Shown in pieces: positions 1 to 64,000 of a DNA stretch of 64,000 nt (position 1 is its first letter; each line of letters opens with the position of its first letter). Where the stretch lies: positions 124,001-188,000 of the forward strand of contig JAHHHF010000064.1 of NCBI GenBank assembly GCA_019359495.1, written 5' to 3'. Source of the DNA: Goleter apudmare HA4340-LM2 (GTDB lineage: Bacteria > Cyanobacteriota > Cyanobacteriia > Cyanobacteriales > Nostocaceae). The notes under the pieces were generated by a model. It was not told where the DNA came from and did no database searches. It was given only the letters and a program-made list of their open reading frames with translations. The translations under genes and the position numbers were made by a program.

Positions 1-1889
1 GAACCTAGGTCTGAAGCATAGTCAGCAAATACTACGCCCCCGACTATGGGTATGATGGGGAAGCGGTATTCTGCGGAAGCCAAGACATAGCTACGACCAC
101 TACCGACATTCCCGGCATCATAGCCGCGTACTGAGTTGCTACCACCCAAATTAAAGGCTTCATAGGGCGGTAAATTGCCCAGTACTGTACCAGCTTGGAC
201 ATTAAAGGCAAATACTTGTGGTTGTTTGCTGTTAAATATTTGCACAGGTACATACTGGCTGTAATTGGCTTTGAGGCGATTCATGGAAATATTTCCTTGG
301 CCAAGGGGTACAGATTGTTCTGTACTGAGACTGAGAACGGAACCTTGGGTGGGATTCAAGACATTGTTACGGCGGTCTTTGGTGGCGGTGAAAGATACAG
401 TAGTCAGGTCATCCGTACCAGTACCACTGGCAGTTAGGGCATTACCTCCAGCATCAGTTGGGGTAATATTACCTTGGCGATCGCTAATGCTAGTACGGGT
501 ATAGTTTAAACCTAAAGAGGTATTCCAGTCGTCAATTGGGCGTTGTAAGCTAATACTAGCGCCAATGCGACCTTCTCTAGCTCTGTCGCCGTTGGCTAAA
601 TTAACTTGGTCGTCAAATGTTTGCGATAGTTGGCGGTTGCGAAAGGCATTGATGGTATAACCCAAGGTGTCTGGAGTAGTTTCTCGATAAGGACTGGTAA
701 ACTTGCCATCAAACTGGAAGTCACGTAACCCTACCCCGACATTCACACCCAAGGTATTGTTAACGCCGCCGATATTCTGGTCTTGATAGTTTACCGTGCC
801 AATTAAGCCCTGGTCTGAGTTGTAACTACCACCCACATTCACTGCCCTAGCCCCGGTTTCCTTGAGTTCATAAACTAAGTCAAGTTTGGTTGCATCCCCT
901 TCTAGAGCCACATTGACAGCTTCAAATAAACCGAGTTGATATAGTTTCTGTACATCTTGTCTGACGACATTTTCTTGGAACAGTTGACCAGGCTTGAGTT
1001 GGAGTTGTTGCTTTAAGAAATCTGGCTTGGTACGTCCTGTAACTGGATTACCCTTGCTATCAACGGTTTTTCCTTCATCGTTGATAAAGCGAAACTTGAT
1101 ATCCCCCACCAAGCCTTCGGCGACATTCAACGTCAGCACACCTTGACGGTTGGGTTGAATGGATAACACCCGTGCCAGGTTATACCCATTATCAACATAC
1201 CACTTATTCAGTTGCTGCACTGCTTGCTGGAGTGTAGCAGGACTAATAGGCTGACCAATTTGAGATTGTAACTGTTTTTGAGCTACTTGATAGGTGAGGG
1301 CTTTAGCGCCGGAAAGTTGCAGCGATCGCACTACTATTGGTTGCACCTGATACACTACAGTCAAACCGTTGGGAGTGGTGCGGCTATTGACATTGGCACT
1401 CACAAACAAACCTGTCTCTAAAATTGTCGCCACATCTCTTTGCAGTTGGCTTTCACTGGTTTCTCCCCCTGTACGCGTTTTAATTATCTGGCGAATAACC
1501 TGCTGCAATTCTGGATTTGCACCCACTATTTGCACATCTGTAGCTGTGACAACTAAATCATTACCAGTGATGATGTTAGAGGTGGGGGGTTGTGGGGTAA
1601 TGGAAGAGGGCGGGAGAACGACGGGGGAATTAGCCTCAATTTTTTGCGCTAAAACAACTGGAGGATTGTTCTTGACACTAGGATTTGGCGAAAATTGCTG
1701 AGTAACTAAAGTTTCCGGTGCTGAAACCGCTTCTATCTTGACTGGTGTTTCTTCAATTACTGGTACTACCAAGTTATCCGCTTTTGCTAACGGTGTAGTA
1801 GTTTCGGTAGTTGCAGCTATAGCTTGCTGAGTGACATTACTAGCCGCCAAAGTCGCTAATGTAAAAATTGCAGCAGAAGAAACTCGCAT
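1..1889 (-). CDS. Omp85/BamA-family outer membrane protein (partial, C-terminus outside window)
   Basis: About 630 codons are visible on the minus strand from ATG at 1889 to the left edge without a stop. The N-terminus looks like a signal peptide followed by a Thr/Pro/Ala-rich linker of roughly 100 residues. POTRA-like segments follow (VDNGYNLARV and LYQLGLFEAVNVALEG are typical POTRA strands), then a beta-barrel. The barrel contains the family's VRGY-type loop (GGSNSVRGYDAG), seen near 120-150. Omp85 proteins insert outer-membrane barrel proteins, and cyanobacteria carry several paralogues related to chloroplast Toc75. A TpsB/FhaC-type transporter is the main alternative, but the multi-POTRA layout and barrel motifs favour Omp85. 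The last barrel strands lie beyond position 1. Confidence 0.85.
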   Translation of the reverse strand, partial: MRVSSAAIFTLATLAASNVTQQAIAATTETTTPLAKADNLVVPVIEETPVKIEAVSAPETLVTQQFSPNPSVKNNPPVVLAQKIEANSPVVLPPSSITPQPPTSNIITGNDLVVTATDVQIVGANPELQQVIRQIIKTRTGGETSESQLQRDVATILETGLFVSANVNSRTTPNGLTVVYQVQPIVVRSLQLSGAKALTYQVAQKQLQSQIGQPISPATLQQAVQQLNKWYVDNGYNLARVLSIQPNRQGVLTLNVAEGLVGDIKFRFINDEGKTVDSKGNPVTGRTKPDFLKQQLQLKPGQLFQENVVRQDVQKLYQLGLFEAVNVALEGDATKLDLVYELKETGARAVNVGGSYNSDQGLIGTVNYQDQNIGGVNNTLGVNVGVGLRDFQFDGKFTSPYRETTPDTLGYTINAFRNRQLSQTFDDQVNLANGDRAREGRIGASISLQRPIDDWNTSLGLNYTRTSISDRQGNITPTDAGGNALTASGTGTDDLTTVSFTATKDRRNNVLNPTQGSVLSLSTEQSVPLGQGNISMNRLKANYSQYVPVQIFNSKQPQVFAFNVQAGTVLGNLPPYEAFNLGGSNSVRGYDAGNVGSGRSYVLASAEYRFPIIPIVGGVVFADYASDLG

Positions 1890-2235
1890 AATATTTAGCC
1901 TATATGCCTGATTAAATAAAAGTTATTTGTAGTGAGGTATTCCAGGGGATAGTAATAACTCCCAGCTACATTGCCGATTGATACCCCTATTTATCCCTCT
2001 TTGTCCAACAGACATTTAATAGTGATTTTTTGTTTCTTTGCTGAAAATCGCAGACTTTAGGGTGGCGATCGCATATATAGTAATCTTACTGAAGACATCA
2101 AGACGGTAGTTGCGATCGCTATGCCAGTTAAAGCACTAAACACTAGAATTTGTCAAAAGTAGCCTGTGCATCTTGCAATTAAACCATTTACGAGTTAAAA
2201 AGCCCGTGTGTTTGTCTTTTAACCGGGTTAGTCTC

Positions 2236-2673
2236 ATGAATAAAATCTTATTTCTTTGTACAGGCAATTACTACCGCAGCCGCTTTGCAGAAAACCTGTT
2301 TAATTGGTTGGCTAGCAAGCAGGGGTTAGATTGGCAAGCCGATTCACGAGGGTTGGGGCTGGAACATGGTACAAATAATGTGGGAGCAATTTCCTCTTAC
2401 GCGGCGGAGGCTTTAGCATTACGGTTAGTGACCATACCTGATGATGAGCGTTTTCCCAAGCGAGTAACTGAAGAAGATTTTCAAGCAGCCGTGAGGATTA
2501 TTGCGCTAGATGAATCAGAACATCGTCCACTGATGAATGAGCGCTTTCCCCAATGGGTAGATAAAATTGAATACTGGCTAGTCCACGATATAGATCAAAC
2601 ATCGCCCGCAGCAGCCCTGGAAAAAATTGAAAATAATCTCCTGCAACTTATACAACAACTAGCACAAAGTTAG
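2236..2673 (+). CDS. low-molecular-weight phosphotyrosine phosphatase-like protein
   Basis: 145 residues from ATG 2236; an upstream TTG at 2173 would add 21 residues unlike the family. The protein opens MNKILFLCTGNYYRSRFAE, which holds the C-X5-R-S phosphate-binding loop of low-Mr PTPases and arsenate reductases (Cys8, Arg14). The second residue of the usual CxxxxC pair is Tyr. An Asp in HDIDQTSP near the C-terminus could be the general acid, although the classical DP dipeptide is missing. The length is close to the usual 150-160 residues. It probably removes phosphate from tyrosine or a small substrate; the actual substrate cannot be read from sequence. It converges with the next gene, overlapping by 4 bases. 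Confidence 0.7.
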   Translation: MNKILFLCTGNYYRSRFAENLFNWLASKQGLDWQADSRGLGLEHGTNNVGAISSYAAEALALRLVTIPDDERFPKRVTEEDFQAAVRIIALDESEHRPLMNERFPQWVDKIEYWLVHDIDQTSPAAALEKIENNLLQLIQQLAQS

Positions 2674-2951
2674 TAACTCTGCGAAGCGATCGCCCAGAGG
2701 ATAAGTTTCAACTCAGCGCAGTAACAAGTCCCATCACTGATTTCTGGTTGGTAGTCAGCTATCCAATCATAAATTTGTGCAGCTTTTGCGAATGCCACCT
2801 TTTCGGAACGATAAAGCCGAGGAGTAGGGCAAAAGGCTTTACCATCAATATGTATGGCTGCAATCTGCCAATAGTCGCTACTTTCACCCTCTGGCACAAC
2901 TTCTAAAAACCCGTTACTATAATGCTCGATTATTCCTATGTTCATCTGCAA
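2670..2951 (-). CDS. hypothetical protein, 93 residues
   Basis: Small acidic protein (MQMNIGIIEHYSNGFLEVVP...), no signal peptide or membrane segment, three cysteines (one in AFCPTP, two in TCYCAEL). A second Met at codon 3 is an equally good start. I recognise no family. It reads as a real gene because codon use resembles the neighbours and it ends neatly against the convergent phosphatase-like gene, overlapping by 4 bases. Confidence 0.5.
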   Translation of the reverse strand: MQMNIGIIEHYSNGFLEVVPEGESSDYWQIAAIHIDGKAFCPTPRLYRSEKVAFAKAAQIYDWIADYQPEISDGTCYCAELKLILWAIASQSY

Positions 2952-3250
2952 CCATCAAACTTTTTTAACGAATACCACAACATTAGATACCAGCTATTGT
3001 GCGAGTCAAAGCTGGAATCACGAGGGAATACAGTACCAACCCCCTTTAATGATTTTGTGTTCGTAGTCAATGGAAATCTGAATTATTAGTCACTTTTTGG
3101 TTAGTTGTCTTAGTGCTAATTTGAGTTGGATGGTGATAGTCTTTGCCTCCCAACCAATATCAAAATAGCAAAATATAGGAATCCGATTTGATATCTGAAA
3201 AAATCTCAGTATGTGTAGTGGCGTGTCTAGGCTAAAATGGGGCAAACAAT

Positions 3251-3377
3251 TTGGGAGCATCCCAAATGTGTAAATTTATTTTTTTGTAGTGATGGCTCTC
3301 TAGCCCGCTTCCTGGACATTAGGGAGCAAGATGCTCCCACTACAAATTTTATTTTTGCAAAATTGGGATGCTCCCAA
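3251..3377 (+). repeat. MITE family A, copy 1
   Basis: A 127-bp element bounded by perfect 15-bp inverted ends, TTGGGAGCATCCCAA (3251-3265) and TTGGGATGCTCCCAA (3363-3377). An internal near-palindrome GGGAGCAAGATGCTCCC lies before the right end. Copies occur at 54193-54320 (inverted), 57795-57920 and 60038-60273. Copy 1 and copy 4 also share flanks: TAGTGGCGTGTCTAGGCTA lies just upstream (3217-3235) and GGTGCGGGCATCTTGCCCG downstream (from about 3391). So both sit inside a larger related unit. No coding capacity. Confidence 0.85.
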
Positions 3378-3598
3378 CAATTTTCTTGTGGTGCGGGCAT
3401 CTTGCCCGCGTGAGCCACCAAAAATCCCTCAAAACAAAATTGACAGACTACTACAAGCGATCGCTTACTATTGCCATAATACTAACCAGGCGACTCCATA
3501 AACCAAAGACTTGTGGATATTCCCTACGACCTATTGCTTTTTTATAGGAAAAAGCTAGGTTCAAAACCGTACTGCGTCTCGCTACGCTCTAAGCGTTC

Positions 3599-3628
3599 GC
3601 ACAGCGTCTCCGCTAGGAGAAGCTGTGC
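3599..3628. repeat. palindromic repeat, 13-bp stem
   Basis: GCACAGCGTCTCC (3599-3611) pairs imperfectly with GGAGAAGCTGTGC (3616-3628) around a 4-base loop. It belongs to the GCGTCTC-rich sequence class scattered through Nostocales genomes and lies just past the 3' end of pepP. Whether it acts as a terminator is not shown; no T-run follows. Confidence 0.55.
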
Positions 3629-3684
3629 CACAGGCTTTACGCTCCTGGTGGGTGGCTGTCTTTAATTTTGAATTTTGAATTGAT

Positions 3685-4977
3685 TCATCTTTCTATTTCC
3701 TGTATTTCTTTAGGAACTCCCGCAGTTAATACTTCATGTCCTGTGGCTGTAACCAACACATCATCTTCAATCCGAATCCCAATACCAACCCATCGGGAGT
3801 CTGTTTCTGGTTGGTCTTCTGCTAATTTGGTATCAGGGACAATATAAAGTCCTGGTTCCACTGTCAGTATTTGTCCTGGTTGCAGAATTTGGGGTTTGTC
3901 GTCACCGTGTTGGTAAACACCGACATCATGGACATCCAAGCCTAACCAGTGGCTGGTACGGTGCATATAATATGGTTTATATTTTTCTTCTTCGATTAAC
4001 TTGCCAACTTCACCTGTGAGGATTCCCAGTTCCACTAGTCCTGTGGTGATCACACGCACGGCGGTATCGTGGACTGATTTGAAGGTGTTACCTGGTTGCA
4101 CTTGGGCGATCGCTTGTTTCTGTGCTGCTAGTACAATCTCATAAAGTATTTTTTGCTCGGCTGTAAACTTACCGTTGACTGGAAATGTCCTGGTAATATC
4201 GGAGTTGTAATGACTATAGTCACAACCAGCGTCAATCAATAGTAAGTCTCCATCTTGGATCTGGCGGTTATTCTCGATGTAGTGCAAGACGCAAGCATTC
4301 GCCCCAGAAGCCACAATGGAAGAATAGGCTGGCCCATTACCACCTCGTCGCCGAAAGATGTGTTCTATCTCTGCTTGGATTTCGTACTCATAACGTCCAG
4401 GTGCGGCGAATTCTCTGGCGTGATTGTGTGCTTCAATTGCGATCGCAGCTGCTTGACGCATCAATTCTAATTCTGATGGACTCTTAATCAGTCTCATGCT
4501 GCCGAGGATCAAGCCAGTATCTTCAATAGCAGTCGGCCCTGTACCGCGTTTAGGATAAGTTTGCAATAAACTCTGGTAATGGTTCAAGATTGTGTTATTA
4601 AAATTGCGATCGCGTCCTAAATGATAATAAATGCGATCGGCTTTTTCTAAATACTGGGGTAACTTTTCATCCAATTCAGCGATCGGGTAGGCTGCATCAG
4701 CACCGTAAATCTCTTTTGCTGCATCCACTCCACAGACGTAGCCAGTCCAAACTTCTTTCTCCCGATCTTTGGGTTGGACAAACAGCACAAACTTATGTTC
4801 TGGGTGATGAGGTGCCAACACAGCCACCGCTTGCGGTTCATTAAAACCAGTCAGGTAGAAAAAATCACTGTCTTGACGATAAGCCTGTTCTGCCGTTGGC
4901 GCACTGCGAAAAATGGCAGTACTGTTGCCAATTTTTGACATTACTTGCTGACGACGTTCCCGATATTCTGCCTGCAT
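3685..4977 (-). CDS. pepP: Xaa-Pro aminopeptidase (M24B)
   Basis: 430 residues from the second Met (MQAEYRERRQQV); a Met six codons upstream gives 436. The N-terminal creatinase-type domain (FLYLTGFNEPQAVAVL) is followed by the pita-bread catalytic domain. All metal ligands are recognisable: Asp in LLIDAGCDYSHYNSDITRTF (two Asp), His in HRTSHWLGLDVHDVG, Glu in TVEPGLYIV and Glu in IRIEDDVLV. It releases N-terminal residues preceding proline, normally with two Mn ions, in the cytosol. It appears monocistronic. Downstream lies a repeat hairpin rather than a classical terminator. Confidence 0.93.
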   Translation of the reverse strand: MQAEYRERRQQVMSKIGNSTAIFRSAPTAEQAYRQDSDFFYLTGFNEPQAVAVLAPHHPEHKFVLFVQPKDREKEVWTGYVCGVDAAKEIYGADAAYPIAELDEKLPQYLEKADRIYYHLGRDRNFNNTILNHYQSLLQTYPKRGTGPTAIEDTGLILGSMRLIKSPSELELMRQAAAIAIEAHNHAREFAAPGRYEYEIQAEIEHIFRRRGGNGPAYSSIVASGANACVLHYIENNRQIQDGDLLLIDAGCDYSHYNSDITRTFPVNGKFTAEQKILYEIVLAAQKQAIAQVQPGNTFKSVHDTAVRVITTGLVELGILTGEVGKLIEEEKYKPYYMHRTSHWLGLDVHDVGVYQHGDDKPQILQPGQILTVEPGLYIVPDTKLAEDQPETDSRWVGIGIRIEDDVLVTATGHEVLTAGVPKEIQEIER

Positions 4978-5500
4978 AGCTACTTTATATCTCAAAATCT
5001 ACTGATATCTTAACTATTAGTAACTATAGATTATATCTATAGGAACCCGGTTTGATTTCTCAAAAAAATTAAGTATTTGTAGGGTGCGTCATGACTTTAG
5101 TCTAACGCACCAAACCGTTTAAAATGGTGCCGTACTCTTGTCGATAAGACACCCTACGTGTTTTTCAAAAATCAAATATGAGTCCTATATCTATCGCGCT
5201 TCGTCCATCACGCAAATAAGTTAAAAAATCAAACCGGATTGTTATATGATTCTCAAAACAGATATGTTTTATTTAGGATCAGCATCATGATTTCAAGATA
5301 AAAATGGTTATTTTGGATTTAAAAGTAACAATAAAATCTTTTACATATAGCGTACAAATATTTGTTTGCAAAGGCTAACATTTAAAAACTCAAAAGGTTT
5401 ATTAAATAAAAAACAAATCATAGAAAATGTTATTTAATAACAGAAATGCATTGATCAACAAAGCTATAAATTTGAGGACGAACAAACATAAAAAACTACC
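4978..5500. other. 523-base intergenic region with nested inverted repeats
   Basis: Separates the divergent pepP and VCBS genes. About half is a nested inverted-repeat element (5038-5250, listed separately). The remainder (5251-5500) is very AT-rich and must contain the VCBS promoter. No clear ribosome-binding site precedes 5501, and I see no further gene. Confidence 0.7.
5038..5250. repeat. MITE family C, nested copy
   Basis: The left end TATAGGAACCCGGTTTGATT starts at 5038. Two alternative right ends match it in reverse complement: AAATCAAATATGAGTCCTATA near 5170-5190 and AAATCAAACCGGATTGTTATA near 5227-5247. Inside is a second inverted pair, GTAGGGTG (from 5079) and CACCCTAC (to about 5157), around ACGCACC-type sequence. 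This looks like one small element inserted in another. No open frame. Confidence 0.6.
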
Positions 5501-6832
5501 ATGTCTGGACAACAAAACGGTTCATACTCGCAGTTGACTCAGAACTCAAATAGCTCATTAGATACAAAATCAACAACATCTTTAAGATGGCTAGATTATG
5601 ATTTTAATATCAGTAATGGCAATCAACCTGTTAGTAGCAGTTCTTCACAAGCTTTAGCAAATACCCAGTCTTCTCCATCTACACAGTCTCTATTTGGCGG
5701 TGCAAACCCTAATCCTAATCCTTATTTAACCAGCCCGGCGATCGTTCCTGATTTCAACGGTGATGGTAAAGCAGACAAAATCTGGATTGATTCTCAAACC
5801 GGTGAAGTTGTGGTTTGGTTGATGGATGGTACAAACGTTGCTTCCAAAGGTTCTTTGGGAACTGTTGACTTATCCACCACAGGTTACAAAATTGGTGACT
5901 TCAACAACGACGGGAAAACTGACTTCTTGTTGCGTAATAATGTTACCGGTGAGAACAGCCTTTTATTGATGGATGGCACCAGAATTGCCAATGCAGTGAC
6001 TCTAGATACAGTTGATCCCAACTGGAGTCCATTAATTGGCGATTTCAACGGCGATCGCAAAACCGACATTTTCTGGCGTAATAATGCCACAGGTGAAAAC
6101 GCGATTTGGCTGATGGATGGGACAACAGTTGTCAATGCTACCATTCTTGAATCAGTTGACACCAGCTGGACTCCTACCTTGGTCGATTTCGACGGTAATG
6201 GTAAGACTGATATCTTCTGGCGGAATACCACAGGTGAGAACAGCGCCTGGTTTATGGATGGTACACAGGTGAGTGCAAGTTCACTGGAATCACAATCTCC
6301 AGACTGGGCTTTTAGCGTTGGCGATTTCAACGGTGATTTCCGGACTGACATTTTCTGGCGCAATGAGACAACTGGTGAGAACACCATTTGGCAGACTAAC
6401 TCCTTACTACCCAATAACATTTTCTTCACTACAGGTTCTCTCACCAGCCTTGACTCTAGCTGGAAAGCTAGCATTGCTGATTTCAACGGTGATGGTAAGA
6501 CTGACATCTTCTGGCGCAATGAGTCAACCGGTGCAAACACCTCTTGGCTAATTGATGGTACAGCAATTGCTAGTGAAACCTTCCTATCACCTACTTCTGG
6601 AAATTGGAAGGCATCCTTTGGCGATTTCAACAACGATGGTAAGTCTGATATCTACTGGCGCAATTATGAAACAGGCGCAGACGAAATTTGGACAACCACT
6701 GGAGATGGTACCACAGTAGTGAAGACAGCGATCGCCGAGACAGATAGGCTTTCTCCCATAGTCTTAGGAGAAGATGGTAATCCTGTAGTCGGAGAAGATG
6801 GTGTTCCTTTCCGTAAGTGGGTTACTGTTTAA
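5501..6832 (+). CDS. FG-GAP/VCBS-repeat protein
   Basis: 443 residues. After about 75 Ser/Gln/Asn-rich residues come seven repeats of roughly 48 residues. Each is built as DFNGDGKTDIFWRN, then TGENxxWLMDGT and a linker. The Asp/Asn-rich loops are Ca-binding-like blades as in VCBS or integrin-alpha FG-GAP repeats, suggesting a beta-propeller of seven blades. No signal peptide is visible at the N-terminus, although such proteins are usually secreted or surface bound. The C-terminus ends in a duplicated GEDGxPV motif. Function probably adhesion or carbohydrate contact; no enzymatic motif. A hairpin follows at 6858. Confidence 0.8.
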   Translation: MSGQQNGSYSQLTQNSNSSLDTKSTTSLRWLDYDFNISNGNQPVSSSSSQALANTQSSPSTQSLFGGANPNPNPYLTSPAIVPDFNGDGKADKIWIDSQTGEVVVWLMDGTNVASKGSLGTVDLSTTGYKIGDFNNDGKTDFLLRNNVTGENSLLLMDGTRIANAVTLDTVDPNWSPLIGDFNGDRKTDIFWRNNATGENAIWLMDGTTVVNATILESVDTSWTPTLVDFDGNGKTDIFWRNTTGENSAWFMDGTQVSASSLESQSPDWAFSVGDFNGDFRTDIFWRNETTGENTIWQTNSLLPNNIFFTTGSLTSLDSSWKASIADFNGDGKTDIFWRNESTGANTSWLIDGTAIASETFLSPTSGNWKASFGDFNNDGKSDIYWRNYETGADEIWTTTGDGTTVVKTAIAETDRLSPIVLGEDGNPVVGEDGVPFRKWVTV

Positions 6833-6857
6833 GATTTTCTTTGCCTAGTTAGTGCAA

Positions 6858-6888
6858 GATTCCCGACTTTTTGCCAAAATCGGGAATC
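6858..6888 (+). terminator. hairpin after VCBS gene
   Basis: GATTCCCGA (6858-6866) and TCGGGAATC (6880-6888) form a 9-bp stem 25 bases after the stop codon. No strong T-run follows, so termination is likely but not certain. Confidence 0.55.
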
Positions 6889-7051
6889 TCAACCATAATC
6901 AACTTTTATTCTGAATGCAGAACACAATCGCAGATCAAGGCAAATCTACCGCATACAGCTTTCAACAATTCGACAAATCTCTCATACCAATTCAAAATTA
7001 AGCAAGCTAGATTTCATCTCAATACTATTCGGTTAAGCGCCGTGAAATAAA

Positions 7052-7071
7052 TTTCCGGTTTAGACCGGAAA
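7052..7071 (-). terminator. hairpin after metallo-hydrolase gene
   Basis: TTTCCGGT (7052-7059), loop TTAG, ACCGGAAA (7064-7071), a perfect 8-bp stem 14 bases past the stop of the minus-strand gene and followed on that strand by a short T-rich run. Fits a factor-independent terminator of the trpG operon. Confidence 0.6.
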
Positions 7072-7085
7072 CTCATTTTGATGAG

Positions 7086-7853
7086 TTAAAATTTGTAACT
7101 TAAAGTTTGAATTATACCATTCTCCGGTAAAGTGCCAGTGCTAATACTAACACTGTCACTATCGCTACGACGCACTGTCATCCCCTGCATCACAGTGATA
7201 AATTCATCCAATGGTGAAATATCACACTTATCTGGGTCTGCTGCTTGGGTACGGTAGTGAGTGGGAATCACCAACTTAGGATTTAACACCTGTACAGCCT
7301 GCTTTGCTTCCTCGGCATTGTAAGCCTTAGCGCTTCCTCCCACTGGTATCAACGCTACATCAGGACGCCCCATGAGGATTTTTTGCTCCAAGGAAATAGG
7401 GGCAGCTGCTCCCCCTAAATGTAAGATATTAATTCCCGCTTGCTTCCAACTCCAAGCAGTATTTTGGCCAAACTGCTTACCACCTTTGCGATCGTGGTCT
7501 ATGGCAATTCCTTGGAACTTAATGCCTCGAAACTCATAAACTCCTGGTTCGTAAATCAGCTTGGGATTTCCCGGTAATCCATCTACAGCCCCTTCATCTA
7601 GCAGTTGACTGCTAATTAGTACCAAATCTGCCTTAACTTTGGGTAGACGATACTTAGCTGTACAACCAACTGTCCGAAATGGATTGGTGAGAATTTTCAC
7701 ACCACCACCCGTAAACAGAAAGCAAGTATGACCCAACCACTGAACTGATAAACCGCTAGATTGTGCGTCAGCTTGGAATTGAGAACCTAAGGTAGTAAAA
7801 ACAGCTGTTGCCAACCCCGCCCCAGCATAGCCCATCAACTGTCGTCGTTTCAT
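7086..7853 (-). CDS. Tat-exported metallo-beta-lactamase-fold hydrolase
   Basis: 255 residues. The N-terminus MKRRQLMGYAGAG followed by a hydrophobic stretch and AQS resembles a twin-arginine signal peptide, suggesting folded export to the periplasm or thylakoid lumen. The body matches the UlaG/COG2220 branch of the metallo-beta-lactamase fold (WLGHTCFLFTGGGVKILTNPF; LISSQLLDEGAVD; IPTHYRTQ). The usual HxHxDH cluster is degenerate: at the HSHxDHxD position it reads SSQLLDEGAVD, so the classic metal site is incomplete. The start codon lies 3 bases after the stop of the trpG-type gene, so the two are likely co-transcribed. Substrate unknown. Confidence 0.72.
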   Translation of the reverse strand: MKRRQLMGYAGAGLATAVFTTLGSQFQADAQSSGLSVQWLGHTCFLFTGGGVKILTNPFRTVGCTAKYRLPKVKADLVLISSQLLDEGAVDGLPGNPKLIYEPGVYEFRGIKFQGIAIDHDRKGGKQFGQNTAWSWKQAGINILHLGGAAAPISLEQKILMGRPDVALIPVGGSAKAYNAEEAKQAVQVLNPKLVIPTHYRTQAADPDKCDISPLDEFITVMQGMTVRRSDSDSVSISTGTLPENGIIQTLSYKF

Positions 7854-7856
7854 TAA

Positions 7857-8456
7857 TTACTCTCTCGACTGTAATTCTTCTAGAAAGTTTCGCAGTAGCT
7901 GTTTACCTGAAGATGTCAGGACACTCTCTGGGTGAAACTGGACGCCTTGAATGTGAGGATAGTTCCGGTGTCGCACCCCCATAATAGTGCCGTCTTCAAC
8001 CCAAGCGGTGATTTCTAACACTTCAGGGCAAGTCTCGCGGTCAATTACCAGACTATGATATCTGGTTGCAGTTAAGGGATTGTCTAATCCCCGGAAAACT
8101 CCTACTCCGGTGTGAGACACCTGAGAAGTTTTGCCATGCATTAATTCTGGAGCCGGGACTATTTTACCACCGAACACCTGACCAATACTTTGATGTCCTA
8201 AACATACGCCCAAGATTGGCAAGTTAGAACCCAACTGGGCGATCAAATCAAGGGAAATTCCTGCATCTTCCGGGCGACCAGGCCCAGGAGAAATCACCAC
8301 AACTTCAGGATTTAAGGCGCGAATCTCATCTATGGATATTTTATCGTTGCGAAAAACCTGAATATCCTTGGCTACCGGGAATTCTGTTGCGAGTTCTCCC
8401 AGATACTGCACCAAATTATAGGTAAAACTATCATAATTATCTATAACTATAATCAC
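7857..8456 (-). CDS. trpG: anthranilate/aminodeoxychorismate synthase glutamine amidotransferase
   Basis: 199 residues if started at GTG 8456, which gives the family-typical opening (V/M)[13 protein letters not shown]; a longer frame to 8510 exists but has no family support. This is a class I glutamine amidotransferase: nucleophile Cys85 in [11 protein letters not shown], catalytic His/Glu in VQFHPES, oxyanion region [12 protein letters not shown]. It supplies ammonia from glutamine to a chorismate-using partner, making anthranilate (Trp) or aminodeoxychorismate (folate). In bacteria with one such subunit it often serves both. No TrpE/PabB partner is in the window. Co-transcribed with the downstream hydrolase. 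Confidence 0.88.
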
Positions 8457-8681
8457 GGCTGATAACTCCAGGTTTCTACCACTCTTACCATCTTGTTTAA
8501 TTGTCACCAAATTTGAACTGCTTTAAACGTGGTCAAGTTACCAAAAATCACCAGACATTTGGTTGTGGGGAAAAATATCCACCCAGCCTGGAGTCAAAAA
8601 ACCAAACCCTCATATTGGGTATTGATCATTGGCTACACGTTTAAGAGTAATTTTGCCATCAAAATGGTACTAGACGGAGTT

Positions 8682-9137
8682 TTAGAAAGTTGAAGTAATG
8701 AAAATCACCAGGGGAGGTAATATAAGTATGCCTGCTACCAATACTGCTACTAGAGCCGAAACCAGTACAGCACCAGCAGCACAGTCTTTGGCAATTTTTG
8801 CTAACTCGTGATACGTCTGCTTCACCGTTAAGTCAACCAGGGACTCTAGGGCTGTATTGATCAACTCTAGAGCCAAAACTAGACCACTAGTTATACCAAT
8901 AACTGCGATTTCTACAGGTTGGAGATGTAAAAATATGCTTAAGGCGATCGCCAACGTACCTACACTTACATGAATACGAAAGTTGCGTTGAGTTTGGAAA
9001 CTATAGACAATTCCAGCCCAAGCATACTTAAAACTCACGAAGAGGTTAGAGGCAACTTGCCAAGAGAATCGCCTTTCGCTGGTAACAAGTGTTGGTAAGC
9101 AGTTGGTTGTTGGTGGAGGAGAAACTCGTTGGGACAT
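8682..9137 (-). CDS. dgkA: diacylglycerol/undecaprenol kinase family membrane protein
   Basis: 151 residues. A soluble N-terminal extension of about 35 residues precedes a domain with three membrane helices. The active-site signature is intact: ALELINTALESLVDL (E-x-x-N-T-A-x-E) and later AKDCAAGAVL. These small trimeric kinases phosphorylate diacylglycerol or undecaprenol at the inner membrane; the cyanobacterial substrate is not known from sequence. It lies 144 bases downstream of ybeY on the same strand, an arrangement common in bacteria, where a dgkA-type gene often follows ybeY. Confidence 0.88.
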   Translation of the reverse strand: MSQRVSPPPTTNCLPTLVTSERRFSWQVASNLFVSFKYAWAGIVYSFQTQRNFRIHVSVGTLAIALSIFLHLQPVEIAVIGITSGLVLALELINTALESLVDLTVKQTYHELAKIAKDCAAGAVLVSALVAVLVAGILILPPLVIFITSTF

Positions 9138-9280
9138 AGGCTTTAAAAATCCAGAAACAGAGTCGAAAAGGTGGTAATATTCGCCGATTCTAATGGTCAG
9201 ATGAACTTTTAGGCAATTTCCTACAGAAGTATTATAAAAAAAATACTAAACATTCAAAAGTTGACGCACACAGTCAGAAT

Positions 9281-9811
9281 TTATTCTATGTCAACAGCAA
9301 TACCTATTGCCCTCAGTAATATTACTTGCTGTTCTAACATCCTCATCAAACTTTCTTCATCAGGATGATCCCAACCCAAAAGGTGTAGTAAGCCATGAGC
9401 CGCTAACCAAGCTAGTTCAGTTGTCAAACTATGTTCCTGCTGTTGCGCTTGACGTTGTGCTGTATCTACGGAAATCACGATATCACCGAGATACAAAGGC
9501 ACATTAGTCATCATTTCTTCATTTTGAGGTAAGTCTACTTCCAAAGCCGCAAAAGACAACACATCTGTCGGCTTATCTTGCTGACGAAACTGAGCATTCA
9601 AAGTTTGAATTTCCGCATCGTTTGTCAAACGTAACCCAATTTCGTAGCCTGACGCTGTTGGCAGATCAGACTCTAGTATTTCCACCCAACCATGAAACCA
9701 GCTTTCCCATGTTTCAGTAGCAAGAGGTGCAAGAGATTCCCCAAAATTTACGGCAGTTTCTGGGGAAGACTCATCAAAACAATTCTGCACATCTAGTTCA
9801 ACTTGCACCAA
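9281..9811 (-). CDS. ybeY: endoribonuclease YbeY
   Basis: About 176 residues. The zinc-binding signature HGLLHLLGWDH (H-x3-H-x5-H type) sits near the C-terminus. The family stretch DKPTDVLSFAALE is also present. YbeY acts in 16S rRNA 3'-end maturation and 70S quality control in the cytosol. The start is TTG at 9811 or GTG at 9808; an AGGAG about 9 bases upstream slightly favours TTG. The N-terminal 40 residues are acidic and variable. Same strand as the dgkA-type gene and downstream of the small DUF3285-like gene and prfB. Confidence 0.92.
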   Translation of the reverse strand: MVQVELDVQNCFDESSPETAVNFGESLAPLATETWESWFHGWVEILESDLPTASGYEIGLRLTNDAEIQTLNAQFRQQDKPTDVLSFAALEVDLPQNEEMMTNVPLYLGDIVISVDTAQRQAQQQEHSLTTELAWLAAHGLLHLLGWDHPDEESLMRMLEQQVILLRAIGIAVDIE

Positions 9812-9850
9812 CTACAGAGTCTCCTGGGCGTTTGGGGTTTTGGTTTTTTG

Positions 9851-10006
9851 TCAATGGGTGAGGTAAGCAAGACCGACAAACACGGCTAACAGACCTATAG
9901 TAGTTAACGCAAAATGTTTCAGAGAAGTTCCTCCCTTGCGTACCATGTTTCGCATGGCGAGTTTTACGTAGCTTGGTTGAGGTTCCTTAGCAGGAGAGTT
10001 GCTCAT
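9851..10006 (-). CDS. small single-span membrane protein (DUF3285-like)
   Basis: 51 residues from ATG 10006 (MSNSPAKEPQPSYVKLAMRN). A basic segment MRNMVRKGGTSLKHF precedes one hydrophobic span ALTTIGLLAVFVGLAYLTH at the very C-terminus. The pattern matches a conserved small cyanobacterial family that I recall as DUF3285; the name is from memory. It sits between prfB and ybeY on the same strand. Longer upstream frames run into AT-rich non-coding sequence and are not supported. Function unknown. Confidence 0.65.
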   Translation of the reverse strand: MSNSPAKEPQPSYVKLAMRNMVRKGGTSLKHFALTTIGLLAVFVGLAYLTH

Positions 10007-10158
10007 GATGATTTGATCACAAACTCTTTTATATATATAAATGTAACAGCTAATGTAGGACAAAATTGCCAATTTGCTCATTTGGGCATTGGGCATTAAC
10101 CCTTGACCCATGTAGAAACGTTGCACTGCAACGTCTCTACATGATGACAAATGACAAA

Positions 10159-11281
10159 TTAGTCCGAAGTACTATCCACTAGCTGATTTTCCTGGCGGAG
10201 GTAGGCTTGGATGAAGGTGTCTAAGTCGCCGTTCATGACATCGCCAATTGCAGTTGTCTCAATGTTGGTACGCAAATCTTTCACCATTTGGTATGGGTGA
10301 AATACATAGTTACGGATTTGGTTACCCCAAGAAGCTTCTACCATATCGCCCCGAATTTCGGCAATTTCTTGGGCACGTTGTTCTTGGGCAATAACTAACA
10401 ACTTCGCTTTGAGACGGGCAAGGGCTTTCTCTTTATTTTGTAGCTGGGAGCGTTCTTCTGTACAACGCACGGCCAGGCCTGTGGGTAGGTGAACCACTCG
10501 CACAGCTGTTTCTACTTTGTTGACGTTTTGCCCGCCTTTACCACCAGAACGAGTTGTAGTGATTTCCAAATCCTTTTCGGGAATTTCTAGTTGTACGGAA
10601 TTGTCGATTTGGGGCATCACTTCTACCCCAGCAAAACTGGTTTGACGCTTCCCGTTGGCATTAAAAGGTGAAATCCGCACTAGGCGATGTGTACCCATTT
10701 CCGAACGTAAGTAGCCGTAGGCATAACGTCCAGTAATTTCCAAGGTTGCTGACTTAATGCCTGCTTCGTCACCTTCAGACTCTTCCGCTAGAGTTACCTT
10801 GTAGCCGTGGGCTTCTGCCCAACGGGTGTACATCCGCATCAGCATAAATGCCCAGTCTTGAGCATCAGTGCCACCAGCACCAGCATTAATTGTCAATACT
10901 GCCCCTTTATCGTCATAAGTACCAGACAATAACTGCTGTAATTCCCACTGGTCGAGTTCATGATTCAACTTGGTGATGGTAGATTCTGCTTCTTGCAGTA
11001 ATCCCTCGTCGGTTTCTAACTCCAACAATTCCACAACTGCCTTGGTATCTTCCAGGTTGACGTGCCACTGATGATACTGTTCTAGGTGGGCTTTGAGGTC
11101 GTTGAGTTCTTGCAGCGTTTGTTGGGCTTGGGTTTGGTCATCCCAAAATTCTGGTTGGGCTGAGATTTGTTCGAGGTCTTGAATTTTGGCTTTTAGTGCA
11201 GGTACGTCAAAGATAGTCCTGGGTTTTACCCAGGCGACTAGACAACGTTTCAATTTCGCGTTTGATTTCTAGGACATCCAT
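10159..11281 (-). CDS. prfB: peptide chain release factor 2, with programmed +1 frameshift
   Basis: ATG at 11281 opens 24 codons ([20 protein letters not shown]...) ending at an in-frame TGA (11209-11207). The slip site reads TAT CTT TGA C, with AGGA just upstream, the classic prfB recoding signal. A +1 shift on CTT enters the long frame ([14 protein letters not shown]...) and gives about 373 residues. GGQ in [14 protein letters not shown] and SPF in [12 protein letters not shown] are intact, so this is RF2, reading UGA and UAA. When RF2 is scarce the UGA is read slowly and frameshifting restores synthesis. A simple gene call starting at 11253 would miss the true N-terminus. Confidence 0.95.
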
Positions 11282-11353
11282 AGTGGTTGCTCAAGTTGGA
11301 GCGCTTTAATGAGATTTTGGCAGATTACTTTTGATGTATTTCTGATTTTAGCT

Positions 11354-11656
11354 CTAGTTGGGCAAATTCTTGGCCGTCACTTGTAAATAAGCTTTGATCA
11401 ATGAATCAATTTTGCCATGCAAAACCTCTGCTACTGCCGTTGTTTCTACTTGGGTACGCAGATCATTGACTTTTGTGTATGGGTGCAGAATATATTCACG
11501 GATGAGGTTGTGGGATAAAGATTTTATTTTTCGGGGTTGAATGGCAAAGATTATTTTGACACGTTGAACTATTCTAATTTCATCAGAAAACCGTGGTTGA
11601 TTATCAGCAACTACGGTTGAAAATTTATAGGAAATGCATTTATTTTTCGTCAACAT
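11354..11656 (-). pseudogene. remnant of a second RF2-like gene (C-terminal end only)
   Basis: The last 55 or so residues of this frame (SHNLIREYILHPYTKVNDLRT, then VETTAVAEVLHGKIDSLIKAYL) align with the RF2 C-terminus of the adjacent prfB ([19 protein letters not shown]..). The part before it does not resemble a release factor, and GGQ and SPF are missing. It is therefore a decayed or partial duplicate, lying just upstream of prfB in the same orientation. It could alternatively be a small expressed RF-like peptide, but there is no evidence for that. Confidence 0.65.
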
Positions 11657-11843
11657 GAAATCCGTGTATTTGAAAACTATGTGCTTGAGCTAAAGCCGCA
11701 GTAAGGTTCCCAACTTTAATGTTAGATTTTAATTGCGATCGCCGAGTTATGCAATTCCGTCGCCCTGAAAATTAACCCATCCGTTTTTTAGCAGATACAG
11801 TGGTATTGTAGATGATGCACAACTGGCGAATAAGAGGGTGGCT

Positions 11844-13529
11844 ATGCCAGATGTTCATTTTGATCAATATTACCGCTACGAAGACTTGACGCGCATTCTC
11901 CATGCCTATGCCGAGGAATTTCCCTACTTGATATGCATCACCAGCATCGGCAAGAGTTATGAAGGACGCGACATCTGGTTATTAACAGTTACCAACTCCG
12001 CCACAGGATTAGCTGAAGAAAAACCTGCCCTTTGGGTTGATGCTAACATTCACGCCACAGAATTAGCACCATCGAGTGTTTGTCTGTACCTCTTACAAAC
12101 ATTAGTCACCGCCTACGGCACTCACCCAGAAATTACCCGTTGTTTAGACACGCGCACATTTTACATTTGTCCCCGTGTCAACCCTGATGGTGCTGAGTTG
12201 GCGTTGGCAGACAAACCAAAATTTCTGCGTTCCTCTACCCGTCCCTACCCTAATCATCGAGAAGATAATGAAGGGTTAGTCATGGAAGATATCGACGGCG
12301 ATGGCCGGGTTTTATTGATGCGAATCCCTGATGCTAACGGTGCTTGGAAAATTTGCCCCATAGAACCACGCCTGTTAGTGCGTCGAGAACCAACAGAAAC
12401 AGGAGGTCAATATTACCGCCTGTTACCAGAAGGACGGATAGAAAATTATGATGGCGTACAAATTCACGTCCAACCACCCCAAGAAGGATTAGACCTGAAC
12501 CGCAACTTTCCTGCTATGTGGCGACAAGAACATCAGCAGCCAGGGGCTGGCCCCTATCCCACATCTGAGACAGAAGTTAGAGCCACTGTAGAATTTATTA
12601 CTAGCCATACTAATATTACGGGAGCGATCGCTTTTCATACTAATGGCGGTGTCCTCATCCGCCCCTACAGTTACCACAGCGATGAAGAATTCCCTGTTAA
12701 TGATCTTTGCACATACCAAAAAATTGGTGCAAAAGGCACTGAATTAACTGAATATCCTGCTATCTCTGCCTTTCATGACTTCCGTTATCACCCTAAAGAT
12801 TTCGTCACGGGAACCTTAGATGACTGGGCTTATGATTATCAAGGACTATTTTCCTGGACAGTAGAAGTTTGGAGTCCCCAAACTCAAGCAGGAATTACCA
12901 ACTATAAACACGTGGAATGGTATCAGGAACACCCCTTAGAAGACGACCTGAAACTGCTGAATTGGAACGACGCACAACTCGCAGGTAAGGGTTATGTAGA
13001 TTGGTATCCCTTCAACCATCCCCAACTTGGACAAATTGAACTCGGCGGTTGGAACACCATATATTCTTGGACAAATCCACCAGGAGAGTTTCTCGAAAAA
13101 GAAATTGCCCGTTTCCCTGAATGGTTAGTTTGGCATCTCTTAATTTCTCCCCGCTTAGAAATTTACGCAGCCAGTGTTCATAGTTTGGGTGATAGCTTTT
13201 ATCAGGTGCAGTTAGTTATTCAAAATACAGGCTGGCTACCTACTTATGTCACGCAAAAAGCCTTAGATAAAAAATTGGTGCGAGGCTGTATATGTGAAAT
13301 TGAGTTACCTGCTGGTGCTACTTTGGCAACTGGAACAGCCCGTGTAGAGTTGAGTCAATTAGAAGGACGTGCCTATAAACCCTCATCTCCCAGTAGGCGA
13401 CAAAGCGACCCTACCAACGACCGGGCAAAAGTAGAATGGGTGGTACATGCGCCCCTTGGTAGTCAAGTTAAACTGTCAGCCCGCCATCAACGCGCAGGGG
13501 TAGTTCGTACCGAGTTGGTATTGGGGTAA
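11844..13529 (+). CDS. M14-family zinc carboxypeptidase
   Basis: 561 residues from ATG 11844, preceded by GAGGG at 5-base spacing; a GTG two codons upstream is possible. Zinc ligands and active site are visible: H-x-x-E in DANIHATELAPS, Arg in GLDLNRNFP, second zinc His in IAFHTNGGVLIRPYSYH, catalytic Glu in FSWTVEVWSPQ. The carboxypeptidase domain covers roughly residues 1-385. The C-terminal 170 residues are beta-rich, with an immunoglobulin-like look (VQLVIQNTGWLPTYVT). No signal peptide, so it probably acts in the cytosol. Family enzymes remove C-terminal residues from peptides or act on peptidoglycan peptides. Confidence 0.85.
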   Translation: MPDVHFDQYYRYEDLTRILHAYAEEFPYLICITSIGKSYEGRDIWLLTVTNSATGLAEEKPALWVDANIHATELAPSSVCLYLLQTLVTAYGTHPEITRCLDTRTFYICPRVNPDGAELALADKPKFLRSSTRPYPNHREDNEGLVMEDIDGDGRVLLMRIPDANGAWKICPIEPRLLVRREPTETGGQYYRLLPEGRIENYDGVQIHVQPPQEGLDLNRNFPAMWRQEHQQPGAGPYPTSETEVRATVEFITSHTNITGAIAFHTNGGVLIRPYSYHSDEEFPVNDLCTYQKIGAKGTELTEYPAISAFHDFRYHPKDFVTGTLDDWAYDYQGLFSWTVEVWSPQTQAGITNYKHVEWYQEHPLEDDLKLLNWNDAQLAGKGYVDWYPFNHPQLGQIELGGWNTIYSWTNPPGEFLEKEIARFPEWLVWHLLISPRLEIYAASVHSLGDSFYQVQLVIQNTGWLPTYVTQKALDKKLVRGCICEIELPAGATLATGTARVELSQLEGRAYKPSSPSRRQSDPTNDRAKVEWVVHAPLGSQVKLSARHQRAGVVRTELVLG

Positions 13530-13622
13530 TTCGTAGTTGGTCAAGGGTCATGAGTTATTTCTCCCAATGCCCCATGACGCCAGTCGCCACTCTCCGAGAA
13601 GCCGCCCACGGCGCTGGCTCCT

Positions 13623-14501
13623 CTATGCCCAAAACAAACACTTTCTTTGTTGTTCTGAAAGATTTTTGGACAGCGATAATAAATCATCCTTGGGTAAAGA
13701 TGATGTGTGATGAGACGATTGTTGTCTTGTGGAAGTGTAATCAAAAAAAAGCGCAAATCTATCTGAAGCTACAGGTAACTTTCCTCGGTGAAAGATACTA
13801 CCAGTAGCAGCTAAGACTACCGTGCCAGCAGCACCCAAGCAAGATTGATACTGCGAAGGAGAAACGACTTCTTGCATTGTTTTGTCTTGGATATAGCCAT
13901 GACGATATTTCAGTGAATGAGCCAACTTTGCAGTCCAAGACTGTGGAATATATTGAAAAGGGCCACTGTCTTCGTTTACGTCATGCAAATAAACGATAAC
14001 TTTTAGTACCTTTTTATCTTCTTTATCTATATGCCACAGCCTTGATTTTTGCTCAACTTGATTAGCGATATCTCTCCGAAAATATGCCCCGTGATAGGCT
14101 ACTGGTAATTCAACATAAGTTTCTACTATGTTGATTAAACGTGATTCTATTCCCCATAAGAAAATCTCAGGATATACCATTATTTCTTGTGAACTAGCAT
14201 GAACAACAAATTCATGTTTATTACCTGTAATACTTGGTGGGATTTTAGGCATCAGGTCTTTTGCTGCTTGGAACGTCTGATGGCTAGAAGGAATTCCCAA
14301 GGCTGTTAAAGAAGTAATCACAACTCCTTCACTTCTGATTGTCTCAACTAAGTTCATATCAGCACTCGAAAGCACAGGCAAATTAGCAACATGTTGTCTC
14401 ACTGCTGTCTGATACTCAAGTTCAGCATGATGTTGCCAAAATGGCATATCATAAATCTTTCTAAGAAACTTATTCTGTACCTTTTGAATAAGGGTACTCA
14501 T
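13623..14501 (-). CDS. phytanoyl-CoA dioxygenase-like Fe(II)/2-oxoglutarate oxygenase
   Basis: 292 residues. WHIDKEDKKVLKVIVYLHDVNEDSGPFQYIPQS contains the HxD of the iron triad and the PhyH-family strand pattern. The distal His is probably in SIFHRGKLP, and a following Arg (ASDRFALFF) could bind 2-oxoglutarate. No signal peptide. Members hydroxylate or halogenate small molecules; the substrate here is unknown. It converges with the carboxypeptidase and has no operon partner. Shorter frames overlapping its 3' end are shadows. Confidence 0.75.
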   Translation of the reverse strand: MSTLIQKVQNKFLRKIYDMPFWQHHAELEYQTAVRQHVANLPVLSSADMNLVETIRSEGVVITSLTALGIPSSHQTFQAAKDLMPKIPPSITGNKHEFVVHASSQEIMVYPEIFLWGIESRLINIVETYVELPVAYHGAYFRRDIANQVEQKSRLWHIDKEDKKVLKVIVYLHDVNEDSGPFQYIPQSWTAKLAHSLKYRHGYIQDKTMQEVVSPSQYQSCLGAAGTVVLAATGSIFHRGKLPVASDRFALFFDYTSTRQQSSHHTSSLPKDDLLSLSKNLSEQQRKCLFWA

Positions 14502-15469
14502 CTTTTGTCTAGTCTACCTAATATCGGGATTGCGTACTTGATTGTAAGTACAGTTATCTTGAATGTCCAAGTATTGAGATAGCTTTTGCAGAAACTTTAT
14601 GATTACTTTATAGATAGTTTGTGAAGCGGGATCGCTATCTATGTAGATGAAAGAGCCAGCTTGAACGAGATATGTGACGAACAGCTATTCAGCAAATAGG
14701 CAGTTATAAGAATGGCGATCGCCTAAATTGATTGATTATTTCATATAGCAATCCTAAATGATTTGTAAAATCTTACATGTAGGGTTGTTGACTATTAACC
14801 GTTGACAGTCAACAGCCAAAACCGATATTTTTCACAACTGAAATAGGATTGCCATAGCTAATCACTTATCCCTAAATAGGTAATTTATATCGAAAATATG
14901 GTTAATTATTGATAGCAATTCCTAATCTGCTGAAGCACTGACCAAATCGCTAATAAAATTGAGCAAACCTCAGCGTATCTCCGCGTTTAATATAAATTAG
15001 TCTTTTCTTATTGCATAAAATTACTAACAATAGGATTTTGGAAAAAACTCAGTCCACTGATTTTGATCAACACATCGCAGCTAATCAATTACAAATTTTT
15101 TAAATTTACTGACTCGATCTCGTCTATAAATGGGTGATTTACCACGGTAGACAACTATCTAAAGAGTGAAAACTTTTTCTGCAAGTCTAGCCGTTAGCTA
15201 GTTGTTGAATGGCAACAAGAGGCTAAAAATAAAGTTGTAAGAGAATTACACATTTAACTCTATTTATACTATACTCATGCTGCGGAATCAGAGTACATTT
15301 AGCCTTGCTCAAAATTATGAGACGGCTGCTCAATAGCAAATTTAAGGGAGAGGTCACACTAACAATCTATCCTGTAAGGATTTGTGACTACTTGCCTTTA
15401 CGACAGTATTTACCAAAAATCAATCAACAAATCTGAGAGATAGTTTTAAATTTTCAGGAGGACATTTTC
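14502..15469. other. 968-base intergenic region
   Basis: No gene recognised on either strand. Contains MITE family C copy 14744-14857. The segment 15150-15450 probably carries a long 5' leader or promoter for the SLH protein, whose ATG at 15470 is preceded by a strong AGGAGG (15457-15462). An unrecognised small RNA could sit here. Confidence 0.6.
14744..14857. repeat. MITE family C, 114-bp copy
   Basis: The left end ATAGCAATCCTAAATGATTT is mirrored at the right by ACTGAAATAGGATTGCCATAG. A second inverted pair inside (TTGACTATTAACCGTTGACAG) adds secondary structure. Non-coding. Confidence 0.65.
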
Positions 15470-17119
15470 ATGTGTAGTTTCTTTCGTCGTTCATCAGTCA
15501 GAGGTACTTTGTTAGGGCTAGGGATTGCAGCCACTACAGTAACTCCCATATTCATTATTGCCCCAGCTTTATCTCAAGATACAGTGCCATCTCCGGCTGC
15601 TACCAGCAATTTATCTGATATCAGTGCAGATTATTGGGCAAGTCCATTCATTCAAACCCTAGCTGCCAGAAATGTAATCACAGGCTTTCCTGATGGTACT
15701 TATAGGCCAAATCAACCTGTAACTCGTGCTGAATTTGCCGTACTAATTCAAAAAGCTTTTAACCAAAGTCCAGTTAGACAGTTGAGTGCAGGTGGCTTTA
15801 GTGATGTGCCTGCAAACTACTGGGCGGCCGCTGCCATTCGAGCAGCCTATGAAGCTGGATTTCTCTCAGGCTATCCGGGGAATGTGTTTCGTCCCAATCA
15901 GCAAATCCCCAAGGTAGAAGCGCTGGTGGCTTTAACCAGTGGCTTGCGTTTAGCGACTAGCGATAGTGCATCTAATATTCTCAATACTTACTACACAGAT
16001 GCTACCGCAATTCCTAGCTATGCCGTGAATAACGTCGCAGCTGCAACACAAGCAAATATTGTTGTCAACTATCCCAATGTCCAACAACTGAACCCCCTAA
16101 CGCCGCTAACCCGTGCTGAAGCCGCAGCAATTTTGTATCAAGCTTTAGTGAGACAGGGACAGTTGCAACCCTTGGCTAGCAATGTTGCCGCCAGTAACTA
16201 TATTGTGGGTAGAACTCCTGGCACTACTCCCACTGGCACAGATATCGTTTCTTTAGCTGCATCTAGTACTTCTTTCACCACCCTGACTTCTTTGTTAAAA
16301 GCAGCAGGTTTGACTGAGACTTTACAACAATCGGGGCCTTTTACAGTTTTTGCGCCTACTGACCAAGCATTTGCGGCTTTACCACCTGGGACGCTACAGC
16401 AGTTACAACTGCCAGAAAACCGGGAAACATTGATTAAGATTTTGCGATACCATGTGCTTCCTGGACAAGTAACTGCCAATCAACTGACAACTGGGCAAGT
16501 ACAGACCCTAGAAGACGCACCTATAAATGTTAAGGTTGACCAAGCTGCCAACCAAATTGTCATCAATGATGCCAGAGTCATCCAAGCAAATGTCCAAGCC
16601 AGCAATGGAGTCATCCATGCAATTAACGAAGTCCTGATACCACCCACCCTCACTGGTCAACAGCCACCGACAGAAACTCCTACTACTGATGTTTCACCAG
16701 GTAGAACTACCCTTGGCGGCCCTAGCTATATTGGGGTTGGTGGTAACATCGGTTTAACTGGTACGAATGCCCTGAGTGTAGGTAACTTTACGGTGATTAG
16801 TAAAATTGGATTGACACGTAATATTTCATTGCGTCCGTCGGCAATTTTTGGGGACAATACACTAGTTTTGATACCAGTAACTTTAGATTTTGCTCCACAA
16901 ACAACTGCCCAAGCAGCTGGACGTACCTTCTCCATTGCTCCTTTTATAGGTGCTGGTGTGGCAATTGACACTACCAGAGACACAGATCTAGCCTTTCTGT
17001 TAAGTGGTGGTGTGGATGTTCCGTTAGGTTCTCGATTTACAGCCACAGGTGCTGTGAATGCAGCATTTTTTAATGACACTAGTGTTGGTCTAACCTTAGG
17101 CATTGGCTATAATTTCTAA
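15470..17119 (+). CDS. SLH-fasciclin-outer membrane barrel protein
   Basis: 549 residues; strong AGGAGG upstream fixes the start. Signal peptide over residues 1-36 (ends PALSQ). SLH repeats at about 44-90 (ISADYWASPFIQ..RPNQPVTRAEF) and 104-150, with a weaker third at 170-225. A fasciclin/FAS1 domain lies at about 247-388 (FTVFAPTDQAFAALP; LRYHVLPG; VIHAINEVLIPP). The last 130 residues look like a short beta-barrel ending in Phe (LTLGIGYNF). SLH domains in cyanobacteria bind peptidoglycan-linked polymer, and FAS1 mediates adhesion. So the protein likely ties the outer membrane to the wall. The combination in one chain is notable. Confidence 0.82.
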   Translation: MCSFFRRSSVRGTLLGLGIAATTVTPIFIIAPALSQDTVPSPAATSNLSDISADYWASPFIQTLAARNVITGFPDGTYRPNQPVTRAEFAVLIQKAFNQSPVRQLSAGGFSDVPANYWAAAAIRAAYEAGFLSGYPGNVFRPNQQIPKVEALVALTSGLRLATSDSASNILNTYYTDATAIPSYAVNNVAAATQANIVVNYPNVQQLNPLTPLTRAEAAAILYQALVRQGQLQPLASNVAASNYIVGRTPGTTPTGTDIVSLAASSTSFTTLTSLLKAAGLTETLQQSGPFTVFAPTDQAFAALPPGTLQQLQLPENRETLIKILRYHVLPGQVTANQLTTGQVQTLEDAPINVKVDQAANQIVINDARVIQANVQASNGVIHAINEVLIPPTLTGQQPPTETPTTDVSPGRTTLGGPSYIGVGGNIGLTGTNALSVGNFTVISKIGLTRNISLRPSAIFGDNTLVLIPVTLDFAPQTTAQAAGRTFSIAPFIGAGVAIDTTRDTDLAFLLSGGVDVPLGSRFTATGAVNAAFFNDTSVGLTLGIGYNF

Positions 17120-17138
17120 ATTTTCTAGCTTAGTTATC

Positions 17139-17170
17139 AAGGGTAATGGACAGTTAAATCCATTACCCTT
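17139..17170 (+). terminator. hairpin after SLH-fasciclin gene
   Basis: AAGGGTAATGGA (17139-17150), 8-base loop, TCCATTACCCTT (17159-17170): a perfect 12-bp stem 19 bases past the stop. The T-run is short. Confidence 0.7.
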
Positions 17171-17268
17171 GCTACTCTGTGAGCAACATAGCTATTGATG
17201 GGGGGTAAGGTCAATATTACGGTATTTAATCCCAGGTGAAATGAGTGAGCGGTTTACATAACAAGGTA

Positions 17269-17934
17269 CTAACGCCGTTTGAGGGCTAAGGTTAAGCCGT
17301 CGCCAATCGGAACTAGGGAAAGTGTGATTCTTTCGTCTTGGTGTAATTTGGCGTTGAGTGTGCGGATGGCTTGGGTACTTGCATCTTGAATTTGAGGGTC
17401 AGCAACTTGTCCAGACCACAAGACATTATCAATGGCAATTAAGCCCCCTGGACGCACCAATTGTAAGGCTCGCTCATAATAGCCGTCATAATTTCCTTTA
17501 TCAGCATCAATAAAAGCAAAATCAAACGTCTCAGCTTGTCCATCTGCTAAAAGCTGATCTAAAGTTTTTATACCTGGTGCTAACCGCAGGTCGATTTTAT
17601 CGGCTACCCCTGCTTGTTGCCAATACCTCCGAGCGATCGCAGTAAATTCTTCACTGACATCAGCTGCAATAATTTTACCGTCAGCAGGTAGTGCTAAGGC
17701 TACGACTAGCGAACTATAACCTGTAAACACCCCAACTTCTAGGGTTTTTTTCGCAGCCATCAGCTGCACCAGCAAAGCCATAAACTGTCCTTGTTCTGGT
17801 GAAATCTGCATTCCGCCTTGGGGAAGATTGGCAGTTTCTTGGCGCAGACGAGAGAGAATTTCTGGTTCCCGCACAGAAGTTGACAGGAGGTAGTTATAGA
17901 GTTGCTGATCTAAATTTATAGTTCGAGTTGACAT
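17269..17934 (-). CDS. class I SAM-dependent O-methyltransferase
   Basis: 221 residues from ATG 17934 (MSTRTINLDQQLYNYLL); an upstream Met at 17958 adds eight unsupported residues. SAM-binding motif I VGVFTGYSSLVVALALP, then AADVSEEF, FIDADKGNYDGYYE (metal-binding Asp) and IAIDNVLWSG. This is the caffeoyl-CoA/catechol O-methyltransferase family, usually divalent-metal dependent. The substrate is unknown but likely a catechol-type or small phenolic compound. It is divergent from the lipoprotein gene at 18002, with starts 68 bases apart. Confidence 0.88.
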   Translation of the reverse strand: MSTRTINLDQQLYNYLLSTSVREPEILSRLRQETANLPQGGMQISPEQGQFMALLVQLMAAKKTLEVGVFTGYSSLVVALALPADGKIIAADVSEEFTAIARRYWQQAGVADKIDLRLAPGIKTLDQLLADGQAETFDFAFIDADKGNYDGYYERALQLVRPGGLIAIDNVLWSGQVADPQIQDASTQAIRTLNAKLHQDERITLSLVPIGDGLTLALKRR

Positions 17935-18001
17935 GGTAAATGCGAGAATTGGAGTCATCTACGGCTATACTATCGCTGGAGAGTGGTATTTAGGAAATAA
18001 C

Positions 18002-18409
18002 ATGGCGCGGTTGGTGTTAACAGGGATTTTAGTGGTACTTTTGACAGCTTGTGGCACTATTGGACTACTACCGACTGATAAGTTAGTGCAAAAAGCGATC
18101 GCACTCCAGCTAGCACAAACCCAAAAGCAACTCAACCAAAAGCTGGATTTAGATTTTCAAGGCTTGGAAATCCAACACCTAGCAATTAAGCAAGAACAAC
18201 CCCTAACTGTGGAAAATTTACCAGCTTTCCGAGTCCGGGGAACCTATGATCTAGTTATTAAGTTACCAGAGCGACAGTTGAAGCAACTGCAACAGCAGTT
18301 TGAAGTTTATCTGCAAATTCAGCGAGAAGGCAAAAGCTGGCGATTGTTGCTTCCAGACAAGAGTAGCAAGGAAACTCAGCCAATTTGGCGTAGCTATCTT
18401 GTCTTGTAG
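18002..18409 (+). CDS. predicted lipoprotein, 135 residues
   Basis: Starts MARLVLTGILVVLLTACGTIG, a lipoprotein signal peptide with lipobox LTAC (Cys17). The mature part is hydrophilic with amphipathic Gln/Lys/Leu segments (QLAQTQKQLNQKLDL). No family recognised. A start at 17933 would place 23 extra residues before the signal and is unlikely. It could be anchored in the cytoplasmic or outer membrane. Confidence 0.65.
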   Translation: MARLVLTGILVVLLTACGTIGLLPTDKLVQKAIALQLAQTQKQLNQKLDLDFQGLEIQHLAIKQEQPLTVENLPAFRVRGTYDLVIKLPERQLKQLQQQFEVYLQIQREGKSWRLLLPDKSSKETQPIWRSYLVL

Positions 18410-18506
18410 TTGCTGTGTGCAAAAATCACAACTATCACATCTATTTCCGTATAACTGCCCAGGAAAGTCATGATCGGGGTAATGGTTTTATGGAAGATAC
18501 AGCAAG

Positions 18507-19280
18507 ATGTATATCAACTTTTTCGTCAGTTCCATTGTGGGAATTGTGGTTTTGGTGCTGGCCGCTTTTGGCATATTTCAATGGTTCAACATCCCCAGTG
18601 GTAATTTTCTCGACTGGATAATCGGCGGCGCTAGTTTTTGGTGGTTATTGGTAATTGTTACCGTACCGTGGAATGTGCATTTTCAGGCTAAAGAAGTTTT
18701 AGCAGAAGCCGCGCAGTCAATAGAAAAACGCATCCCAGTAGATGAGAAACAGTTAAAATATGTCAGAATTTTAGCCAAGCGATCGCTCTGGGTGGCTCTA
18801 TCTTTACACTTGTTCTCAACAGTTGCTCTTTATACCTTGGCGGTTACGGGTATTAGTGCTGTAGGATATATCAGTTCTGGTGCAGCTTTGTTACTCACTA
18901 TCTTACGTCCATCGATCCGCGCCTACGAATATTTATACGCACGGTTGGCAATGATTCGCCAAGAATGGAAGTATCCCCGTGAAGATATTCTCGAACTCCG
19001 TAATCGTTTCTACGCATTGGAACAAAAAGTTGAGCGTTTAGAAGAACAACTCGATCCAGAACGGGACTACTCAATTCCCGCTAATCAACAACGCTTTAGT
19101 GAAGAAACTCGCCGAGATTTAGCCAGAATTGCCGCTAATGTAGAAGAATTACGAGCCACAAATCAAACTGAACATGAACGTTTGGCGAGGGAAGCCAGAA
19201 ATGCGATCGCCCAACTTTCCACCGATGGGCAATTTCTCGATCATGTCCGTGAAATTATTAGGTTCTTTAAAACCGCTTAA
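18507..19280 (+). CDS. multi-span membrane protein with C-terminal coiled coil
   Basis: 257 residues. Hydrophobic segments near residues 3-23, 33-52 and 92-135 give about four spans. They are followed by a cytosolic, highly charged region (RFYALEQKVERLEEQLDPERD and EETRRDLARIAANVEELRA) predicted to form coiled coil. No catalytic motif. I do not recognise a named family. A scaffold or sensor role is possible but unsupported. Confidence 0.6.
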   Translation: MYINFFVSSIVGIVVLVLAAFGIFQWFNIPSGNFLDWIIGGASFWWLLVIVTVPWNVHFQAKEVLAEAAQSIEKRIPVDEKQLKYVRILAKRSLWVALSLHLFSTVALYTLAVTGISAVGYISSGAALLLTILRPSIRAYEYLYARLAMIRQEWKYPREDILELRNRFYALEQKVERLEEQLDPERDYSIPANQQRFSEETRRDLARIAANVEELRATNQTEHERLAREARNAIAQLSTDGQFLDHVREIIRFFKTA

Positions 19281-19407
19281 TTAATTAACTGGGCATAATT
19301 AATTTCATTTCCAGCTTAACTATTTCACATGTACTACTTAGCATTGTGTAAACCTCTATGAGGAGTCTAATGTACAATGTGCATTAGTTTAAAGCAAATA
19401 AAAGTTT

Positions 19408-19971
19408 ATGAAAGCTGAAGAGATTGCCAGCACGCTGACAGAAATATTTAGTGCAGAAGCTGTGAGTGCGATCGCTCCCGGCTCATGGCAAATAGATACA
19501 TCGGATTTCCGATTATTGGTGCTGCTAGCTGAAGACAACACTTGGTTACGAGTTTTACTGCCTATAGTACCAATAGAAGATGCTCAACCATTTTTAGAAC
19601 AATTCCTCGAAGCCAATTTTGATGACACTCAAGAAGTACGCTACGCTTTGTATGAAGGGGTAGTGTGGGGAGTATATCAGCATCATAGTAGTACTTTGGT
19701 GAGTGCAGATTTTTCTAATGCGATCGCTCGACTTATATCTCTATATCAAGCTGGTTTAAATGATGTCTTTAACCGACTGATTGAAAGCCGCATCCGGAAA
19801 ATTATCCAAGCAGCAAAGCAACAGGGACAATCACTACCCACTACCATGCAAACCCTAGAACGCTTTTATAAAGAAGGTTTATTAGGAGAAATGGAGCAAA
19901 CTCCAGAGGCTCAAGAACAAGTACTAGTTTTGTGGCGGCGTCAATTAGAACGTCTCTGGGATGAAATTTAA
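19408..19971 (+). CDS. hypothetical cyanobacterial protein, 187 residues
   Basis: Acidic soluble protein. The N-terminal half (MKAEEIASTLTEIFSAEAV..WQIDTSDFRLLVLLAEDNTWLRVLLPI) has an alternating strand/helix pattern reminiscent of the YbjN/CesT-like chaperone fold, and the C-terminal half is helical. No signal peptide, membrane span or active-site motif. Next gene follows within 41 bases, so the two may be co-transcribed. Function unknown. Confidence 0.6.
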   Translation: MKAEEIASTLTEIFSAEAVSAIAPGSWQIDTSDFRLLVLLAEDNTWLRVLLPIVPIEDAQPFLEQFLEANFDDTQEVRYALYEGVVWGVYQHHSSTLVSADFSNAIARLISLYQAGLNDVFNRLIESRIRKIIQAAKQQGQSLPTTMQTLERFYKEGLLGEMEQTPEAQEQVLVLWRRQLERLWDEI

Positions 19972-20012
19972 CATTGTATCTGAAATCCAAAATAGTGTAT
20001 TGGTCATGTCAA

Positions 20013-20405
20013 ATGACAAACGATAAAAAAAAACTCATCCAAATCCTTAAAGAAGACTACCAAAGATTTCCAGTTAATCAGACTTACAGTATTTACGCAT
20101 CTGATGTTTATTTCCAAGACCCACTAAATAAATTTCATGGTGTTGAACGTTTTAAAAAAACCATCAGCTTTATCCAGACTTGGTTTTTAAATCCCAAAAT
20201 GGACTTGCATGACATTCAAAGTTTGGGAGACACAATTAAAACTGAGTGGACACTCAGTTGGAATACCCCTTTACCTTGGAAACCACGTATCTCTATCTCT
20301 GGCTGGAGTGAGTTACGTCTCAACTCAGTTGGTTTGATTGTTTCTCATATTGATTATTGGCACTGTTCACGCTTAGACGTAGTTAAGCAGCATTTCTCAC
20401 CCTGA
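20013..20405 (+). CDS. DUF2358-like protein (NTF2/SnoaL-type fold)
   Basis: 130 residues from ATG 20013; an upstream TTG at 19974 is less likely. Family-like pattern: KEDYQRFPVNQTYSIYASDVYFQDPLNKFHG near the N-terminus and WSELRLNSVGLIVSHIDYWH near the end. Together they match the DUF2358 group of cyanobacteria and plastids, which has an NTF2-like cone fold. Function unknown. Located 41 bases after the preceding hypothetical gene. Confidence 0.65.
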   Translation: MTNDKKKLIQILKEDYQRFPVNQTYSIYASDVYFQDPLNKFHGVERFKKTISFIQTWFLNPKMDLHDIQSLGDTIKTEWTLSWNTPLPWKPRISISGWSELRLNSVGLIVSHIDYWHCSRLDVVKQHFSP

Positions 20406-20556
20406 AATCAGAATTAATTCCACAATATTTAACTCTCGTTACTTTTACGAAGTCTCGTCCTGGGCGACTTAGGAGACTTGATCATATTCAAAATTAGTTG
20501 ATATGAGCTAAATTGTAAATAAATGTAAATATTCCTCAGACAGGACAGAATCATTC

Positions 20557-21735
20557 ATGCGCGTAATTTTAATGACAGGGAAAGGTGGTGTGGGGAAAAC
20601 CTCAGTAGCCGCAGCGACTGGACTGCGTTGTGCAGAGCTAGGTTATCGCACACTGGTTTTAAGCACAGACCCTGCCCATTCCCTAGCAGATAGTTTTGAC
20701 CTGGACCTGGGACACGCACCCCGTGAGATTCGCCCTAATTTGTGGGGTGCGGAACTTGATGCATTACAAGAACTAGAAGGAAATTGGGGGGCTGTGAAAC
20801 GTTACATCACCCAAGTTTTGCAAGCTAGGGGATTAGACGGAGTGCAGGCAGAAGAATTAGCAATTTTACCAGGCATGGATGAGATTTTTGGCTTGGTAAG
20901 AATGAAACGCCACTATGACGAAGGTGATTTTGATGTCTTAATTATCGATTCAGCACCTACAGGTACAGCATTGCGACTGCTGAGTTTGCCTGAAGTCGGT
21001 GGCTGGTATATGCGCCGTTTTTATAAACCTTTTCAAAATATTTCGGTAGCGCTCCGCCCTTTAGTTGAACCGCTTTTTCGACCAATAGCGGGTTTTTCGC
21101 TACCAGACAAAGAAGTCATGGATGCACCTTATGAGTTTTATGAGCAAATTGAGGCTCTAGAAAAAGTATTAACCGACAATACTAAAACCTCAGTGCGCCT
21201 TGTTACTAATCCAGAAAAGATGGTAATTAAAGAGTCGCTCCGTGCTCATGCTTATTTGAGTCTATATAATGTGGCAACAGATTTAGTAATAGCTAATCGC
21301 ATTATTCCTCAAGAAGTCCAAGATCCATTTTTCCAACGTTGGAAAGAAAATCAGCAAGAATATCGCCAAGAAATCCATGATAACTTTCACCCCCTGCCCG
21401 TGAAAGAAGTTCCACTTTTCTCCGAAGAAATGTGTGGCTTGGCAGCATTAGAACGGTTGAAAGAAACCCTTTACAAAGATGAAGATCCCACTCAGGTTTA
21501 TTACAAAGAAACAACTATCAGAGTAGTCCAAGAAAACAATCAATACAGCTTAGAACTTTACTTGCCTGGAATTCCTAAAGACCAGGTTCAACTAAGTAAA
21601 ACTGGAGATGAATTAAACATTACCATTGGTAACCACCGCCGTAACCTCGTCTTGCCACAGGCTTTAGCAGCACTCCAACCCGCAGGGGCAAAGATGGAAG
21701 AAGATTATTTGAAAATCCGGTTTGCCAATATGTGA
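20557..21735 (+). CDS. ArsA/Get3-family ATPase with C-terminal Hsp20-like domain
   Basis: 392 residues. P-loop [11 protein letters not shown] (residues 6-16, deviant Walker A). Switch [13 protein letters not shown], Switch [20 protein letters not shown]. The C-terminal 80 residues ([33 protein letters not shown]) form an Hsp20/alpha-crystallin-like domain, as in the ArsA_HSP20 family. The Get3 zinc CxxC is not seen and there is no arsenite-binding Cys cluster. So neither tail-anchored insertion nor arsenite efflux can be assumed. Probably a client-binding cytosolic ATPase. Monocistronic. Confidence 0.88.
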
Positions 21736-21802
21736 TAGTTTAATTTCTCTGGCACATTAAGTTGCGATATGGCGGTTTCCAGGTGCATGAAGTACATATC
21801 AA

Positions 21803-21872
21803 AACCTCACCCCCAACCCCTCTTCTTAGCAAGGAGAGGGGAGATAAAGCACAGCTTTAGCGGGGTGAGGTT
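21803..21872. repeat. nested inverted repeat downstream of arsA-like gene
   Basis: AACCTCACCCC (21803-21813) pairs with GGGGTGAGGTT (21862-21872). Inside, CCCCTCTTCTT and AAGGAGAGGGG form a second stem. This is a repeat type common in cyanobacteria. It lies between two convergent genes and could act as a bidirectional terminator. Confidence 0.6.
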
Positions 21873-21906
21873 AAGCTGTACGCCAATAGATGAGGAAATG
21901 GTATGC

Positions 21907-22638
21907 CTAACTACTCAAAGCCTTTAAAAAGCGTTGTAAACTTTTAAACATGCTCGGCTTTTTCGTAGGTGCTGCATCTGTTCCTGTTTGGGGCTGTCCC
22001 TTCATCAGGATTAAATCTAACTCATCGCCTGATGGCCTTTTGGGTAACTCGGCAACTTTTTGATACTCGTTGTTGGTTTCTACCCATACTTCCCACAATC
22101 CAGGGTAAGAGCGAAATACAGCCGTTTGGTCATCTACAGGACGTAAGTAGTAACAGGTTTCAATAGTATTAATGAAACGCTGGCGAGTTTGTCTAGCTGC
22201 GTACCCAATACCGACAACTCCAGTATCTTCTAAACGGGGATTTAACAGAATTGCAGGGCGATCGCCTATTTCTACACACAGCTTTTCTAGCTGGGATACT
22301 TCTACGGAAGTGGGGGCAATAAATAAGAAAATTTGATCTTCTGGCTGAATTTTATCGCCTACCGCATCAGCTCTGCCTGTACCAATATCCAAAATTTTAA
22401 ATGGTACATCCCAATCGCGGCGGGCTAAGGCCGCAGCACCAGCATCAGCGAAGAAAACCTTCAAGCGGGATTCATATTCTGTCAACAGGGGTAAAAATTG
22501 TTCTGCAACTGGCATGGGTTTGAGTTCTGGGAATAGGAACTCAACTTGTAAGCGAGTACAGCCATCTGCTAGGGCAGCTTGGGTGGCTGCGCGAGATTGA
22601 GCGATCGCTTCTTCAAGACTCTTAGGCAGTTCAGGCAT
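21907..22638 (-). CDS. DUF1995 family protein (LPA3-like)
   Basis: 243 residues. The opening MPELPKSLEEAIAQSRAATQAALADG and the central FIAPTSVEVSQLEKL / RPAILLNPRLEDTGVVGIG patterns match DUF1995, a cyanobacterial/plant family. Its plant member LPA3 assists photosystem II assembly. No signal peptide, so cytosolic or stromal-side. The last 30 residues are basic and variable. The bacterial function is unproven. Confidence 0.8.
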   Translation of the reverse strand: MPELPKSLEEAIAQSRAATQAALADGCTRLQVEFLFPELKPMPVAEQFLPLLTEYESRLKVFFADAGAAALARRDWDVPFKILDIGTGRADAVGDKIQPEDQIFLFIAPTSVEVSQLEKLCVEIGDRPAILLNPRLEDTGVVGIGYAARQTRQRFINTIETCYYLRPVDDQTAVFRSYPGLWEVWVETNNEYQKVAELPKRPSGDELDLILMKGQPQTGTDAAPTKKPSMFKSLQRFLKALSS

Positions 22639-22807
22639 AGTTTATTTTGTGCTTTAGTATCTACTTCCATTGTTTCAGCATTTTTAGCAGCAGTGTGTGT
22701 CAGATTTGGGTGGAGTTATGGTTTTAACTGGATTACTCGATAGAATATTATTAAGTAATCATCTTATTACTACTATTTTCAGCTAATAAAGAACAGGTAG
22801 TATATTT

Positions 22808-23392
22808 ATGCAGTTACAAACACAAAAACGCTATTACACCCCTGAAGAATATTTAGAACTTGAAGAGAAGGCAGAATTTAAAAGCGAATACCGCGATGGA
22901 GAAATAGTCCCGATGACAGGTGGCACTACCAATCATAATAAAATTTCCTTGAATTTAGCTGCATCATTAAAGGTAGCTTTGAGAGGCAGACAATATGACG
23001 TTTATATAGCTGATGTCCGGTTGTGGATACCTCGTTACCGTCAACATACCTATCCAGATGTGATGGTAATTGCACAAGAACCTGTCTATACGGGAACTAA
23101 TACGACTACTGTGATGAATCCCTCATTAATTGCGGAAGTTTTATCTCAATCAACTAAAAATTACGACCAAGGAGACAAGTTCTTATATTATCGCTCCATC
23201 CCGGAATTTAAAGAATATGTTTTAATTGACCAATACCAACATCATGTAATGCAGTATGTAAAAACTGCTGAAGGTCAATGGTTATTTACCGAAATTGAAG
23301 GCGAATCTGCAATTTTATCGCTGCACACAATTGATTTTCAAATTCAACTAAGTGACCTTTATGAGCAAGTAAATTTTGCTGAAAGTGATTAG
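22808..23392 (+). CDS. Uma2-family endonuclease-like protein
   Basis: 194 residues. YTPEEYLELEEKAEFKSEYRDGEIVPMTGGT at the N-terminus and YPDVMVIAQEP...LIAEVLSQSTKNYDQGDKFLYYRSIP match Uma2 (DUF820), a PD-(D/E)XK nuclease-fold family greatly expanded in cyanobacteria. The Asp and Glu-x-Leu active-site-like positions are present. Role unknown; these genes are often linked to mobile DNA. The stop codon TAG (23390-23392) is the first three bases of a MITE, so the C-terminus may have been set by that insertion. Confidence 0.82.
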   Translation: MQLQTQKRYYTPEEYLELEEKAEFKSEYRDGEIVPMTGGTTNHNKISLNLAASLKVALRGRQYDVYIADVRLWIPRYRQHTYPDVMVIAQEPVYTGTNTTTVMNPSLIAEVLSQSTKNYDQGDKFLYYRSIPEFKEYVLIDQYQHHVMQYVKTAEGQWLFTEIEGESAILSLHTIDFQIQLSDLYEQVNFAESD

Positions 23393-23521
23393 GACTTACG
23401 CACAGGTAACGGAAAAATGTAGACGCGGTAGACGAGCATAGCGAGGCTTCTCGGAGAGTACGGTTTGCCGCAGGCTAACGCAGAGGACGCAGAGTTTGAG
23501 ATATTTTTTGCGTAAGTCCTA
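23390..23521. repeat. MITE family B, copy 1
   Basis: A 132-bp element with perfect 13-bp inverted ends TAGGACTTACGCA (23390-23402) and TGCGTAAGTCCTA (23509-23521). Interior contains GCGGTAGACGAGCATAGCG-type repetitive sequence. Non-coding. Other copies at 36920-37098 and 58229-58356. Confidence 0.85.
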
Positions 23522-23540
23522 GTGATGAATCAGAGTGAAT

Positions 23541-23700
23541 GGCGAATTGTCAAACGCCCCATCCACAAGGGGATGGGGCTTGTAAATGACCGAGAGAATC
23601 GGTCGAAACATCCGGCATATTGACTGATGCCTGCTCTTCTGTCCCTTGGGTAGAAGAGAGAATGTAGTCATCCCTGACATTCTTGGCAGCATTGAGATCC
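23541..23700 (-). ncRNA. putative TnpB guide (omega) RNA, 3' part of tnpB and right end
   Basis: TnpB guide RNAs normally cover the 3' end of tnpB and the element's right end, the guide being the flank. Here two hairpins occur on the minus strand at that place: GACCGATTCTCTCGGTC (23604-23588) and a 9-bp stem GCCCCATCC / GGATGGGGC (23579-23556). Boundaries are estimates. The flank read as guide would run leftwards into the MITE ending at 23521. Confidence 0.45.
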
Positions 23701-24788
23701 GCGTGTGTCCGATGTCCACAATTTTTGCAATGGAATCTAGACTTGTGGCGGTTTGTCCGTCGAACGTGCTTACAAATATTACACTTCTGAGACGTGTAAC
23801 GAGGATCTTGGTGAACTACTCGTTTACCCAATGCTTCTGCTTTGTAAGTTAGGAATTGTTCTTGTTGGTAAAAAGCCCAACTACCCAACCATTTATTCAT
23901 TTTCTTGCCCCGTCGCTGTGTGCGAATACTGGACAAGTCCTCTAGTACAAAAACCGCTATTCCTGGTTGGTTGGCTAACTTTTTACTTACACAATGGTTC
24001 GTATCCCGCATGAACCGCTTCTCACGTCCAGACATCGCTTTTAAGCGACGTTTGGCACTACGAGTGCCTTTTTGTTGGAGTTGACGACGATTGTATAAGT
24101 AACGTCTTTGTACTTTTCTTATCTTAGAAGAACTGAAGAATTGACCGTCACTTGTAACAGCTTGGTGATATAAGCCTCTGTCAATTCCTTGAATTTGTCC
24201 TTCTCTCTTACAAAGTTCCGATCCAAGGAAGCCTTGGCTCGGACTTTGCGCTATTTGTTGCGGATCTTCTGTCTCGAAAACCAATCTCACCCAGAATTGC
24301 TGAGTGTTTTTGGTATAAGTGACAGTTGCTCCACAAAAGTCCCAAGTTTCAAAAACTTCTCTGAAATATTCAGGCACATCAAGAATCAAGGTGACTCGTT
24401 TACCAATACAACTAAGAGTTAATTGCTTCCCTCTTAGCGTCATTGTGCGCTTATCGTACCTTAATCCTGATGTTGGTTTTTTCTTGGGAATACTTTTAAA
24501 TTGTCTTGGAAAGTTCAGATCGCCAGAAGCCGACGCTCTGACTTTCCGCTTTGTGGCTTTGACTGCCTCAAGCGCATTATCTCGAACTGTCTGTAACAAG
24601 GCAGAAGGCACACTTGGAAACTCAACCCTTAACAGGTGATACAGTTCCTTGTGTGCCTTATTTTTGTTGTAGGTACTGTTAGCAATAGCCCAGTCAACGT
24701 GTGCATTAAATATCTCTGCACACTGATTCATTAGAGGCAAAAATCTTTCTGATGGTAAATTAACTGGGATGCTAACAGTACGTTTCAT
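23550..24788 (-). CDS. tnpB: TnpB, RNA-guided nuclease of an IS200/IS605-type element
   Basis: 412 residues from ATG 24788 (MKRTVSIPVNLP). RuvC-like parts are intact: Asp in GIDRGLYHQAVTSDG, Glu in FVLEDLSSIRTQ, Asp in THADLNAAKN. The C-terminal zinc ribbon has Cys pairs in QKCNICKHV and FHCKNCGHRT. It looks full length and functional. The ATG shares one base with the preceding gene's stop (TAATG), so it is translationally coupled to two unrelated small genes. Its C-terminus (PSPCGWGV) runs through the right-end hairpin, as is typical. The tnpA at 25707 appears to belong to a separate element. Confidence 0.92.
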   Translation of the reverse strand: MKRTVSIPVNLPSERFLPLMNQCAEIFNAHVDWAIANSTYNKNKAHKELYHLLRVEFPSVPSALLQTVRDNALEAVKATKRKVRASASGDLNFPRQFKSIPKKKPTSGLRYDKRTMTLRGKQLTLSCIGKRVTLILDVPEYFREVFETWDFCGATVTYTKNTQQFWVRLVFETEDPQQIAQSPSQGFLGSELCKREGQIQGIDRGLYHQAVTSDGQFFSSSKIRKVQRRYLYNRRQLQQKGTRSAKRRLKAMSGREKRFMRDTNHCVSKKLANQPGIAVFVLEDLSSIRTQRRGKKMNKWLGSWAFYQQEQFLTYKAEALGKRVVHQDPRYTSQKCNICKHVRRTNRHKSRFHCKNCGHRTHADLNAAKNVRDDYILSSTQGTEEQASVNMPDVSTDSLGHLQAPSPCGWGV

Positions 24789-25168
24789 TATGCTGTTTGA
24801 AGCTCCGTTGCTACATTCTCTTTCATACAATCTTTGATAACCTGCTCTTGATTGACAGGCTCAAAATATCTACGACGATACCGAAGAACAATTAGTGAAG
24901 GAAGTTTTGTATTTGCTGGTTCATAAGCTTCGTAGTGGCTAAAATCCCAAATATGATCTTCCTGCCCTTCGTACCCTACAGTATAAGTAGTTGCAAGTTC
25001 ATAATGAGCAATGTGCCTTTCAGTTTTCAAGTATTTTTCTATTGATTGCTGAGTGCTTAACGGACAAATTAAGATAACTCCATTATGCAAATTTGCTTGA
25101 GAATCAGTATCAATACATGGCATTTGTACAAAATGCGTACCAGGATTTTGTAAGAATTGTTGTTTCAT
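24788..25168 (-). CDS. unrecognised 126-residue protein coupled to tnpB
   Basis: MKQQFLQNPGTHFVQMPC..; soluble, rich in aromatic residues and His/Tyr (HIWDFSHYEAYEP, LRYRRRYFEPV). No signal peptide or known motif. The stop TAA overlaps the tnpB ATG by one base, and the ATG lies one base after the upstream gene's stop, so all three are probably translated from one message. The last 15-20 residues may derive from the left end of the TnpB element. Host gene or cargo: undecided. Confidence 0.6.
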   Translation of the reverse strand: MKQQFLQNPGTHFVQMPCIDTDSQANLHNGVILICPLSTQQSIEKYLKTERHIAHYELATTYTVGYEGQEDHIWDFSHYEAYEPANTKLPSLIVLRYRRRYFEPVNQEQVIKDCMKENVATELQTA

Positions 25169-25169
25169 T

Positions 25170-25589
25170 TTATTTGCCTACACATTCAAAAGTTCCGTTT
25201 GCCCTTCTGCGAACACGAACAAACTCAAGCCCATGCAAACTTACGTCTCTTTTACATCTTTCTTCAGCTTGAGCTAAAGTAAGTGATGATCCATAAACAT
25301 TGACTATTACCTCTTTTTCAAACTCCTCTGGATCTTCTAAATATTCGGATCTGAATATGTTGCCTTGTGCGTCTGCTGCAACTCTCTGTCCGTCCGAAAT
25401 TTGCCAAATATAGTAGATACCACCACCTATTAACGCTGTTCCGACTAAAATACACCCCACTCCCGCAGTTCCAGCGCACAAAGCCACAGGAGCTAAGATT
25501 GCTGGGTTGGCTTGTGATGGTTTAACACTAGCCGAAAGACATAATGACGTAAGAGCAACGCCTACTGTTATTTGCTGTAGAATTTTCAT
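25170..25589 (-). CDS. unrecognised exported protein, first gene of tnpB operon
   Basis: 139 residues. Signal peptide MKILQQITVGVALTSLCLSAS...SQA (cleavage near residue 27). A Gly/Ala/Cys-rich hydrophobic stretch (APVALCAGTAGVGCILVGTALIGGG) may be a membrane span. The C-terminal domain is charged, with two cysteines (ERCKRDVS, FECVGK) that could form a disulfide. No family recognised. First of three tightly packed leftward genes ending in tnpB. Confidence 0.6.
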   Translation of the reverse strand: MKILQQITVGVALTSLCLSASVKPSQANPAILAPVALCAGTAGVGCILVGTALIGGGIYYIWQISDGQRVAADAQGNIFRSEYLEDPEEFEKEVIVNVYGSSLTLAQAEERCKRDVSLHGLEFVRVRRRANGTFECVGK

Positions 25590-25617
25590 GTTGACCTACC
25601 AACACTAGGTTGACCAA

Positions 25618-25651
25618 GCCCAGGATGTTAACGGCATCGCTGGGCATTTTT
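25618..25651 (+). terminator. hairpin with T-run ahead of tnpA
   Basis: GCCCAG (25618-25623) and CTGGGC (25640-25645) with a 16-base loop, followed by ATTTTT. On the plus strand it would stop transcripts entering from the left before they reach tnpA. It may double as the left-end hairpin of the IS. Confidence 0.6.
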
Positions 25652-25706
25652 GTGTAAAATTACTATATCACATATTTTATATGTTTTATTGATATACACT
25701 AAAAAT

Positions 25707-26141
25707 ATGAAAATACTATCAAGTTCATATGCTAAACATTGCCTGGGATACCACATCATTTTTTGTCCCAAATACCGTCATCAAATCCTTGAAGGTGCGG
25801 TGGAAGTAGAATTAAAACGAATCATCGGGGAAACTTGTAAAACCTATGGGTGGATACTTCACGCATTGGAAATAATGCCTGACCACATTCATGTATTCGT
25901 ACAGGCAGATCACACAACTGCACCAGTAGAAATCGCCAAAACCATGAAATCAATTTCTGCTGTGCATATATTTAATACATTCAAAGACCTCAAAAAACGT
26001 CGCTTTTGGGGTTCAGGGATGTGGAGTGACGGTACGTTTTACTCATCTGTTGGTGGAGCAAGGGAAGAAGCAGTGAAGCGGTATATTGAGACTCAGAAAC
26101 AACGGGGTGACGCGCTTACCCAAAAACATAATGCAAAATAA
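25707..26141 (+). CDS. tnpA: IS200/IS605-family transposase TnpA (HUH, Y1)
   Basis: 144 residues from ATG 25707 (MKILSSSYAKHCLGYHIIFC). HUH motif in MPDHIHVFV; the catalytic Tyr is probably in AVKRYIETQKQ near the C-terminus. The length is normal for the family, so it is probably active. It transposes a single strand by cutting at hairpin ends. Longer upstream starts are not supported. It lies in the opposite orientation to tnpB with two unrelated genes between, so it is best treated as its own element. Confidence 0.92.
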   Translation: MKILSSSYAKHCLGYHIIFCPKYRHQILEGAVEVELKRIIGETCKTYGWILHALEIMPDHIHVFVQADHTTAPVEIAKTMKSISAVHIFNTFKDLKKRRFWGSGMWSDGTFYSSVGGAREEAVKRYIETQKQRGDALTQKHNAK

Positions 26142-26263
26142 GGGGCATCGTTAGCGAAGCGGTAGCGATAGCGAAGCGGTAGCGAGTCTTCGAGCGTCGG
26201 AACGAGCGTCACCCCCTTATTTTGCCGTGCTTACATCCCCTTGTGGGTGGGGATGTAAGCACG
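26133..26263. repeat. IS200 right end with repeat-filled stem
   Basis: GCAAAATAAGGGG (26133-26145, overlapping the tnpA stop) and CCCCTTATTTTGC (26213-26225) are perfect 13-bp inverted repeats. The roughly 67 bases between are made of GCGAAGCGGTAGCG-like units, as if a short repeat had been inserted in a hairpin loop. The 15-bp stem 26226-26263 follows directly. Confidence 0.65.
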
Positions 26264-26289
26264 ATCAATAAAAATGTAATATTCAGGAT

Positions 26290-27459
26290 TTAACGCTTCA
26301 CTAAAGACAAATCCACCGCTAGCCTCTGCAAAACTTGCTTCAACACCATCGCCGTCCAATCGATATCAGCTTCAGTGGTATCGCGCCCCAAGGTCATGCG
26401 AATTCCTCCCAAGGCGACTTTGTCAGAATAACCCATTGCTAACAGTATGGGACTGGGGCTAAGTTTACCACTGTGACAGGCAGAGCCAGCGCTGATACCA
26501 ATGCCAGCCAAATTCATTTGTCGTACCAGAGTTTTACCACTGAGTTTTTTGCCATCGGCGGATTCTAAAGCCAAACTGACATGGTGAGGTAAGCGGTGTT
26601 CCATGTCCCCTGTGGGAATTAAACCAGGAATATCAGCTAATAGGGCAAACAAGCGATCGCGTAATTTGATTAAGCGGGGTGTTTCCTTCACTATTTCTTG
26701 GGCTGCTAGTTCAGCAGCGACACCAAACCCAGCAATTATCGGCGTAGCTTGGGTGCCAGAACGTAATCCCCTTTCTTGTCCCCCACCACCCAGCAAGGGC
26801 AATATTTCCACACCAGGACGCATATACAATGCCCCTGCACCTTGGGGCCCGTATATCTTATGACTGGAAAGACTCAATAAATCTACGGGTAATTGTTGTA
26901 CATCAATTGGTAATCGTCCCACAGATTGCACTGCATCTGTGTGGAACAAAACGCCATGTGTGCGGGCAATATTTCCCAATTCTGCGATCGCTTGAACTGT
27001 ACCAATTTCACTCTGACCGTAAATTACAGAAACTAAAACTGTGTTACTTCTTAATGCAGCTTGTAAATCTAGGGGGTTAACTCTGCCTTTTGCATCCACA
27101 CTCAAACGCGTCACTTCCCATCCCCGTCTTTCTAGCGATCGCACAGGTTCAGAAATGGCTGAATGTTCAATACTAGAAATAATTATGTGTTGGGGCAAAG
27201 CATACAACTTAGCAATGCCCATAATTGCCAGATTATCGGCCTCTGTGCCACCAGCCGTAAAAATAATTGATTCTGGAACTGGGGCGTTAATTAATCCTGC
27301 TACTTGGATTCTGGCTTGTTCCACAATTGTTGCCGCTCGTTGTCCCCAATCATGCAAACTGGAAGGGTTGCCCCATTGTTGAGAGAAGACTGTTTGCATG
27401 GCGGCGATCGCTTCTGTCCGAGGGGGAGTAGTCGCACTGTAATCTAGATATATTTGCAT
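26290..27459 (-). CDS. cysteine desulfurase (NifS/IscS-like)
   Basis: 389 residues from ATG 27459 (MQIYLDYSATTPPR); the longer start adds 11 unsupported residues. PLP lysine in LSSHKIYGPQGAGALY, catalytic Cys in GSACHSGKLSPSPIL. The short active-site loop is of the class I (NifS/IscS) type. Releases sulfur from cysteine as an enzyme persulfide for Fe-S clusters and thiolated tRNA. No Fe-S scaffold or nif gene adjoins it, so it is more likely a general housekeeping enzyme than the nif-cluster one. Confidence 0.93.
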   Translation of the reverse strand: MQIYLDYSATTPPRTEAIAAMQTVFSQQWGNPSSLHDWGQRAATIVEQARIQVAGLINAPVPESIIFTAGGTEADNLAIMGIAKLYALPQHIIISSIEHSAISEPVRSLERRGWEVTRLSVDAKGRVNPLDLQAALRSNTVLVSVIYGQSEIGTVQAIAELGNIARTHGVLFHTDAVQSVGRLPIDVQQLPVDLLSLSSHKIYGPQGAGALYMRPGVEILPLLGGGGQERGLRSGTQATPIIAGFGVAAELAAQEIVKETPRLIKLRDRLFALLADIPGLIPTGDMEHRLPHHVSLALESADGKKLSGKTLVRQMNLAGIGISAGSACHSGKLSPSPILLAMGYSDKVALGGIRMTLGRDTTEADIDWTAMVLKQVLQRLAVDLSLVKR

Positions 27460-27664
27460 ACGATTAGTAATAGTGAGAACACACACTGACAATAGACTGC
27501 TGATATCTTCTTGAAAGAGTTCAAAGTATGATAAAATCTGCGTAATTTCACTTAGGTAAATGTTTTTTGTTCCACTTTTACACTCATCTTTCTGATTAAT
27601 TCAGCACAGGTTCTTTTGGGAACTATAAATGTGTTCACCCCCAATTCACTTTTAGCAGATTACA

Positions 27665-29296
27665 GTGCAACTTATTCCTCACCTCAGGTATTTTTTTTAT
27701 ATCTTTGTACTGATATTTACCCTCAGTGCTTGTCAACGAGTCCAATCCTATAATCGCCGTGCTGCACCTTTACCACAAGACCCATTTGTTAAAGTTAACT
27801 TTAACCATAGCGAGTCTTCAGAATTTTCAGAACCTTATCGCCAACAAACTCGCCTTGGAGATAACTTAGAACAGCAGATTGTCGATGCAATTTCCCAAGC
27901 TAAATTCACAGTAGATGTAGCTGTACAGGAATTGCGTTTACCCAAAGTTGCCCAAGCATTAGTAGATAAACAAAAAGCCGGGGTAAAAGTCAGGGTAATT
28001 TTAGAAAATACCTATAGCCGTCCTTGGAGTAGTTTTTCAGCCAGTGAAGTGCGTCAATTAGAAAAAAGAGAAAGAGAACGTTATCAGGAATTTTTCAAAT
28101 TTGTAGATAATAATCAAGATAATCAACTCAGCCAAGCAGAAATCAACCAAAGAGATGCATTGGCAATGTTACAAAATGCTCAAATTCCTTGGTTGGACGA
28201 TACAGCCGATGGCTCTAAAGGTAGTAGTTTGATGCATCATAAATTTGTCATCATCGACAATAAGATTGTGATTGCTACTTCTGCCAATTTTACCTTCAGT
28301 GATATGTTTGGAGATTTTGGTAATCCCAACAGTTTAGGCAACGCCAACAACTTCTTACAAATTGACAGCCCAGAATTAGCAGCTTTATTCACAGAAGAAT
28401 TTAATATTATGTGGGGTGACGGGCCAGGAGGTAAACCAGACAGTCAATTTGGCTTGCAAAAACCAGTGCGATCGTCAAAAACAATTACTCTAGGTGAAAG
28501 TTCAATCACTGTGCAATTCTCGCCTACTTCCCCCACTCAACCTTGGATTAATAGTAGTAATGGTTTAATTGGCAAAACTTTAGAATCAGCCACTAAATCT
28601 GTGGACATGGCATTATTTGTATTTTCTGAACAACGTCTAGCTAATATTCTCGAAAATCGCCATCAACAAAATGTAGTAGTTCGGGCTTTAATTGAGCCAC
28701 AATTTGCCTATCGTAATTATAGTGAAGCCCTCGATATGATGGGGGTAGCTCTCAGTGAAAAATGTAAATATGAAGTAGATAACAAACCTTGGCAAAATCC
28801 GATTACTTCTGTAGGTGTGCCTACATTACCAAAAGGAGATTTACTACATCATAAATTTGCTGTAATTGATGGAAAAACAGTAATTACAGGTTCACATAAT
28901 TGGTCAGAAGCTGCCAATACAGGTAATGATGAGACAGTCATCATCATTAAAAATCCCAAGGTTGCCGCTCATTATGTGCGAGAATTTGCACGTCTTTACA
29001 CTACTGTGCAACTAGGCGTACCATCTACAATTCAGCAGAAAATTGCCGCAGAAGCGAAACAATGTCCTCAAATTAATAGTCCGACATCAAATGACAGCAA
29101 AATAATTGAACCAATTAATATTAATACTGCGACTCCCGAAGAATTAGCAGCACTACCTGGTGTTGGGAAGAAGTTAGCCCAGCAAATAATTATTACTCGC
29201 CAGCAGCAAAAATTCACATCTTTACAAGATTTAGAAAGAGTACCAGGTGTGAGTGCGAGGATGGCAGAAAAGTGGAGTGTTTATATAACCTGGTAG
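27665..29296 (+). CDS. lipoprotein with two PLD (HKD) motifs, EF-hand loop and helix-hairpin-helix tail
   Basis: 543 residues, GTG start. Lipobox LSAC (Cys23). HKD motifs: LMHHKFVIIDNKIVIATSANFT and LLHHKFAVIDGKTVITGSHNWSEAAN, so it is a two-motif phospholipase D-superfamily enzyme or nuclease. A perfect EF-hand loop, DNNQDNQLSQAE (residues 148-159), sits inside the first PLD half. The last 60 residues form a ComEA-like helix-hairpin-helix pair (PEELAALPGVGKKLA; LERVPGVSARMA), a non-specific DNA-binding motif. Together these suggest a Ca-responsive, membrane-anchored extracytoplasmic nuclease. The role is inferred. Confidence 0.85.
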   Translation: MQLIPHLRYFFYIFVLIFTLSACQRVQSYNRRAAPLPQDPFVKVNFNHSESSEFSEPYRQQTRLGDNLEQQIVDAISQAKFTVDVAVQELRLPKVAQALVDKQKAGVKVRVILENTYSRPWSSFSASEVRQLEKRERERYQEFFKFVDNNQDNQLSQAEINQRDALAMLQNAQIPWLDDTADGSKGSSLMHHKFVIIDNKIVIATSANFTFSDMFGDFGNPNSLGNANNFLQIDSPELAALFTEEFNIMWGDGPGGKPDSQFGLQKPVRSSKTITLGESSITVQFSPTSPTQPWINSSNGLIGKTLESATKSVDMALFVFSEQRLANILENRHQQNVVVRALIEPQFAYRNYSEALDMMGVALSEKCKYEVDNKPWQNPITSVGVPTLPKGDLLHHKFAVIDGKTVITGSHNWSEAANTGNDETVIIIKNPKVAAHYVREFARLYTTVQLGVPSTIQQKIAAEAKQCPQINSPTSNDSKIIEPININTATPEELAALPGVGKKLAQQIIITRQQQKFTSLQDLERVPGVSARMAEKWSVYITW

Positions 29297-29409
29297 ACGC
29301 AAATACTCTATCAAAAGTATAGTAATTGCGGTTATATACTTACAGAAAGAGGCAATAGCATAACTAATTTTTTAGCATAAACCTAAATTGAGATCATCGG
29401 AGTAGGTTT

Positions 29410-29655
29410 ATGGCTTACAACCAAATAGATGAACTACCTCAGGAAATCAAAGAACAACTTCCTGAACACGCGCAACAGATTTTTGTTGCTGCATTCAATG
29501 CAGCTCAAAGCAATGGTTTCAGTGAGGACGGTGCTCGTGATGTTGCTTGGAACAGTGTCAGAAACGAATATGAAGAAGGCAGCGATGGCAAATGGCACAG
29601 AAAGCCAGAAGATCCAGCCACGCATCATAAAGCTGTCACATCAGGCGGCAATTAG
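29410..29655 (+). CDS. ChaB family protein
   Basis: 81 residues. DELPQEIKEQLPEHAQQIFVAAFNAA, then GARDVAWNSVRNEYEEG..GKWHRKP, is the ChaB pattern. E. coli ChaB is named from linkage to the ChaA cation antiporter, but its function is not established. In cyanobacteria such proteins are frequent and stress-linked. No chaA nearby. Confidence 0.88.
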   Translation: MAYNQIDELPQEIKEQLPEHAQQIFVAAFNAAQSNGFSEDGARDVAWNSVRNEYEEGSDGKWHRKPEDPATHHKAVTSGGN

Positions 29656-29857
29656 TTTTATATAAATGTTGAATTGAAGGCGGTTTGTAATTTCTACAAA
29701 CTGCTTTTTACTTAATATTTTTTGCAACGGCAGTTTTGTAGAGTGCATTGTAACAAAGTTTGACCCACTTAACTTAATAAAGGCTTGCTTAGGCTACCGC
29801 TATAGCGCACCCTACTGGCTATATTTTAAAATGGAAATTAAATATTCTGTCTAAGAT

Positions 29858-30430
29858 ATGCTAATTCAAGAACAAGATATATATATTCGTCTAATGCAAG
29901 ACGAGATACAAGATTACCAATTAATAGCAAAATGGCTAACTGATGCAAAAGTTTTAGAATTTTATGAAGGGAGAGACAATCCATTTCCTCTAGCCAAAAT
30001 CATCGAAAACTATAAACCTATGGTGATAGGAGAAGACCGGGTTATTCCTTGTATCTTCTACTATCAAAATATTCCTATTGGTTATGTGCAGTATTATCTC
30101 TTAAATGAATTGCCAGAAACCGACAGGCAAATGTACGGACTGAATCAAACTGATAATGTTTATGCCATTGACTTGTTCATTGGGGCAACCAAATATTGGA
30201 ATCAGGGAATTGGCACAAAAATACTCTCAGCAATTACTACCTATCTTTTTGAAGTATTGTTAGCTGAGAAGATTGTAATTGACCCCCACGTTGATAACGC
30301 CCGTGCTATCCGGTGCTATGAAAAATGTGGTTTTGTCAAAGTAAAGGTATTGCCTGCCCATGAACTACATGAAGGAGAATACTCAGATTGTTGGCTGATG
30401 GCCATAGACCGCAATAAATCATTAAACTGA
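29858..30430 (+). CDS. GNAT acetyltransferase, AAC(6')-like
   Basis: 190 residues. The AAC(6')-type N-terminus (IYIRLMQDEIQDYQLIAKWLTDAKVLEFY) is followed by acetyl-CoA-binding segments YWNQGIGTKILSAITTY and VIDPHVDNARAIRCYEKCGF. Overall closest in pattern to the AAC(6')-Ib/siderophore-acyltransferase-like branch. It may acetylate aminoglycosides or a cell metabolite; the sequence cannot decide. Preceded by a short remnant of GTGCG-type repeat. Confidence 0.78.
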   Translation: MLIQEQDIYIRLMQDEIQDYQLIAKWLTDAKVLEFYEGRDNPFPLAKIIENYKPMVIGEDRVIPCIFYYQNIPIGYVQYYLLNELPETDRQMYGLNQTDNVYAIDLFIGATKYWNQGIGTKILSAITTYLFEVLLAEKIVIDPHVDNARAIRCYEKCGFVKVKVLPAHELHEGEYSDCWLMAIDRNKSLN

Positions 30431-30468
30431 AATAAGTTGCCTGCTGAGATTGCACTCCCATAGAAACG

Positions 30469-31662
30469 ATGACTCAACAAACTCCTAGAATTGTGATCCT
30501 TGGTGGAGGCTTTGGCGGCCTCTACACAGCTTTACGCTTGAGCCAATTACCTTGGGAATCTACACAAAAACCCGAAATTGTGCTGGTAGATCAAAGCGAT
30601 CGCTTTTTATTCTCCCCCTTACTCTACGAATTACTCACTGGCGAACTGCAAACCTGGGAAATTGCCCCACCTTTTGCAGAACTGTTAGCAAACACAGGTG
30701 TGCGTTTTTATCAAGCAGTTGTGGCGGGAATTGACACAACTGGGCAACGGGTACATTTGCAGGATGGGCCAGAACTCTCCTATGATCGCCTAGTGTTGGC
30801 TATGGGTGGAGAAACACCACTGGATATAGTTCCTGGTGCAACGTCCTACGCCTATCCTTTCCGCACCATCGCCGATGCTTACCGTCTGGAAGAGCGCTTG
30901 CGAGTTTTAGAAGAATCAGATGCTGATAAAATTCGGATGGCGATCGTTGGGGCTGGTTACAGTGGCGTCGAATTAGCTTGTAAACTAGCAGACAGACTCA
31001 AAGCCAGAGGACGTTTCCGCCTTGTAGAACTCAGTGACCAAATTTTACGAACTTCCCCAGAGTTTAACCGTGAAGCCGCGAAAAAAGCTTTGGATGCCAA
31101 GGGTGTATTTATTGATTTAGAAACCAAAGTTGCATCCATCGGGCCAGATACCATCTCCCTAGATTACAAAAATCAGGTAGACACGATTCCCGTAGATGTG
31201 GTGATTTGGACTGTAGGTACACGAGTGAGTTCTGTGGTCAAATCCTTACCCCTCAAACAAAATCAGCGTGGTCAAATCAGCACCACATCCACTCTACAAG
31301 TCTTCGACCATCCAGAAATTTTTGCCCTGGGAGATTTAGCAGACACTCTTGATGCCCAGGGACAGCAAGTCCCTGCTACCGCCCAAGCCGCTTTTCAACA
31401 AGCTGATTATACCGCCTGGAATATTTGGGCTTCGTTAACTAATCGTCCTTTATTGCCCTTCCGATACCAACAGTTAGGAGAAATGTTGGCACTAGGAATA
31501 GACAACGCCACCCTCACTGGTTTAGGTATCAAACTAGATGGGCCCTTGGCATACGTTGGCCGTCGCCTCGCCTATTTGTATCGACTACCAACTTTAGAAC
31601 ATCAGCTAAAAGTTGGTTTTAACTGGCTAGTCCGTCCTATTATAGAGACGCTTTCTCGTTAG
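30469..31662 (+). CDS. type II NAD(P)H dehydrogenase (NDH-2)
   Basis: 397 residues. Two dinucleotide-binding motifs: FAD ILGGGFGGLYTALRL at the N-terminus and NAD(P) IVGAGYSGVELACKLADRL near residue 165. The family FAD-binding stretch EIFALGDLAD is present, and the amphipathic C-terminus fits membrane attachment. Transfers electrons from NAD(P)H to quinone without proton pumping, peripheral on the thylakoid or plasma membrane. Lies 38 bases after the GNAT gene, so possibly co-transcribed. Cyanobacteria have several paralogues. Confidence 0.9.
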   Translation: MTQQTPRIVILGGGFGGLYTALRLSQLPWESTQKPEIVLVDQSDRFLFSPLLYELLTGELQTWEIAPPFAELLANTGVRFYQAVVAGIDTTGQRVHLQDGPELSYDRLVLAMGGETPLDIVPGATSYAYPFRTIADAYRLEERLRVLEESDADKIRMAIVGAGYSGVELACKLADRLKARGRFRLVELSDQILRTSPEFNREAAKKALDAKGVFIDLETKVASIGPDTISLDYKNQVDTIPVDVVIWTVGTRVSSVVKSLPLKQNQRGQISTTSTLQVFDHPEIFALGDLADTLDAQGQQVPATAQAAFQQADYTAWNIWASLTNRPLLPFRYQQLGEMLALGIDNATLTGLGIKLDGPLAYVGRRLAYLYRLPTLEHQLKVGFNWLVRPIIETLSR

Positions 31663-31871
31663 CAAATAGTGTTGACGCATTTAAGGTGTATATTTAATCG
31701 TCGGGATCGTCATTTGTTATTTGTCATTTGTGTTTACACAAGACAAGGGACTAATGGCTCATGACAGTTTCCACGAACAACATCCAATTTAAACGCGTAT
31801 CGCTGAACAGCGCACTAAAGCTTTAGTAAGCAAACATCTCTAAACCTAGGATTAAAAATCATCAAAGTTTA

Positions 31872-32522
31872 ATGGAACGACCGAAAGTTATTTTTTTAGA
31901 TGCTGTAGGCACACTCATCGGCGTTAAAGGCAGTGTGGGCGAAGTTTATAGCCAGGTAGCCCAGGAATTTGGCGTTGAGGTTTCAGCCGATATATTGAAT
32001 ACACAATTTATTCAAAGCTTTAAAGCAGCACCACCGCCGATATTCCCAGATGCAGATGACCAAGATATACCTCAGCGCGAGTTTGATTGGTGGCAACTAA
32101 TTTCCTTCAACACCTTTGAAGGTGCAGGGGTTGTCAAACAGTTTTCTGACTTTTCGGCTTTTTTTAGTGAACTTTATATCCACTTTGGCACTGCCGAACC
32201 GTGGTTCGTTTATCCTGATGTTTTACCAGCTTTAGTCAACTGGCGACGCTTGGGGATTGAATTAGGAGTAGTTTCTAATTTCGATTCCCGAATTTATTCA
32301 GTTCTGCAAAGCTTAGGATTAAGAGACTTTTTTACCTCCATCACCATTTCCACCCAGGTACACGCAGCCAAACCCGATCCCCAAATTTTTGCCGTTGCTT
32401 TAGAAAAACATGAATGTCCTCCTGAAGCCGCCTGGCACATTGGTGACAGCATCACAGAAGACTATCACGGCGCTAAAGCAGCTGGGTTAAGAGGCATTTG
32501 GATCAACCGCAAACAAAATTGA
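31872..32522 (+). CDS. HAD-superfamily hydrolase (REG-2/HDHD3-like)
   Basis: 216 residues. Nucleophile Asp10 in IFLDAVGTLIG; the second Asp of the usual DxD is Val12, as in the REG-2-like group. Motif II VVSNFDSRI, motif III Lys in HAAKPDPQIF, motif IV HIGDSITEDYHGAKAAG. Loss of the acid/base Asp suggests altered or weak phosphatase activity. Substrate unknown. Confidence 0.82.
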   Translation: MERPKVIFLDAVGTLIGVKGSVGEVYSQVAQEFGVEVSADILNTQFIQSFKAAPPPIFPDADDQDIPQREFDWWQLISFNTFEGAGVVKQFSDFSAFFSELYIHFGTAEPWFVYPDVLPALVNWRRLGIELGVVSNFDSRIYSVLQSLGLRDFFTSITISTQVHAAKPDPQIFAVALEKHECPPEAAWHIGDSITEDYHGAKAAGLRGIWINRKQN

Positions 32523-33084
32523 CACCCTCTACGATTGCAAGTCCCCAAACGAGAACTGCTTAAGTGGCTATCACATTTCTGTCAGAGTTATGGCCGCAAT
32601 TCGAGCCAACATGAGTGCATTCTGACGGTTTTTTCTTGTCTTGGCAATAAAACTTTTTAGTCGCAGATCAATAATCATGAATAAGCGATACATCCTTTGT
32701 TCAAATAAGTGATGCGGTGCAAAGGTATCTTAACAAGATTAAGGCTAGAGAGGCAGCAATGACCGCTTTAGCCGATGCTTTCAATTAAAGTCTCGACTCT
32801 GCTGACAATCAGTCCTCAGGTGCTGAGAAGATAAGAACTAAAGTCCTGACTATGAATAGTTGGCAGTATGAAGATTTGCTGGTGATCACAAATTGCTGGG
32901 AACCGTTTCTAGGTAAGCAACCGTCATAGGCGGAAGTAAAAGTTATGAGTTAGGAGTGATCAATGATGGGTGATTAATTCACAACTCTCCCGAACAGTTA
33001 TCCCATCTCCCGTATACTTCCCCTTTTCATTCTGGGGTAGCATGGTTAACAATGGGTTGGACATGTTGCAAATAATTCAACCTT
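32523..33084. other. 562-base intergenic region
   Basis: No gene recognised. GTCAGA (32581-32586) and TCTGAC (32621-32626), then GGTTTTTT, could be a terminator of the HAD gene, though the loop is long. A 25-codon frame at 32852-32929 has no family support. A small RNA is possible; I cannot identify one. Confidence 0.5.
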
Positions 33085-33339
33085 ATGCCTAGAACACCGA
33101 ATGAATACGCTGTACACCTCTTACTAGAAGGTGGTCACCGGGAAGAAGTACGCTTCACTACTTTTCAAGAATTTCAAAAATGGTATAATGCGGCACTTAT
33201 GCCGAAGTTTGATTCTAATGAATTGATCAACGTACCGATCAAAAATATTGAGCAGGAGTACTTAGTAGTACGACCAGCCCGAATATTAGCAATCCGAGTA
33301 GAACCAGTTTTTAGTTCTAGTGTTGAAAGATTTCACTAA
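33085..33339 (+). CDS. conserved small protein, 84 residues
   Basis: MPRTPNEYAVHLLLEGGHREEVRFTTFQEFQKW..; mixed alpha/beta, soluble, no motif I recognise. The stop codon directly abuts the ATG of the mltA-type gene, strongly implying one transcript. Confidence 0.65.
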   Translation: MPRTPNEYAVHLLLEGGHREEVRFTTFQEFQKWYNAALMPKFDSNELINVPIKNIEQEYLVVRPARILAIRVEPVFSSSVERFH

Positions 33340-34599
33340 ATGATGAGAAAAACCCTTGCTTTGCTTTCCTTGAGTCTAGGAATTGCCTCTGTAAACACAT
33401 TATGGTCAGCTGTTGCTCAGGTTCCTGATTTACCCCAACCAGCACAGACCAGCCCTGTGATACCTATACCAGTACCGTCAATCAATCCTGAGGTATCGCC
33501 ACCTCTGAAACCTCTGGCTTTAGGAAGCGATTGCACCCCTCGTCATGCTTGTTTGGGCTGGGATGAGCAACTGTGGGGTAGCAAGGGTAAAAGGGGCGAT
33601 CGCCAGGCATTATTGGCATCGATTGATCACAGTCTGCGTTATTTGCAAAAGGATGCAGCGATCGCCGTCTATCAAAAATATCCCATCAAGGAAATTACCC
33701 ATGATCGCGTAGTTCGTAGTTTGCGGCGCTTTCGTCAATTGGTGGTGCAATCCAAGTCACCAGCCCAACTGCAAGCTGCTGTCCGCCGTGAATTTACTTT
33801 TTACAAATCAGTCGGCAATGACAGTAATGGGACTGTGAAGTTCACAGCTTATTATGAGCCAATTTATACAGCTAGCCCTGTGGCTACAGCCGCATATAAA
33901 TATCCCCTGTATCGTCTACCACCAGACTTTGACCAATGGGCTAAACCCCACCCCAAACGCGTTGAGTTGGAAGGCCAAGATGGTTTATTAGGCAGTAAAA
34001 CCCAACTGAAGGGCTTAGAACTTCTATGGTTCCGCGATCGCCTAGATGCATACATGGTACATATCCAAGGTTCTGCCCAAATTCAGTTAACCAATGGCAA
34101 AAAAACATCTGTGGGTTATGCAGGCGGCACAGATTACCCTTGGACTAGTATTGGCAGAGAATTGGCGAAAGACGGCAAACTAGCAGCCAATAAACTCTCA
34201 ATGCCTGGCATAATCGAGTTTTTCCAACAAAATCCCAAGGAGTTGAATAATTATCTACCCCGTTGGGAAAGGTTTATTTTCTTTAAAGAAACAGGTGGTA
34301 CTCAAGCTACAGGTAGCATTAGTGTGCCAGTCACAGCCGAGCGTTCCATTGCTACAGATAAGTCTCTCATGCCGCCAGGGGCACTAGCGTTGATTCACAA
34401 CTCTTTTCCCTATGCTGCTAGCGGCGGTAAATTAGAATACCGCCGAGTTAGTCGCTTTGTCCTTGATCAAGATACAGGTAGCGCCATCAAAGGCCCAGGA
34501 CGGGTAGATTATTTTATGGGTACTGGTAAACTAGCAGGCGATCGCGCTGGCGTTACAGGCGGCAATGGTTCATTGTATTATTTACTGCTCAAGAAATAG
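33340..34599 (+). CDS. mltA: MltA-type lytic murein transglycosylase
   Basis: 419 residues. Signal peptide (MMRKTLALLSLSLGIASVNTLWSAVAQ), then a Pro-rich linker. MltA domain: VKFTAYYEPIYTAS, MVHIQGSAQIQL, PGALALIHNSFPY, and the C-terminal 3D-type GPGRVDYFMGTG bearing the catalytic Asp. No lipobox, unlike E. coli MltA, so probably soluble in the periplasm. Cleaves peptidoglycan glycan strands giving 1,6-anhydro ends. Directly follows the 84-residue gene. Confidence 0.9.
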   Translation: MMRKTLALLSLSLGIASVNTLWSAVAQVPDLPQPAQTSPVIPIPVPSINPEVSPPLKPLALGSDCTPRHACLGWDEQLWGSKGKRGDRQALLASIDHSLRYLQKDAAIAVYQKYPIKEITHDRVVRSLRRFRQLVVQSKSPAQLQAAVRREFTFYKSVGNDSNGTVKFTAYYEPIYTASPVATAAYKYPLYRLPPDFDQWAKPHPKRVELEGQDGLLGSKTQLKGLELLWFRDRLDAYMVHIQGSAQIQLTNGKKTSVGYAGGTDYPWTSIGRELAKDGKLAANKLSMPGIIEFFQQNPKELNNYLPRWERFIFFKETGGTQATGSISVPVTAERSIATDKSLMPPGALALIHNSFPYAASGGKLEYRRVSRFVLDQDTGSAIKGPGRVDYFMGTGKLAGDRAGVTGGNGSLYYLLLKK

Positions 34600-34624
34600 G
34601 GAACACTTCGCCTACGTAACATGG

Positions 34625-34652
34625 GTAGGGGCGAACGGCCGTTCGCCCCTAC
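34625..34652. terminator. perfect 28-bp palindrome between convergent genes
   Basis: GTAGGGGCGAACGG is immediately followed by its exact complement CCGTTCGCCCCTAC, with no loop. It lies 25 bases after mltA and 34 before the end of the convergent gene, so it may serve as a bidirectional terminator. It is also a known type of dispersed cyanobacterial palindrome. Confidence 0.6.
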
Positions 34653-34686
34653 AATCGTCTGTACCTCACTGTATCTCACCATCACC

Positions 34687-35556
34687 CTAATACGGCGGAT
34701 AGCCAAAATCATCTTCGTCGGCGTAAACGTAAGAATTAGAAACCCCGGCCATTTCTAGTTTAGGTGTTTCTATTTTCACTGCTTCCTTGCCGAACTCTTT
34801 ATACTCTTCAAAAGCCTTGCAGATAATTGTTGATTCTAGAGAATCCGAAGGAATGAGGTATTGTGTGAGAGTGCCAACCGTCGGATGTTTAAAATCGACA
34901 GTAGAAGCGACCAAAACTGTATTTGGTTCAATACCTCTTTCTTCACACTCAATTATGGGAGAAAAAATCCCGTGGGCGTGGAATAGAGGTCCTTTTGGTG
35001 TTAAAGGTTGTTTACGATATGCAGCGTAAGCCTTTTCTAATTCTGCCACGAAACCACCCACAATTTTACCTTGTTGAAATTCGCAGTAAGTTTTGCTGAA
35101 ACTTGCGCCAGCCGCACCATTTAGTGTTAATTGCAGTGGTGAATCGTGGAGAAATTTTTTATCTTCTCCTACTATAAAAATTAGGTAACGGGTGAAGGTT
35201 TTAAATTTAAGTTTGTCTGCTAAAAACGCATCATAATTATCTTTAAGTGTACCCAACTTCATCCCTGTTTCCCGGTCTTTGACAGATAATGGACCCCGAC
35301 GCACTATAACTAAGCTGGGTTTGGTACTAATCAATACCGTTTCACTACCAGAACTAAATTCATGCTCTACCTGATGCCAATTGTCATCAGGCTGGAAACC
35401 AACAGCATTGGCATTATCTAGCTTCATCGCCAAGCCGTGGGGTTGGAGTCCATCTGTGCCATAGCGAGGATTAATCATCTGACACCAGGGGATGACTTGA
35501 GAAGGGGGTGCATTAAATTTCTCGTCCTCAAAGTCGAACTTAGCAGATGCTTTCAT
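34687..35556 (-). CDS. DUF5895-like cyanobacterial protein
   Basis: 289 residues, no signal peptide. The opening (FDFEDEKFNAPPSQVIPWCQMINPRYG) and GPLSVKDRETGMKLG patterns resemble a protein family I recall as DUF5895, seen in cyanobacteria and sometimes in mobile DNA; the name is from memory. The acidic tail ends DEDDFGYPPY. Function unknown; a nucleic-acid-binding role has no direct support here. Confidence 0.55.
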   Translation of the reverse strand: MKASAKFDFEDEKFNAPPSQVIPWCQMINPRYGTDGLQPHGLAMKLDNANAVGFQPDDNWHQVEHEFSSGSETVLISTKPSLVIVRRGPLSVKDRETGMKLGTLKDNYDAFLADKLKFKTFTRYLIFIVGEDKKFLHDSPLQLTLNGAAGASFSKTYCEFQQGKIVGGFVAELEKAYAAYRKQPLTPKGPLFHAHGIFSPIIECEERGIEPNTVLVASTVDFKHPTVGTLTQYLIPSDSLESTIICKAFEEYKEFGKEAVKIETPKLEMAGVSNSYVYADEDDFGYPPY

Positions 35557-35911
35557 CGTTTTCGGCTATCAAAAGTGTTTTGCTAAACAAGTGTATCTGT
35601 GTAGAGAGGATTTGCGACGCTGATTTTGGGAGTTTCATTACATTAAGACACAATCTATCCCTGTTGCAATCCCTACACCAGTTCACAAACTTTGTTTGTC
35701 GTCAGCAGTTGAGTGATGACTACGAACTCATTAAATAAGCGATAATACTTTTGTACCATTAATTTGGGACATCAGAACAGGCGATCGCTGACAAGATTTC
35801 TTTGTCTAAGGCTAGCAATTCCCTATTCCCCCAAAGATATTGAACCTGTAAACCTTGATTTGCTAAGATTTCCAAGGCGAGAACTTTGAAGCAAGGCAAC
35901 TCTGGATCACT
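35557..35911. other. 355-base intergenic region
   Basis: Divergent promoters for the flanking genes must lie here. One HIP1 octamer near 35780. No repeat, RNA or gene recognised. Confidence 0.6.
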
Positions 35912-36892
35912 ATGTCAACATCTGCAATTGACGCTAAAGACGCAGCAGCTATTCAAGCCGCCAGCGAAGGGGTTGCTGTATGCGATCGCTCTGGTTGGGG
36001 ACGTATCCGTGTTTCTGATGAGGATCGTCTGCGGTTTTTACACAATCAAAGTACTAACGATTTTCAAAGTCTCAAGCCAGGGCAAGGTTGCGATACGGTG
36101 ATGGTGACATCCACCGCCCGTACTATAGATTTGGTAAATGCTTACGTTCTCGATGATGCGGTGCTGTTGCTAGTTTCTCCTAACCGTCGTGAGTTCCTCA
36201 TGCAATGGCTGGATCGTTATATCTTTTTTGCTGACAAGGTACAACTAACCGATGTCACTGATGAAACAGCTACTTTTAGTTTGCTTGGGCCTGGAAGTGA
36301 CGCCATTATTGAAAAGTTAGGGGCTGGGGCGATTATTGGTCAACCATTAGGTAATCATCTCTTAGTTAATGGGGTGCATGTTGCTGTGGGTAGTGGCTTG
36401 GCTGCCCCTGGTTACAGCTTAATTTTGCCAGCCACCGACAAAGAAAAAGTATGGCAGCAGATTTTAGCATTAGGCGCAGTGGAATTGAGCGATCGCACTT
36501 GGGATATGTTGCGAATTTTACAAGGACGCCCTGCCCCAGAATTTGAACTCACCGATGATTACAATCCCTTGGAAGTCGGTTTATGGCAAACTATCTCCTT
36601 TAACAAGGGTTGCTATATCGGTCAAGAAACCATTGCCCGCCTCAATACTTATAAAGGTGTAAAGCAATACCTCTGGGGTATCCGCCTCAGCGCGCCTGCG
36701 GAAGTGGGTACAGTGATTACAGTCGGAGAGGAAAAAGTCGGTAAACTCACCAGTTATACAGAAACCACTGATGGTTACTTCGGCTTGGGTTACATCCGCA
36801 CCAAAGCCGGTGGTGTGGGTTTAAAGGTGAAGGTAGGCGAAGTCGAGGGCGAAGTTGTTGATATTCCCTTTGTTAGTCATGAGTATCCGTAA
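35912..36892 (+). CDS. ygfZ: YgfZ/GcvT-domain tetrahydrofolate-binding protein
   Basis: 326 residues. The YgfZ signature KGCYIGQETIARL is intact (residues near 233-245), with the GcvT-like fold before it (FLHNQSTNDFQSL). These proteins use folate in maintaining certain Fe-S proteins, including the MiaB-type radical SAM enzymes; a miaB gene is 21 kb away. Cytosolic. Followed by a MITE. Confidence 0.87.
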   Translation: MSTSAIDAKDAAAIQAASEGVAVCDRSGWGRIRVSDEDRLRFLHNQSTNDFQSLKPGQGCDTVMVTSTARTIDLVNAYVLDDAVLLLVSPNRREFLMQWLDRYIFFADKVQLTDVTDETATFSLLGPGSDAIIEKLGAGAIIGQPLGNHLLVNGVHVAVGSGLAAPGYSLILPATDKEKVWQQILALGAVELSDRTWDMLRILQGRPAPEFELTDDYNPLEVGLWQTISFNKGCYIGQETIARLNTYKGVKQYLWGIRLSAPAEVGTVITVGEEKVGKLTSYTETTDGYFGLGYIRTKAGGVGLKVKVGEVEGEVVDIPFVSHEYP

Positions 36893-36919
36893 GAGCATAC
36901 ATTACCATTTCAAGGTATT

Positions 36920-37098
36920 TAGGACTTACGCATTGACAGAAAAAACTAAATATGGGGTATGGATTTCAGGCATTAAACCTTGATTTTTCCATACTTTTTA
37001 GGCGATCGCTATTTATCAATAGATGATTGAGTACAGCCTGAAACAATGTATTTTCGTTAATGCACAAGATGATAAATTTGTACAGTGCGTAAGTCCTA
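36920..37098. repeat. MITE family B, copy 2
   Basis: 179 bp, perfect 13-bp ends TAGGACTTACGCA (36920-36932) and TGCGTAAGTCCTA (37086-37098), one base pair beyond which CTG/CAG extends the match. The interior differs from copy 1. It sits between two convergent genes. Confidence 0.85.
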
Positions 37099-37113
37099 GT
37101 ATTGATTCCCAAT

Positions 37114-38442
37114 TTACAACTGTTTACCAAACAAAGTGCGATACATGAGGCGATAAATATCGGTATTATCGACAGTTCCAGGTAGTAATTGAGAGTTGAA
37201 ACCGTGGGCTTTAGCGACAATTGCACCTGCATTATCGCCGAAAGTTGACCAAGCGATCGCAAACGGAAATCTTTTACCCTGTTTGTCGGGTGCGGAAATA
37301 AAGGGTAAAGTCCCAGTCCCGTCTCTACCATCCCACGGTGCGCCGTTCTTACTTTTTTCTGGTACTGGTTTATCTAAAGGGAAATCTGCTTCTGTGACTC
37401 CCACCAATTCTAAGCCGCCTGCGTCACTATCGGCGGCGGTTACTAATAGTGTGTTGGGATTCTTCTGAATAAAATTCATCGCCACACCGACAGCATCATC
37501 AGCCCGTTTCACTGCTTCGATGCAACCAGCTGCATGATTATAATTACAGAAGTTATCGCTACCTTCTTCTTCCAACACAATCAAGAAACCATTGCGCTTC
37601 CGGGACAAAAGGCGTAAAGTCACTTGCAACTGTTCGGCGACTGTGGGCGCACTGGGGACGTATAACGGTAGTCCCTGTTTTTTCAAGTTTTCTTCGTTGT
37701 CGTCGTTGTAAGTATCATCAGCAGCAAAAATTCCTAAAACTTTTGGGGTATTTGCTGGTAGCTTCAACAGTTCATCACGGGTATAAACAACGCTGTAACC
37801 TTTCTTTATGGCTAATGCAATCAGATTTAAGCCGTCGGTACGTTGAGTTTGTTGGGCGGTGGCGTGTCTACCTGCTGTACCTTTGGGAAGATACCAAGCT
37901 TCGCCACCGCCTAAAATCACATCTGTTCCCGATTCGACTACTTGCTTAGTAATATCTGCAAAATTGCGGCGTTGGGGTGACTTGGCGACAAACGCACCCG
38001 TCCCCGGTTCGTGGATGACACCAGAATTGATGATAGCTGTTCCTTTACCAGATGCGATCGCTTCTTCAATAATTGTCTGCGGTTTTCCAGACAATGCCAC
38101 CAGAGGTTTACCTGTTTCATCTAAGCCAAAAGAATCAGCATTCACCTTTACCCCTGTAGCGTGAGTTACCGCACCACCGTTAGAAGTAGCGGTGAGTTGG
38201 TTTTTCATATGTCCCAGGTAAACAGCCAGATTTGACATGTTATCCCAGTTGAGTCTACCATCCGGCCCTTTGTGCAGTATCCGCGCTGCACCCCAGTGAG
38301 CCGCACTAGTCCCATCGGGGTGAATAAAAATCACGTTACCCTGGCGGGGAGTAGTAGCAAATATTTGTGGTGTGTAGCTAAGGACAAATACCAGCGCCAG
38401 AACTATTAAACCAATAACCTTGGGATTCAGTTGTTTGAACAT
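37114..38442 (-). CDS. alkaline phosphatase (PhoA superfamily), exported
   Basis: 442 residues from MFKQLNPKV (38442), which begins the signal peptide (hydrophobic to about residue 31, ending FATT). Metal and nucleophile region FIHPDGTSAAHWGAAR (probable nucleophile Thr or Ser), GGGEAWYLPKG, LLVTAADSDAGGLELVG, KAHGFNS. Releases phosphate from esters in the periplasm. The start is 138 bases from the divergent carotenoid oxygenase. A single CTTAACC-like half-site near 38490 is not enough to call a Pho box. Confidence 0.85.
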   Translation of the reverse strand: MFKQLNPKVIGLIVLALVFVLSYTPQIFATTPRQGNVIFIHPDGTSAAHWGAARILHKGPDGRLNWDNMSNLAVYLGHMKNQLTATSNGGAVTHATGVKVNADSFGLDETGKPLVALSGKPQTIIEEAIASGKGTAIINSGVIHEPGTGAFVAKSPQRRNFADITKQVVESGTDVILGGGEAWYLPKGTAGRHATAQQTQRTDGLNLIALAIKKGYSVVYTRDELLKLPANTPKVLGIFAADDTYNDDNEENLKKQGLPLYVPSAPTVAEQLQVTLRLLSRKRNGFLIVLEEEGSDNFCNYNHAAGCIEAVKRADDAVGVAMNFIQKNPNTLLVTAADSDAGGLELVGVTEADFPLDKPVPEKSKNGAPWDGRDGTGTLPFISAPDKQGKRFPFAIAWSTFGDNAGAIVAKAHGFNSQLLPGTVDNTDIYRLMYRTLFGKQL

Positions 38443-38580
38443 AGTTGCAAGTTGAGAAGTGACAAACAGATTATGCACTAGTGACGAAATTCTTAACCGT
38501 TAGAGGCATTGTAAAAAAAACGCAACAAACGTCACAATCAAAGGATAAAGATATTTATGCGGCATAAACATAAATCCTAA

Positions 38581-39993
38581 ATGCATACAATCAATAAAAA
38601 GTCAATACAAAAAACCTGGGCAAATGCCATTACCCAACCAGGAACCGAATTTCCCCCCACCCAACTGCCAATTATCGCGGGTAAAATCCCTGAAGGCTTA
38701 CGGGGTACACTCTACCGCAATGGCCCAGCACGGTTAGAACGTGGCGGGTTACGTATGGGGCACTGGTTTGATGGCGATGGGGCGATTCTCGCTGTACATT
38801 TCACCGATGCAGGCGCTACAGGAGTTTATCGCTATGTGCAAACTGCTGGCTACCAAGCAGAAACAGCCGCAGGTAAGTTGCTTTATGGTAACTATGGCAT
38901 GACAGCACCAGGAATCATCTGGAATCAATGGCTCAAACCAATTAAGAACGCCGCTAATACCTCAGTGTTGGCACTTCCTGATAAACTCTTAGCACTGTGG
39001 GAAGGTGGTAAACCCCACGCCTTAGATTTGCAAACCTTAGAAACTTGGGGCGAAGATGATTTAGGAGGCATAACTAAAGGGTTAAGCTATGCTGCACACT
39101 ACAAGCAAGATGCACACACAAAGGAAATTTTTAACTTTGGCATTAGCCCCGGATTAAATGCCACACTACATGTCTACAAAAGTAACTCCACAGGCAAAAT
39201 CATCCAAAAAGCAGCATACCAGTTAAAAGGAGTACCATTGGTGCATGATTTTGTCTTAGCAGGACAGTATTTAGTCTTTTTTATTCCGCCAGTCAGGCTG
39301 AATCTTCTTCCCGTGCTGTTAGGGACTGGTAGTTACAGTGATGCGCTAGAATGGGAGCCACAATTAGGAACGAAGATTTTAGTAATTGACCGCGAAACCT
39401 TATCCTTGGTAAGTCGAGGAGAAACTGAACCTTGGTTTCAGTGGCACTTTGCCAACGGTTATGTTGACAGTAGCGGTACGGTGATTGTAGATATTGCCCG
39501 ATACGCAGACTTTACCACTAACCAATATCTCAAAGAAGTCGCTACAGGCGTAACTCACACCGCCGCTAAAAGTACATTCTCACGGGTAACTTTAAATCCT
39601 CAAATTGGTAAAGTCACTGCCATTGAGCAACTTTCAGACCAACATTGCGAGTTTCCCAGTGTACCACAGCCCAACGTCGGACAAATTTCACGGTATACAT
39701 ATATGTCTGGATTTCGTTCAGGTGCAGATATTAGCCAAGAGATACTAACAGCGATCGCCCGCTTTGATCACAAGACCAACACCCTCACCACAGCAGACTT
39801 TGGCGCAAATCGTTATCCCTCTGAACCCATACATGTACAAGATTGGGTGTTAACAGTGGTATATGATGGTAATTCTCATCGTAGCGAAGTGTGGGTATTT
39901 GAGAGCGATCGCCTAAACGAAGAACCAATCTGCAAATTAGAATTACCCAGCGTCATCCCCCATAGTTTCCACGGGACTTGGCAACCAGCATAA
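38581..39993 (+). CDS. carotenoid cleavage oxygenase
   Basis: 470 residues. The four Fe-binding histidines of the RPE65/CCD propeller are visible: His173 (AAHYKQ), His222 (VHDFVL), His289 (WHFANG) and His464 (FHGTW). The opening GTLYRNGPARLERGGLRMGHWFDGDG is typical. Cleaves carotenoids or apocarotenoids (retinal-forming type). Which bond is not predictable from sequence. Probably membrane-associated. Confidence 0.92.
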   Translation: MHTINKKSIQKTWANAITQPGTEFPPTQLPIIAGKIPEGLRGTLYRNGPARLERGGLRMGHWFDGDGAILAVHFTDAGATGVYRYVQTAGYQAETAAGKLLYGNYGMTAPGIIWNQWLKPIKNAANTSVLALPDKLLALWEGGKPHALDLQTLETWGEDDLGGITKGLSYAAHYKQDAHTKEIFNFGISPGLNATLHVYKSNSTGKIIQKAAYQLKGVPLVHDFVLAGQYLVFFIPPVRLNLLPVLLGTGSYSDALEWEPQLGTKILVIDRETLSLVSRGETEPWFQWHFANGYVDSSGTVIVDIARYADFTTNQYLKEVATGVTHTAAKSTFSRVTLNPQIGKVTAIEQLSDQHCEFPSVPQPNVGQISRYTYMSGFRSGADISQEILTAIARFDHKTNTLTTADFGANRYPSEPIHVQDWVLTVVYDGNSHRSEVWVFESDRLNEEPICKLELPSVIPHSFHGTWQPA

Positions 39994-39996
39994 AGT

Positions 39997-40980
39997 CTAT
40001 CGACTCGCTACTTGGTCTTTATTTGTGATACCTGCTTGTCGGAGAAATTGCATAATTGTATTGCTCGGTACTGCAAAGTTAAAGCCCGATGCTTCAGAAG
40101 CAAATGCAACTATGCCAATTACTTGACCTTGATTATTAATAACTGGGCCACCAGAGTTACCATGTGTGACAGGAGCGCTAATTTGTAAAACAGGGAAACC
40201 ATTAAAGTATTTTTTAGCAGATACTTTCCCGTCGGTAAATGACGCTATGGGATATTTTGAATTGTCAATATTATCTGGTAATCCCGGATATCCCGCAACA
40301 ATTACACTATCTAACACTTTCACATTATTGTAATCTGTTAACTTTAATACTGGTGCATTTTTGACATCAATTTTGATAACTGCTACATCTTTTGCTGTAC
40401 CAGGAAGACCGGACACTATAGTTTTAAATGGTAACTCTCTGCCATTGGATAATGAGACTGTTTGAATATATTTAATATTTGTCGGCTGAGAATTTTCCAC
40501 AAAATACTTCAAGTCATCTCTATCTAATTCTTTGAGTTTAAAATTATAGTCCCCCGCTAGTTGAATGACAAAATCCTCAAAAAGATATTGCAGACACTTG
40601 TCTAATTTTTGACTCATGTCAATTACATGGGCATTTGTTGCTATTTTTCCATCCCGACTCACAAAAAATCCACTTCCAGAACTACCAGCCCTGACATAAT
40701 AAGTCTTTTTATTATTTGCCCAATATACCTCAGCTTTGCATCCCGCTTGAATTTTGACAACCGAAGCCTGGATTGATTCTGGAGTTAATGGTTGTTTATT
40801 ACTTTTTGCTAGCGATGGGCGTTCAAGTGGAGATTTATCAGCTTGAGCAAGCTGCTTTTGTGATATATTCGTGAAATATTTGTTGGCTTCTTTGCCATTC
40901 CCAGCAACGGCAGCAGACAATGGAATTAAATTATAAACCAATGCCAAGCCAGCTAGAATTAATCTCATTTGTCGCTTCAT
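39997..40980 (-). CDS. periplasmic trypsin-like serine protease (S1C-type, no PDZ)
   Basis: 327 residues. Signal peptide MKRQMRLILAGLALVYNLIPLSAAVAG. Triad: His in ATNAHVIDM, Asp in AKDVAVIKID, Ser in HGNSGGPVIN. The domain resembles Deg/HtrA but the PDZ domain is missing; an insert of about 70 residues lies between His and Asp. Probably a soluble periplasmic protease. It nearly abuts the convergent carotenoid oxygenase (3 bases apart). Confidence 0.87.
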   Translation of the reverse strand: MKRQMRLILAGLALVYNLIPLSAAVAGNGKEANKYFTNISQKQLAQADKSPLERPSLAKSNKQPLTPESIQASVVKIQAGCKAEVYWANNKKTYYVRAGSSGSGFFVSRDGKIATNAHVIDMSQKLDKCLQYLFEDFVIQLAGDYNFKLKELDRDDLKYFVENSQPTNIKYIQTVSLSNGRELPFKTIVSGLPGTAKDVAVIKIDVKNAPVLKLTDYNNVKVLDSVIVAGYPGLPDNIDNSKYPIASFTDGKVSAKKYFNGFPVLQISAPVTHGNSGGPVINNQGQVIGIVAFASEASGFNFAVPSNTIMQFLRQAGITNKDQVASR

Positions 40981-41343
40981 AACTTTTACCTATTTTGGAT
41001 TTTCCTGATATGGCGTTTCTTAATCTATTGAGGTACAGCTTGAATTCCTCCCCTTTATTAAGACAGGAGTTAGGGATGAGGTTTTGCACCGAGAAACCGC
41101 TATATTAAACTCTCTATAAATAAGAGCGTATTTTATTCATAGTTTGGGATTAATTACAAAATATTTTTACTTTTGTCAGAAAAATTTTAACCAACGCCCA
41201 AGTCGCTTGTGAGATGACTTTGGGGATTTTGATGGCAAAATGCATAAACTTTGCCTCTAGATTCAGTAATTAGTATGAGGATGCCGAAAAAATCGTCAAT
41301 TCTCCCACAATCAATCTCATAACTAATACAAGGAGAAAGTGGC
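40981..41343. other. 363-base divergent intergenic region
   Basis: Promoters for the protease (left) and the GRDP-like gene (right). AAGGAGAAAG sits 9 bases before the TTG start at 41344. No repeat family or RNA recognised. Confidence 0.55.
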
Positions 41344-41877
41344 TTGAATACAAGTTTAGAAAAACAACTACTACCTACAATTGCAAAAGGTTTATCCGAA
41401 AAAATTGTAAATTTTTGGCAAAAATTAGATGGGTTGGACTGGGATTTAATTTCTAAAAATCTGATTTCATCTCACACCCAACATCAATGGACAGCAGAAA
41501 AATTACAATCTGCAATTAATTTGTATAAAATGTTCCTGTGCCTTCATTTCCTGTTTCCAGATATCGAATTAGCTCCCACACCAGAAATTGACCGATTGTG
41601 GCATACTCATATTCTGCTGAACACGGCTAAATACATTCACGATTGTCAGCAGCTATATGGTTATACTTTGCACCATTATTCTGCTGTTGGTGACAAATTA
41701 GAAATGATTCCGCAACATCAACAACTAGCTTTTGATGTGACTAAAACTTTGTTTGCTGAAATTTTTGGAGTAGATATTTTGCAAAATTGCGGATCTCATT
41801 GGGGAGATTGTTTGACATTACCTCAACAATTACCTAATTTACAGACAAGTGCCTGCTTGACTATCCCAAAATGCTAA
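41344..41877 (+). CDS. GRDP-like (glycine-rich domain-containing protein-like) protein
   Basis: 177 residues, TTG start supported by AAGGAG upstream. IELAPTPEIDRLWHTHILLNTAKYIHDCQQLYGYTLHH is the characteristic DxxWHxHIL motif of this family, seen in plants and scattered bacteria. Two further Cys near the C-terminus (QNCGSHWGDC). Biochemical role unknown. It ends 6 bases before the convergent NB-ARC gene. Confidence 0.75.
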   Translation: MNTSLEKQLLPTIAKGLSEKIVNFWQKLDGLDWDLISKNLISSHTQHQWTAEKLQSAINLYKMFLCLHFLFPDIELAPTPEIDRLWHTHILLNTAKYIHDCQQLYGYTLHHYSAVGDKLEMIPQHQQLAFDVTKTLFAEIFGVDILQNCGSHWGDCLTLPQQLPNLQTSACLTIPKC

Positions 41878-41883
41878 AAATTA

Positions 41884-44181
41884 CTATTTTGCAGAAAATA
41901 GAGAGTGCATTTCTTGCGCCTCTACTATCATCTTTAAACTTTCAAAACCCTCTGCGGCTTCCTTTGCTAAAAGTTTTGCTTGAGGTAAATTTCCTTCTCG
42001 CTTTTCGAGTTTGGCAAATGTGGCTTTGTGGTAGGCGATAGAAAGTTTATCTTTATGTCTTTGCGCCATTGGAAAGCTCGTTGCTAATAATCGTCGTGCT
42101 TCCACAAGGTTCCCTAGTTCTAGTGCAATATCTGCAAGCCAGTTTTGGATTGCAGTCGTAGCTCTTAACCATCTTACTGCGGTTGCTTGTTCTAATGCTT
42201 GCAGAAAAAAGCTTTGTGCTTGCTGATAATTTCCTGTTTTAAAAGATATCTGCCCTTGATAATAGAGTATGTGGACTTGCTGCTGCTGACGTTCCATCTC
42301 TGACAGAGCAGTTTGAGTTAACAGTTGTTTTTCCTCTGCTAACCACTCCCCGGCTTTCTGCCATTCTTCTTGGTAGATGGACAGAATAACCATATTTGTG
42401 GCTATCTCTAACTGTAATGTGATGGTTTGATGCTGGCGTAAATTCCAGGCTTCCTCTAACAAGATCTCGGCTTCTTGGAGTTGCTTCTCATGACGCATCC
42501 TCATCAAAGTTCCTGCGCGATCGCTCATCACCTCGACTGCAAATGTCCAATCTCCTGCTTGTTTAGCGGTTTCAATTAACCAGGCTGTCCACTCTAAGCG
42601 TTCATCCCAATACCCACGCACATGAATATAACCCTTAATCTGCTGCCAAATTGTGCGCGCATCAAGATATATCCCTTGACTAATACACCATTCCAGCACA
42701 GATCTGAGGTTTTCCCACTCGGCTTCTAAGTAACCATAGCCAAGATGCCACTCTTTCCAATTTATACCTCCGTAAACCTCGGAAAACTTTATATACCAAT
42801 TCACCCATCTTTGTTGTAACTTTTGAGCTAATCCACTGTTTGCAGCTAACTCAGAAGCAGCATATTCACGAGTTAGTTCCAGCAGTCCATAACGTCCTTG
42901 TTGCTGGTAAACCAAGGAAAGTTGCTGTAATTTTGCTAAACCTTGGGCTGTAACAATTGGATCAGATTGCTCAAAAGCCACACTAGCAGCAGTTTCTTTA
43001 GTTATTGGTTGAACTCCCAATGAAAGCGCCATCAGTAAATGGTGAGGGGGTGTACCTCTGAGGGGAATTACTGAACCTGCAAAGCAAAAACGAGCAATAT
43101 CACCATCAGGTTCCTTAATTTGTGACAGCACATCTTCTAGTGAATAACCTGCGGCTATTTGACCAATGACATAGATAATTGCTGCGGGGATACCGCTAAC
43201 TCCGTCAAAAAGTTGCAGAGATTCTTCAGCAGTCAAATTGATACCTTTCTCTTTAGCTTCCTCTTGGATGAGACGCAAGCCATGTTCTCTGGGTAGACAA
43301 CCTAGACGAATGGGGACAAACAATGCTTGTTCGCGGGTAGTAATAATAACTTTAACTGTTGGTGGTAAGTCGTAGAGGAAGGAGAGAACTTCCTGTTGAT
43401 TTTCAATGGTTTCCAAATTATCAATAATTAATAAGGTTTTTATTTGGGATAATCTCTCTCGAATTGGTTGAAACTGTTGCTCTATGGGTAAATTAGTGAT
43501 TTCACTCAAGTCTAAAATGCGAGCGATTTCTCTGCAAATGTCCCGTAGTGTCCGTTCTTTAGTTAATCGAGGCAAAATGCCGATGGCAGTGAGATGATTT
43601 TGTTTAGCGGAAGTGAAGATGATGGCTGTAAAGGTGGGAAGATGACGAGCGGAAAGTTGGTTATTGCTGGCTTGTAAACAGCGATAAGCCGCTTCTACTA
43701 CTAGGGTGGTTTTGCCAACACCGCCAATCCCATCCACACTAATTAAATGAGCCGTGTGCTGGAAATCTAGAAGTTCCATCAAGCGGCTGATTTCTCGCTC
43801 ACGACCAACAAAGGTTGTATATTCCCTCGCTGGTAAGTTTTGATAAACCGGGTTGGTTTGAGCGTCCCAGCTTTGGACATCAACTGCTTGGGTATGTGCT
43901 GGAGGTTCATCCAGAACGTTTTCTAAGCGTTGCGATTGTGCCAACTTATTAGTTAGGAAGAATCTCAGTTTACTTTCCTTACCTCGACTCGCACCGCTAA
44001 TGTTGAATTTTTTATACACCTGACCCATCCGTTTCAAACAAGCATCTGCGGATGTACTCAAATGAGCAGCAATCTCTTCGTAACTCAGACCGTCACCAAT
44101 TCGCATCAGAAAAACCTGTTGCTGCTCTGGAGACAGTTCGTGCTCGTAAGCTATTTGAGAAAGAAAATTACGTGAGAACAT
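41884..44181 (-). CDS. STAND-type regulator: HTH-like domain, NB-ARC NTPase, TPR repeats
   Basis: 765 residues. Residues 1-85 (LSPEQQQVFLMRIGDGLSYEEIAAHLSTSADACLKRMGQVYKKF) resemble a LuxR/sigma-4-like HTH, of the kind found at the N-terminus of vWA-MoxR-associated proteins. NB-ARC follows: P-loop DGIGGVGKTTL (150-160), Walker B LLIIDNLE, sensor VIITTREQAL. The C-terminal 400 residues are helical with TPR character (YYQGQISFKTGNYQQAQSFFLQALEQA). STAND proteins switch to an oligomer on ligand sensing. Divergent from the sigma-caspase-CHAT cluster, so it may be its sensor or controller. That is inference. Confidence 0.8.
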   Translation of the reverse strand: MFSRNFLSQIAYEHELSPEQQQVFLMRIGDGLSYEEIAAHLSTSADACLKRMGQVYKKFNISGASRGKESKLRFFLTNKLAQSQRLENVLDEPPAHTQAVDVQSWDAQTNPVYQNLPAREYTTFVGREREISRLMELLDFQHTAHLISVDGIGGVGKTTLVVEAAYRCLQASNNQLSARHLPTFTAIIFTSAKQNHLTAIGILPRLTKERTLRDICREIARILDLSEITNLPIEQQFQPIRERLSQIKTLLIIDNLETIENQQEVLSFLYDLPPTVKVIITTREQALFVPIRLGCLPREHGLRLIQEEAKEKGINLTAEESLQLFDGVSGIPAAIIYVIGQIAAGYSLEDVLSQIKEPDGDIARFCFAGSVIPLRGTPPHHLLMALSLGVQPITKETAASVAFEQSDPIVTAQGLAKLQQLSLVYQQQGRYGLLELTREYAASELAANSGLAQKLQQRWVNWYIKFSEVYGGINWKEWHLGYGYLEAEWENLRSVLEWCISQGIYLDARTIWQQIKGYIHVRGYWDERLEWTAWLIETAKQAGDWTFAVEVMSDRAGTLMRMRHEKQLQEAEILLEEAWNLRQHQTITLQLEIATNMVILSIYQEEWQKAGEWLAEEKQLLTQTALSEMERQQQQVHILYYQGQISFKTGNYQQAQSFFLQALEQATAVRWLRATTAIQNWLADIALELGNLVEARRLLATSFPMAQRHKDKLSIAYHKATFAKLEKREGNLPQAKLLAKEAAEGFESLKMIVEAQEMHSLFSAK

Positions 44182-44603
44182 TTATCCAAAAATAATTTAG
44201 CTGTTCATCCTCTAGTTTACTCAAGTTTCAGAGGATATATAAGGATATCTGAGGTAAAGACTTGCGTAAATCGCTGAAATATATCAGAATGAGGAGGTAA
44301 ATTGTCAAATATACGGAGAACAGATATGTGTGCGTTGTAAGTATTAAACACCTGTATTAACGCATCTATCTAATGGGGTATTTATCCAGAAAAAAGAATT
44401 TTACAAGAAATGCATAAAAACTCTCCCTTGTAATGGAGAGATATATGGGAACGTTCAATAAGGAGGGAAACGTTCTGCTGTTTTGAGCATCTCATGATTA
44501 GCGATCGCTAAAAACCTATGAATATGCAAATTTTTGTAAAAACGGGTTACAAGACCAGCCAAACATATAGATATAACAAAAACGCACACAGGAGCATCTT
44601 GCT
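44182..44603. promoter_or_regulatory. 422-base divergent control region of NB-ARC and sigma/caspase cluster
   Basis: Two GAACGTTC / AAACGTTC motifs (44449-44456 and 44468-44475), each with an AACGTT palindromic core, 19 bases apart. Also CTCTCC..GGAGAG (44421-44440) as a small stem. The motifs lie about 130 bases before the sigma-like gene and could be an operator. AGGAG at 44590 is the ribosome-binding site for 44604. No RNA gene recognised. Confidence 0.4.
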
Positions 44604-45299
44604 ATGGCGACATCTTTTCCTTCTCTAGAAGAACTGGCTGTGAAAGCTCAGAAAGCAGCGCTTAAAGCTAAGGATAGTTCGCTGAGTAACGAAGTTAGAC
44701 AACAAGCATTATTAGATAAACAAATTGCACTGACAGCACTCATGAGTGTATTAATGGAACGAATAAAAATTGAGTTACCAAAATCCAGCAATATCAGCTT
44801 ATCAGAATATATATATGAAGAGACGCTGCAAAATATCATGATATATATTTGTCAAAATATAGATAAATATAACTCGGATAAGCCTGTAATGGCTTGGGTG
44901 AAATTTTTATTAAATAAACGCAAAAATGATGTGTTTAAATGGCTGAATTGGTCTGGGAAAGTTAGCTATAGATATCAATTGGGAGACAAGGAAGGAGATG
45001 AATATGAAATAGATGTTCTTGAAAGTTATCAACACCCAAACCTCACTCCTCTACCCTCAGAAAAATTGATAGCATTTATCAAAGAAGATCCGGAAGGTTT
45101 ATTAGCAAGGAAGTTATTTAAGAAAAATCCCAAAGCCAGTTTCCAAGCTATTTTACTCAAAAAATATGAAGAATATCAATCGTGGGAGGAAATTAGTGGA
45201 GAGTTAAATTTAGGGCAAACTCATGGTTCTATTCACTCATTCTATAGACGCTGTTGTGAAGAATTCCGTCCTTACTTTAAAAAATATTTATGGGATTGA
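44604..45299 (+). CDS. sigma-70-like factor
   Basis: 231 residues. A middle segment (YIYEETLQNIMIYICQNIDKYNSDKPVMAWVKFLLNKRKNDVFKWLNW) has the helical pattern of sigma region 2. The C-terminal SWEEISGELNLGQTHGSIHSFYRRCCEEFRPYF looks like the region 4 HTH. Overall close to the atypical sigma-70-like proteins that head DUF1822/CHAT loci in cyanobacteria. Probably directs RNA polymerase to its own cluster. First gene of a co-directional series. Confidence 0.7.
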   Translation: MATSFPSLEELAVKAQKAALKAKDSSLSNEVRQQALLDKQIALTALMSVLMERIKIELPKSSNISLSEYIYEETLQNIMIYICQNIDKYNSDKPVMAWVKFLLNKRKNDVFKWLNWSGKVSYRYQLGDKEGDEYEIDVLESYQHPNLTPLPSEKLIAFIKEDPEGLLARKLFKKNPKASFQAILLKKYEEYQSWEEISGELNLGQTHGSIHSFYRRCCEEFRPYFKKYLWD

Positions 45300-45364
45300 A
45301 ATAATTGGATCAATATTTCAAATTGTTTATGTATAAATTGCAGAATTAGTCAGGAGAAAAAGTA

Positions 45365-46318
45365 ATGAGTTTGAATCAGTTGCCTTTTAGCGTACCCATC
45401 GATGGGAAAATGTTTCAAATTGCTAAAAAGTTCAGCCAACAACAAAAAAATAACCAAAAATCGCATCAAATTTATCTCAATACCTTAGCAATATTAGCTG
45501 TTGATTTTTACTGCCAATGCATGGGGATAAAAACAGAGGCAAGTAAAAGTAATGGCTTTGATAATATTATGTCATCTTTAATGAACACAGCTAGTTTATT
45601 TATTCAAGATAAGGGTTTGCTAGAGTGTTGTCCCGTGCTTCCAAAAGCAGAATTTTGTGAAATAACACCTGAAACCTTATCACAATCTATTGGTTATATG
45701 GTAGTAGAAATTGACGAAATTAATAGACAAGCAAGAATATTAGGCTTTGTAGAGTCTGTGGAAAGTGAGAAATTATCTCTAAATAGATTACATGACCTAC
45801 AAGAATTTTTGGTTTACCTAAACCAGTTACAAGTAGTAGAAATTCCACCTAATAAAACTAATGTTTTTGAAAGTACTGTAAGCAAAATTAGCGAAGAAAT
45901 AGTTAATCTAAGCAAATGGTTTGAAGGATTATTAGATAATGGATGGGAAGCGGAATTAGCAGTTACTAAAGATATTTCTCCAGCTAATGAAGCTGATAAA
46001 AAAGAATCAGGTGCTGCAAAGTTCATACATCTAAAACACCCATCCGAACCAGTTCTACTAATTCTTCGTCAAACAAAGTTGAGTAAATATGAAGTCGAAA
46101 TTGTCTTACGTATTTATCCTGCTAGTGAATCAATATTTTTACTGGATGGTATAAAAATGGCACTATTAGATGAGGGAGACAAGTTAATTCCTCAACTTGA
46201 AAAACAATCAAAATCCAGTAACTGGCTACAGCTTAGGTTTAAGGGAACTATTGGAGACAAGTTTAGTTTAAAAATTAGCCTTGGAGAAGATAGTATCGTC
46301 GAACAATTTATTATCTAG
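45365..46318 (+). CDS. DUF1822 family protein
   Basis: 317 residues. QLPFSVPIDGKMFQIAKKFSQQQKN..LNTLAILAVDFYCQCMGI is the DUF1822 opening, and the C-terminal half (LILRQTKLSKYEVEIVLRIYP) also fits. No signal peptide or catalytic motif. DUF1822 genes in cyanobacteria typically stand between a sigma-like gene and a caspase or CHAT gene, so a regulatory or adaptor role is likely. Starts 65 bases after the sigma gene with AGGAG upstream. Confidence 0.8.
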   Translation: MSLNQLPFSVPIDGKMFQIAKKFSQQQKNNQKSHQIYLNTLAILAVDFYCQCMGIKTEASKSNGFDNIMSSLMNTASLFIQDKGLLECCPVLPKAEFCEITPETLSQSIGYMVVEIDEINRQARILGFVESVESEKLSLNRLHDLQEFLVYLNQLQVVEIPPNKTNVFESTVSKISEEIVNLSKWFEGLLDNGWEAELAVTKDISPANEADKKESGAAKFIHLKHPSEPVLLILRQTKLSKYEVEIVLRIYPASESIFLLDGIKMALLDEGDKLIPQLEKQSKSSNWLQLRFKGTIGDKFSLKISLGEDSIVEQFII

Positions 46319-46372
46319 TTCAAAACTCATAATTTTGGATATAGATTTAATGAATCTTTAAGGAGTCAAGTA

Positions 46373-48661
46373 GTGAGTCGTAATATTTATGTTTTAGCAG
46401 TTGGAATTAATAATTATAAATCTTCGACAATTCCTCCTTTAAAAGGTTGCATGAATGATATTACTGCAATGGAGGAGTTTTTTAAAAAGTATTTAGCAAC
46501 AAACAGGGATAAATTACACATCAAAAAACTCATTAATAATGAAGCAACTCGTCAAGCAATTATTGATGGTTTCCGCAAACATTTGTGCCAAGCTAAAAGC
46601 AATGATGTAGCATTATTTTACTTTAGCGGACATGGTTCTCAGGAATATGCATCTAAAAATTTTTGGTATTTAGAGCCAGATCATTTAAATGAAACTTTAG
46701 TTTGTTGGGATAGTCGTACAGATGGAATTTGGGATTTGGCTGATAAAGAACTTGCCAAATTAATTGCAGAGGTGTCTCAAAATCATCCTCATTTTGTAGT
46801 GATTTTGGATTGTTGTCATGCTGGTGGAGGAACGAGAAATAACAATGATGTGTCTTTAGTTGAATATACAGGTGTACGATCAGTTTATACGGAATTAAAA
46901 GAAAGACCACTTTCAAGCTTTATATTTTCAGAGGAAGAAAGAGAAAGCTTACTTGCTGCGTCAAATTCTGATCAAGATACCAATAGGTTTTCTTTACCTA
47001 AAGGGGAATATATATTACTAGCAGCCTGTCGAGATAATGAATTAGCTAGAGAACATCAATACCAAAAAAGAGGAATTTTCTCCTACTTTTTACTTGATAG
47101 TCTACAAAAGAATAGTAATTTGAGTTATCGTGATTTATGGAAGCGATCGCATATTTTAGTACAGAGTTTTTATGCAAATCAATCACCACAAATTGAAGCA
47201 ACAAACCCTAGTTATTTAGACCAGCATTTTTTAGGAGGAGCAATTACTAGCAGACAAATATACTTTACCGTTATGTACGATGGAAGTAATGGTTGGAGTA
47301 TTGACGGTGGAGCAGTTCATGGTATTACTTCTCCTCCAGGAAATCAAAAAACAAGATTAGCAATTTTCCCCATAGATTTAGAAGATATTAGCCAATTACA
47401 CAATGCGATCGCAGTGGCTGAAGTCATAGAAGTTTTGCCCCAGTCTAGTAAAATTAATATATCGGGAGAAAGAAAAGAATTAAACCCAGAGTTAATTTAT
47501 AAAGCCGCAATTACTTATCTTCCAGTATCTACTTTCAAGGTTTATATTGCAGGGGATACATCCGGAGTTGTTTTTGCACATCAAGCTATCCAACAAGCTA
47601 GTTTTGGGGAAAATGCTTCACTTTATATTTGCGAAATAGATAATTACTATGAAGCTGATTTTTACCTCAAAGCTATAAATAATCAATATCAGATTACCTG
47701 TGTTAGCGATCATCGTCGGCTAATATCTACTATTTCTGATTTTACTCTTGAGAGTGCATTACAAGCAATTTATACCTTAGAACATATCGCACGATGGAGA
47801 CATATTGCTGCTATTACAAGTCCTGAAAATGATTTGATGACAGCTAATGCGGTGGAAATGCAGTTTTATCCCCAAACTTTAGAAACTTTTGCAACTCAGG
47901 ATGATCAACTTTATTTGACATATCAAGCCAAAGATGGAAAATTAAAACCTCCAGCAATACAAATTAAATTAATCAATACAAGCAATATCAAACTTTACTG
48001 TGTTTTACTAAATTTAACCGAGCTTTTTGCGGTAACAGCAATTCCTTTTACGGGAAGTTGTACTGGAATTTGGTTGGAGCCAGGACAAGAAACATGGGTT
48101 TTAGAAGGACAATATATCCCCATATCTATACCAATAAGTTTTCAGAGACGGGGAGTTAGAGAATATAAAGATATTCTGAAATTAATTGTGAGTACTAATA
48201 GTTTTGATGCTAATTTACTAGTACAAGATAATATTGAAAATCTAAATAAACGCTCTTCTAAATCTCATATATTACAAGCTGATTCTCTTATTCAAAAAAT
48301 GCAACTGCGTGCGATCACAGCTTATCCAGATGAAACTCAACAGCCTCAAATGTTGGATAATTGGGCAACTAATGAGATTTTAATTGTTACTAAAATACCT
48401 GAAGGAGTGAATTTACAAAATTTTGAGATAGAAAAGTCAGCACAAGAAATAAATATCGAAAACTTAGATAATACAGATCAGAATATCAATAATTATAATT
48501 TTTTCACATTTTTAAAAATAGGACTAATTATTTTAGCAATTTTATCAGGAATATTTATCGGCTGGATAGTCTGGCAAAAATCACGACAGGATAACCCAGG
48601 AAAAGTAACATTATCTTATCCTATCAGAACATTTAAGTTAAGCAAAAATAGCAGGCAATAA
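46373..48661 (+). CDS. caspase-fold (C14) protease with C-terminal membrane anchor
   Basis: 762 residues, GTG start with AAGGAG upstream. Caspase domain at residues 1-290: catalytic His87 in FYFSGHGSQ and Cys148 in ILDCCHAGGGTR (preceded by another Cys147). It has the orthocaspase/metacaspase layout, so Arg/Lys specificity is likely. The middle 400 residues are beta-rich and unrecognised (LYLTYQAKDGKLKPP; IPFTGSCTGIWLEPG). One membrane span near 712-735 (IGLIILAILSGIFIGWIVW), then a short basic tail, so the protease domain probably faces the cytosol. Likely effector of the cluster. Confidence 0.85.
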   Translation: MSRNIYVLAVGINNYKSSTIPPLKGCMNDITAMEEFFKKYLATNRDKLHIKKLINNEATRQAIIDGFRKHLCQAKSNDVALFYFSGHGSQEYASKNFWYLEPDHLNETLVCWDSRTDGIWDLADKELAKLIAEVSQNHPHFVVILDCCHAGGGTRNNNDVSLVEYTGVRSVYTELKERPLSSFIFSEEERESLLAASNSDQDTNRFSLPKGEYILLAACRDNELAREHQYQKRGIFSYFLLDSLQKNSNLSYRDLWKRSHILVQSFYANQSPQIEATNPSYLDQHFLGGAITSRQIYFTVMYDGSNGWSIDGGAVHGITSPPGNQKTRLAIFPIDLEDISQLHNAIAVAEVIEVLPQSSKINISGERKELNPELIYKAAITYLPVSTFKVYIAGDTSGVVFAHQAIQQASFGENASLYICEIDNYYEADFYLKAINNQYQITCVSDHRRLISTISDFTLESALQAIYTLEHIARWRHIAAITSPENDLMTANAVEMQFYPQTLETFATQDDQLYLTYQAKDGKLKPPAIQIKLINTSNIKLYCVLLNLTELFAVTAIPFTGSCTGIWLEPGQETWVLEGQYIPISIPISFQRRGVREYKDILKLIVSTNSFDANLLVQDNIENLNKRSSKSHILQADSLIQKMQLRAITAYPDETQQPQMLDNWATNEILIVTKIPEGVNLQNFEIEKSAQEINIENLDNTDQNINNYNFFTFLKIGLIILAILSGIFIGWIVWQKSRQDNPGKVTLSYPIRTFKLSKNSRQ

Positions 48662-48805
48662 CTACTATGAAACTGTCACACTAGTAAAACTACACTTTTC
48701 TGTATTGCAACCAACAATGATTTATGATATTAGCTAATGTATTAACTACTAAATTTGAAAATTTTTGAATTGTGTCTCGTCAAAATACTGTTATCAGAGG
48801 TTGTT

Positions 48806-50701
48806 ATGATAGCAAATTTATCTGCTTCTAAACTCAGAATATTTCCGATTGTTTCAGCCAATGTCTACGAAGTAAATTCTGAAAACTCAGAATTAATTCC
48901 TGACCAAAAAGTTGCAATACATATATTAGAGCTTGCCAGTCAAAATTTCTCTACTTGGCAAACTTTAACTGGATTAGGGTTAGATTCTACAGGTAAATTA
49001 GGACATTTATTATTTCAGCATAAACTTGCATTGCAAGCAGAATCATCATCAAAATGGCAACGGGCTGATTTTTTCTGGAAACAAGTGCAAATTGAATTTA
49101 GAGCTTTACAAGACGACCCGGAATTTTGGCAAGAAATTGTGCTAAAAGTTGCTAATATTCCTGGCTGTGAAATAATTAATAATCCTATAGAACTGCGCCA
49201 TCGGTTACTACATGAGCTATTTATCGATACTCACTGCGGTTTTTATAATGGACTAATGTGGAATGTGACGAAGCCTGCTTGGCAGGAGCGTGCATTTGTT
49301 CATATTGACTATATCCAGCATCTATTAGAGTTATCTGTTGTTGATGGAGAAGAAGCGAAAAAGCTCCTAGGAGAAGCTTGGCAGACCCGAATTAATGCCT
49401 GCAAAGAAGCAAAAAAATGGCAATTGGCAATTAAATATTCTCAACAACGCTTGAAATATCTACCCAACAATATAGGTTTTCAAGGTGAACTAGCCGAGGT
49501 TCATTATTTAAAAAATCTGGCAAAATTGCAGGAAGCAAAAAACCATGCTCAACATATCCAAAATGCCAAACGGTTACTAACTGGTATTCAAATATTAGAG
49601 AAATACTTGAAAGACTATCCTTACAACCTGACTATTTTTCAACTATTAGGTAGTTTGTATTATCTACAAGCAGTTAGTTTAGCTAATCATCATGCTTTAG
49701 CTAAGGCGCTGCTTTGTATTCAAAAAGCCATAACTTATAGTCCTGACTTTCTGCAAGCTTTGAAAGTACGTAATGATCTAATTGAGACGATGAACCAATT
49801 GCAAGAGCAGGTAAATCAATTTCGGGTTGATATTAGACATGGTGCCCAATTGACTCCCAAAGGTCATAGGATGGTTGCGGAAGCCAACGCAAGTTTTGCA
49901 GCCATGAATATTTATATTGATTCTGATGAAGCTAAAGAAACCGCCAATGATTTTTATATAGCTGAAGCAGTTTACCTTTGGCATAAAATTGGACTACCAA
50001 CACCTCCCAATGGTTGGCAAAAAGAACTACCTGCTAACTCGACAAGTGGCTGGACTAGCAAGGCACTTTTATTGCGAGATATGGTGAAGAGTGCATTGCA
50101 AAATCCGCCCTTAACTAAAGCTAGTTTGCCAAGTTTTTGGCAATGGAAAATTTATGATCAACCTGATTTAGCAGCACTAGATACCAAGATTATCTGTGCA
50201 TTTTTAGAACGTCAGATGTTTGGAGAGGAGAAAGAGCGTGTTTTAATCACACCTCCCACAGGACATTTTAAACAGCCTCCCATTCTCGCACCTGTATCAA
50301 GAAAACCAAAAACGAGTAGTGAACCCTTTATGTCTTGGGTATTTAGCTCTCAAGATCAGCGTATCAAAGTTCAAGCGATCGCCGCAATAGTGGTGGCAAT
50401 TATCACTGGTTCCATTATTATGCGAGAAAGAGCGATTTTTACTAAGCGAGAGAATGCCTATCAAGCAATCTTAGCAGCAAAGCAAGTGCAGAATGATGAG
50501 GCAGTACTCAAAGCATCAAAAGAATTTTTTAATCATACATCTCTTCTGAAAAAAGACGAGCGCACCGCGCAAATTTTAGCAATTTATGAAGAATCTTTGG
50601 TACGTTGGTTTCCCCAACAATCAGAGGGGGAGATGCAAGCAGAAAATAACCAATATCTAGAACTCTACAAAAAACTCTATAAACCCACAGTAGCAAACTA
50701 A
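48806..50701 (+). CDS. TPR-like membrane protein of the caspase cluster
   Basis: 631 residues from ATG 48806 (GAGG 5 bases upstream); the longer TTG start at 48755 is weaker. The N-terminal 450 residues are helical with TPR-like pairs (KQLAIKYSQQRLKYLPNN; LEKYLKDYPYNLTIFQLLGSLYYLQAVSL). A single span QAIAAIVVAIITGSIIM occurs near residue 535, followed by about 80 residues. No family name recognised. The TPRs suggest protein-protein contacts, perhaps with the caspase or the next protein. Confidence 0.65.
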   Translation: MIANLSASKLRIFPIVSANVYEVNSENSELIPDQKVAIHILELASQNFSTWQTLTGLGLDSTGKLGHLLFQHKLALQAESSSKWQRADFFWKQVQIEFRALQDDPEFWQEIVLKVANIPGCEIINNPIELRHRLLHELFIDTHCGFYNGLMWNVTKPAWQERAFVHIDYIQHLLELSVVDGEEAKKLLGEAWQTRINACKEAKKWQLAIKYSQQRLKYLPNNIGFQGELAEVHYLKNLAKLQEAKNHAQHIQNAKRLLTGIQILEKYLKDYPYNLTIFQLLGSLYYLQAVSLANHHALAKALLCIQKAITYSPDFLQALKVRNDLIETMNQLQEQVNQFRVDIRHGAQLTPKGHRMVAEANASFAAMNIYIDSDEAKETANDFYIAEAVYLWHKIGLPTPPNGWQKELPANSTSGWTSKALLLRDMVKSALQNPPLTKASLPSFWQWKIYDQPDLAALDTKIICAFLERQMFGEEKERVLITPPTGHFKQPPILAPVSRKPKTSSEPFMSWVFSSQDQRIKVQAIAAIVVAIITGSIIMRERAIFTKRENAYQAILAAKQVQNDEAVLKASKEFFNHTSLLKKDERTAQILAIYEESLVRWFPQQSEGEMQAENNQYLELYKKLYKPTVAN

Positions 50702-50723
50702 AAAACATCAAGGAAAAACAGTT

Positions 50724-53700
50724 ATGAAACAAATCATCAATTTACTGAGCATTACAGCTTTGATTGCATCACCTATTACATTAGGTGTTGTTTATTTACA
50801 AAGCAATCAGCAACAAGCTGTTGCCAAATCAGCAGCAGCAATAACTAAGCAGAATTTTCCCATTAATCAGCCACAAATTATTAATTTTGAGCTAAATGAT
50901 GGCTTTAATAAGTTAACAAACCGCCAACAATTAGACCAACTTAGAGATTGGTTATTACTAACAGCAATTTCCGGTAAAGGACTCAATAGTGAAAATATCA
51001 ATCAAGCGACATATGACCTGCCGATAGTACGCTATAACTTCATGAGTCCTGTTGCTAATTTTGAATATGGCAAGACTCGTTCTCGTTACATTGGTGACGG
51101 TAAAATAGTTGCGATCGTGCCTAAAGCTTCTACAGCAGAGCAACGTAAAGATGACTTAGCGCATATTGCAGATAAACACCGTAAAGACCAAGGCGAAAAA
51201 CCTAAAACTATTGAAGTCTTTGAATATGAAATTACTCCCAACAAGCAGTCAGCGATCGTCATAAGAACTGAAGAAGTTAATGCTGAAAAAATATTTAGTA
51301 GCGAATACGGATACTATGAAACTACTATTTATAGTCAAAACGACATCCAAAATCTTATCAATCAAATTGATGATATCACTTTTGCCCAATTTAATGGCTC
51401 CAGTATTACTGTAGGTGGGCGTAAAGTTTTTAGCTATAAACAACCAAGAATTAGCATAGAAGATATTGCTGCACTTTGGCAGTCAGACGCCAATAATCCT
51501 AGAGGTAGTGGTTTTTCTCTAGACCCTAGTTTTGATTATCCTGGCTTGAGAACATCTTTGGATAAAGCAAAACCATTTTTGCAATCTTTTCTAGTTGACG
51601 GTAAACCTATTGTTAGCCAGGAAGATATCCAAAAAGCAGAACAAGGTTTAATAGTGAATGATATAGTTCCCTACCGTCAATTAATTGATAGATTTAGAAA
51701 ATTTGTTGATTCGGAAGCAGGTATTAAGGCATTACGAATAGGGCAAATAGGAAATGAAATTCGGCAAGAACTTAAACCTTTTATAGCGCAGCAAAATCAA
51801 GAAATTGAAGCTGAAATGAAGCGCTATGAAAACCAGTACCGTGCTGAAATTAAAGCATCAATTCAATCTTTACAGAAGTCCGGCTATGCAAATGAACAAA
51901 TCAAATCACAAATTGACCCTAAAATTCAGCAGAAACAACAAAGGTTAACGGAAATTAGACAAAATATTATCAAGCGCAAGGATCAAGAATTAGCCTTAAA
52001 GCATAGGGAAGTAGCTAAAAATAAGTTTGCCAAGATTGATAATTTTATCGATTCGCCTCTAACGCAAGGTTTTCAATCGGCTCGCTATGATGGTGCTTTG
52101 CAGGGAACAGAAGTTGGCATGGTTTTGTTCTATACAGACCTACTAGCCAAAATTTGGGCAATAAATTATTTGGATAGTACCCCTAACCAAGTTATCCCTG
52201 ATTTTAATCCTCTCACTAAACTAAAAATTTCATCTATTTACAAAGAAGAACTAGACAAGCTATCTTCAACACGTCTATGGTTTGGTTCTCAAGATAAAGG
52301 CTTTCAAGTAACAAGTGATGGCAATAATTTACTATTTGCACGCAATGCTACCCGAATTTATGCTGCATCATCTGACCCACTTAACCCTGGGAAAGAAACC
52401 ATAGCTTCAGCCAATAGTGATGCTTTTCTAGGTTGGTGGAATGACCATTATGAAGAAGTTGCTCGTCACGAACCCCAGTACGAACGACTCAATCAAATTA
52501 TGAAATGGAGTTTAGTAATTAACTGGCTCAATCAATCTAATTGGGGAAATTCCTTAAACTTTTTACAAAAAGTATCAGTCAAGCGAGACAATTGGTTTCC
52601 TGATTGGGCGAAATTTCAAGGAAAAAATTTAAGATTTCAGCAATGGCAAGCAGTAAAGTTTTTTGGTAAAGGTTACAAAGGCACAACAACAGAAACAATG
52701 CCAATTCTGTCTTCCTCACCTTATAAATTATTTGGTAAATCAAGATCAATGAGCGGTGGAGTATCTTTACCAAACAAAAATACATTTACAACACGTCTTT
52801 CCGTAAAATCTCAAAGGTTAAATAAACCTAGTTTGAGGTCTAATATCGATTATCCTTCTGTATCTATTAAGGATAAGAAATTAACGTTTAGAACCCTTGA
52901 TAATATCAAATACAGCTTAGAAAATGTCAGCAATAATGTAAGTAAAGTGACAAGCCAAGCTGGAGAAAAATCAAGATTCCGTAGCTTGGATGCTGAACTC
53001 ACAAATTTACCTGTTACACGTACAGTTTTGCCTGTTTCAGAAGGATTAAAAATCAAAACTTCTGTTGGTGATACAGAATTTGGCAATCTCAACATCACAA
53101 AAACAGCAAACGGCTTTCAAGTAGGTTTTGAGAGTCGAAATATAGATACTGGATATGCTCTCACTTCCAAGATTAAGAATTACAAAGGCAATGATATTCC
53201 TAATTTTATTGCTTCAACAGATGGGGTGAGAGCAGTCAGATATTCTCCTTCTGAACCCGATAACTATTTTGTACAATTTTCTGATTCTGGGAATAAGTGG
53301 TTACAAATTACTGGAAGTGGCGGCGGCGGTAAAGGGAACCCACCTTCAAGATTGTTGATGGCTGCTGGTGAGCCAGGTGATGGTGCGCGCAATTTTAATA
53401 TCAAATCAGTAGATAAAGCTCAAGTACCAGGAAATGCACAAGGCTTTCAAGAGTATCGTCGCCAAAAATCTGATTTTTCCCAAGACTCTAATCCTCGTTC
53501 AGACGCTCAAAGACTTGTTGAAAATTCAGCAGCATTTATGTTGTCTAAACGAGCAGGCTTGCAACAACGAATTAAAAATATTAACACAGCACTGAAAAAT
53601 GGAAATTATGGCAAAGCTGAACAATTAATTAATAAATCAATGCAAGAATACGGTTCGGAACCGCAACTCATGTTACAAAAAGCCTTAGTAGAGCAACATC

Positions 53701-54152
53701 AAGGCAGATTGAACATAGAACTAGTTACTCCTCAAGGTACAAAACCAATAAAGCAAAGTTTCTTTGATGAAATTAATAACCGTAGCTTCATCAGAATTGA
53801 AACTGATACAGAATTTATCTATCGTCAAGATTCTCCTGGTTTGAATAATCAGGATTTCAAACAACCAATTGCAAACAGTGTTTCTTCAGGTTCAGGATTT
53901 AGAGCCTACGAACTTAAACCCGGAAGAGTAGGTGCAGTACCAATTAGTCAAAGTGGCTTTGGCGATGTCAGTGCTTCTAGTCATCCTGCAACCCAATTCC
54001 AAGGTAATAACATTAATAATTCTCTGAAAGTTCGACATTTAAATTTAATACCAAACTCCAAAAATGAGTGTAAAAGTCAACAAGCAGAAGGAGAAAATCA
54101 AAACCCCAATTGTGTTTTAGAAAAACCCGCTTATGTAGTGGTTGAAAAGTAG
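50724..54152 (+). CDS. large exported protein of unknown family, caspase cluster
   Basis: 1142 residues; start preceded by AAGGA. Signal peptide MKQIINLLSITALIASPITLGVV. Residues about 345-430 are strongly coiled-coil (IRQELKPFIAQQNQEIEAEM; LQKSGYANEQ). Then comes a Trp-rich region (RLWFGSQDKGF, LGWWNDHYEEVARHEP) and a Gly/Ser-rich linker (GSGGGGKGN). The C-terminus has one TPR-like pair (ALKNGNYGKAEQLINKSM). I recognise no domain. Translationally adjacent (22 bases) to the TPR membrane protein. Candidate substrate, scaffold or secreted effector. Confidence 0.7.
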   Translation: MKQIINLLSITALIASPITLGVVYLQSNQQQAVAKSAAAITKQNFPINQPQIINFELNDGFNKLTNRQQLDQLRDWLLLTAISGKGLNSENINQATYDLPIVRYNFMSPVANFEYGKTRSRYIGDGKIVAIVPKASTAEQRKDDLAHIADKHRKDQGEKPKTIEVFEYEITPNKQSAIVIRTEEVNAEKIFSSEYGYYETTIYSQNDIQNLINQIDDITFAQFNGSSITVGGRKVFSYKQPRISIEDIAALWQSDANNPRGSGFSLDPSFDYPGLRTSLDKAKPFLQSFLVDGKPIVSQEDIQKAEQGLIVNDIVPYRQLIDRFRKFVDSEAGIKALRIGQIGNEIRQELKPFIAQQNQEIEAEMKRYENQYRAEIKASIQSLQKSGYANEQIKSQIDPKIQQKQQRLTEIRQNIIKRKDQELALKHREVAKNKFAKIDNFIDSPLTQGFQSARYDGALQGTEVGMVLFYTDLLAKIWAINYLDSTPNQVIPDFNPLTKLKISSIYKEELDKLSSTRLWFGSQDKGFQVTSDGNNLLFARNATRIYAASSDPLNPGKETIASANSDAFLGWWNDHYEEVARHEPQYERLNQIMKWSLVINWLNQSNWGNSLNFLQKVSVKRDNWFPDWAKFQGKNLRFQQWQAVKFFGKGYKGTTTETMPILSSSPYKLFGKSRSMSGGVSLPNKNTFTTRLSVKSQRLNKPSLRSNIDYPSVSIKDKKLTFRTLDNIKYSLENVSNNVSKVTSQAGEKSRFRSLDAELTNLPVTRTVLPVSEGLKIKTSVGDTEFGNLNITKTANGFQVGFESRNIDTGYALTSKIKNYKGNDIPNFIASTDGVRAVRYSPSEPDNYFVQFSDSGNKWLQITGSGGGGKGNPPSRLLMAAGEPGDGARNFNIKSVDKAQVPGNAQGFQEYRRQKSDFSQDSNPRSDAQRLVENSAAFMLSKRAGLQQRIKNINTALKNGNYGKAEQLINKSMQEYGSEPQLMLQKALVEQHQGRLNIELVTPQGTKPIKQSFFDEINNRSFIRIETDTEFIYRQDSPGLNNQDFKQPIANSVSSGSGFRAYELKPGRVGAVPISQSGFGDVSASSHPATQFQGNNINNSLKVRHLNLIPNSKNECKSQQAEGENQNPNCVLEKPAYVVVEK

Positions 54153-54192
54153 GTCATTTGAACCTTGCAACCCAACCTATACCTTCGCATTT

Positions 54193-54320
54193 TTGGGGAG
54201 CATCCCAATTTTGCAAAAATAAAATTTGTAGTGGGAGCATCTTGCTCCCTAATGTCCAGGAAGCGGGCTAGAGAGCCATCACTACAAAAAAAATAAATTT
54301 ACACATTTGGGATGCTCCCC
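54193..54320 (-). repeat. MITE family A, copy 2 (inverted), within the cluster
   Basis: Ends TTGGGGAGCATCCCAA and TTTGGGATGCTCCCC (one extra G against other copies at each end); inverted with respect to copies 1, 3 and 4. Lies between the 1142-residue gene and the CHAT gene, 33 bases before the latter's ATG, so it probably affects co-transcription. Confidence 0.85.
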
Positions 54321-54352
54321 ATTTTTGTGTCTATGTTCCAAGTTCCGGTTTA

Positions 54353-57265
54353 ATGTCAGGAGAAATCAACAGAAAAATTCAACGGGGTGATATTTTGGCA
54401 TATGATACCTTTAATGAACTCAATGCTGCTTTTGAAATAGCTCAAACAAAATTGCAACAAGGTAATTTGTTGGCAGCTTATGATGATTTATCCCAAATTT
54501 TTACCTACCGACTTTTAAATTGCCAACTTATTGATGCAGATTTGAAAGTGATCCAGTCTCTGGCTGATTTAGCTGGTATTTTAGGTGAGTTTCAAGTTGC
54601 AGATGATTTGCTTTGTAGTGCTGTTAGTTTATACCAAATAGCGAACAGCGAATCCGCAGCTGATTATGCCAACCTGAGACGTATTCAGTTATCTTTAGAT
54701 AAAGGAAATTTACACCAAGCACAAAGACTATTGCAGGGAATGTCTCTACGCATTGGTAATATCAATGATATACAGTTTTCCCCTTCAGGATTACTACAGT
54801 GGGAGAATGGTTGTATTTGGCGGGATGCAGATTTAAAAGACATAACTGTATTATTTGCCGAATTATACTTAGCAATGGGGCGCTTACTGGCGGCATTAGG
54901 ACAATATGATGAGGCTTTAACATCACTACACAGGGGTTTATTCCATGCTCAAATAGAGTCAGCGCCTGATTTAGCACAGCAGACATTACTGCCATTAAAA
55001 TTAGCGATCGCCTCAGCCTATCTTGAAAAAGGCGATTTTGCAGCAGCCGATAACTACCTCTCACTCCTCAAAGAGCCATGCGATCGCTCTCAACACCTAG
55101 AATATCAAATTCGCTGGATGGAGCTATCCGGTAAGCTCCATCTGCTGTGGGGAAATCTGGGTGCAGGATTAAAACGATTTCAGCAAGTCCAAGAAAAATG
55201 TCAGCAAATGCGATCGCAACGAGCTGTTTTGCGTTCTAACCTCAATCTTGCCCATATTTTAATTCTCCTCAATCAAACCACCACAGCCCAACAATATCTA
55301 GCAGATACTCAGAAAAATGCTTTGCAGATTGGCGATCAGGCTCTAGTCGCCAGGGCCGAACTATTACTAAAACTTGCCAGTGCTCGCAGTCGTTCTCTAG
55401 TAACAGCAAGTCCTGTATCAGTAGGGGATATGCGTAAACCAAAACACCAGCAGCCCACAACAGCAGCAGAATGGCAATCCCCAGATTTCTCAACTCAATC
55501 CCCCAATTATTTAGCTTGGTTTGAAGATCGTGCCCTAGCTTTTCAATGGTGTTTAAGTAATCTCCAGTTCCAAGATGCTGGCGATTTGCTACAACATATT
55601 AAAAGGGTTTTTAAGTCTACAGACTCCCAACTTATTCAACTACAAATACAAATATTATCAGGCATATTTTCCTACTACCAAGGGACAGAAAGCAATGACA
55701 TCACAAAAATTGATCAAGCCCAGAAAATCTTAGCAGCAGCTTGCCCCCAATTAGTAGCCATGTCTTTCAAGCCAGAGCTTTGGCAAGTACAACGCATATT
55801 AATTTGGTGTCGCACGCGGTTAAATTATCCACTCCCAGAAATTGAGGCTTTAACAACCTCAACAAATCAGCTACTCGAACAAATCACCTCATCCCTCACA
55901 CCAGAAGACCAAGTATTTTATTTGTTGAATAAATGGACAGCAGATGAAGAATATATTGCCGCTCAAATAAACCAACTACAACGCTGGCAAATAAGACTCA
56001 CTACAACTAATTTTTTGCTGCGTCCTTGGCGACGCTGGCAATTGATGCAGAAACTCAATGGTTTAGTTGAACATATCGATCGCTATAAAGATGCTTTAGC
56101 CAAACGCACCATCACAGGCGAAGGCACTCAAGTACAGCCTCTACCACCAGCTTCACTGTGGTTGCGTATCCTCACTCATCCCAAAAACCGAGTCACCTTG
56201 GCATTTCTGATTTTGCCTGATCGCGTTTTAGTAGTCAAAACCAGCCGCTTTTTATTTGATTTTGCGGTCATTCCTACCACCCGTTTAGCAGTACGTAATG
56301 TCGTCCAACGCTGGTATCAAAATATCGAGAGTATTAACGGTGGTCGAGATATCAACATAACTTACGAACAAAACATTAAATCTACCAATGAAGTCGGGCA
56401 AGAAATTAGCCATAACCTCGCCGATACTTTACAACTGCCAAAAATTCTTGAGCGCCTACCCAAACATATTCAAGCATTAACAATAGTACCTGACGACATC
56501 TTACACGGATTTCCCTTTGCTGCCATTATCTACAAAGGCAAGTATTTAATAGAACATTATGCCCTAGCGATCGCCTATGAATCTCCCAGTAAACCAATCA
56601 AAGCTAAACGACACATCCCTGTCAAAAAACAAGCACTTGTGATTGGTATATCCAACGGTAATCAACATTTTCGACCCTTACCTGGAGTCAGAAGAGAACT
56701 CCAGCACATCAATCAATGGTTAGACTCTCATCAAATTAACTATTTGCAGTTAGAAAATAATCATGCCCACAAAGCTGCAATTATAGAAACCCTATCCAAA
56801 GCCACCCTACTCCACATAGCTTGTCATGGAACTTTTGAGGCCAATCAACCAGATAGGTCAGGACTAGTATTAATTTCCGACTCAGGAGCACAGTCAATTC
56901 TTAGTCTGAGGGAACTTTGCGAAATCGACTTAACCAAATTACGTCATGCAACCCTCTCTTCTTGCTGGTCTGCTGACCACTTTATTCTTCCCAGACGCTG
57001 GATTATCAGCTTACCAGAAACTCTCTGGCGTGCAGGAACCGCAAGTATTCTCGGTTCTCTCTGGGAAATTGATGATCAGGTGGCAGTATCATTTATGGCG
57101 AGATTTTATCATTACTTAGACAAGTTACCTCGAGATCAAGCCTTGCGTCGTACACAGTTAGATTGCCTCGCAAGTCGCCTGCCAAATTGTAGTTTTGAGA
57201 CTGTTAATCCTCTGTTTTGGGCTGGGTTTAATTTATATGGGGATTATGGCACTTTGTTGGACTAA
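54353..57265 (+). CDS. TPR-CHAT protein (caspase-clan protease)
   Basis: 970 residues. The N-terminal 600 residues are helical repeats of TPR type (AMGRLLAALGQYDEALTSL). The C-terminal CHAT domain (about 730-970) has the catalytic pair His825 in LHIACHGTF and Cys871 in TLSSCWSAD; IDDQVAVSFMARFYHYL and LFWAGFNLYGD close the domain. CHAT proteases relate to separase and to Craspase Csx29. A MITE in front removes any clear ribosome-binding site. Second caspase-clan protein of the cluster, possibly acting upstream or downstream of the C14 protein. Confidence 0.87.
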   Translation: MSGEINRKIQRGDILAYDTFNELNAAFEIAQTKLQQGNLLAAYDDLSQIFTYRLLNCQLIDADLKVIQSLADLAGILGEFQVADDLLCSAVSLYQIANSESAADYANLRRIQLSLDKGNLHQAQRLLQGMSLRIGNINDIQFSPSGLLQWENGCIWRDADLKDITVLFAELYLAMGRLLAALGQYDEALTSLHRGLFHAQIESAPDLAQQTLLPLKLAIASAYLEKGDFAAADNYLSLLKEPCDRSQHLEYQIRWMELSGKLHLLWGNLGAGLKRFQQVQEKCQQMRSQRAVLRSNLNLAHILILLNQTTTAQQYLADTQKNALQIGDQALVARAELLLKLASARSRSLVTASPVSVGDMRKPKHQQPTTAAEWQSPDFSTQSPNYLAWFEDRALAFQWCLSNLQFQDAGDLLQHIKRVFKSTDSQLIQLQIQILSGIFSYYQGTESNDITKIDQAQKILAAACPQLVAMSFKPELWQVQRILIWCRTRLNYPLPEIEALTTSTNQLLEQITSSLTPEDQVFYLLNKWTADEEYIAAQINQLQRWQIRLTTTNFLLRPWRRWQLMQKLNGLVEHIDRYKDALAKRTITGEGTQVQPLPPASLWLRILTHPKNRVTLAFLILPDRVLVVKTSRFLFDFAVIPTTRLAVRNVVQRWYQNIESINGGRDINITYEQNIKSTNEVGQEISHNLADTLQLPKILERLPKHIQALTIVPDDILHGFPFAAIIYKGKYLIEHYALAIAYESPSKPIKAKRHIPVKKQALVIGISNGNQHFRPLPGVRRELQHINQWLDSHQINYLQLENNHAHKAAIIETLSKATLLHIACHGTFEANQPDRSGLVLISDSGAQSILSLRELCEIDLTKLRHATLSSCWSADHFILPRRWIISLPETLWRAGTASILGSLWEIDDQVAVSFMARFYHYLDKLPRDQALRRTQLDCLASRLPNCSFETVNPLFWAGFNLYGDYGTLLD

Positions 57266-57477
57266 GCAGAATACCCTTCGCATTCCCAAAAGACCGGGCT
57301 TGCTGTCAGACATCACCTCACTGTTTGTCAGGAAAGGCAACATCAGCTAACTAAAAGCATATTTATGTTTATTCTTGGACTTATTGATAATTACTTCTCA
57401 AGATAGAAGGCTGTAATAAATAACAGTTTTAGCGTAAGAAATAGATATATGACTTACATTTATGTAAGGAGAATTTT

Positions 57478-57762
57478 ATGACCACTTCATCTGAACAAGG
57501 ACGTCAGATTCCAGGACCAGACAAAGGTGAAGCTTACGGAGTAGCAGCAGTAACTCAAGCGCTTTCAGGTGTAGACTTTCCTGCAAGTAAACAAGAAATA
57601 CTCCAACAAGCAAAAGGCCATGAACAAATTCACTGGACAAAAGATAAGTCAATAGATTTAAGATCTTTACTTGATCAAACAGGTCAAGATCGGTTCGATA
57701 GCATGACGGAGTTAGTCGAAGTCATCAGTCAAAGTACAAGGGAAGAAAACCCTGCTTCGTAG
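57478..57762 (+). CDS. DUF2795 protein
   Basis: 94 residues; AAGGAG 6 bases before ATG. AVTQALSGVDFPASKQEILQQAKG is the DUF2795 helical pattern, here followed by a Ser/Thr/Asp-rich rest. Function unknown. Some family members relate to osmotic or desiccation response. Confidence 0.75.
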   Translation: MTTSSEQGRQIPGPDKGEAYGVAAVTQALSGVDFPASKQEILQQAKGHEQIHWTKDKSIDLRSLLDQTGQDRFDSMTELVEVISQSTREENPAS

Positions 57763-57794
57763 TCAGCAAATTAATACTTGTGCTATCTGTTGGA

Positions 57795-57920
57795 TTGGGA
57801 GCATCCCAAATGTGTAAATTTATTTTTTTGTAGTGCGGGCTCTCTAGCCCGCTTCCTGGACATTAGGGAGCAAGATGCTCCCACTACAAATTTTATTTTT
57901 GCAAAATTGGGATGCTCCCG
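57795..57920 (+). repeat. MITE family A, copy 3
   Basis: 126 bp. TTGGGAGCATCCCAA (57795-57809) and TTGGGATGCTCCC (57907-57919). Interior nearly identical to copy 1, with GTGCGGGCTCTCTAGCCCGC as an internal palindrome. Confidence 0.85.
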
Positions 57921-58228
57921 TTGGATTTATCAAATCATCATACGAATTTGATTGATTCGTGTAATGAATCAGTTAGTTTATGTTCTTTCTTATCGTGGAT
58001 TAAGCGATCAGGAAGAACATAACTATTAGTATAATTTTTTTGATAACCTTTAGTTAACAAACAGCCTACTTCTGCCGAGAAACAAGCTACGTGCAGCGTG
58101 TGCCTGAAGGGGTTTAGACGCCAGGGGTAAGAGAAAAAAATGAGATTTGGTCAATTTCACACATGATTTTAAGAGTGCTAAAGCAGCGATTCAAGAGACA
58201 TTGTCTGCTGTTACCTTGTTTATACACT

Positions 58229-58356
58229 TAGGACTTACGCAAAAGTCACGAAATTACGTCATTACGAGCGTAGCGACGTAATCGCCTCCAAGTCTGGGAT
58301 TGCTTCCCTACACTACGTTTCGGTCGCAATGACAAATTTTGCATGGGTAAGTCCTG
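58229..58356. repeat. MITE family B, copy 3
   Basis: The left end TAGGACTTACGCA is perfect; the right end reads TGGGTAAGTCCT, one to two mismatches. The interior contains a second inverted pair, GTCATTACGAGCG / CGGTCGCAATGAC, so it appears to be a composite of two repeats. Confidence 0.75.
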
Positions 58357-58421
58357 ACTCTAATAGAATAGAGAAGAATACCAAGCATATTTCACATCAA
58401 GCTCACTAAGCACAATTGCCC

Positions 58422-59786
58422 ATGACCACTTCTAAACGCCGCTATCACATTATTACCTTCGGTTGCCAGATGAATAAAGCCGACTCAGAGCGCATGGCTG
58501 GCATTTTAGAAGACATGGGCTTTGAGTTCTCAGAAGACCCCAATAATGCAGACTTGATTCTCTACAACACCTGCACCATTCGAGATAATGCCGAGCAAAA
58601 AGTATATTCTTATCTCGGTAGACAAGCCAAGCGTAAGCATGAACAACCTGATTTAACTTTAGTTGTGGCTGGCTGTGTCGCCCAACAAGAAGGGGAAAAC
58701 CTGCTACGGCGCGTACCAGAACTAGATTTGGTCATGGGACCGCAACACGCCAACCGTCTCCAAGATTTACTGACCTCAGTCTTTGAGGGTAATCAAGTTG
58801 TGGCGACTGAAGCAGTCCACATCATGGAAGATATCACCCAACCCCGTCGTGATAGCAGCGTTACCGCCTGGGTGAACGTGATTTATGGCTGCAACGAACG
58901 CTGCACCTATTGCGTAGTCCCCAACGTGCGCGGTGTAGAACAATCCCGCACACCAGCAGCCATCCGTGCAGAGATCGCAGAATTGGGACGCCAAGGTTAC
59001 AAGGAAATCACCCTCCTCGGTCAAAATATTGATGCTTACGGTCGAGATTTGCCAGGAGCGACACCAGAAGGGCGACACCTGCACACCTTCACAGATTTAC
59101 TCTATGACGTGCATGATGTGCCAGGGATTGAAAGATTACGTTTTGCTACTAGCCATCCCCGTTATTTCACGGAGCGGCTCATTAAAGCTTGTGCCGAGTT
59201 ACCCAAGGTATGTGAACACTTCCACATTCCCTTTCAATCTGGGGATAACGAACTATTAAAAGCGATGGCACGGGGTTATACCCATGAGAAATATCGCCGA
59301 ATTATCGACACCATTCGCCGCTACATGCCAGATGCATCAATTAGTGCCGATGCCATTGTCGGGTTCCCTGGAGAGACAGAAGCACAATTTGAAAATACCC
59401 TGAAACTAGTAGAAGATATTGGCTTCGACTTGTTAAATACAGCAGCCTATTCACCCCGTCCAGGCACACCAGCAGCTTTGTGGGAGAATCAGTTGAGTGA
59501 AGAAGTAAAAAGCGATCGCCTACAAAGATTAAACCATTTAGTCAACATCAAAGCCGCCGAGCGATCGCAACGCTACTTTGGCCGCATTGAAGAAGTGTTA
59601 GTAGAAGAACAGAACCTCAAAGATCCCACCCAAGTCATGGGACGCACACGGGGTAATCGTCTTACCTTCTTCACAGGCGATATTAATCAACTCAGAGGGC
59701 AATTAGTGCAAGTCAAAATAACTGAAGTCCGCGCTTTTAGTTTGACTGGGGAACCAGTAGGGGTACGTCAAGCAATGCCAGTCTAG
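58422..59786 (+). CDS. miaB: tRNA-2-methylthio-N6-dimethylallyladenosine synthase
   Basis: 454 residues from ATG 58422; an in-frame TTG two codons earlier is less likely. N-terminal UPF0004 domain ([35 protein letters not shown]) carries the first cluster's three cysteines. Radical SAM CxxxCxxC in [16 protein letters not shown]-terminal TRAM domain ([16 protein letters not shown]). Adds a methylthio group to ms2i6A37 of tRNA using two Fe-S clusters. Monocistronic. Confidence 0.95.
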
Positions 59787-60037
59787 AAAACTATGGAGCG
59801 ATCTCGTTGACATCGGGTGACATCGCCTATTCAATCATCAATAGCAAACAGCCCTCATTCTCCACATTCCAAGGTTTGCTACAGTGAAGGGTATCTGGCA
59901 ACTTGCGAGGATTGGCAAATGGTTAGAGAATACTCACTCTCAAAACCCTACTAAGTAAGTCGGTGAGAATAAACAGAACTATGTTATGAAATGTAAATAT
60001 ACTAGTGGCGTGGCAAGGCTAAAATGTTGCAAACAAT

Positions 60038-60273
60038 TTGGGAGCATCCCAAATGTGTAAATTTATTTTTTTGTAGTGCGGGCTTCTAGCCCGCTTCCTG
60101 GACATTAGGGAGCAAGATGCTTGATATTAGGGAGCAAGATGCTTGATATTAGGGAGCAAGATGCTTGATATTAGGGAGCAAGATGCTTGATATTAGGGAG
60201 CAAGATGCTTGATATTAGGGAGCAAGATGCTCCCACTACAAATTTTATTTTTGCAAAATTGGGATGCTCCCAA
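60038..60273 (+). repeat. MITE family A, copy 4, internally expanded
   Basis: Perfect 15-bp ends (60038-60052, 60259-60273). About 110 bases longer than its sisters because of a 22-bp tandem repeat (60104-60230). Confidence 0.85.
60104..60230 (+). repeat. 22-bp tandem repeat, six units
   Basis: ATTAGGGAGCAAGATGC begins at 60104, 60126, 60148, 60170, 60192 and 60214, separated by TTGAT; units are identical. Other family A copies contain a single unit. Uniformity suggests recent slippage. Confidence 0.9.
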
Positions 60274-60439
60274 CAATTTTCTTGTGGTGCGGGCATCTTG
60301 CCCGTTCTACAAAAGATTGTTAATACACAAAATTAGCTTAGACACGCTACTAGAAACCCTTACCAATAACAAATCTCAAATAACGACCCTCGTTATTTAG
60401 CCTTATTTACACCGATCTACGTAGATATTGCAATGTCTG

Positions 60440-61420
60440 CTATAACCAACGTTGTTTTCTGGCATATCCAATACTACCAATTACAATTAATACCATAATG
60501 CTAACAACAGTAGGATAAGCCCAAGATTGTTCTAATTCTGGCATATATTTGAAGTTCATACCATAGAAGCCAGAAATGAAAGTGATTGGCAAGAAAACGG
60601 TTGATAGAATAGTTAGACGATTAATGCGTTCACTGGTTTTGCTAGCAATATTATCGCGTTGAATTTCCATTAACTCTGACATCCAGGATCTCAGTGTTTG
60701 ATATTCTTGCCAGAGATGATCAACTTGATAAACTAATTCTTGATTAAAAAGTGTTTTTACTGGCTGGGTTAGCCAGATGAAATCTTCGTAATCCATAATA
60801 GCCATCAGTGATTTGATGCTTTGGAAATTGCGGCGTCCATAACGAGTAGATTGCCTCATAGTGGCAATTTTCTTGTATGTTGATTCATCACCAGAGTTAT
60901 CTAAAACTTCATCTTCTAAATCATCAAGTTGTCTAGAAATATAATCAAATACAGTATGGTAGTTATTTAAAATATCTTTTAGAATTAGATATAAAAGATA
61001 GTCAACACCCCATTTTTTTATATCTAATGTTTGTTTTTGAATACTGTTGGTTAGTATAGTTAATATTTTGATCTCGGTAAATTCAAAAGTGATAATAAAA
61101 TTACTGCCTACCAAAATACTACCACGCGCTACATCAAACTCCCGATATTTGATTTGCTGGGTCAGCATTTCAAAATTCTCAAATAAACAATCTTCGATAT
61201 CTTCATCCATTCCTATAGAATAATGATTACAAATCATATCAACACGAGAGGGGTTGAGTCCAAAGTGTTGGATAATTTTGGCAGTACCAGTGCGATCGCG
61301 GAACTGAATACAGCGCAACCAGATATTGTGAGAACGATCAATCCTCTTCAATATCACATCAACATCCCCACTACTAAAGAGTTCCAGATGATGCTGAGAA
61401 AAAGTTAGGAGAGTTATCAT
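60440..61420 (-). CDS. corA: CorA-type magnesium/metal ion channel
   Basis: 326 residues. The C-terminal two spans with GMN (ISGFYGMNFKYMP) define CorA; the N-terminal cytosolic domain and long stalk helix are of normal length. Transports Mg (or Co/Ni) as a homopentamer in the cytoplasmic membrane. ATG 61420. On the minus strand the upstream AGGATTGCTAT belongs to a family C repeat end and supplies an AGGA at about 8-base spacing. Confidence 0.92.
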   Translation of the reverse strand: MITLLTFSQHHLELFSSGDVDVILKRIDRSHNIWLRCIQFRDRTGTAKIIQHFGLNPSRVDMICNHYSIGMDEDIEDCLFENFEMLTQQIKYREFDVARGSILVGSNFIITFEFTEIKILTILTNSIQKQTLDIKKWGVDYLLYLILKDILNNYHTVFDYISRQLDDLEDEVLDNSGDESTYKKIATMRQSTRYGRRNFQSIKSLMAIMDYEDFIWLTQPVKTLFNQELVYQVDHLWQEYQTLRSWMSELMEIQRDNIASKTSERINRLTILSTVFLPITFISGFYGMNFKYMPELEQSWAYPTVVSIMVLIVIGSIGYARKQRWL

Positions 61421-61645
61421 ATAGCAATCCTAGGTGGAAAATGGGGATCCGCGACAATGAGCAACTTGAATCCCCCTCTGGGGATAACGGGTAATAAATT
61501 GTTATACATATAGGGTTCTAGCTGGAAAATAGTACTGCGACAAATATTGTTCTGCTGTATGCAGTTGATCACGGCTACTAAATTTTGACTTTTAACTGAA
61601 AAGATGGTCACAATATATAGTCAGCAATCTATAGAAGGTGCTACC

Positions 61646-61957
61646 ATGTTTCGTCTAACTCAAATTATTCGGAACCTTTTCATTCGCTTTGAAGCCTGGT
61701 TTGGTGTTGTTTTACAAAGTTTCGCTAATTTGTTTAAAAAGTTTTTTGGCTTTTTTGCTAAAGTTTTTGGACTCACCAGTCCTAATTATTTCTTAGAATC
61801 GACTGAGGTACAAGACACAAAGCAAACAAAAGCTGAACAGCCGACTGCAACAATCCAGAATAGTACTACTGACACTCCAACGACTGTCCCCCGTCGTGCT
61901 AACAGCAAACTAGATAACTACTACCTCAATATGGCTCGTGACGTGAAAAAGAATTAA
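61646..61957 (+). CDS. hypothetical protein, 103 residues
   Basis: Starts MFRLTQIIRNLFIRFEAWFG at ATG 61646 (GAAGG upstream). The first 50 residues are amphipathic and rich in Phe, Leu and Lys (LFKKFFGFFAKVFGLTSP), probably a membrane-surface helix. The rest is Thr/Gln/Asn-rich and looks disordered. No family. Followed by a good terminator. Confidence 0.6.
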   Translation: MFRLTQIIRNLFIRFEAWFGVVLQSFANLFKKFFGFFAKVFGLTSPNYFLESTEVQDTKQTKAEQPTATIQNSTTDTPTTVPRRANSKLDNYYLNMARDVKKN

Positions 61958-61977
61958 AAGAGTTCTTAACCAAGAGG

Positions 61978-62027
61978 ATGCTAGAGTGTAATGCCTTCAA
62001 ATGCAAGCAGCGCACTCTAGCATTTTT
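61978..62027 (+). terminator. rho-independent terminator
   Basis: ATGCTAGAGTG (61978-61988) pairs perfectly with CACTCTAGCAT (62013-62023), then TTTT. 21 bases past the stop of the 103-residue gene. Confidence 0.8.
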
Positions 62028-62067
62028 AGCGATCGCCGAGCAAGATCAAACTAGACACATCTGAAAA

Positions 62068-62253
62068 TTAATCAATCGGTAATTCAGCATTAAAGCCAGA
62101 AGCACCTGTCAGCAAAAGACGCAACGCACGATGAACATACTCTTCCCATGATTCAGGTGTGGGAAAGATCAGTGCATAGAGCATAATTGCACTCATAGTG
62201 TCGAAGACTAGTCCGGGATCTAAATCTGCTTTTCGTCCTGCTTTCAGGCAGAG
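62068..62253 (-). pseudogene. C-terminal fragment of a TetR/AcrR regulator
   Basis: On the minus strand an open 62-codon stretch ends at TAA (62070-62068). It reads LKAGRKADLDPGLVFDTMSA..LIFPTPESWEEYVHRALRLLL, the typical TetR C-terminal helix region. An in-frame stop at 62256-62254 precedes it and no DNA-binding domain exists. The gene has been cut off at the point where the truncated AraC gene begins. Confidence 0.65.
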
Positions 62254-62267
62254 TCATAGAAGGGGGA

Positions 62268-62981
62268 ATGCAGATAGGGGAAGGATATATGCACATCGCT
62301 GGTAGCGGTGTTCAACGAAAAGTGACGGTAGAGTTTCCCAAATCCCGAAGTATAGGCGTTGACATTAATATGTCTGCTGATTTGCTAGCAACTTTTTTCT
62401 CTGATGAACAGGGAGAAATTCCCCAGGAGTTGCGTTTTTTGGCAAAGGGTAACGATTGGCAGACATTACTTTACCCGAAGATTACCACAGGTGTTCAAGG
62501 TGTAGCACAGCAAATCATCAACTGTCCCTACCAGGGGATAACAAAGCGAATGTATTTGCAAACAAAGGTGTTGGAACTGATTAGGTTGCAATTATTTCCT
62601 ATTTTAGCGGAGCAGGATAAACAGCAGCGATCGCCACGACTGAAAGCAGAAACCACCGCCCGAATTAATTATGCAAGGGAAATTTTACTCTCCCGTCTGG
62701 AGAATCCGCCATCATTGTTGGAACTAGCGCAGATGGTAGGGGTGAGCGATCGCACTCTTCGACGTGGATTTAAAGAACTGTTTGGCACTACAGTACTTAA
62801 CTACTTAATTGAAAAACGTATGCAACACGCCCAGCAACTTCTGCGGGAAGGTGATCTCAGCGTTGCTGAAGTCGCTAACCTCGTTGGTTATTCCCATCTA
62901 AGCCAATTTGCTGGAGTTTTTAGACGGAAATTTGGGATCACACCTAGTCAATGTTTTTTGGGTAAAAAGTCCGTATCGTGA
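62268..62981 (+). CDS. AraC-family regulator (PchR-like), probably N-terminally truncated
   Basis: 237 residues from ATG 62268. The C-terminal AraC domain is intact with both HTHs (LLELAQMVGVSDRTLRRGFKELFG; SVAEVANLVGYSHLSQFAGVFRRKFG). The N-terminal part starts in mid-domain (YMHIAGSGVQRKVTVEFPKSR). Cyanobacterial PchR-type regulators beside TonB receptors are usually around 320-340 residues, so about 90 are missing. It may be inactive as a sensor but still bind DNA. It precedes the TonB receptor, which such regulators typically control. Confidence 0.72.
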   Translation: MQIGEGYMHIAGSGVQRKVTVEFPKSRSIGVDINMSADLLATFFSDEQGEIPQELRFLAKGNDWQTLLYPKITTGVQGVAQQIINCPYQGITKRMYLQTKVLELIRLQLFPILAEQDKQQRSPRLKAETTARINYAREILLSRLENPPSLLELAQMVGVSDRTLRRGFKELFGTTVLNYLIEKRMQHAQQLLREGDLSVAEVANLVGYSHLSQFAGVFRRKFGITPSQCFLGKKSVS

Positions 62982-63206
62982 TAGTGATGCCGGATTTAGA
63001 TAGACGGAACTAGTAACTCTCTTTTAGACTCAGTTTTGTTGATATTAAAAATTATTTGCAATAGCAGTTTTTGTGCTTTCTCTTCTCACTCATGGCTACT
63101 TCTTTTTCAAGGAGTGGTCAAATAAATCCTGTTTTGGGGATTGGAGGGATCTAAATAGAGAACTGTTATCAGAGGAAATTAACAAACTGGCGTAAGAGGA
63201 GTTGTG

Positions 63207-64000
63207 ATGAAGCTTTGGCAGGTGTGGGTGTTGATGAGTCTTTTGGGATGTTTGAGTGCTGTAGCTATTCAACCAGTGAAGGCGCAGGAAAACAAGGAAG
63301 GAAGAAAGGTAAATATTTCATCAATTAACGAAGAAGAAAAAACGTCTTTGCAGAACGCGGCAAAAATTCCTCAACTCAGTGAGATAGAGCTTCCTAATAC
63401 TAGTGCCAGAATGCTGGTGCAGTCGCCAGCACCAACTAATCCCCCTGCCCAGGAGAGTGTTATCCAAGTGACGGGAGTGGAAGCTAAACCCACCGATAAA
63501 GGTGTGGAGGTGATTTTAAAGACGACTGATGGAGACAAACTGCAAATTACAAATCGCAGTGCTGAGAATAATTTTATTGCAGATATTCCTAATGCTCAAT
63601 TACGTTTACCCAATGGCGATGGGTTCACATTTCGTTCGGAAAAACCCAGCCAGGGAATTACTGAGATAACAGTCACTAACTTAGACGCAAATACTATCCG
63701 GGTGACGGTGATAGGTGAGAAAGCTTTACCAACCGTTGAGTTATTTGACAGTGACGAGGGTTTGATTTTTGCTTTGACACCTGCAACAACAGCCATGCAG
63801 CCACCACAGCAGCCGACGAGTGAAACACCACAAGAAGAACCATCAACACCGCAGGATGAGCCGATTGAATTGGTGGTAACGGGAGAACAGGATGGTTATC
63901 GCGTACCGAATGCGTCAACCGCCACCAAAACTGATACACCATTGCGCGATATTCCCCAATCGATTCAAGTTGTACCGCAACAGGTATTGCGCGATCGCAA
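63207..64000 (+). CDS. AMIN-domain TonB-dependent siderophore receptor (partial, 5' part)
   Basis: 264 residues visible, open at the right edge. ATG 63207 with AAGAGGA upstream. Signal peptide MKLWQVWVLMSLLGCLSAVAIQPVKAQ. AMIN domain at about 85-190 (VEVILKTTDGDKLQITN; LPNGDGFTFRSE), a Pro/Gln/Glu linker, then the start of the TonB plug (TATKTDTPLRDIPQSIQVVPQQVL). The AMIN-plug-barrel layout is typical of cyanobacterial siderophore receptors in the outer membrane. Iron regulation is likely but no Fur box is certain. Confidence 0.85.
   Translation, partial: MKLWQVWVLMSLLGCLSAVAIQPVKAQENKEGRKVNISSINEEEKTSLQNAAKIPQLSEIELPNTSARMLVQSPAPTNPPAQESVIQVTGVEAKPTDKGVEVILKTTDGDKLQITNRSAENNFIADIPNAQLRLPNGDGFTFRSEKPSQGITEITVTNLDANTIRVTVIGEKALPTVELFDSDEGLIFALTPATTAMQPPQQPTSETPQEEPSTPQDEPIELVVTGEQDGYRVPNASTATKTDTPLRDIPQSIQVVPQQVLRDR

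What the first reader, a model, noticed from the sequence alone, without database searches (positions are those of the whole stretch)
23550..25589. tnpB translationally coupled to two unrecognised genes
An exported 139-residue protein and a 126-residue protein precede tnpB with a 1-base gap and a TAATG overlap. TnpB elements normally have their own left end before tnpB, so there is no room for one. Either the insertion trimmed a host gene, or the nuclease has been taken into a host or cargo operon, as in some domesticated TnpBs.
Basis: partly seen in the sequence, partly recalled or inferred. Interest (0 to 1): 0.6.

Follow-up and report, generated by a model that had tools for sequence, protein, structure and literature searches.

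The report
IS605-type transposon carrying swappable gene pair
The two small unknown genes in front of the RNA-guided nuclease gene tnpB are not host genes: they ride inside a complete cyanobacterial "jumping gene", in a slot where sister elements carry other small genes, and one half of the pair seems to be swapped as a cassette, much as polymorphic toxin genes swap their tips.

Summary
In detail: a 139-aa putatively exported protein (g1) and a 126-aa protein (g2) precede tnpB with a 1-base gap and a TAATG overlap. The left end lies beyond tnpA and the right end lies directly behind tnpB, so g1 and g2 sit inside an IS605-type element (about 23549-26267). In the same IS clade the tnpA-tnpB gap holds g1-g2 relatives, unrelated small genes, remnants, or nothing. 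The genome's second copy has a different pair before a 92%-identical tnpB. The g1-g2 family also sits in a second IS605 clade, coupled there to tnpA, and stands alone on Nostoc plasmids and chromosomes. The genes are under purifying selection. Against the nearest type-B element (L028), identity is 92% up to about g1 residue 89, undetectable across the g1 C-terminus plus g2, and resumes at the tnpB ATG: a cassette swap. I read it as a transporter-IS-like variant of IS200/IS605 with an exchangeable passenger operon that feeds translation into tnpB. Passenger function is unknown; an exported-toxin/immunity-like pair is the most interesting reading (about 0.2), untested.

The parts
23549..26267 (-). 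whole IS605-type element (left end to right end), about 2.7 kb
   Evidence: right-end boundary GTTGAC shared by sister copies, flanks diverge directly after it; left-end TGATCG hairpin preceded by T-rich TTTAT-like flank; left boundary certain to about 5 bases
26215..26267 (-). left end (LE) subterminal hairpin
   Evidence: DNA fold -18.9 kcal/mol, z -7.8; conserved in sister copies
25707..26141 (+). tnpA, Y1/HUH transposase of the IS200/IS605 family, 144 aa
   Evidence: Pfam Y1_Tnp E 1.2e-35; NCBIfam transpos_IS200 E 3.1e-37
25646..25706 (-). divergent promoter-like region (conserved AACATATAAA box) upstream of g1-g2-tnpB
   Evidence: aligned in elements with and without passengers; passengers lie between it and tnpB
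25170..25589 (-). passenger gene g1, 139 aa: predicted signal peptide plus hydrophobic segment, then C-terminal domain with two conserved Cys
   Evidence: no Pfam/NCBIfam/PHROG/PADLOC family; CTD model beta-alpha-beta-beta, pLDDT about 80
24788..25168 (-). passenger gene g2, 126 aa, unknown family; one-base gap to g1, TAATG overlap with tnpB
   Evidence: homologues beside g1 homologues; no known family
24788..25325 (-). exchangeable segment: g1 C-terminus (from about residue 89) plus g2
   Evidence: 92% identity to L028 up to here, none across the segment, resumes at tnpB ATG
23550..24788 (-). tnpB, RNA-guided nuclease, 412 aa, with two in-frame 16-aa insertions relative to sister copies
   Evidence: NF040570 guided_TnpB; alignment to sister copies
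23549..23600 (-). right end (RE) hairpin overlapping the 3' end of tnpB; expected source of the guide RNA
   Evidence: DNA fold -11.1 kcal/mol, z -3.2; guide-RNA role by homology (PMC8612924)

Best explanation
A complete IS605-type (divergent tnpA/tnpB, single-strand 'peel and paste') element has acquired a two-gene passenger module in the slot between the tnpB promoter and tnpB. g1 and g2 are transcribed from the element's own leftward promoter and run by translational coupling (1-base gap, then TAATG) into tnpB, so that tnpB expression depends on the passengers being translated. The slot is a hotspot: passengers are gained, lost and replaced by recombination between elements, and the g1 C-terminus plus g2 can move as one cassette while the signal/membrane N-terminus of g1 stays. 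Shown by comparison: location inside the element, recurrence, exchange, selection on the proteins. Inferred: co-transcription, coupling in the cell, and export of g1. As a working guess for the proteins, g1 is exported or membrane-anchored with a diversifying C-terminal domain and g2 is its cognate partner (an immunity- or chaperone-like role), giving the element or its host a selectable trait.
For: tnpA next to g1. Ends defined by sister copies in different flanks and by hairpins. The core gene upstream (homologue of 21907-22638) and the cysteine desulfurase gene downstream lie close together without the element in several relatives, for example G158 and G162. The second copy in the genome has another pair, 60 + 142 aa, before a 92%-identical tnpB. 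Relatives of the same module sit in Fortiea (L015), Nostoc CHAB 5715 (L018), G111 (L028) and, decayed, G148 (L070). Other small ORFs or no ORF occupy the slot in further clade members, while a promoter-like box stays. The same g1-g2 family lies between tnpA and tnpB of a second IS605 clade, on the other strand and upstream of tnpA (L113, L115), whose sisters with a recognisable tnpA have gaps of about 35-90 bp. dN/dS is 0.05 for g2 type B and 0.06-0.39 for g1. There is a mosaic breakpoint at g1 residue ~89 and at the tnpB ATG. WIN and L009 tnpB share two derived insertions yet carry different passengers.
Against: No empty site at nucleotide resolution in a close strain: relatives' intergenic regions do not align. 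No transcript or protein data. In G111 g1 is frameshifted while g2 and tnpB stay open, so g1 is not strictly required. Translational coupling rests on spacing alone. The global correlation between the g1 CTD and g2 is not positive (Mantel r -0.10, p 0.78), so 'cognate partner' is weak beyond close pairs. Structure models of g2 are poor (pLDDT 51).
Confidence: 0.85

Rival explanations
1. g1 and g2 are selected as helpers or regulators of TnpB itself (for example dosage control or an anti-TnpB), so the operon is one functional nuclease system.
For: tight coupling to tnpB in many copies; different small acidic proteins sit in the same position
Against: sister elements lack any passenger; the g1-g2 family is coupled to tnpA in another clade and stands alone on plasmids; passengers in the slot are mutually unrelated
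Confidence: 0.1
2. The slot merely traps arbitrary small host genes with no benefit to the element; the present passengers are transient hitch-hikers.
For: unrelated small ORFs, remnants and empty slots are all seen; decayed copies are common (L070, L016, L022)
Against: the same g1-g2 family was captured by two IS605 clades and is under strong purifying selection
Confidence: 0.3
3. One reading: tnpB inserted into or was taken over by a host operon (domestication).
For: translational coupling
Against: intact tnpA, both ends, second copy with other passengers, RuvC motifs present, unrelated flanks
Confidence: 0.03

Closest known systems
IS200/IS605 family, IS605/IS608-type (divergent tnpA and tnpB), e.g. 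IS608; ISDra2 for TnpB function
   Same: Y1/HUH TnpA, guided TnpB, subterminal LE and RE hairpins, RE at the 3' end of tnpB
   Different: two extra genes between promoter and tnpB; the family is described as carrying only genes for transposition and its regulation (PMC8612924)
transporter IS (tIS)
   Same: IS derivative carrying passenger genes inside its ends (definition in PMC9330008)
   Different: here a single-strand transposing IS605 element, with passengers translationally coupled to tnpB and swapped as cassettes; no IS605 example was found in the papers searched
Polymorphic toxin-immunity loci (PMC3482391)
   Same: conserved exported N-terminus, variable C-terminus, small gene directly downstream exchanged together with it
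   Different: very short proteins, C-termini share one small Cys-pair domain, no known toxin or immunity domain, located in an IS
TldR and other domesticated TnpBs (PMC13418256)
   Same: TnpB-like gene in operon-like contact with another gene
   Different: TnpB keeps its RuvC motifs and its tnpA and ends

Membership tests
IS200/IS605 family | Y1/HUH TnpA transposase | tested here: met
   Y1_Tnp E 1.2e-35, transpos_IS200 E 3.1e-37
IS200/IS605 family | TnpB with RuvC and zinc-finger motifs | tested here: met
   NF040570 178.8 bits; GIDRG, LEDLSS, ADLNAAKN and four-Cys motif visible in the alignment
IS200/IS605 family | subterminal LE and RE hairpins, no terminal inverted repeats | tested here: met
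IS200/IS605 family | insertion 3' of a fixed short target, no target duplication | tested here: inconclusive
   TTTAT-like flank at most left ends; no nucleotide-exact empty site
transporter IS | passenger genes not needed for transposition lie between the IS ends | tested here: met
   g1-g2 between tnpA and tnpB, absent from sister copies
transporter IS | passengers move together with the IS | tested here: inconclusive
   same module type at unrelated sites in several genomes, but no movement observed
polymorphic toxin-immunity system | conserved N-terminus with exchanged C-terminus plus downstream gene | tested here: met
   WIN against L028 breakpoints; NTD similarity 0.5-0.77 with CTD and g2 near zero in many pairs
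polymorphic toxin-immunity system | recognisable toxin or immunity domain | tested here: not met
   no hits in Pfam, NCBIfam, PHROGs, PADLOC or PDB folds
polymorphic toxin-immunity system | C-terminal domain and downstream gene co-vary | tested here: inconclusive
   holds for close pairs, no global correlation
domesticated TnpB (TldR-like) | loss of RuvC residues and of transposition parts | tested here: not met

The most novel reading that the evidence does not exclude
The g1-g2 module is a miniature exported toxin (or membrane-acting effector) with its immunity protein that evolves by cassette exchange, and IS605 elements carry it in one operon with their RNA-guided nuclease, so that TnpB (retention by cleaving the empty site) and g1-g2 (punishing loss or non-carrier cells) jointly keep the element.
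Probability: 0.18. Interest if true: 0.8.

Novelty: new variant of a known kind. Interest (0 to 1): 0.55.

Why it matters
IS200/IS605 elements are described as the simplest mobile elements, with only transposition genes. Here one cyanobacterial lineage uses the gap before tnpB as an exchangeable expression slot, so that RNA-guided nuclease production is probably tied to translation of a passenger, and the same small gene family was taken up by two IS605 clades. That gives a concrete case of cargo carriage by single-strand transposons and a defined, undescribed and fast-diversifying two-gene family to test.

Tried and rejected
Domesticated TnpB or host operon: rejected (tnpA, ends, copies). A third gene upstream of g1: none, tnpA follows. 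g2 and the 142-aa gene of the second copy as homologues: no support (hhalign probability 0.1%). The 60-aa gene of the second copy as a homologue of the g1 C-terminus: supported (95%, E 2e-8). Viral contigs: no relatives of g1 or of the 142-aa gene family. The profile queries A1 and A2 were too divergent to scan. Plasmid collection: no close tnpB, but free-standing g1-g2 pairs. Rfam: no hit for a guide RNA. AlphaFold models were weak and fold searches gave nothing significant. Exact empty site: not resolvable with the relatives held. In the dN/dS script the WIN tnpA was read out of frame; those three rows are void and not used.

Full report
What is there. The finding's three ORFs are exactly as described. 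tnpB (23550-24788, minus strand) is a full-length guided TnpB whose last codons run through the right-end hairpin. The feature that changes the reading is tnpA, a Y1/HUH IS200-type transposase at 25707-26141 on the plus strand, head to head with g1. This is the divergent IS605/IS608 layout, in which the left end lies beyond tnpA. Comparing sister copies in different genomes, all but the fragmentary L023 of those shown share a right end closing with TTGAC, after which the flanks diverge, and nearly all share a left-end hairpin starting near TTTAT-TGATCG. In the window these are 23549 and about 26267. The left hairpin is strong (z -7.8), the right one moderate (z -3.2). In several relatives the core gene upstream and the cysteine desulfurase gene downstream lie a few hundred bases apart with no element between them (for example G158 and G162), but the exact empty site cannot be read because the intergenic DNA is too diverged.

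A variable slot. The genome holds a second copy (contig C17) with tnpB and tnpA at about 92% and 88% protein identity, but with another coupled pair, 60 aa + 142 aa. A genome-contig scan and a scan of 389 genomes of the order gave some 29 tnpB-bearing elements of the clade. Their tnpA-tnpB gaps hold: the window-type module (type A; a decayed relative in G148, L070); a related module with another g2 (type B; Fortiea L015, Nostoc CHAB 5715 L018, G111 L028); the 60+142 pair (type C; remnants in L016 and L022); single small ORFs of 62-75 aa, of which two end in TAATG over the tnpB start (L054, L056); remnants; or nothing (gaps of 30-180 bp). A promoter-like stretch with a conserved AACATATAAA box follows the tnpA start in passenger-bearing and passenger-free elements alike, so the passengers were put between the tnpB promoter and tnpB. 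I infer that the end-to-start overlap keeps tnpB translated.

Exchange. Window against G111 (L028): 92% nucleotide identity through tnpA, the spacer and g1 up to residue ~89, no detectable similarity across the rest of g1 and all of g2, then the match resumes at the tnpB ATG. The window and second-copy tnpBs share two in-frame 16-residue insertions absent from the four sister copies aligned with them, yet carry different passengers. Passengers therefore turn over within the element lineage.

Where else the family lives. A search with all passenger proteins and the contexts of the hits show g1-g2 between tnpA and tnpB of a second, distant IS605 clade (G385 L113, G331 L115). There the pair lies on the opposite strand and leads into tnpA (the L113 transposase scores as transpos_IS200); clade sisters in which tnpA was recognised have gaps of only about 35-90 bp. 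The pair also stands alone: chromosome of G385 (L114), G398 (L117), a prophage-like region (L118), and plasmids of Nostoc HK-01, Nostoc PCC 7524 and Fischerella NIES-4106. The 60+142 pair is common as a free two-gene unit in one genus of another family. So this is a mobile small-gene family that IS605 elements picked up at least twice.

What the genes may do. g1 has a conserved N-terminus, by eye a signal peptide and a Gly-rich hydrophobic stretch, and a variable C-terminal domain with two invariant cysteines, homologous to the 60-aa protein (hhalign 95%, E 2e-8) and modelled as beta-alpha-beta-beta (pLDDT ~80 in that part). g2 proteins are very diverse, sharing little more than one tryptophan. 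dN/dS among type-B copies is 0.05 for g2 and 0.06-0.16 for g1, so the proteins are maintained. Synonymous divergence of g1 and g2 exceeds that of tnpB for the same pair of elements (L015/L028: g1 1.06 and g2 saturated, tnpB 0.36), which agrees with separate histories. No library names either protein and no fold matches. The pattern of constant exported N-terminus, changing C-terminus and a changing gene directly behind is what polymorphic toxin loci show (PMC3482391), but no toxin domain is recognisable and CTD-g2 covariation is not general. It is a lead, not a classification.

Verdict. It is a new variant of a known kind: an IS605-type element acting as a transporter IS with an exchangeable, tnpB-coupled passenger operon. 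IS200/IS605 elements are described as holding only transposition genes (PMC8612924; transporter IS concept in PMC9330008). I found no description of passengers in this family in the papers searched, but the library is partial.

Noticed in passing
L009 (contig C17) 300-345 and L078 (contig C29) 110-140: tnpB of the second copy is split by an insertion: the two halves on different contigs share ACCCAAGGGAC (11 bp, likely target duplication) and are flanked by CTACGGTGTACACACAAG in inverted orientation.
   Followed up: partly
window 24195-24250 and about 24505-24560: tnpB carries two in-frame 16-codon insertions relative to sister copies, one clearly palindromic; the second copy has a third in-frame insertion. 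Repeats that insert into reading frames without breaking them.
   Followed up: partly
window 23390-23521, 36920-37098, 58229: TAGGACTTACGCA...TGCGTAAGTCCTA inverted-end (MITE-like) elements, 5 arms in the window against 0.07 expected; one such repeat also sits inside the tnpA-tnpB gap of L063.
   Followed up: no
L113 4229-4447 (+): In the second IS605 clade a 72-aa XRE-type helix-turn-helix gene lies directly before tnpB and divergent from g1-g2-tnpA.
   Followed up: no
L029 3606-3836 (-) and L125 3546-3761 (-): Similar small proteins (KRxDPNY...), possibly ribbon-helix-helix regulators, lie directly before g1 in one genome and before the 60-aa gene in another, linking the two module types.
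   Followed up: no
L119 3077-4804: A distant g1-like gene lies upstream of a REP-associated-type Y1 transposase gene, perhaps a third association with a Y1 transposase.
   Followed up: no
L120, L126, L128: The 60+142-type genes sit beside a PIN-domain toxin-antitoxin-like pair in three genomes of one genus.
   Followed up: no
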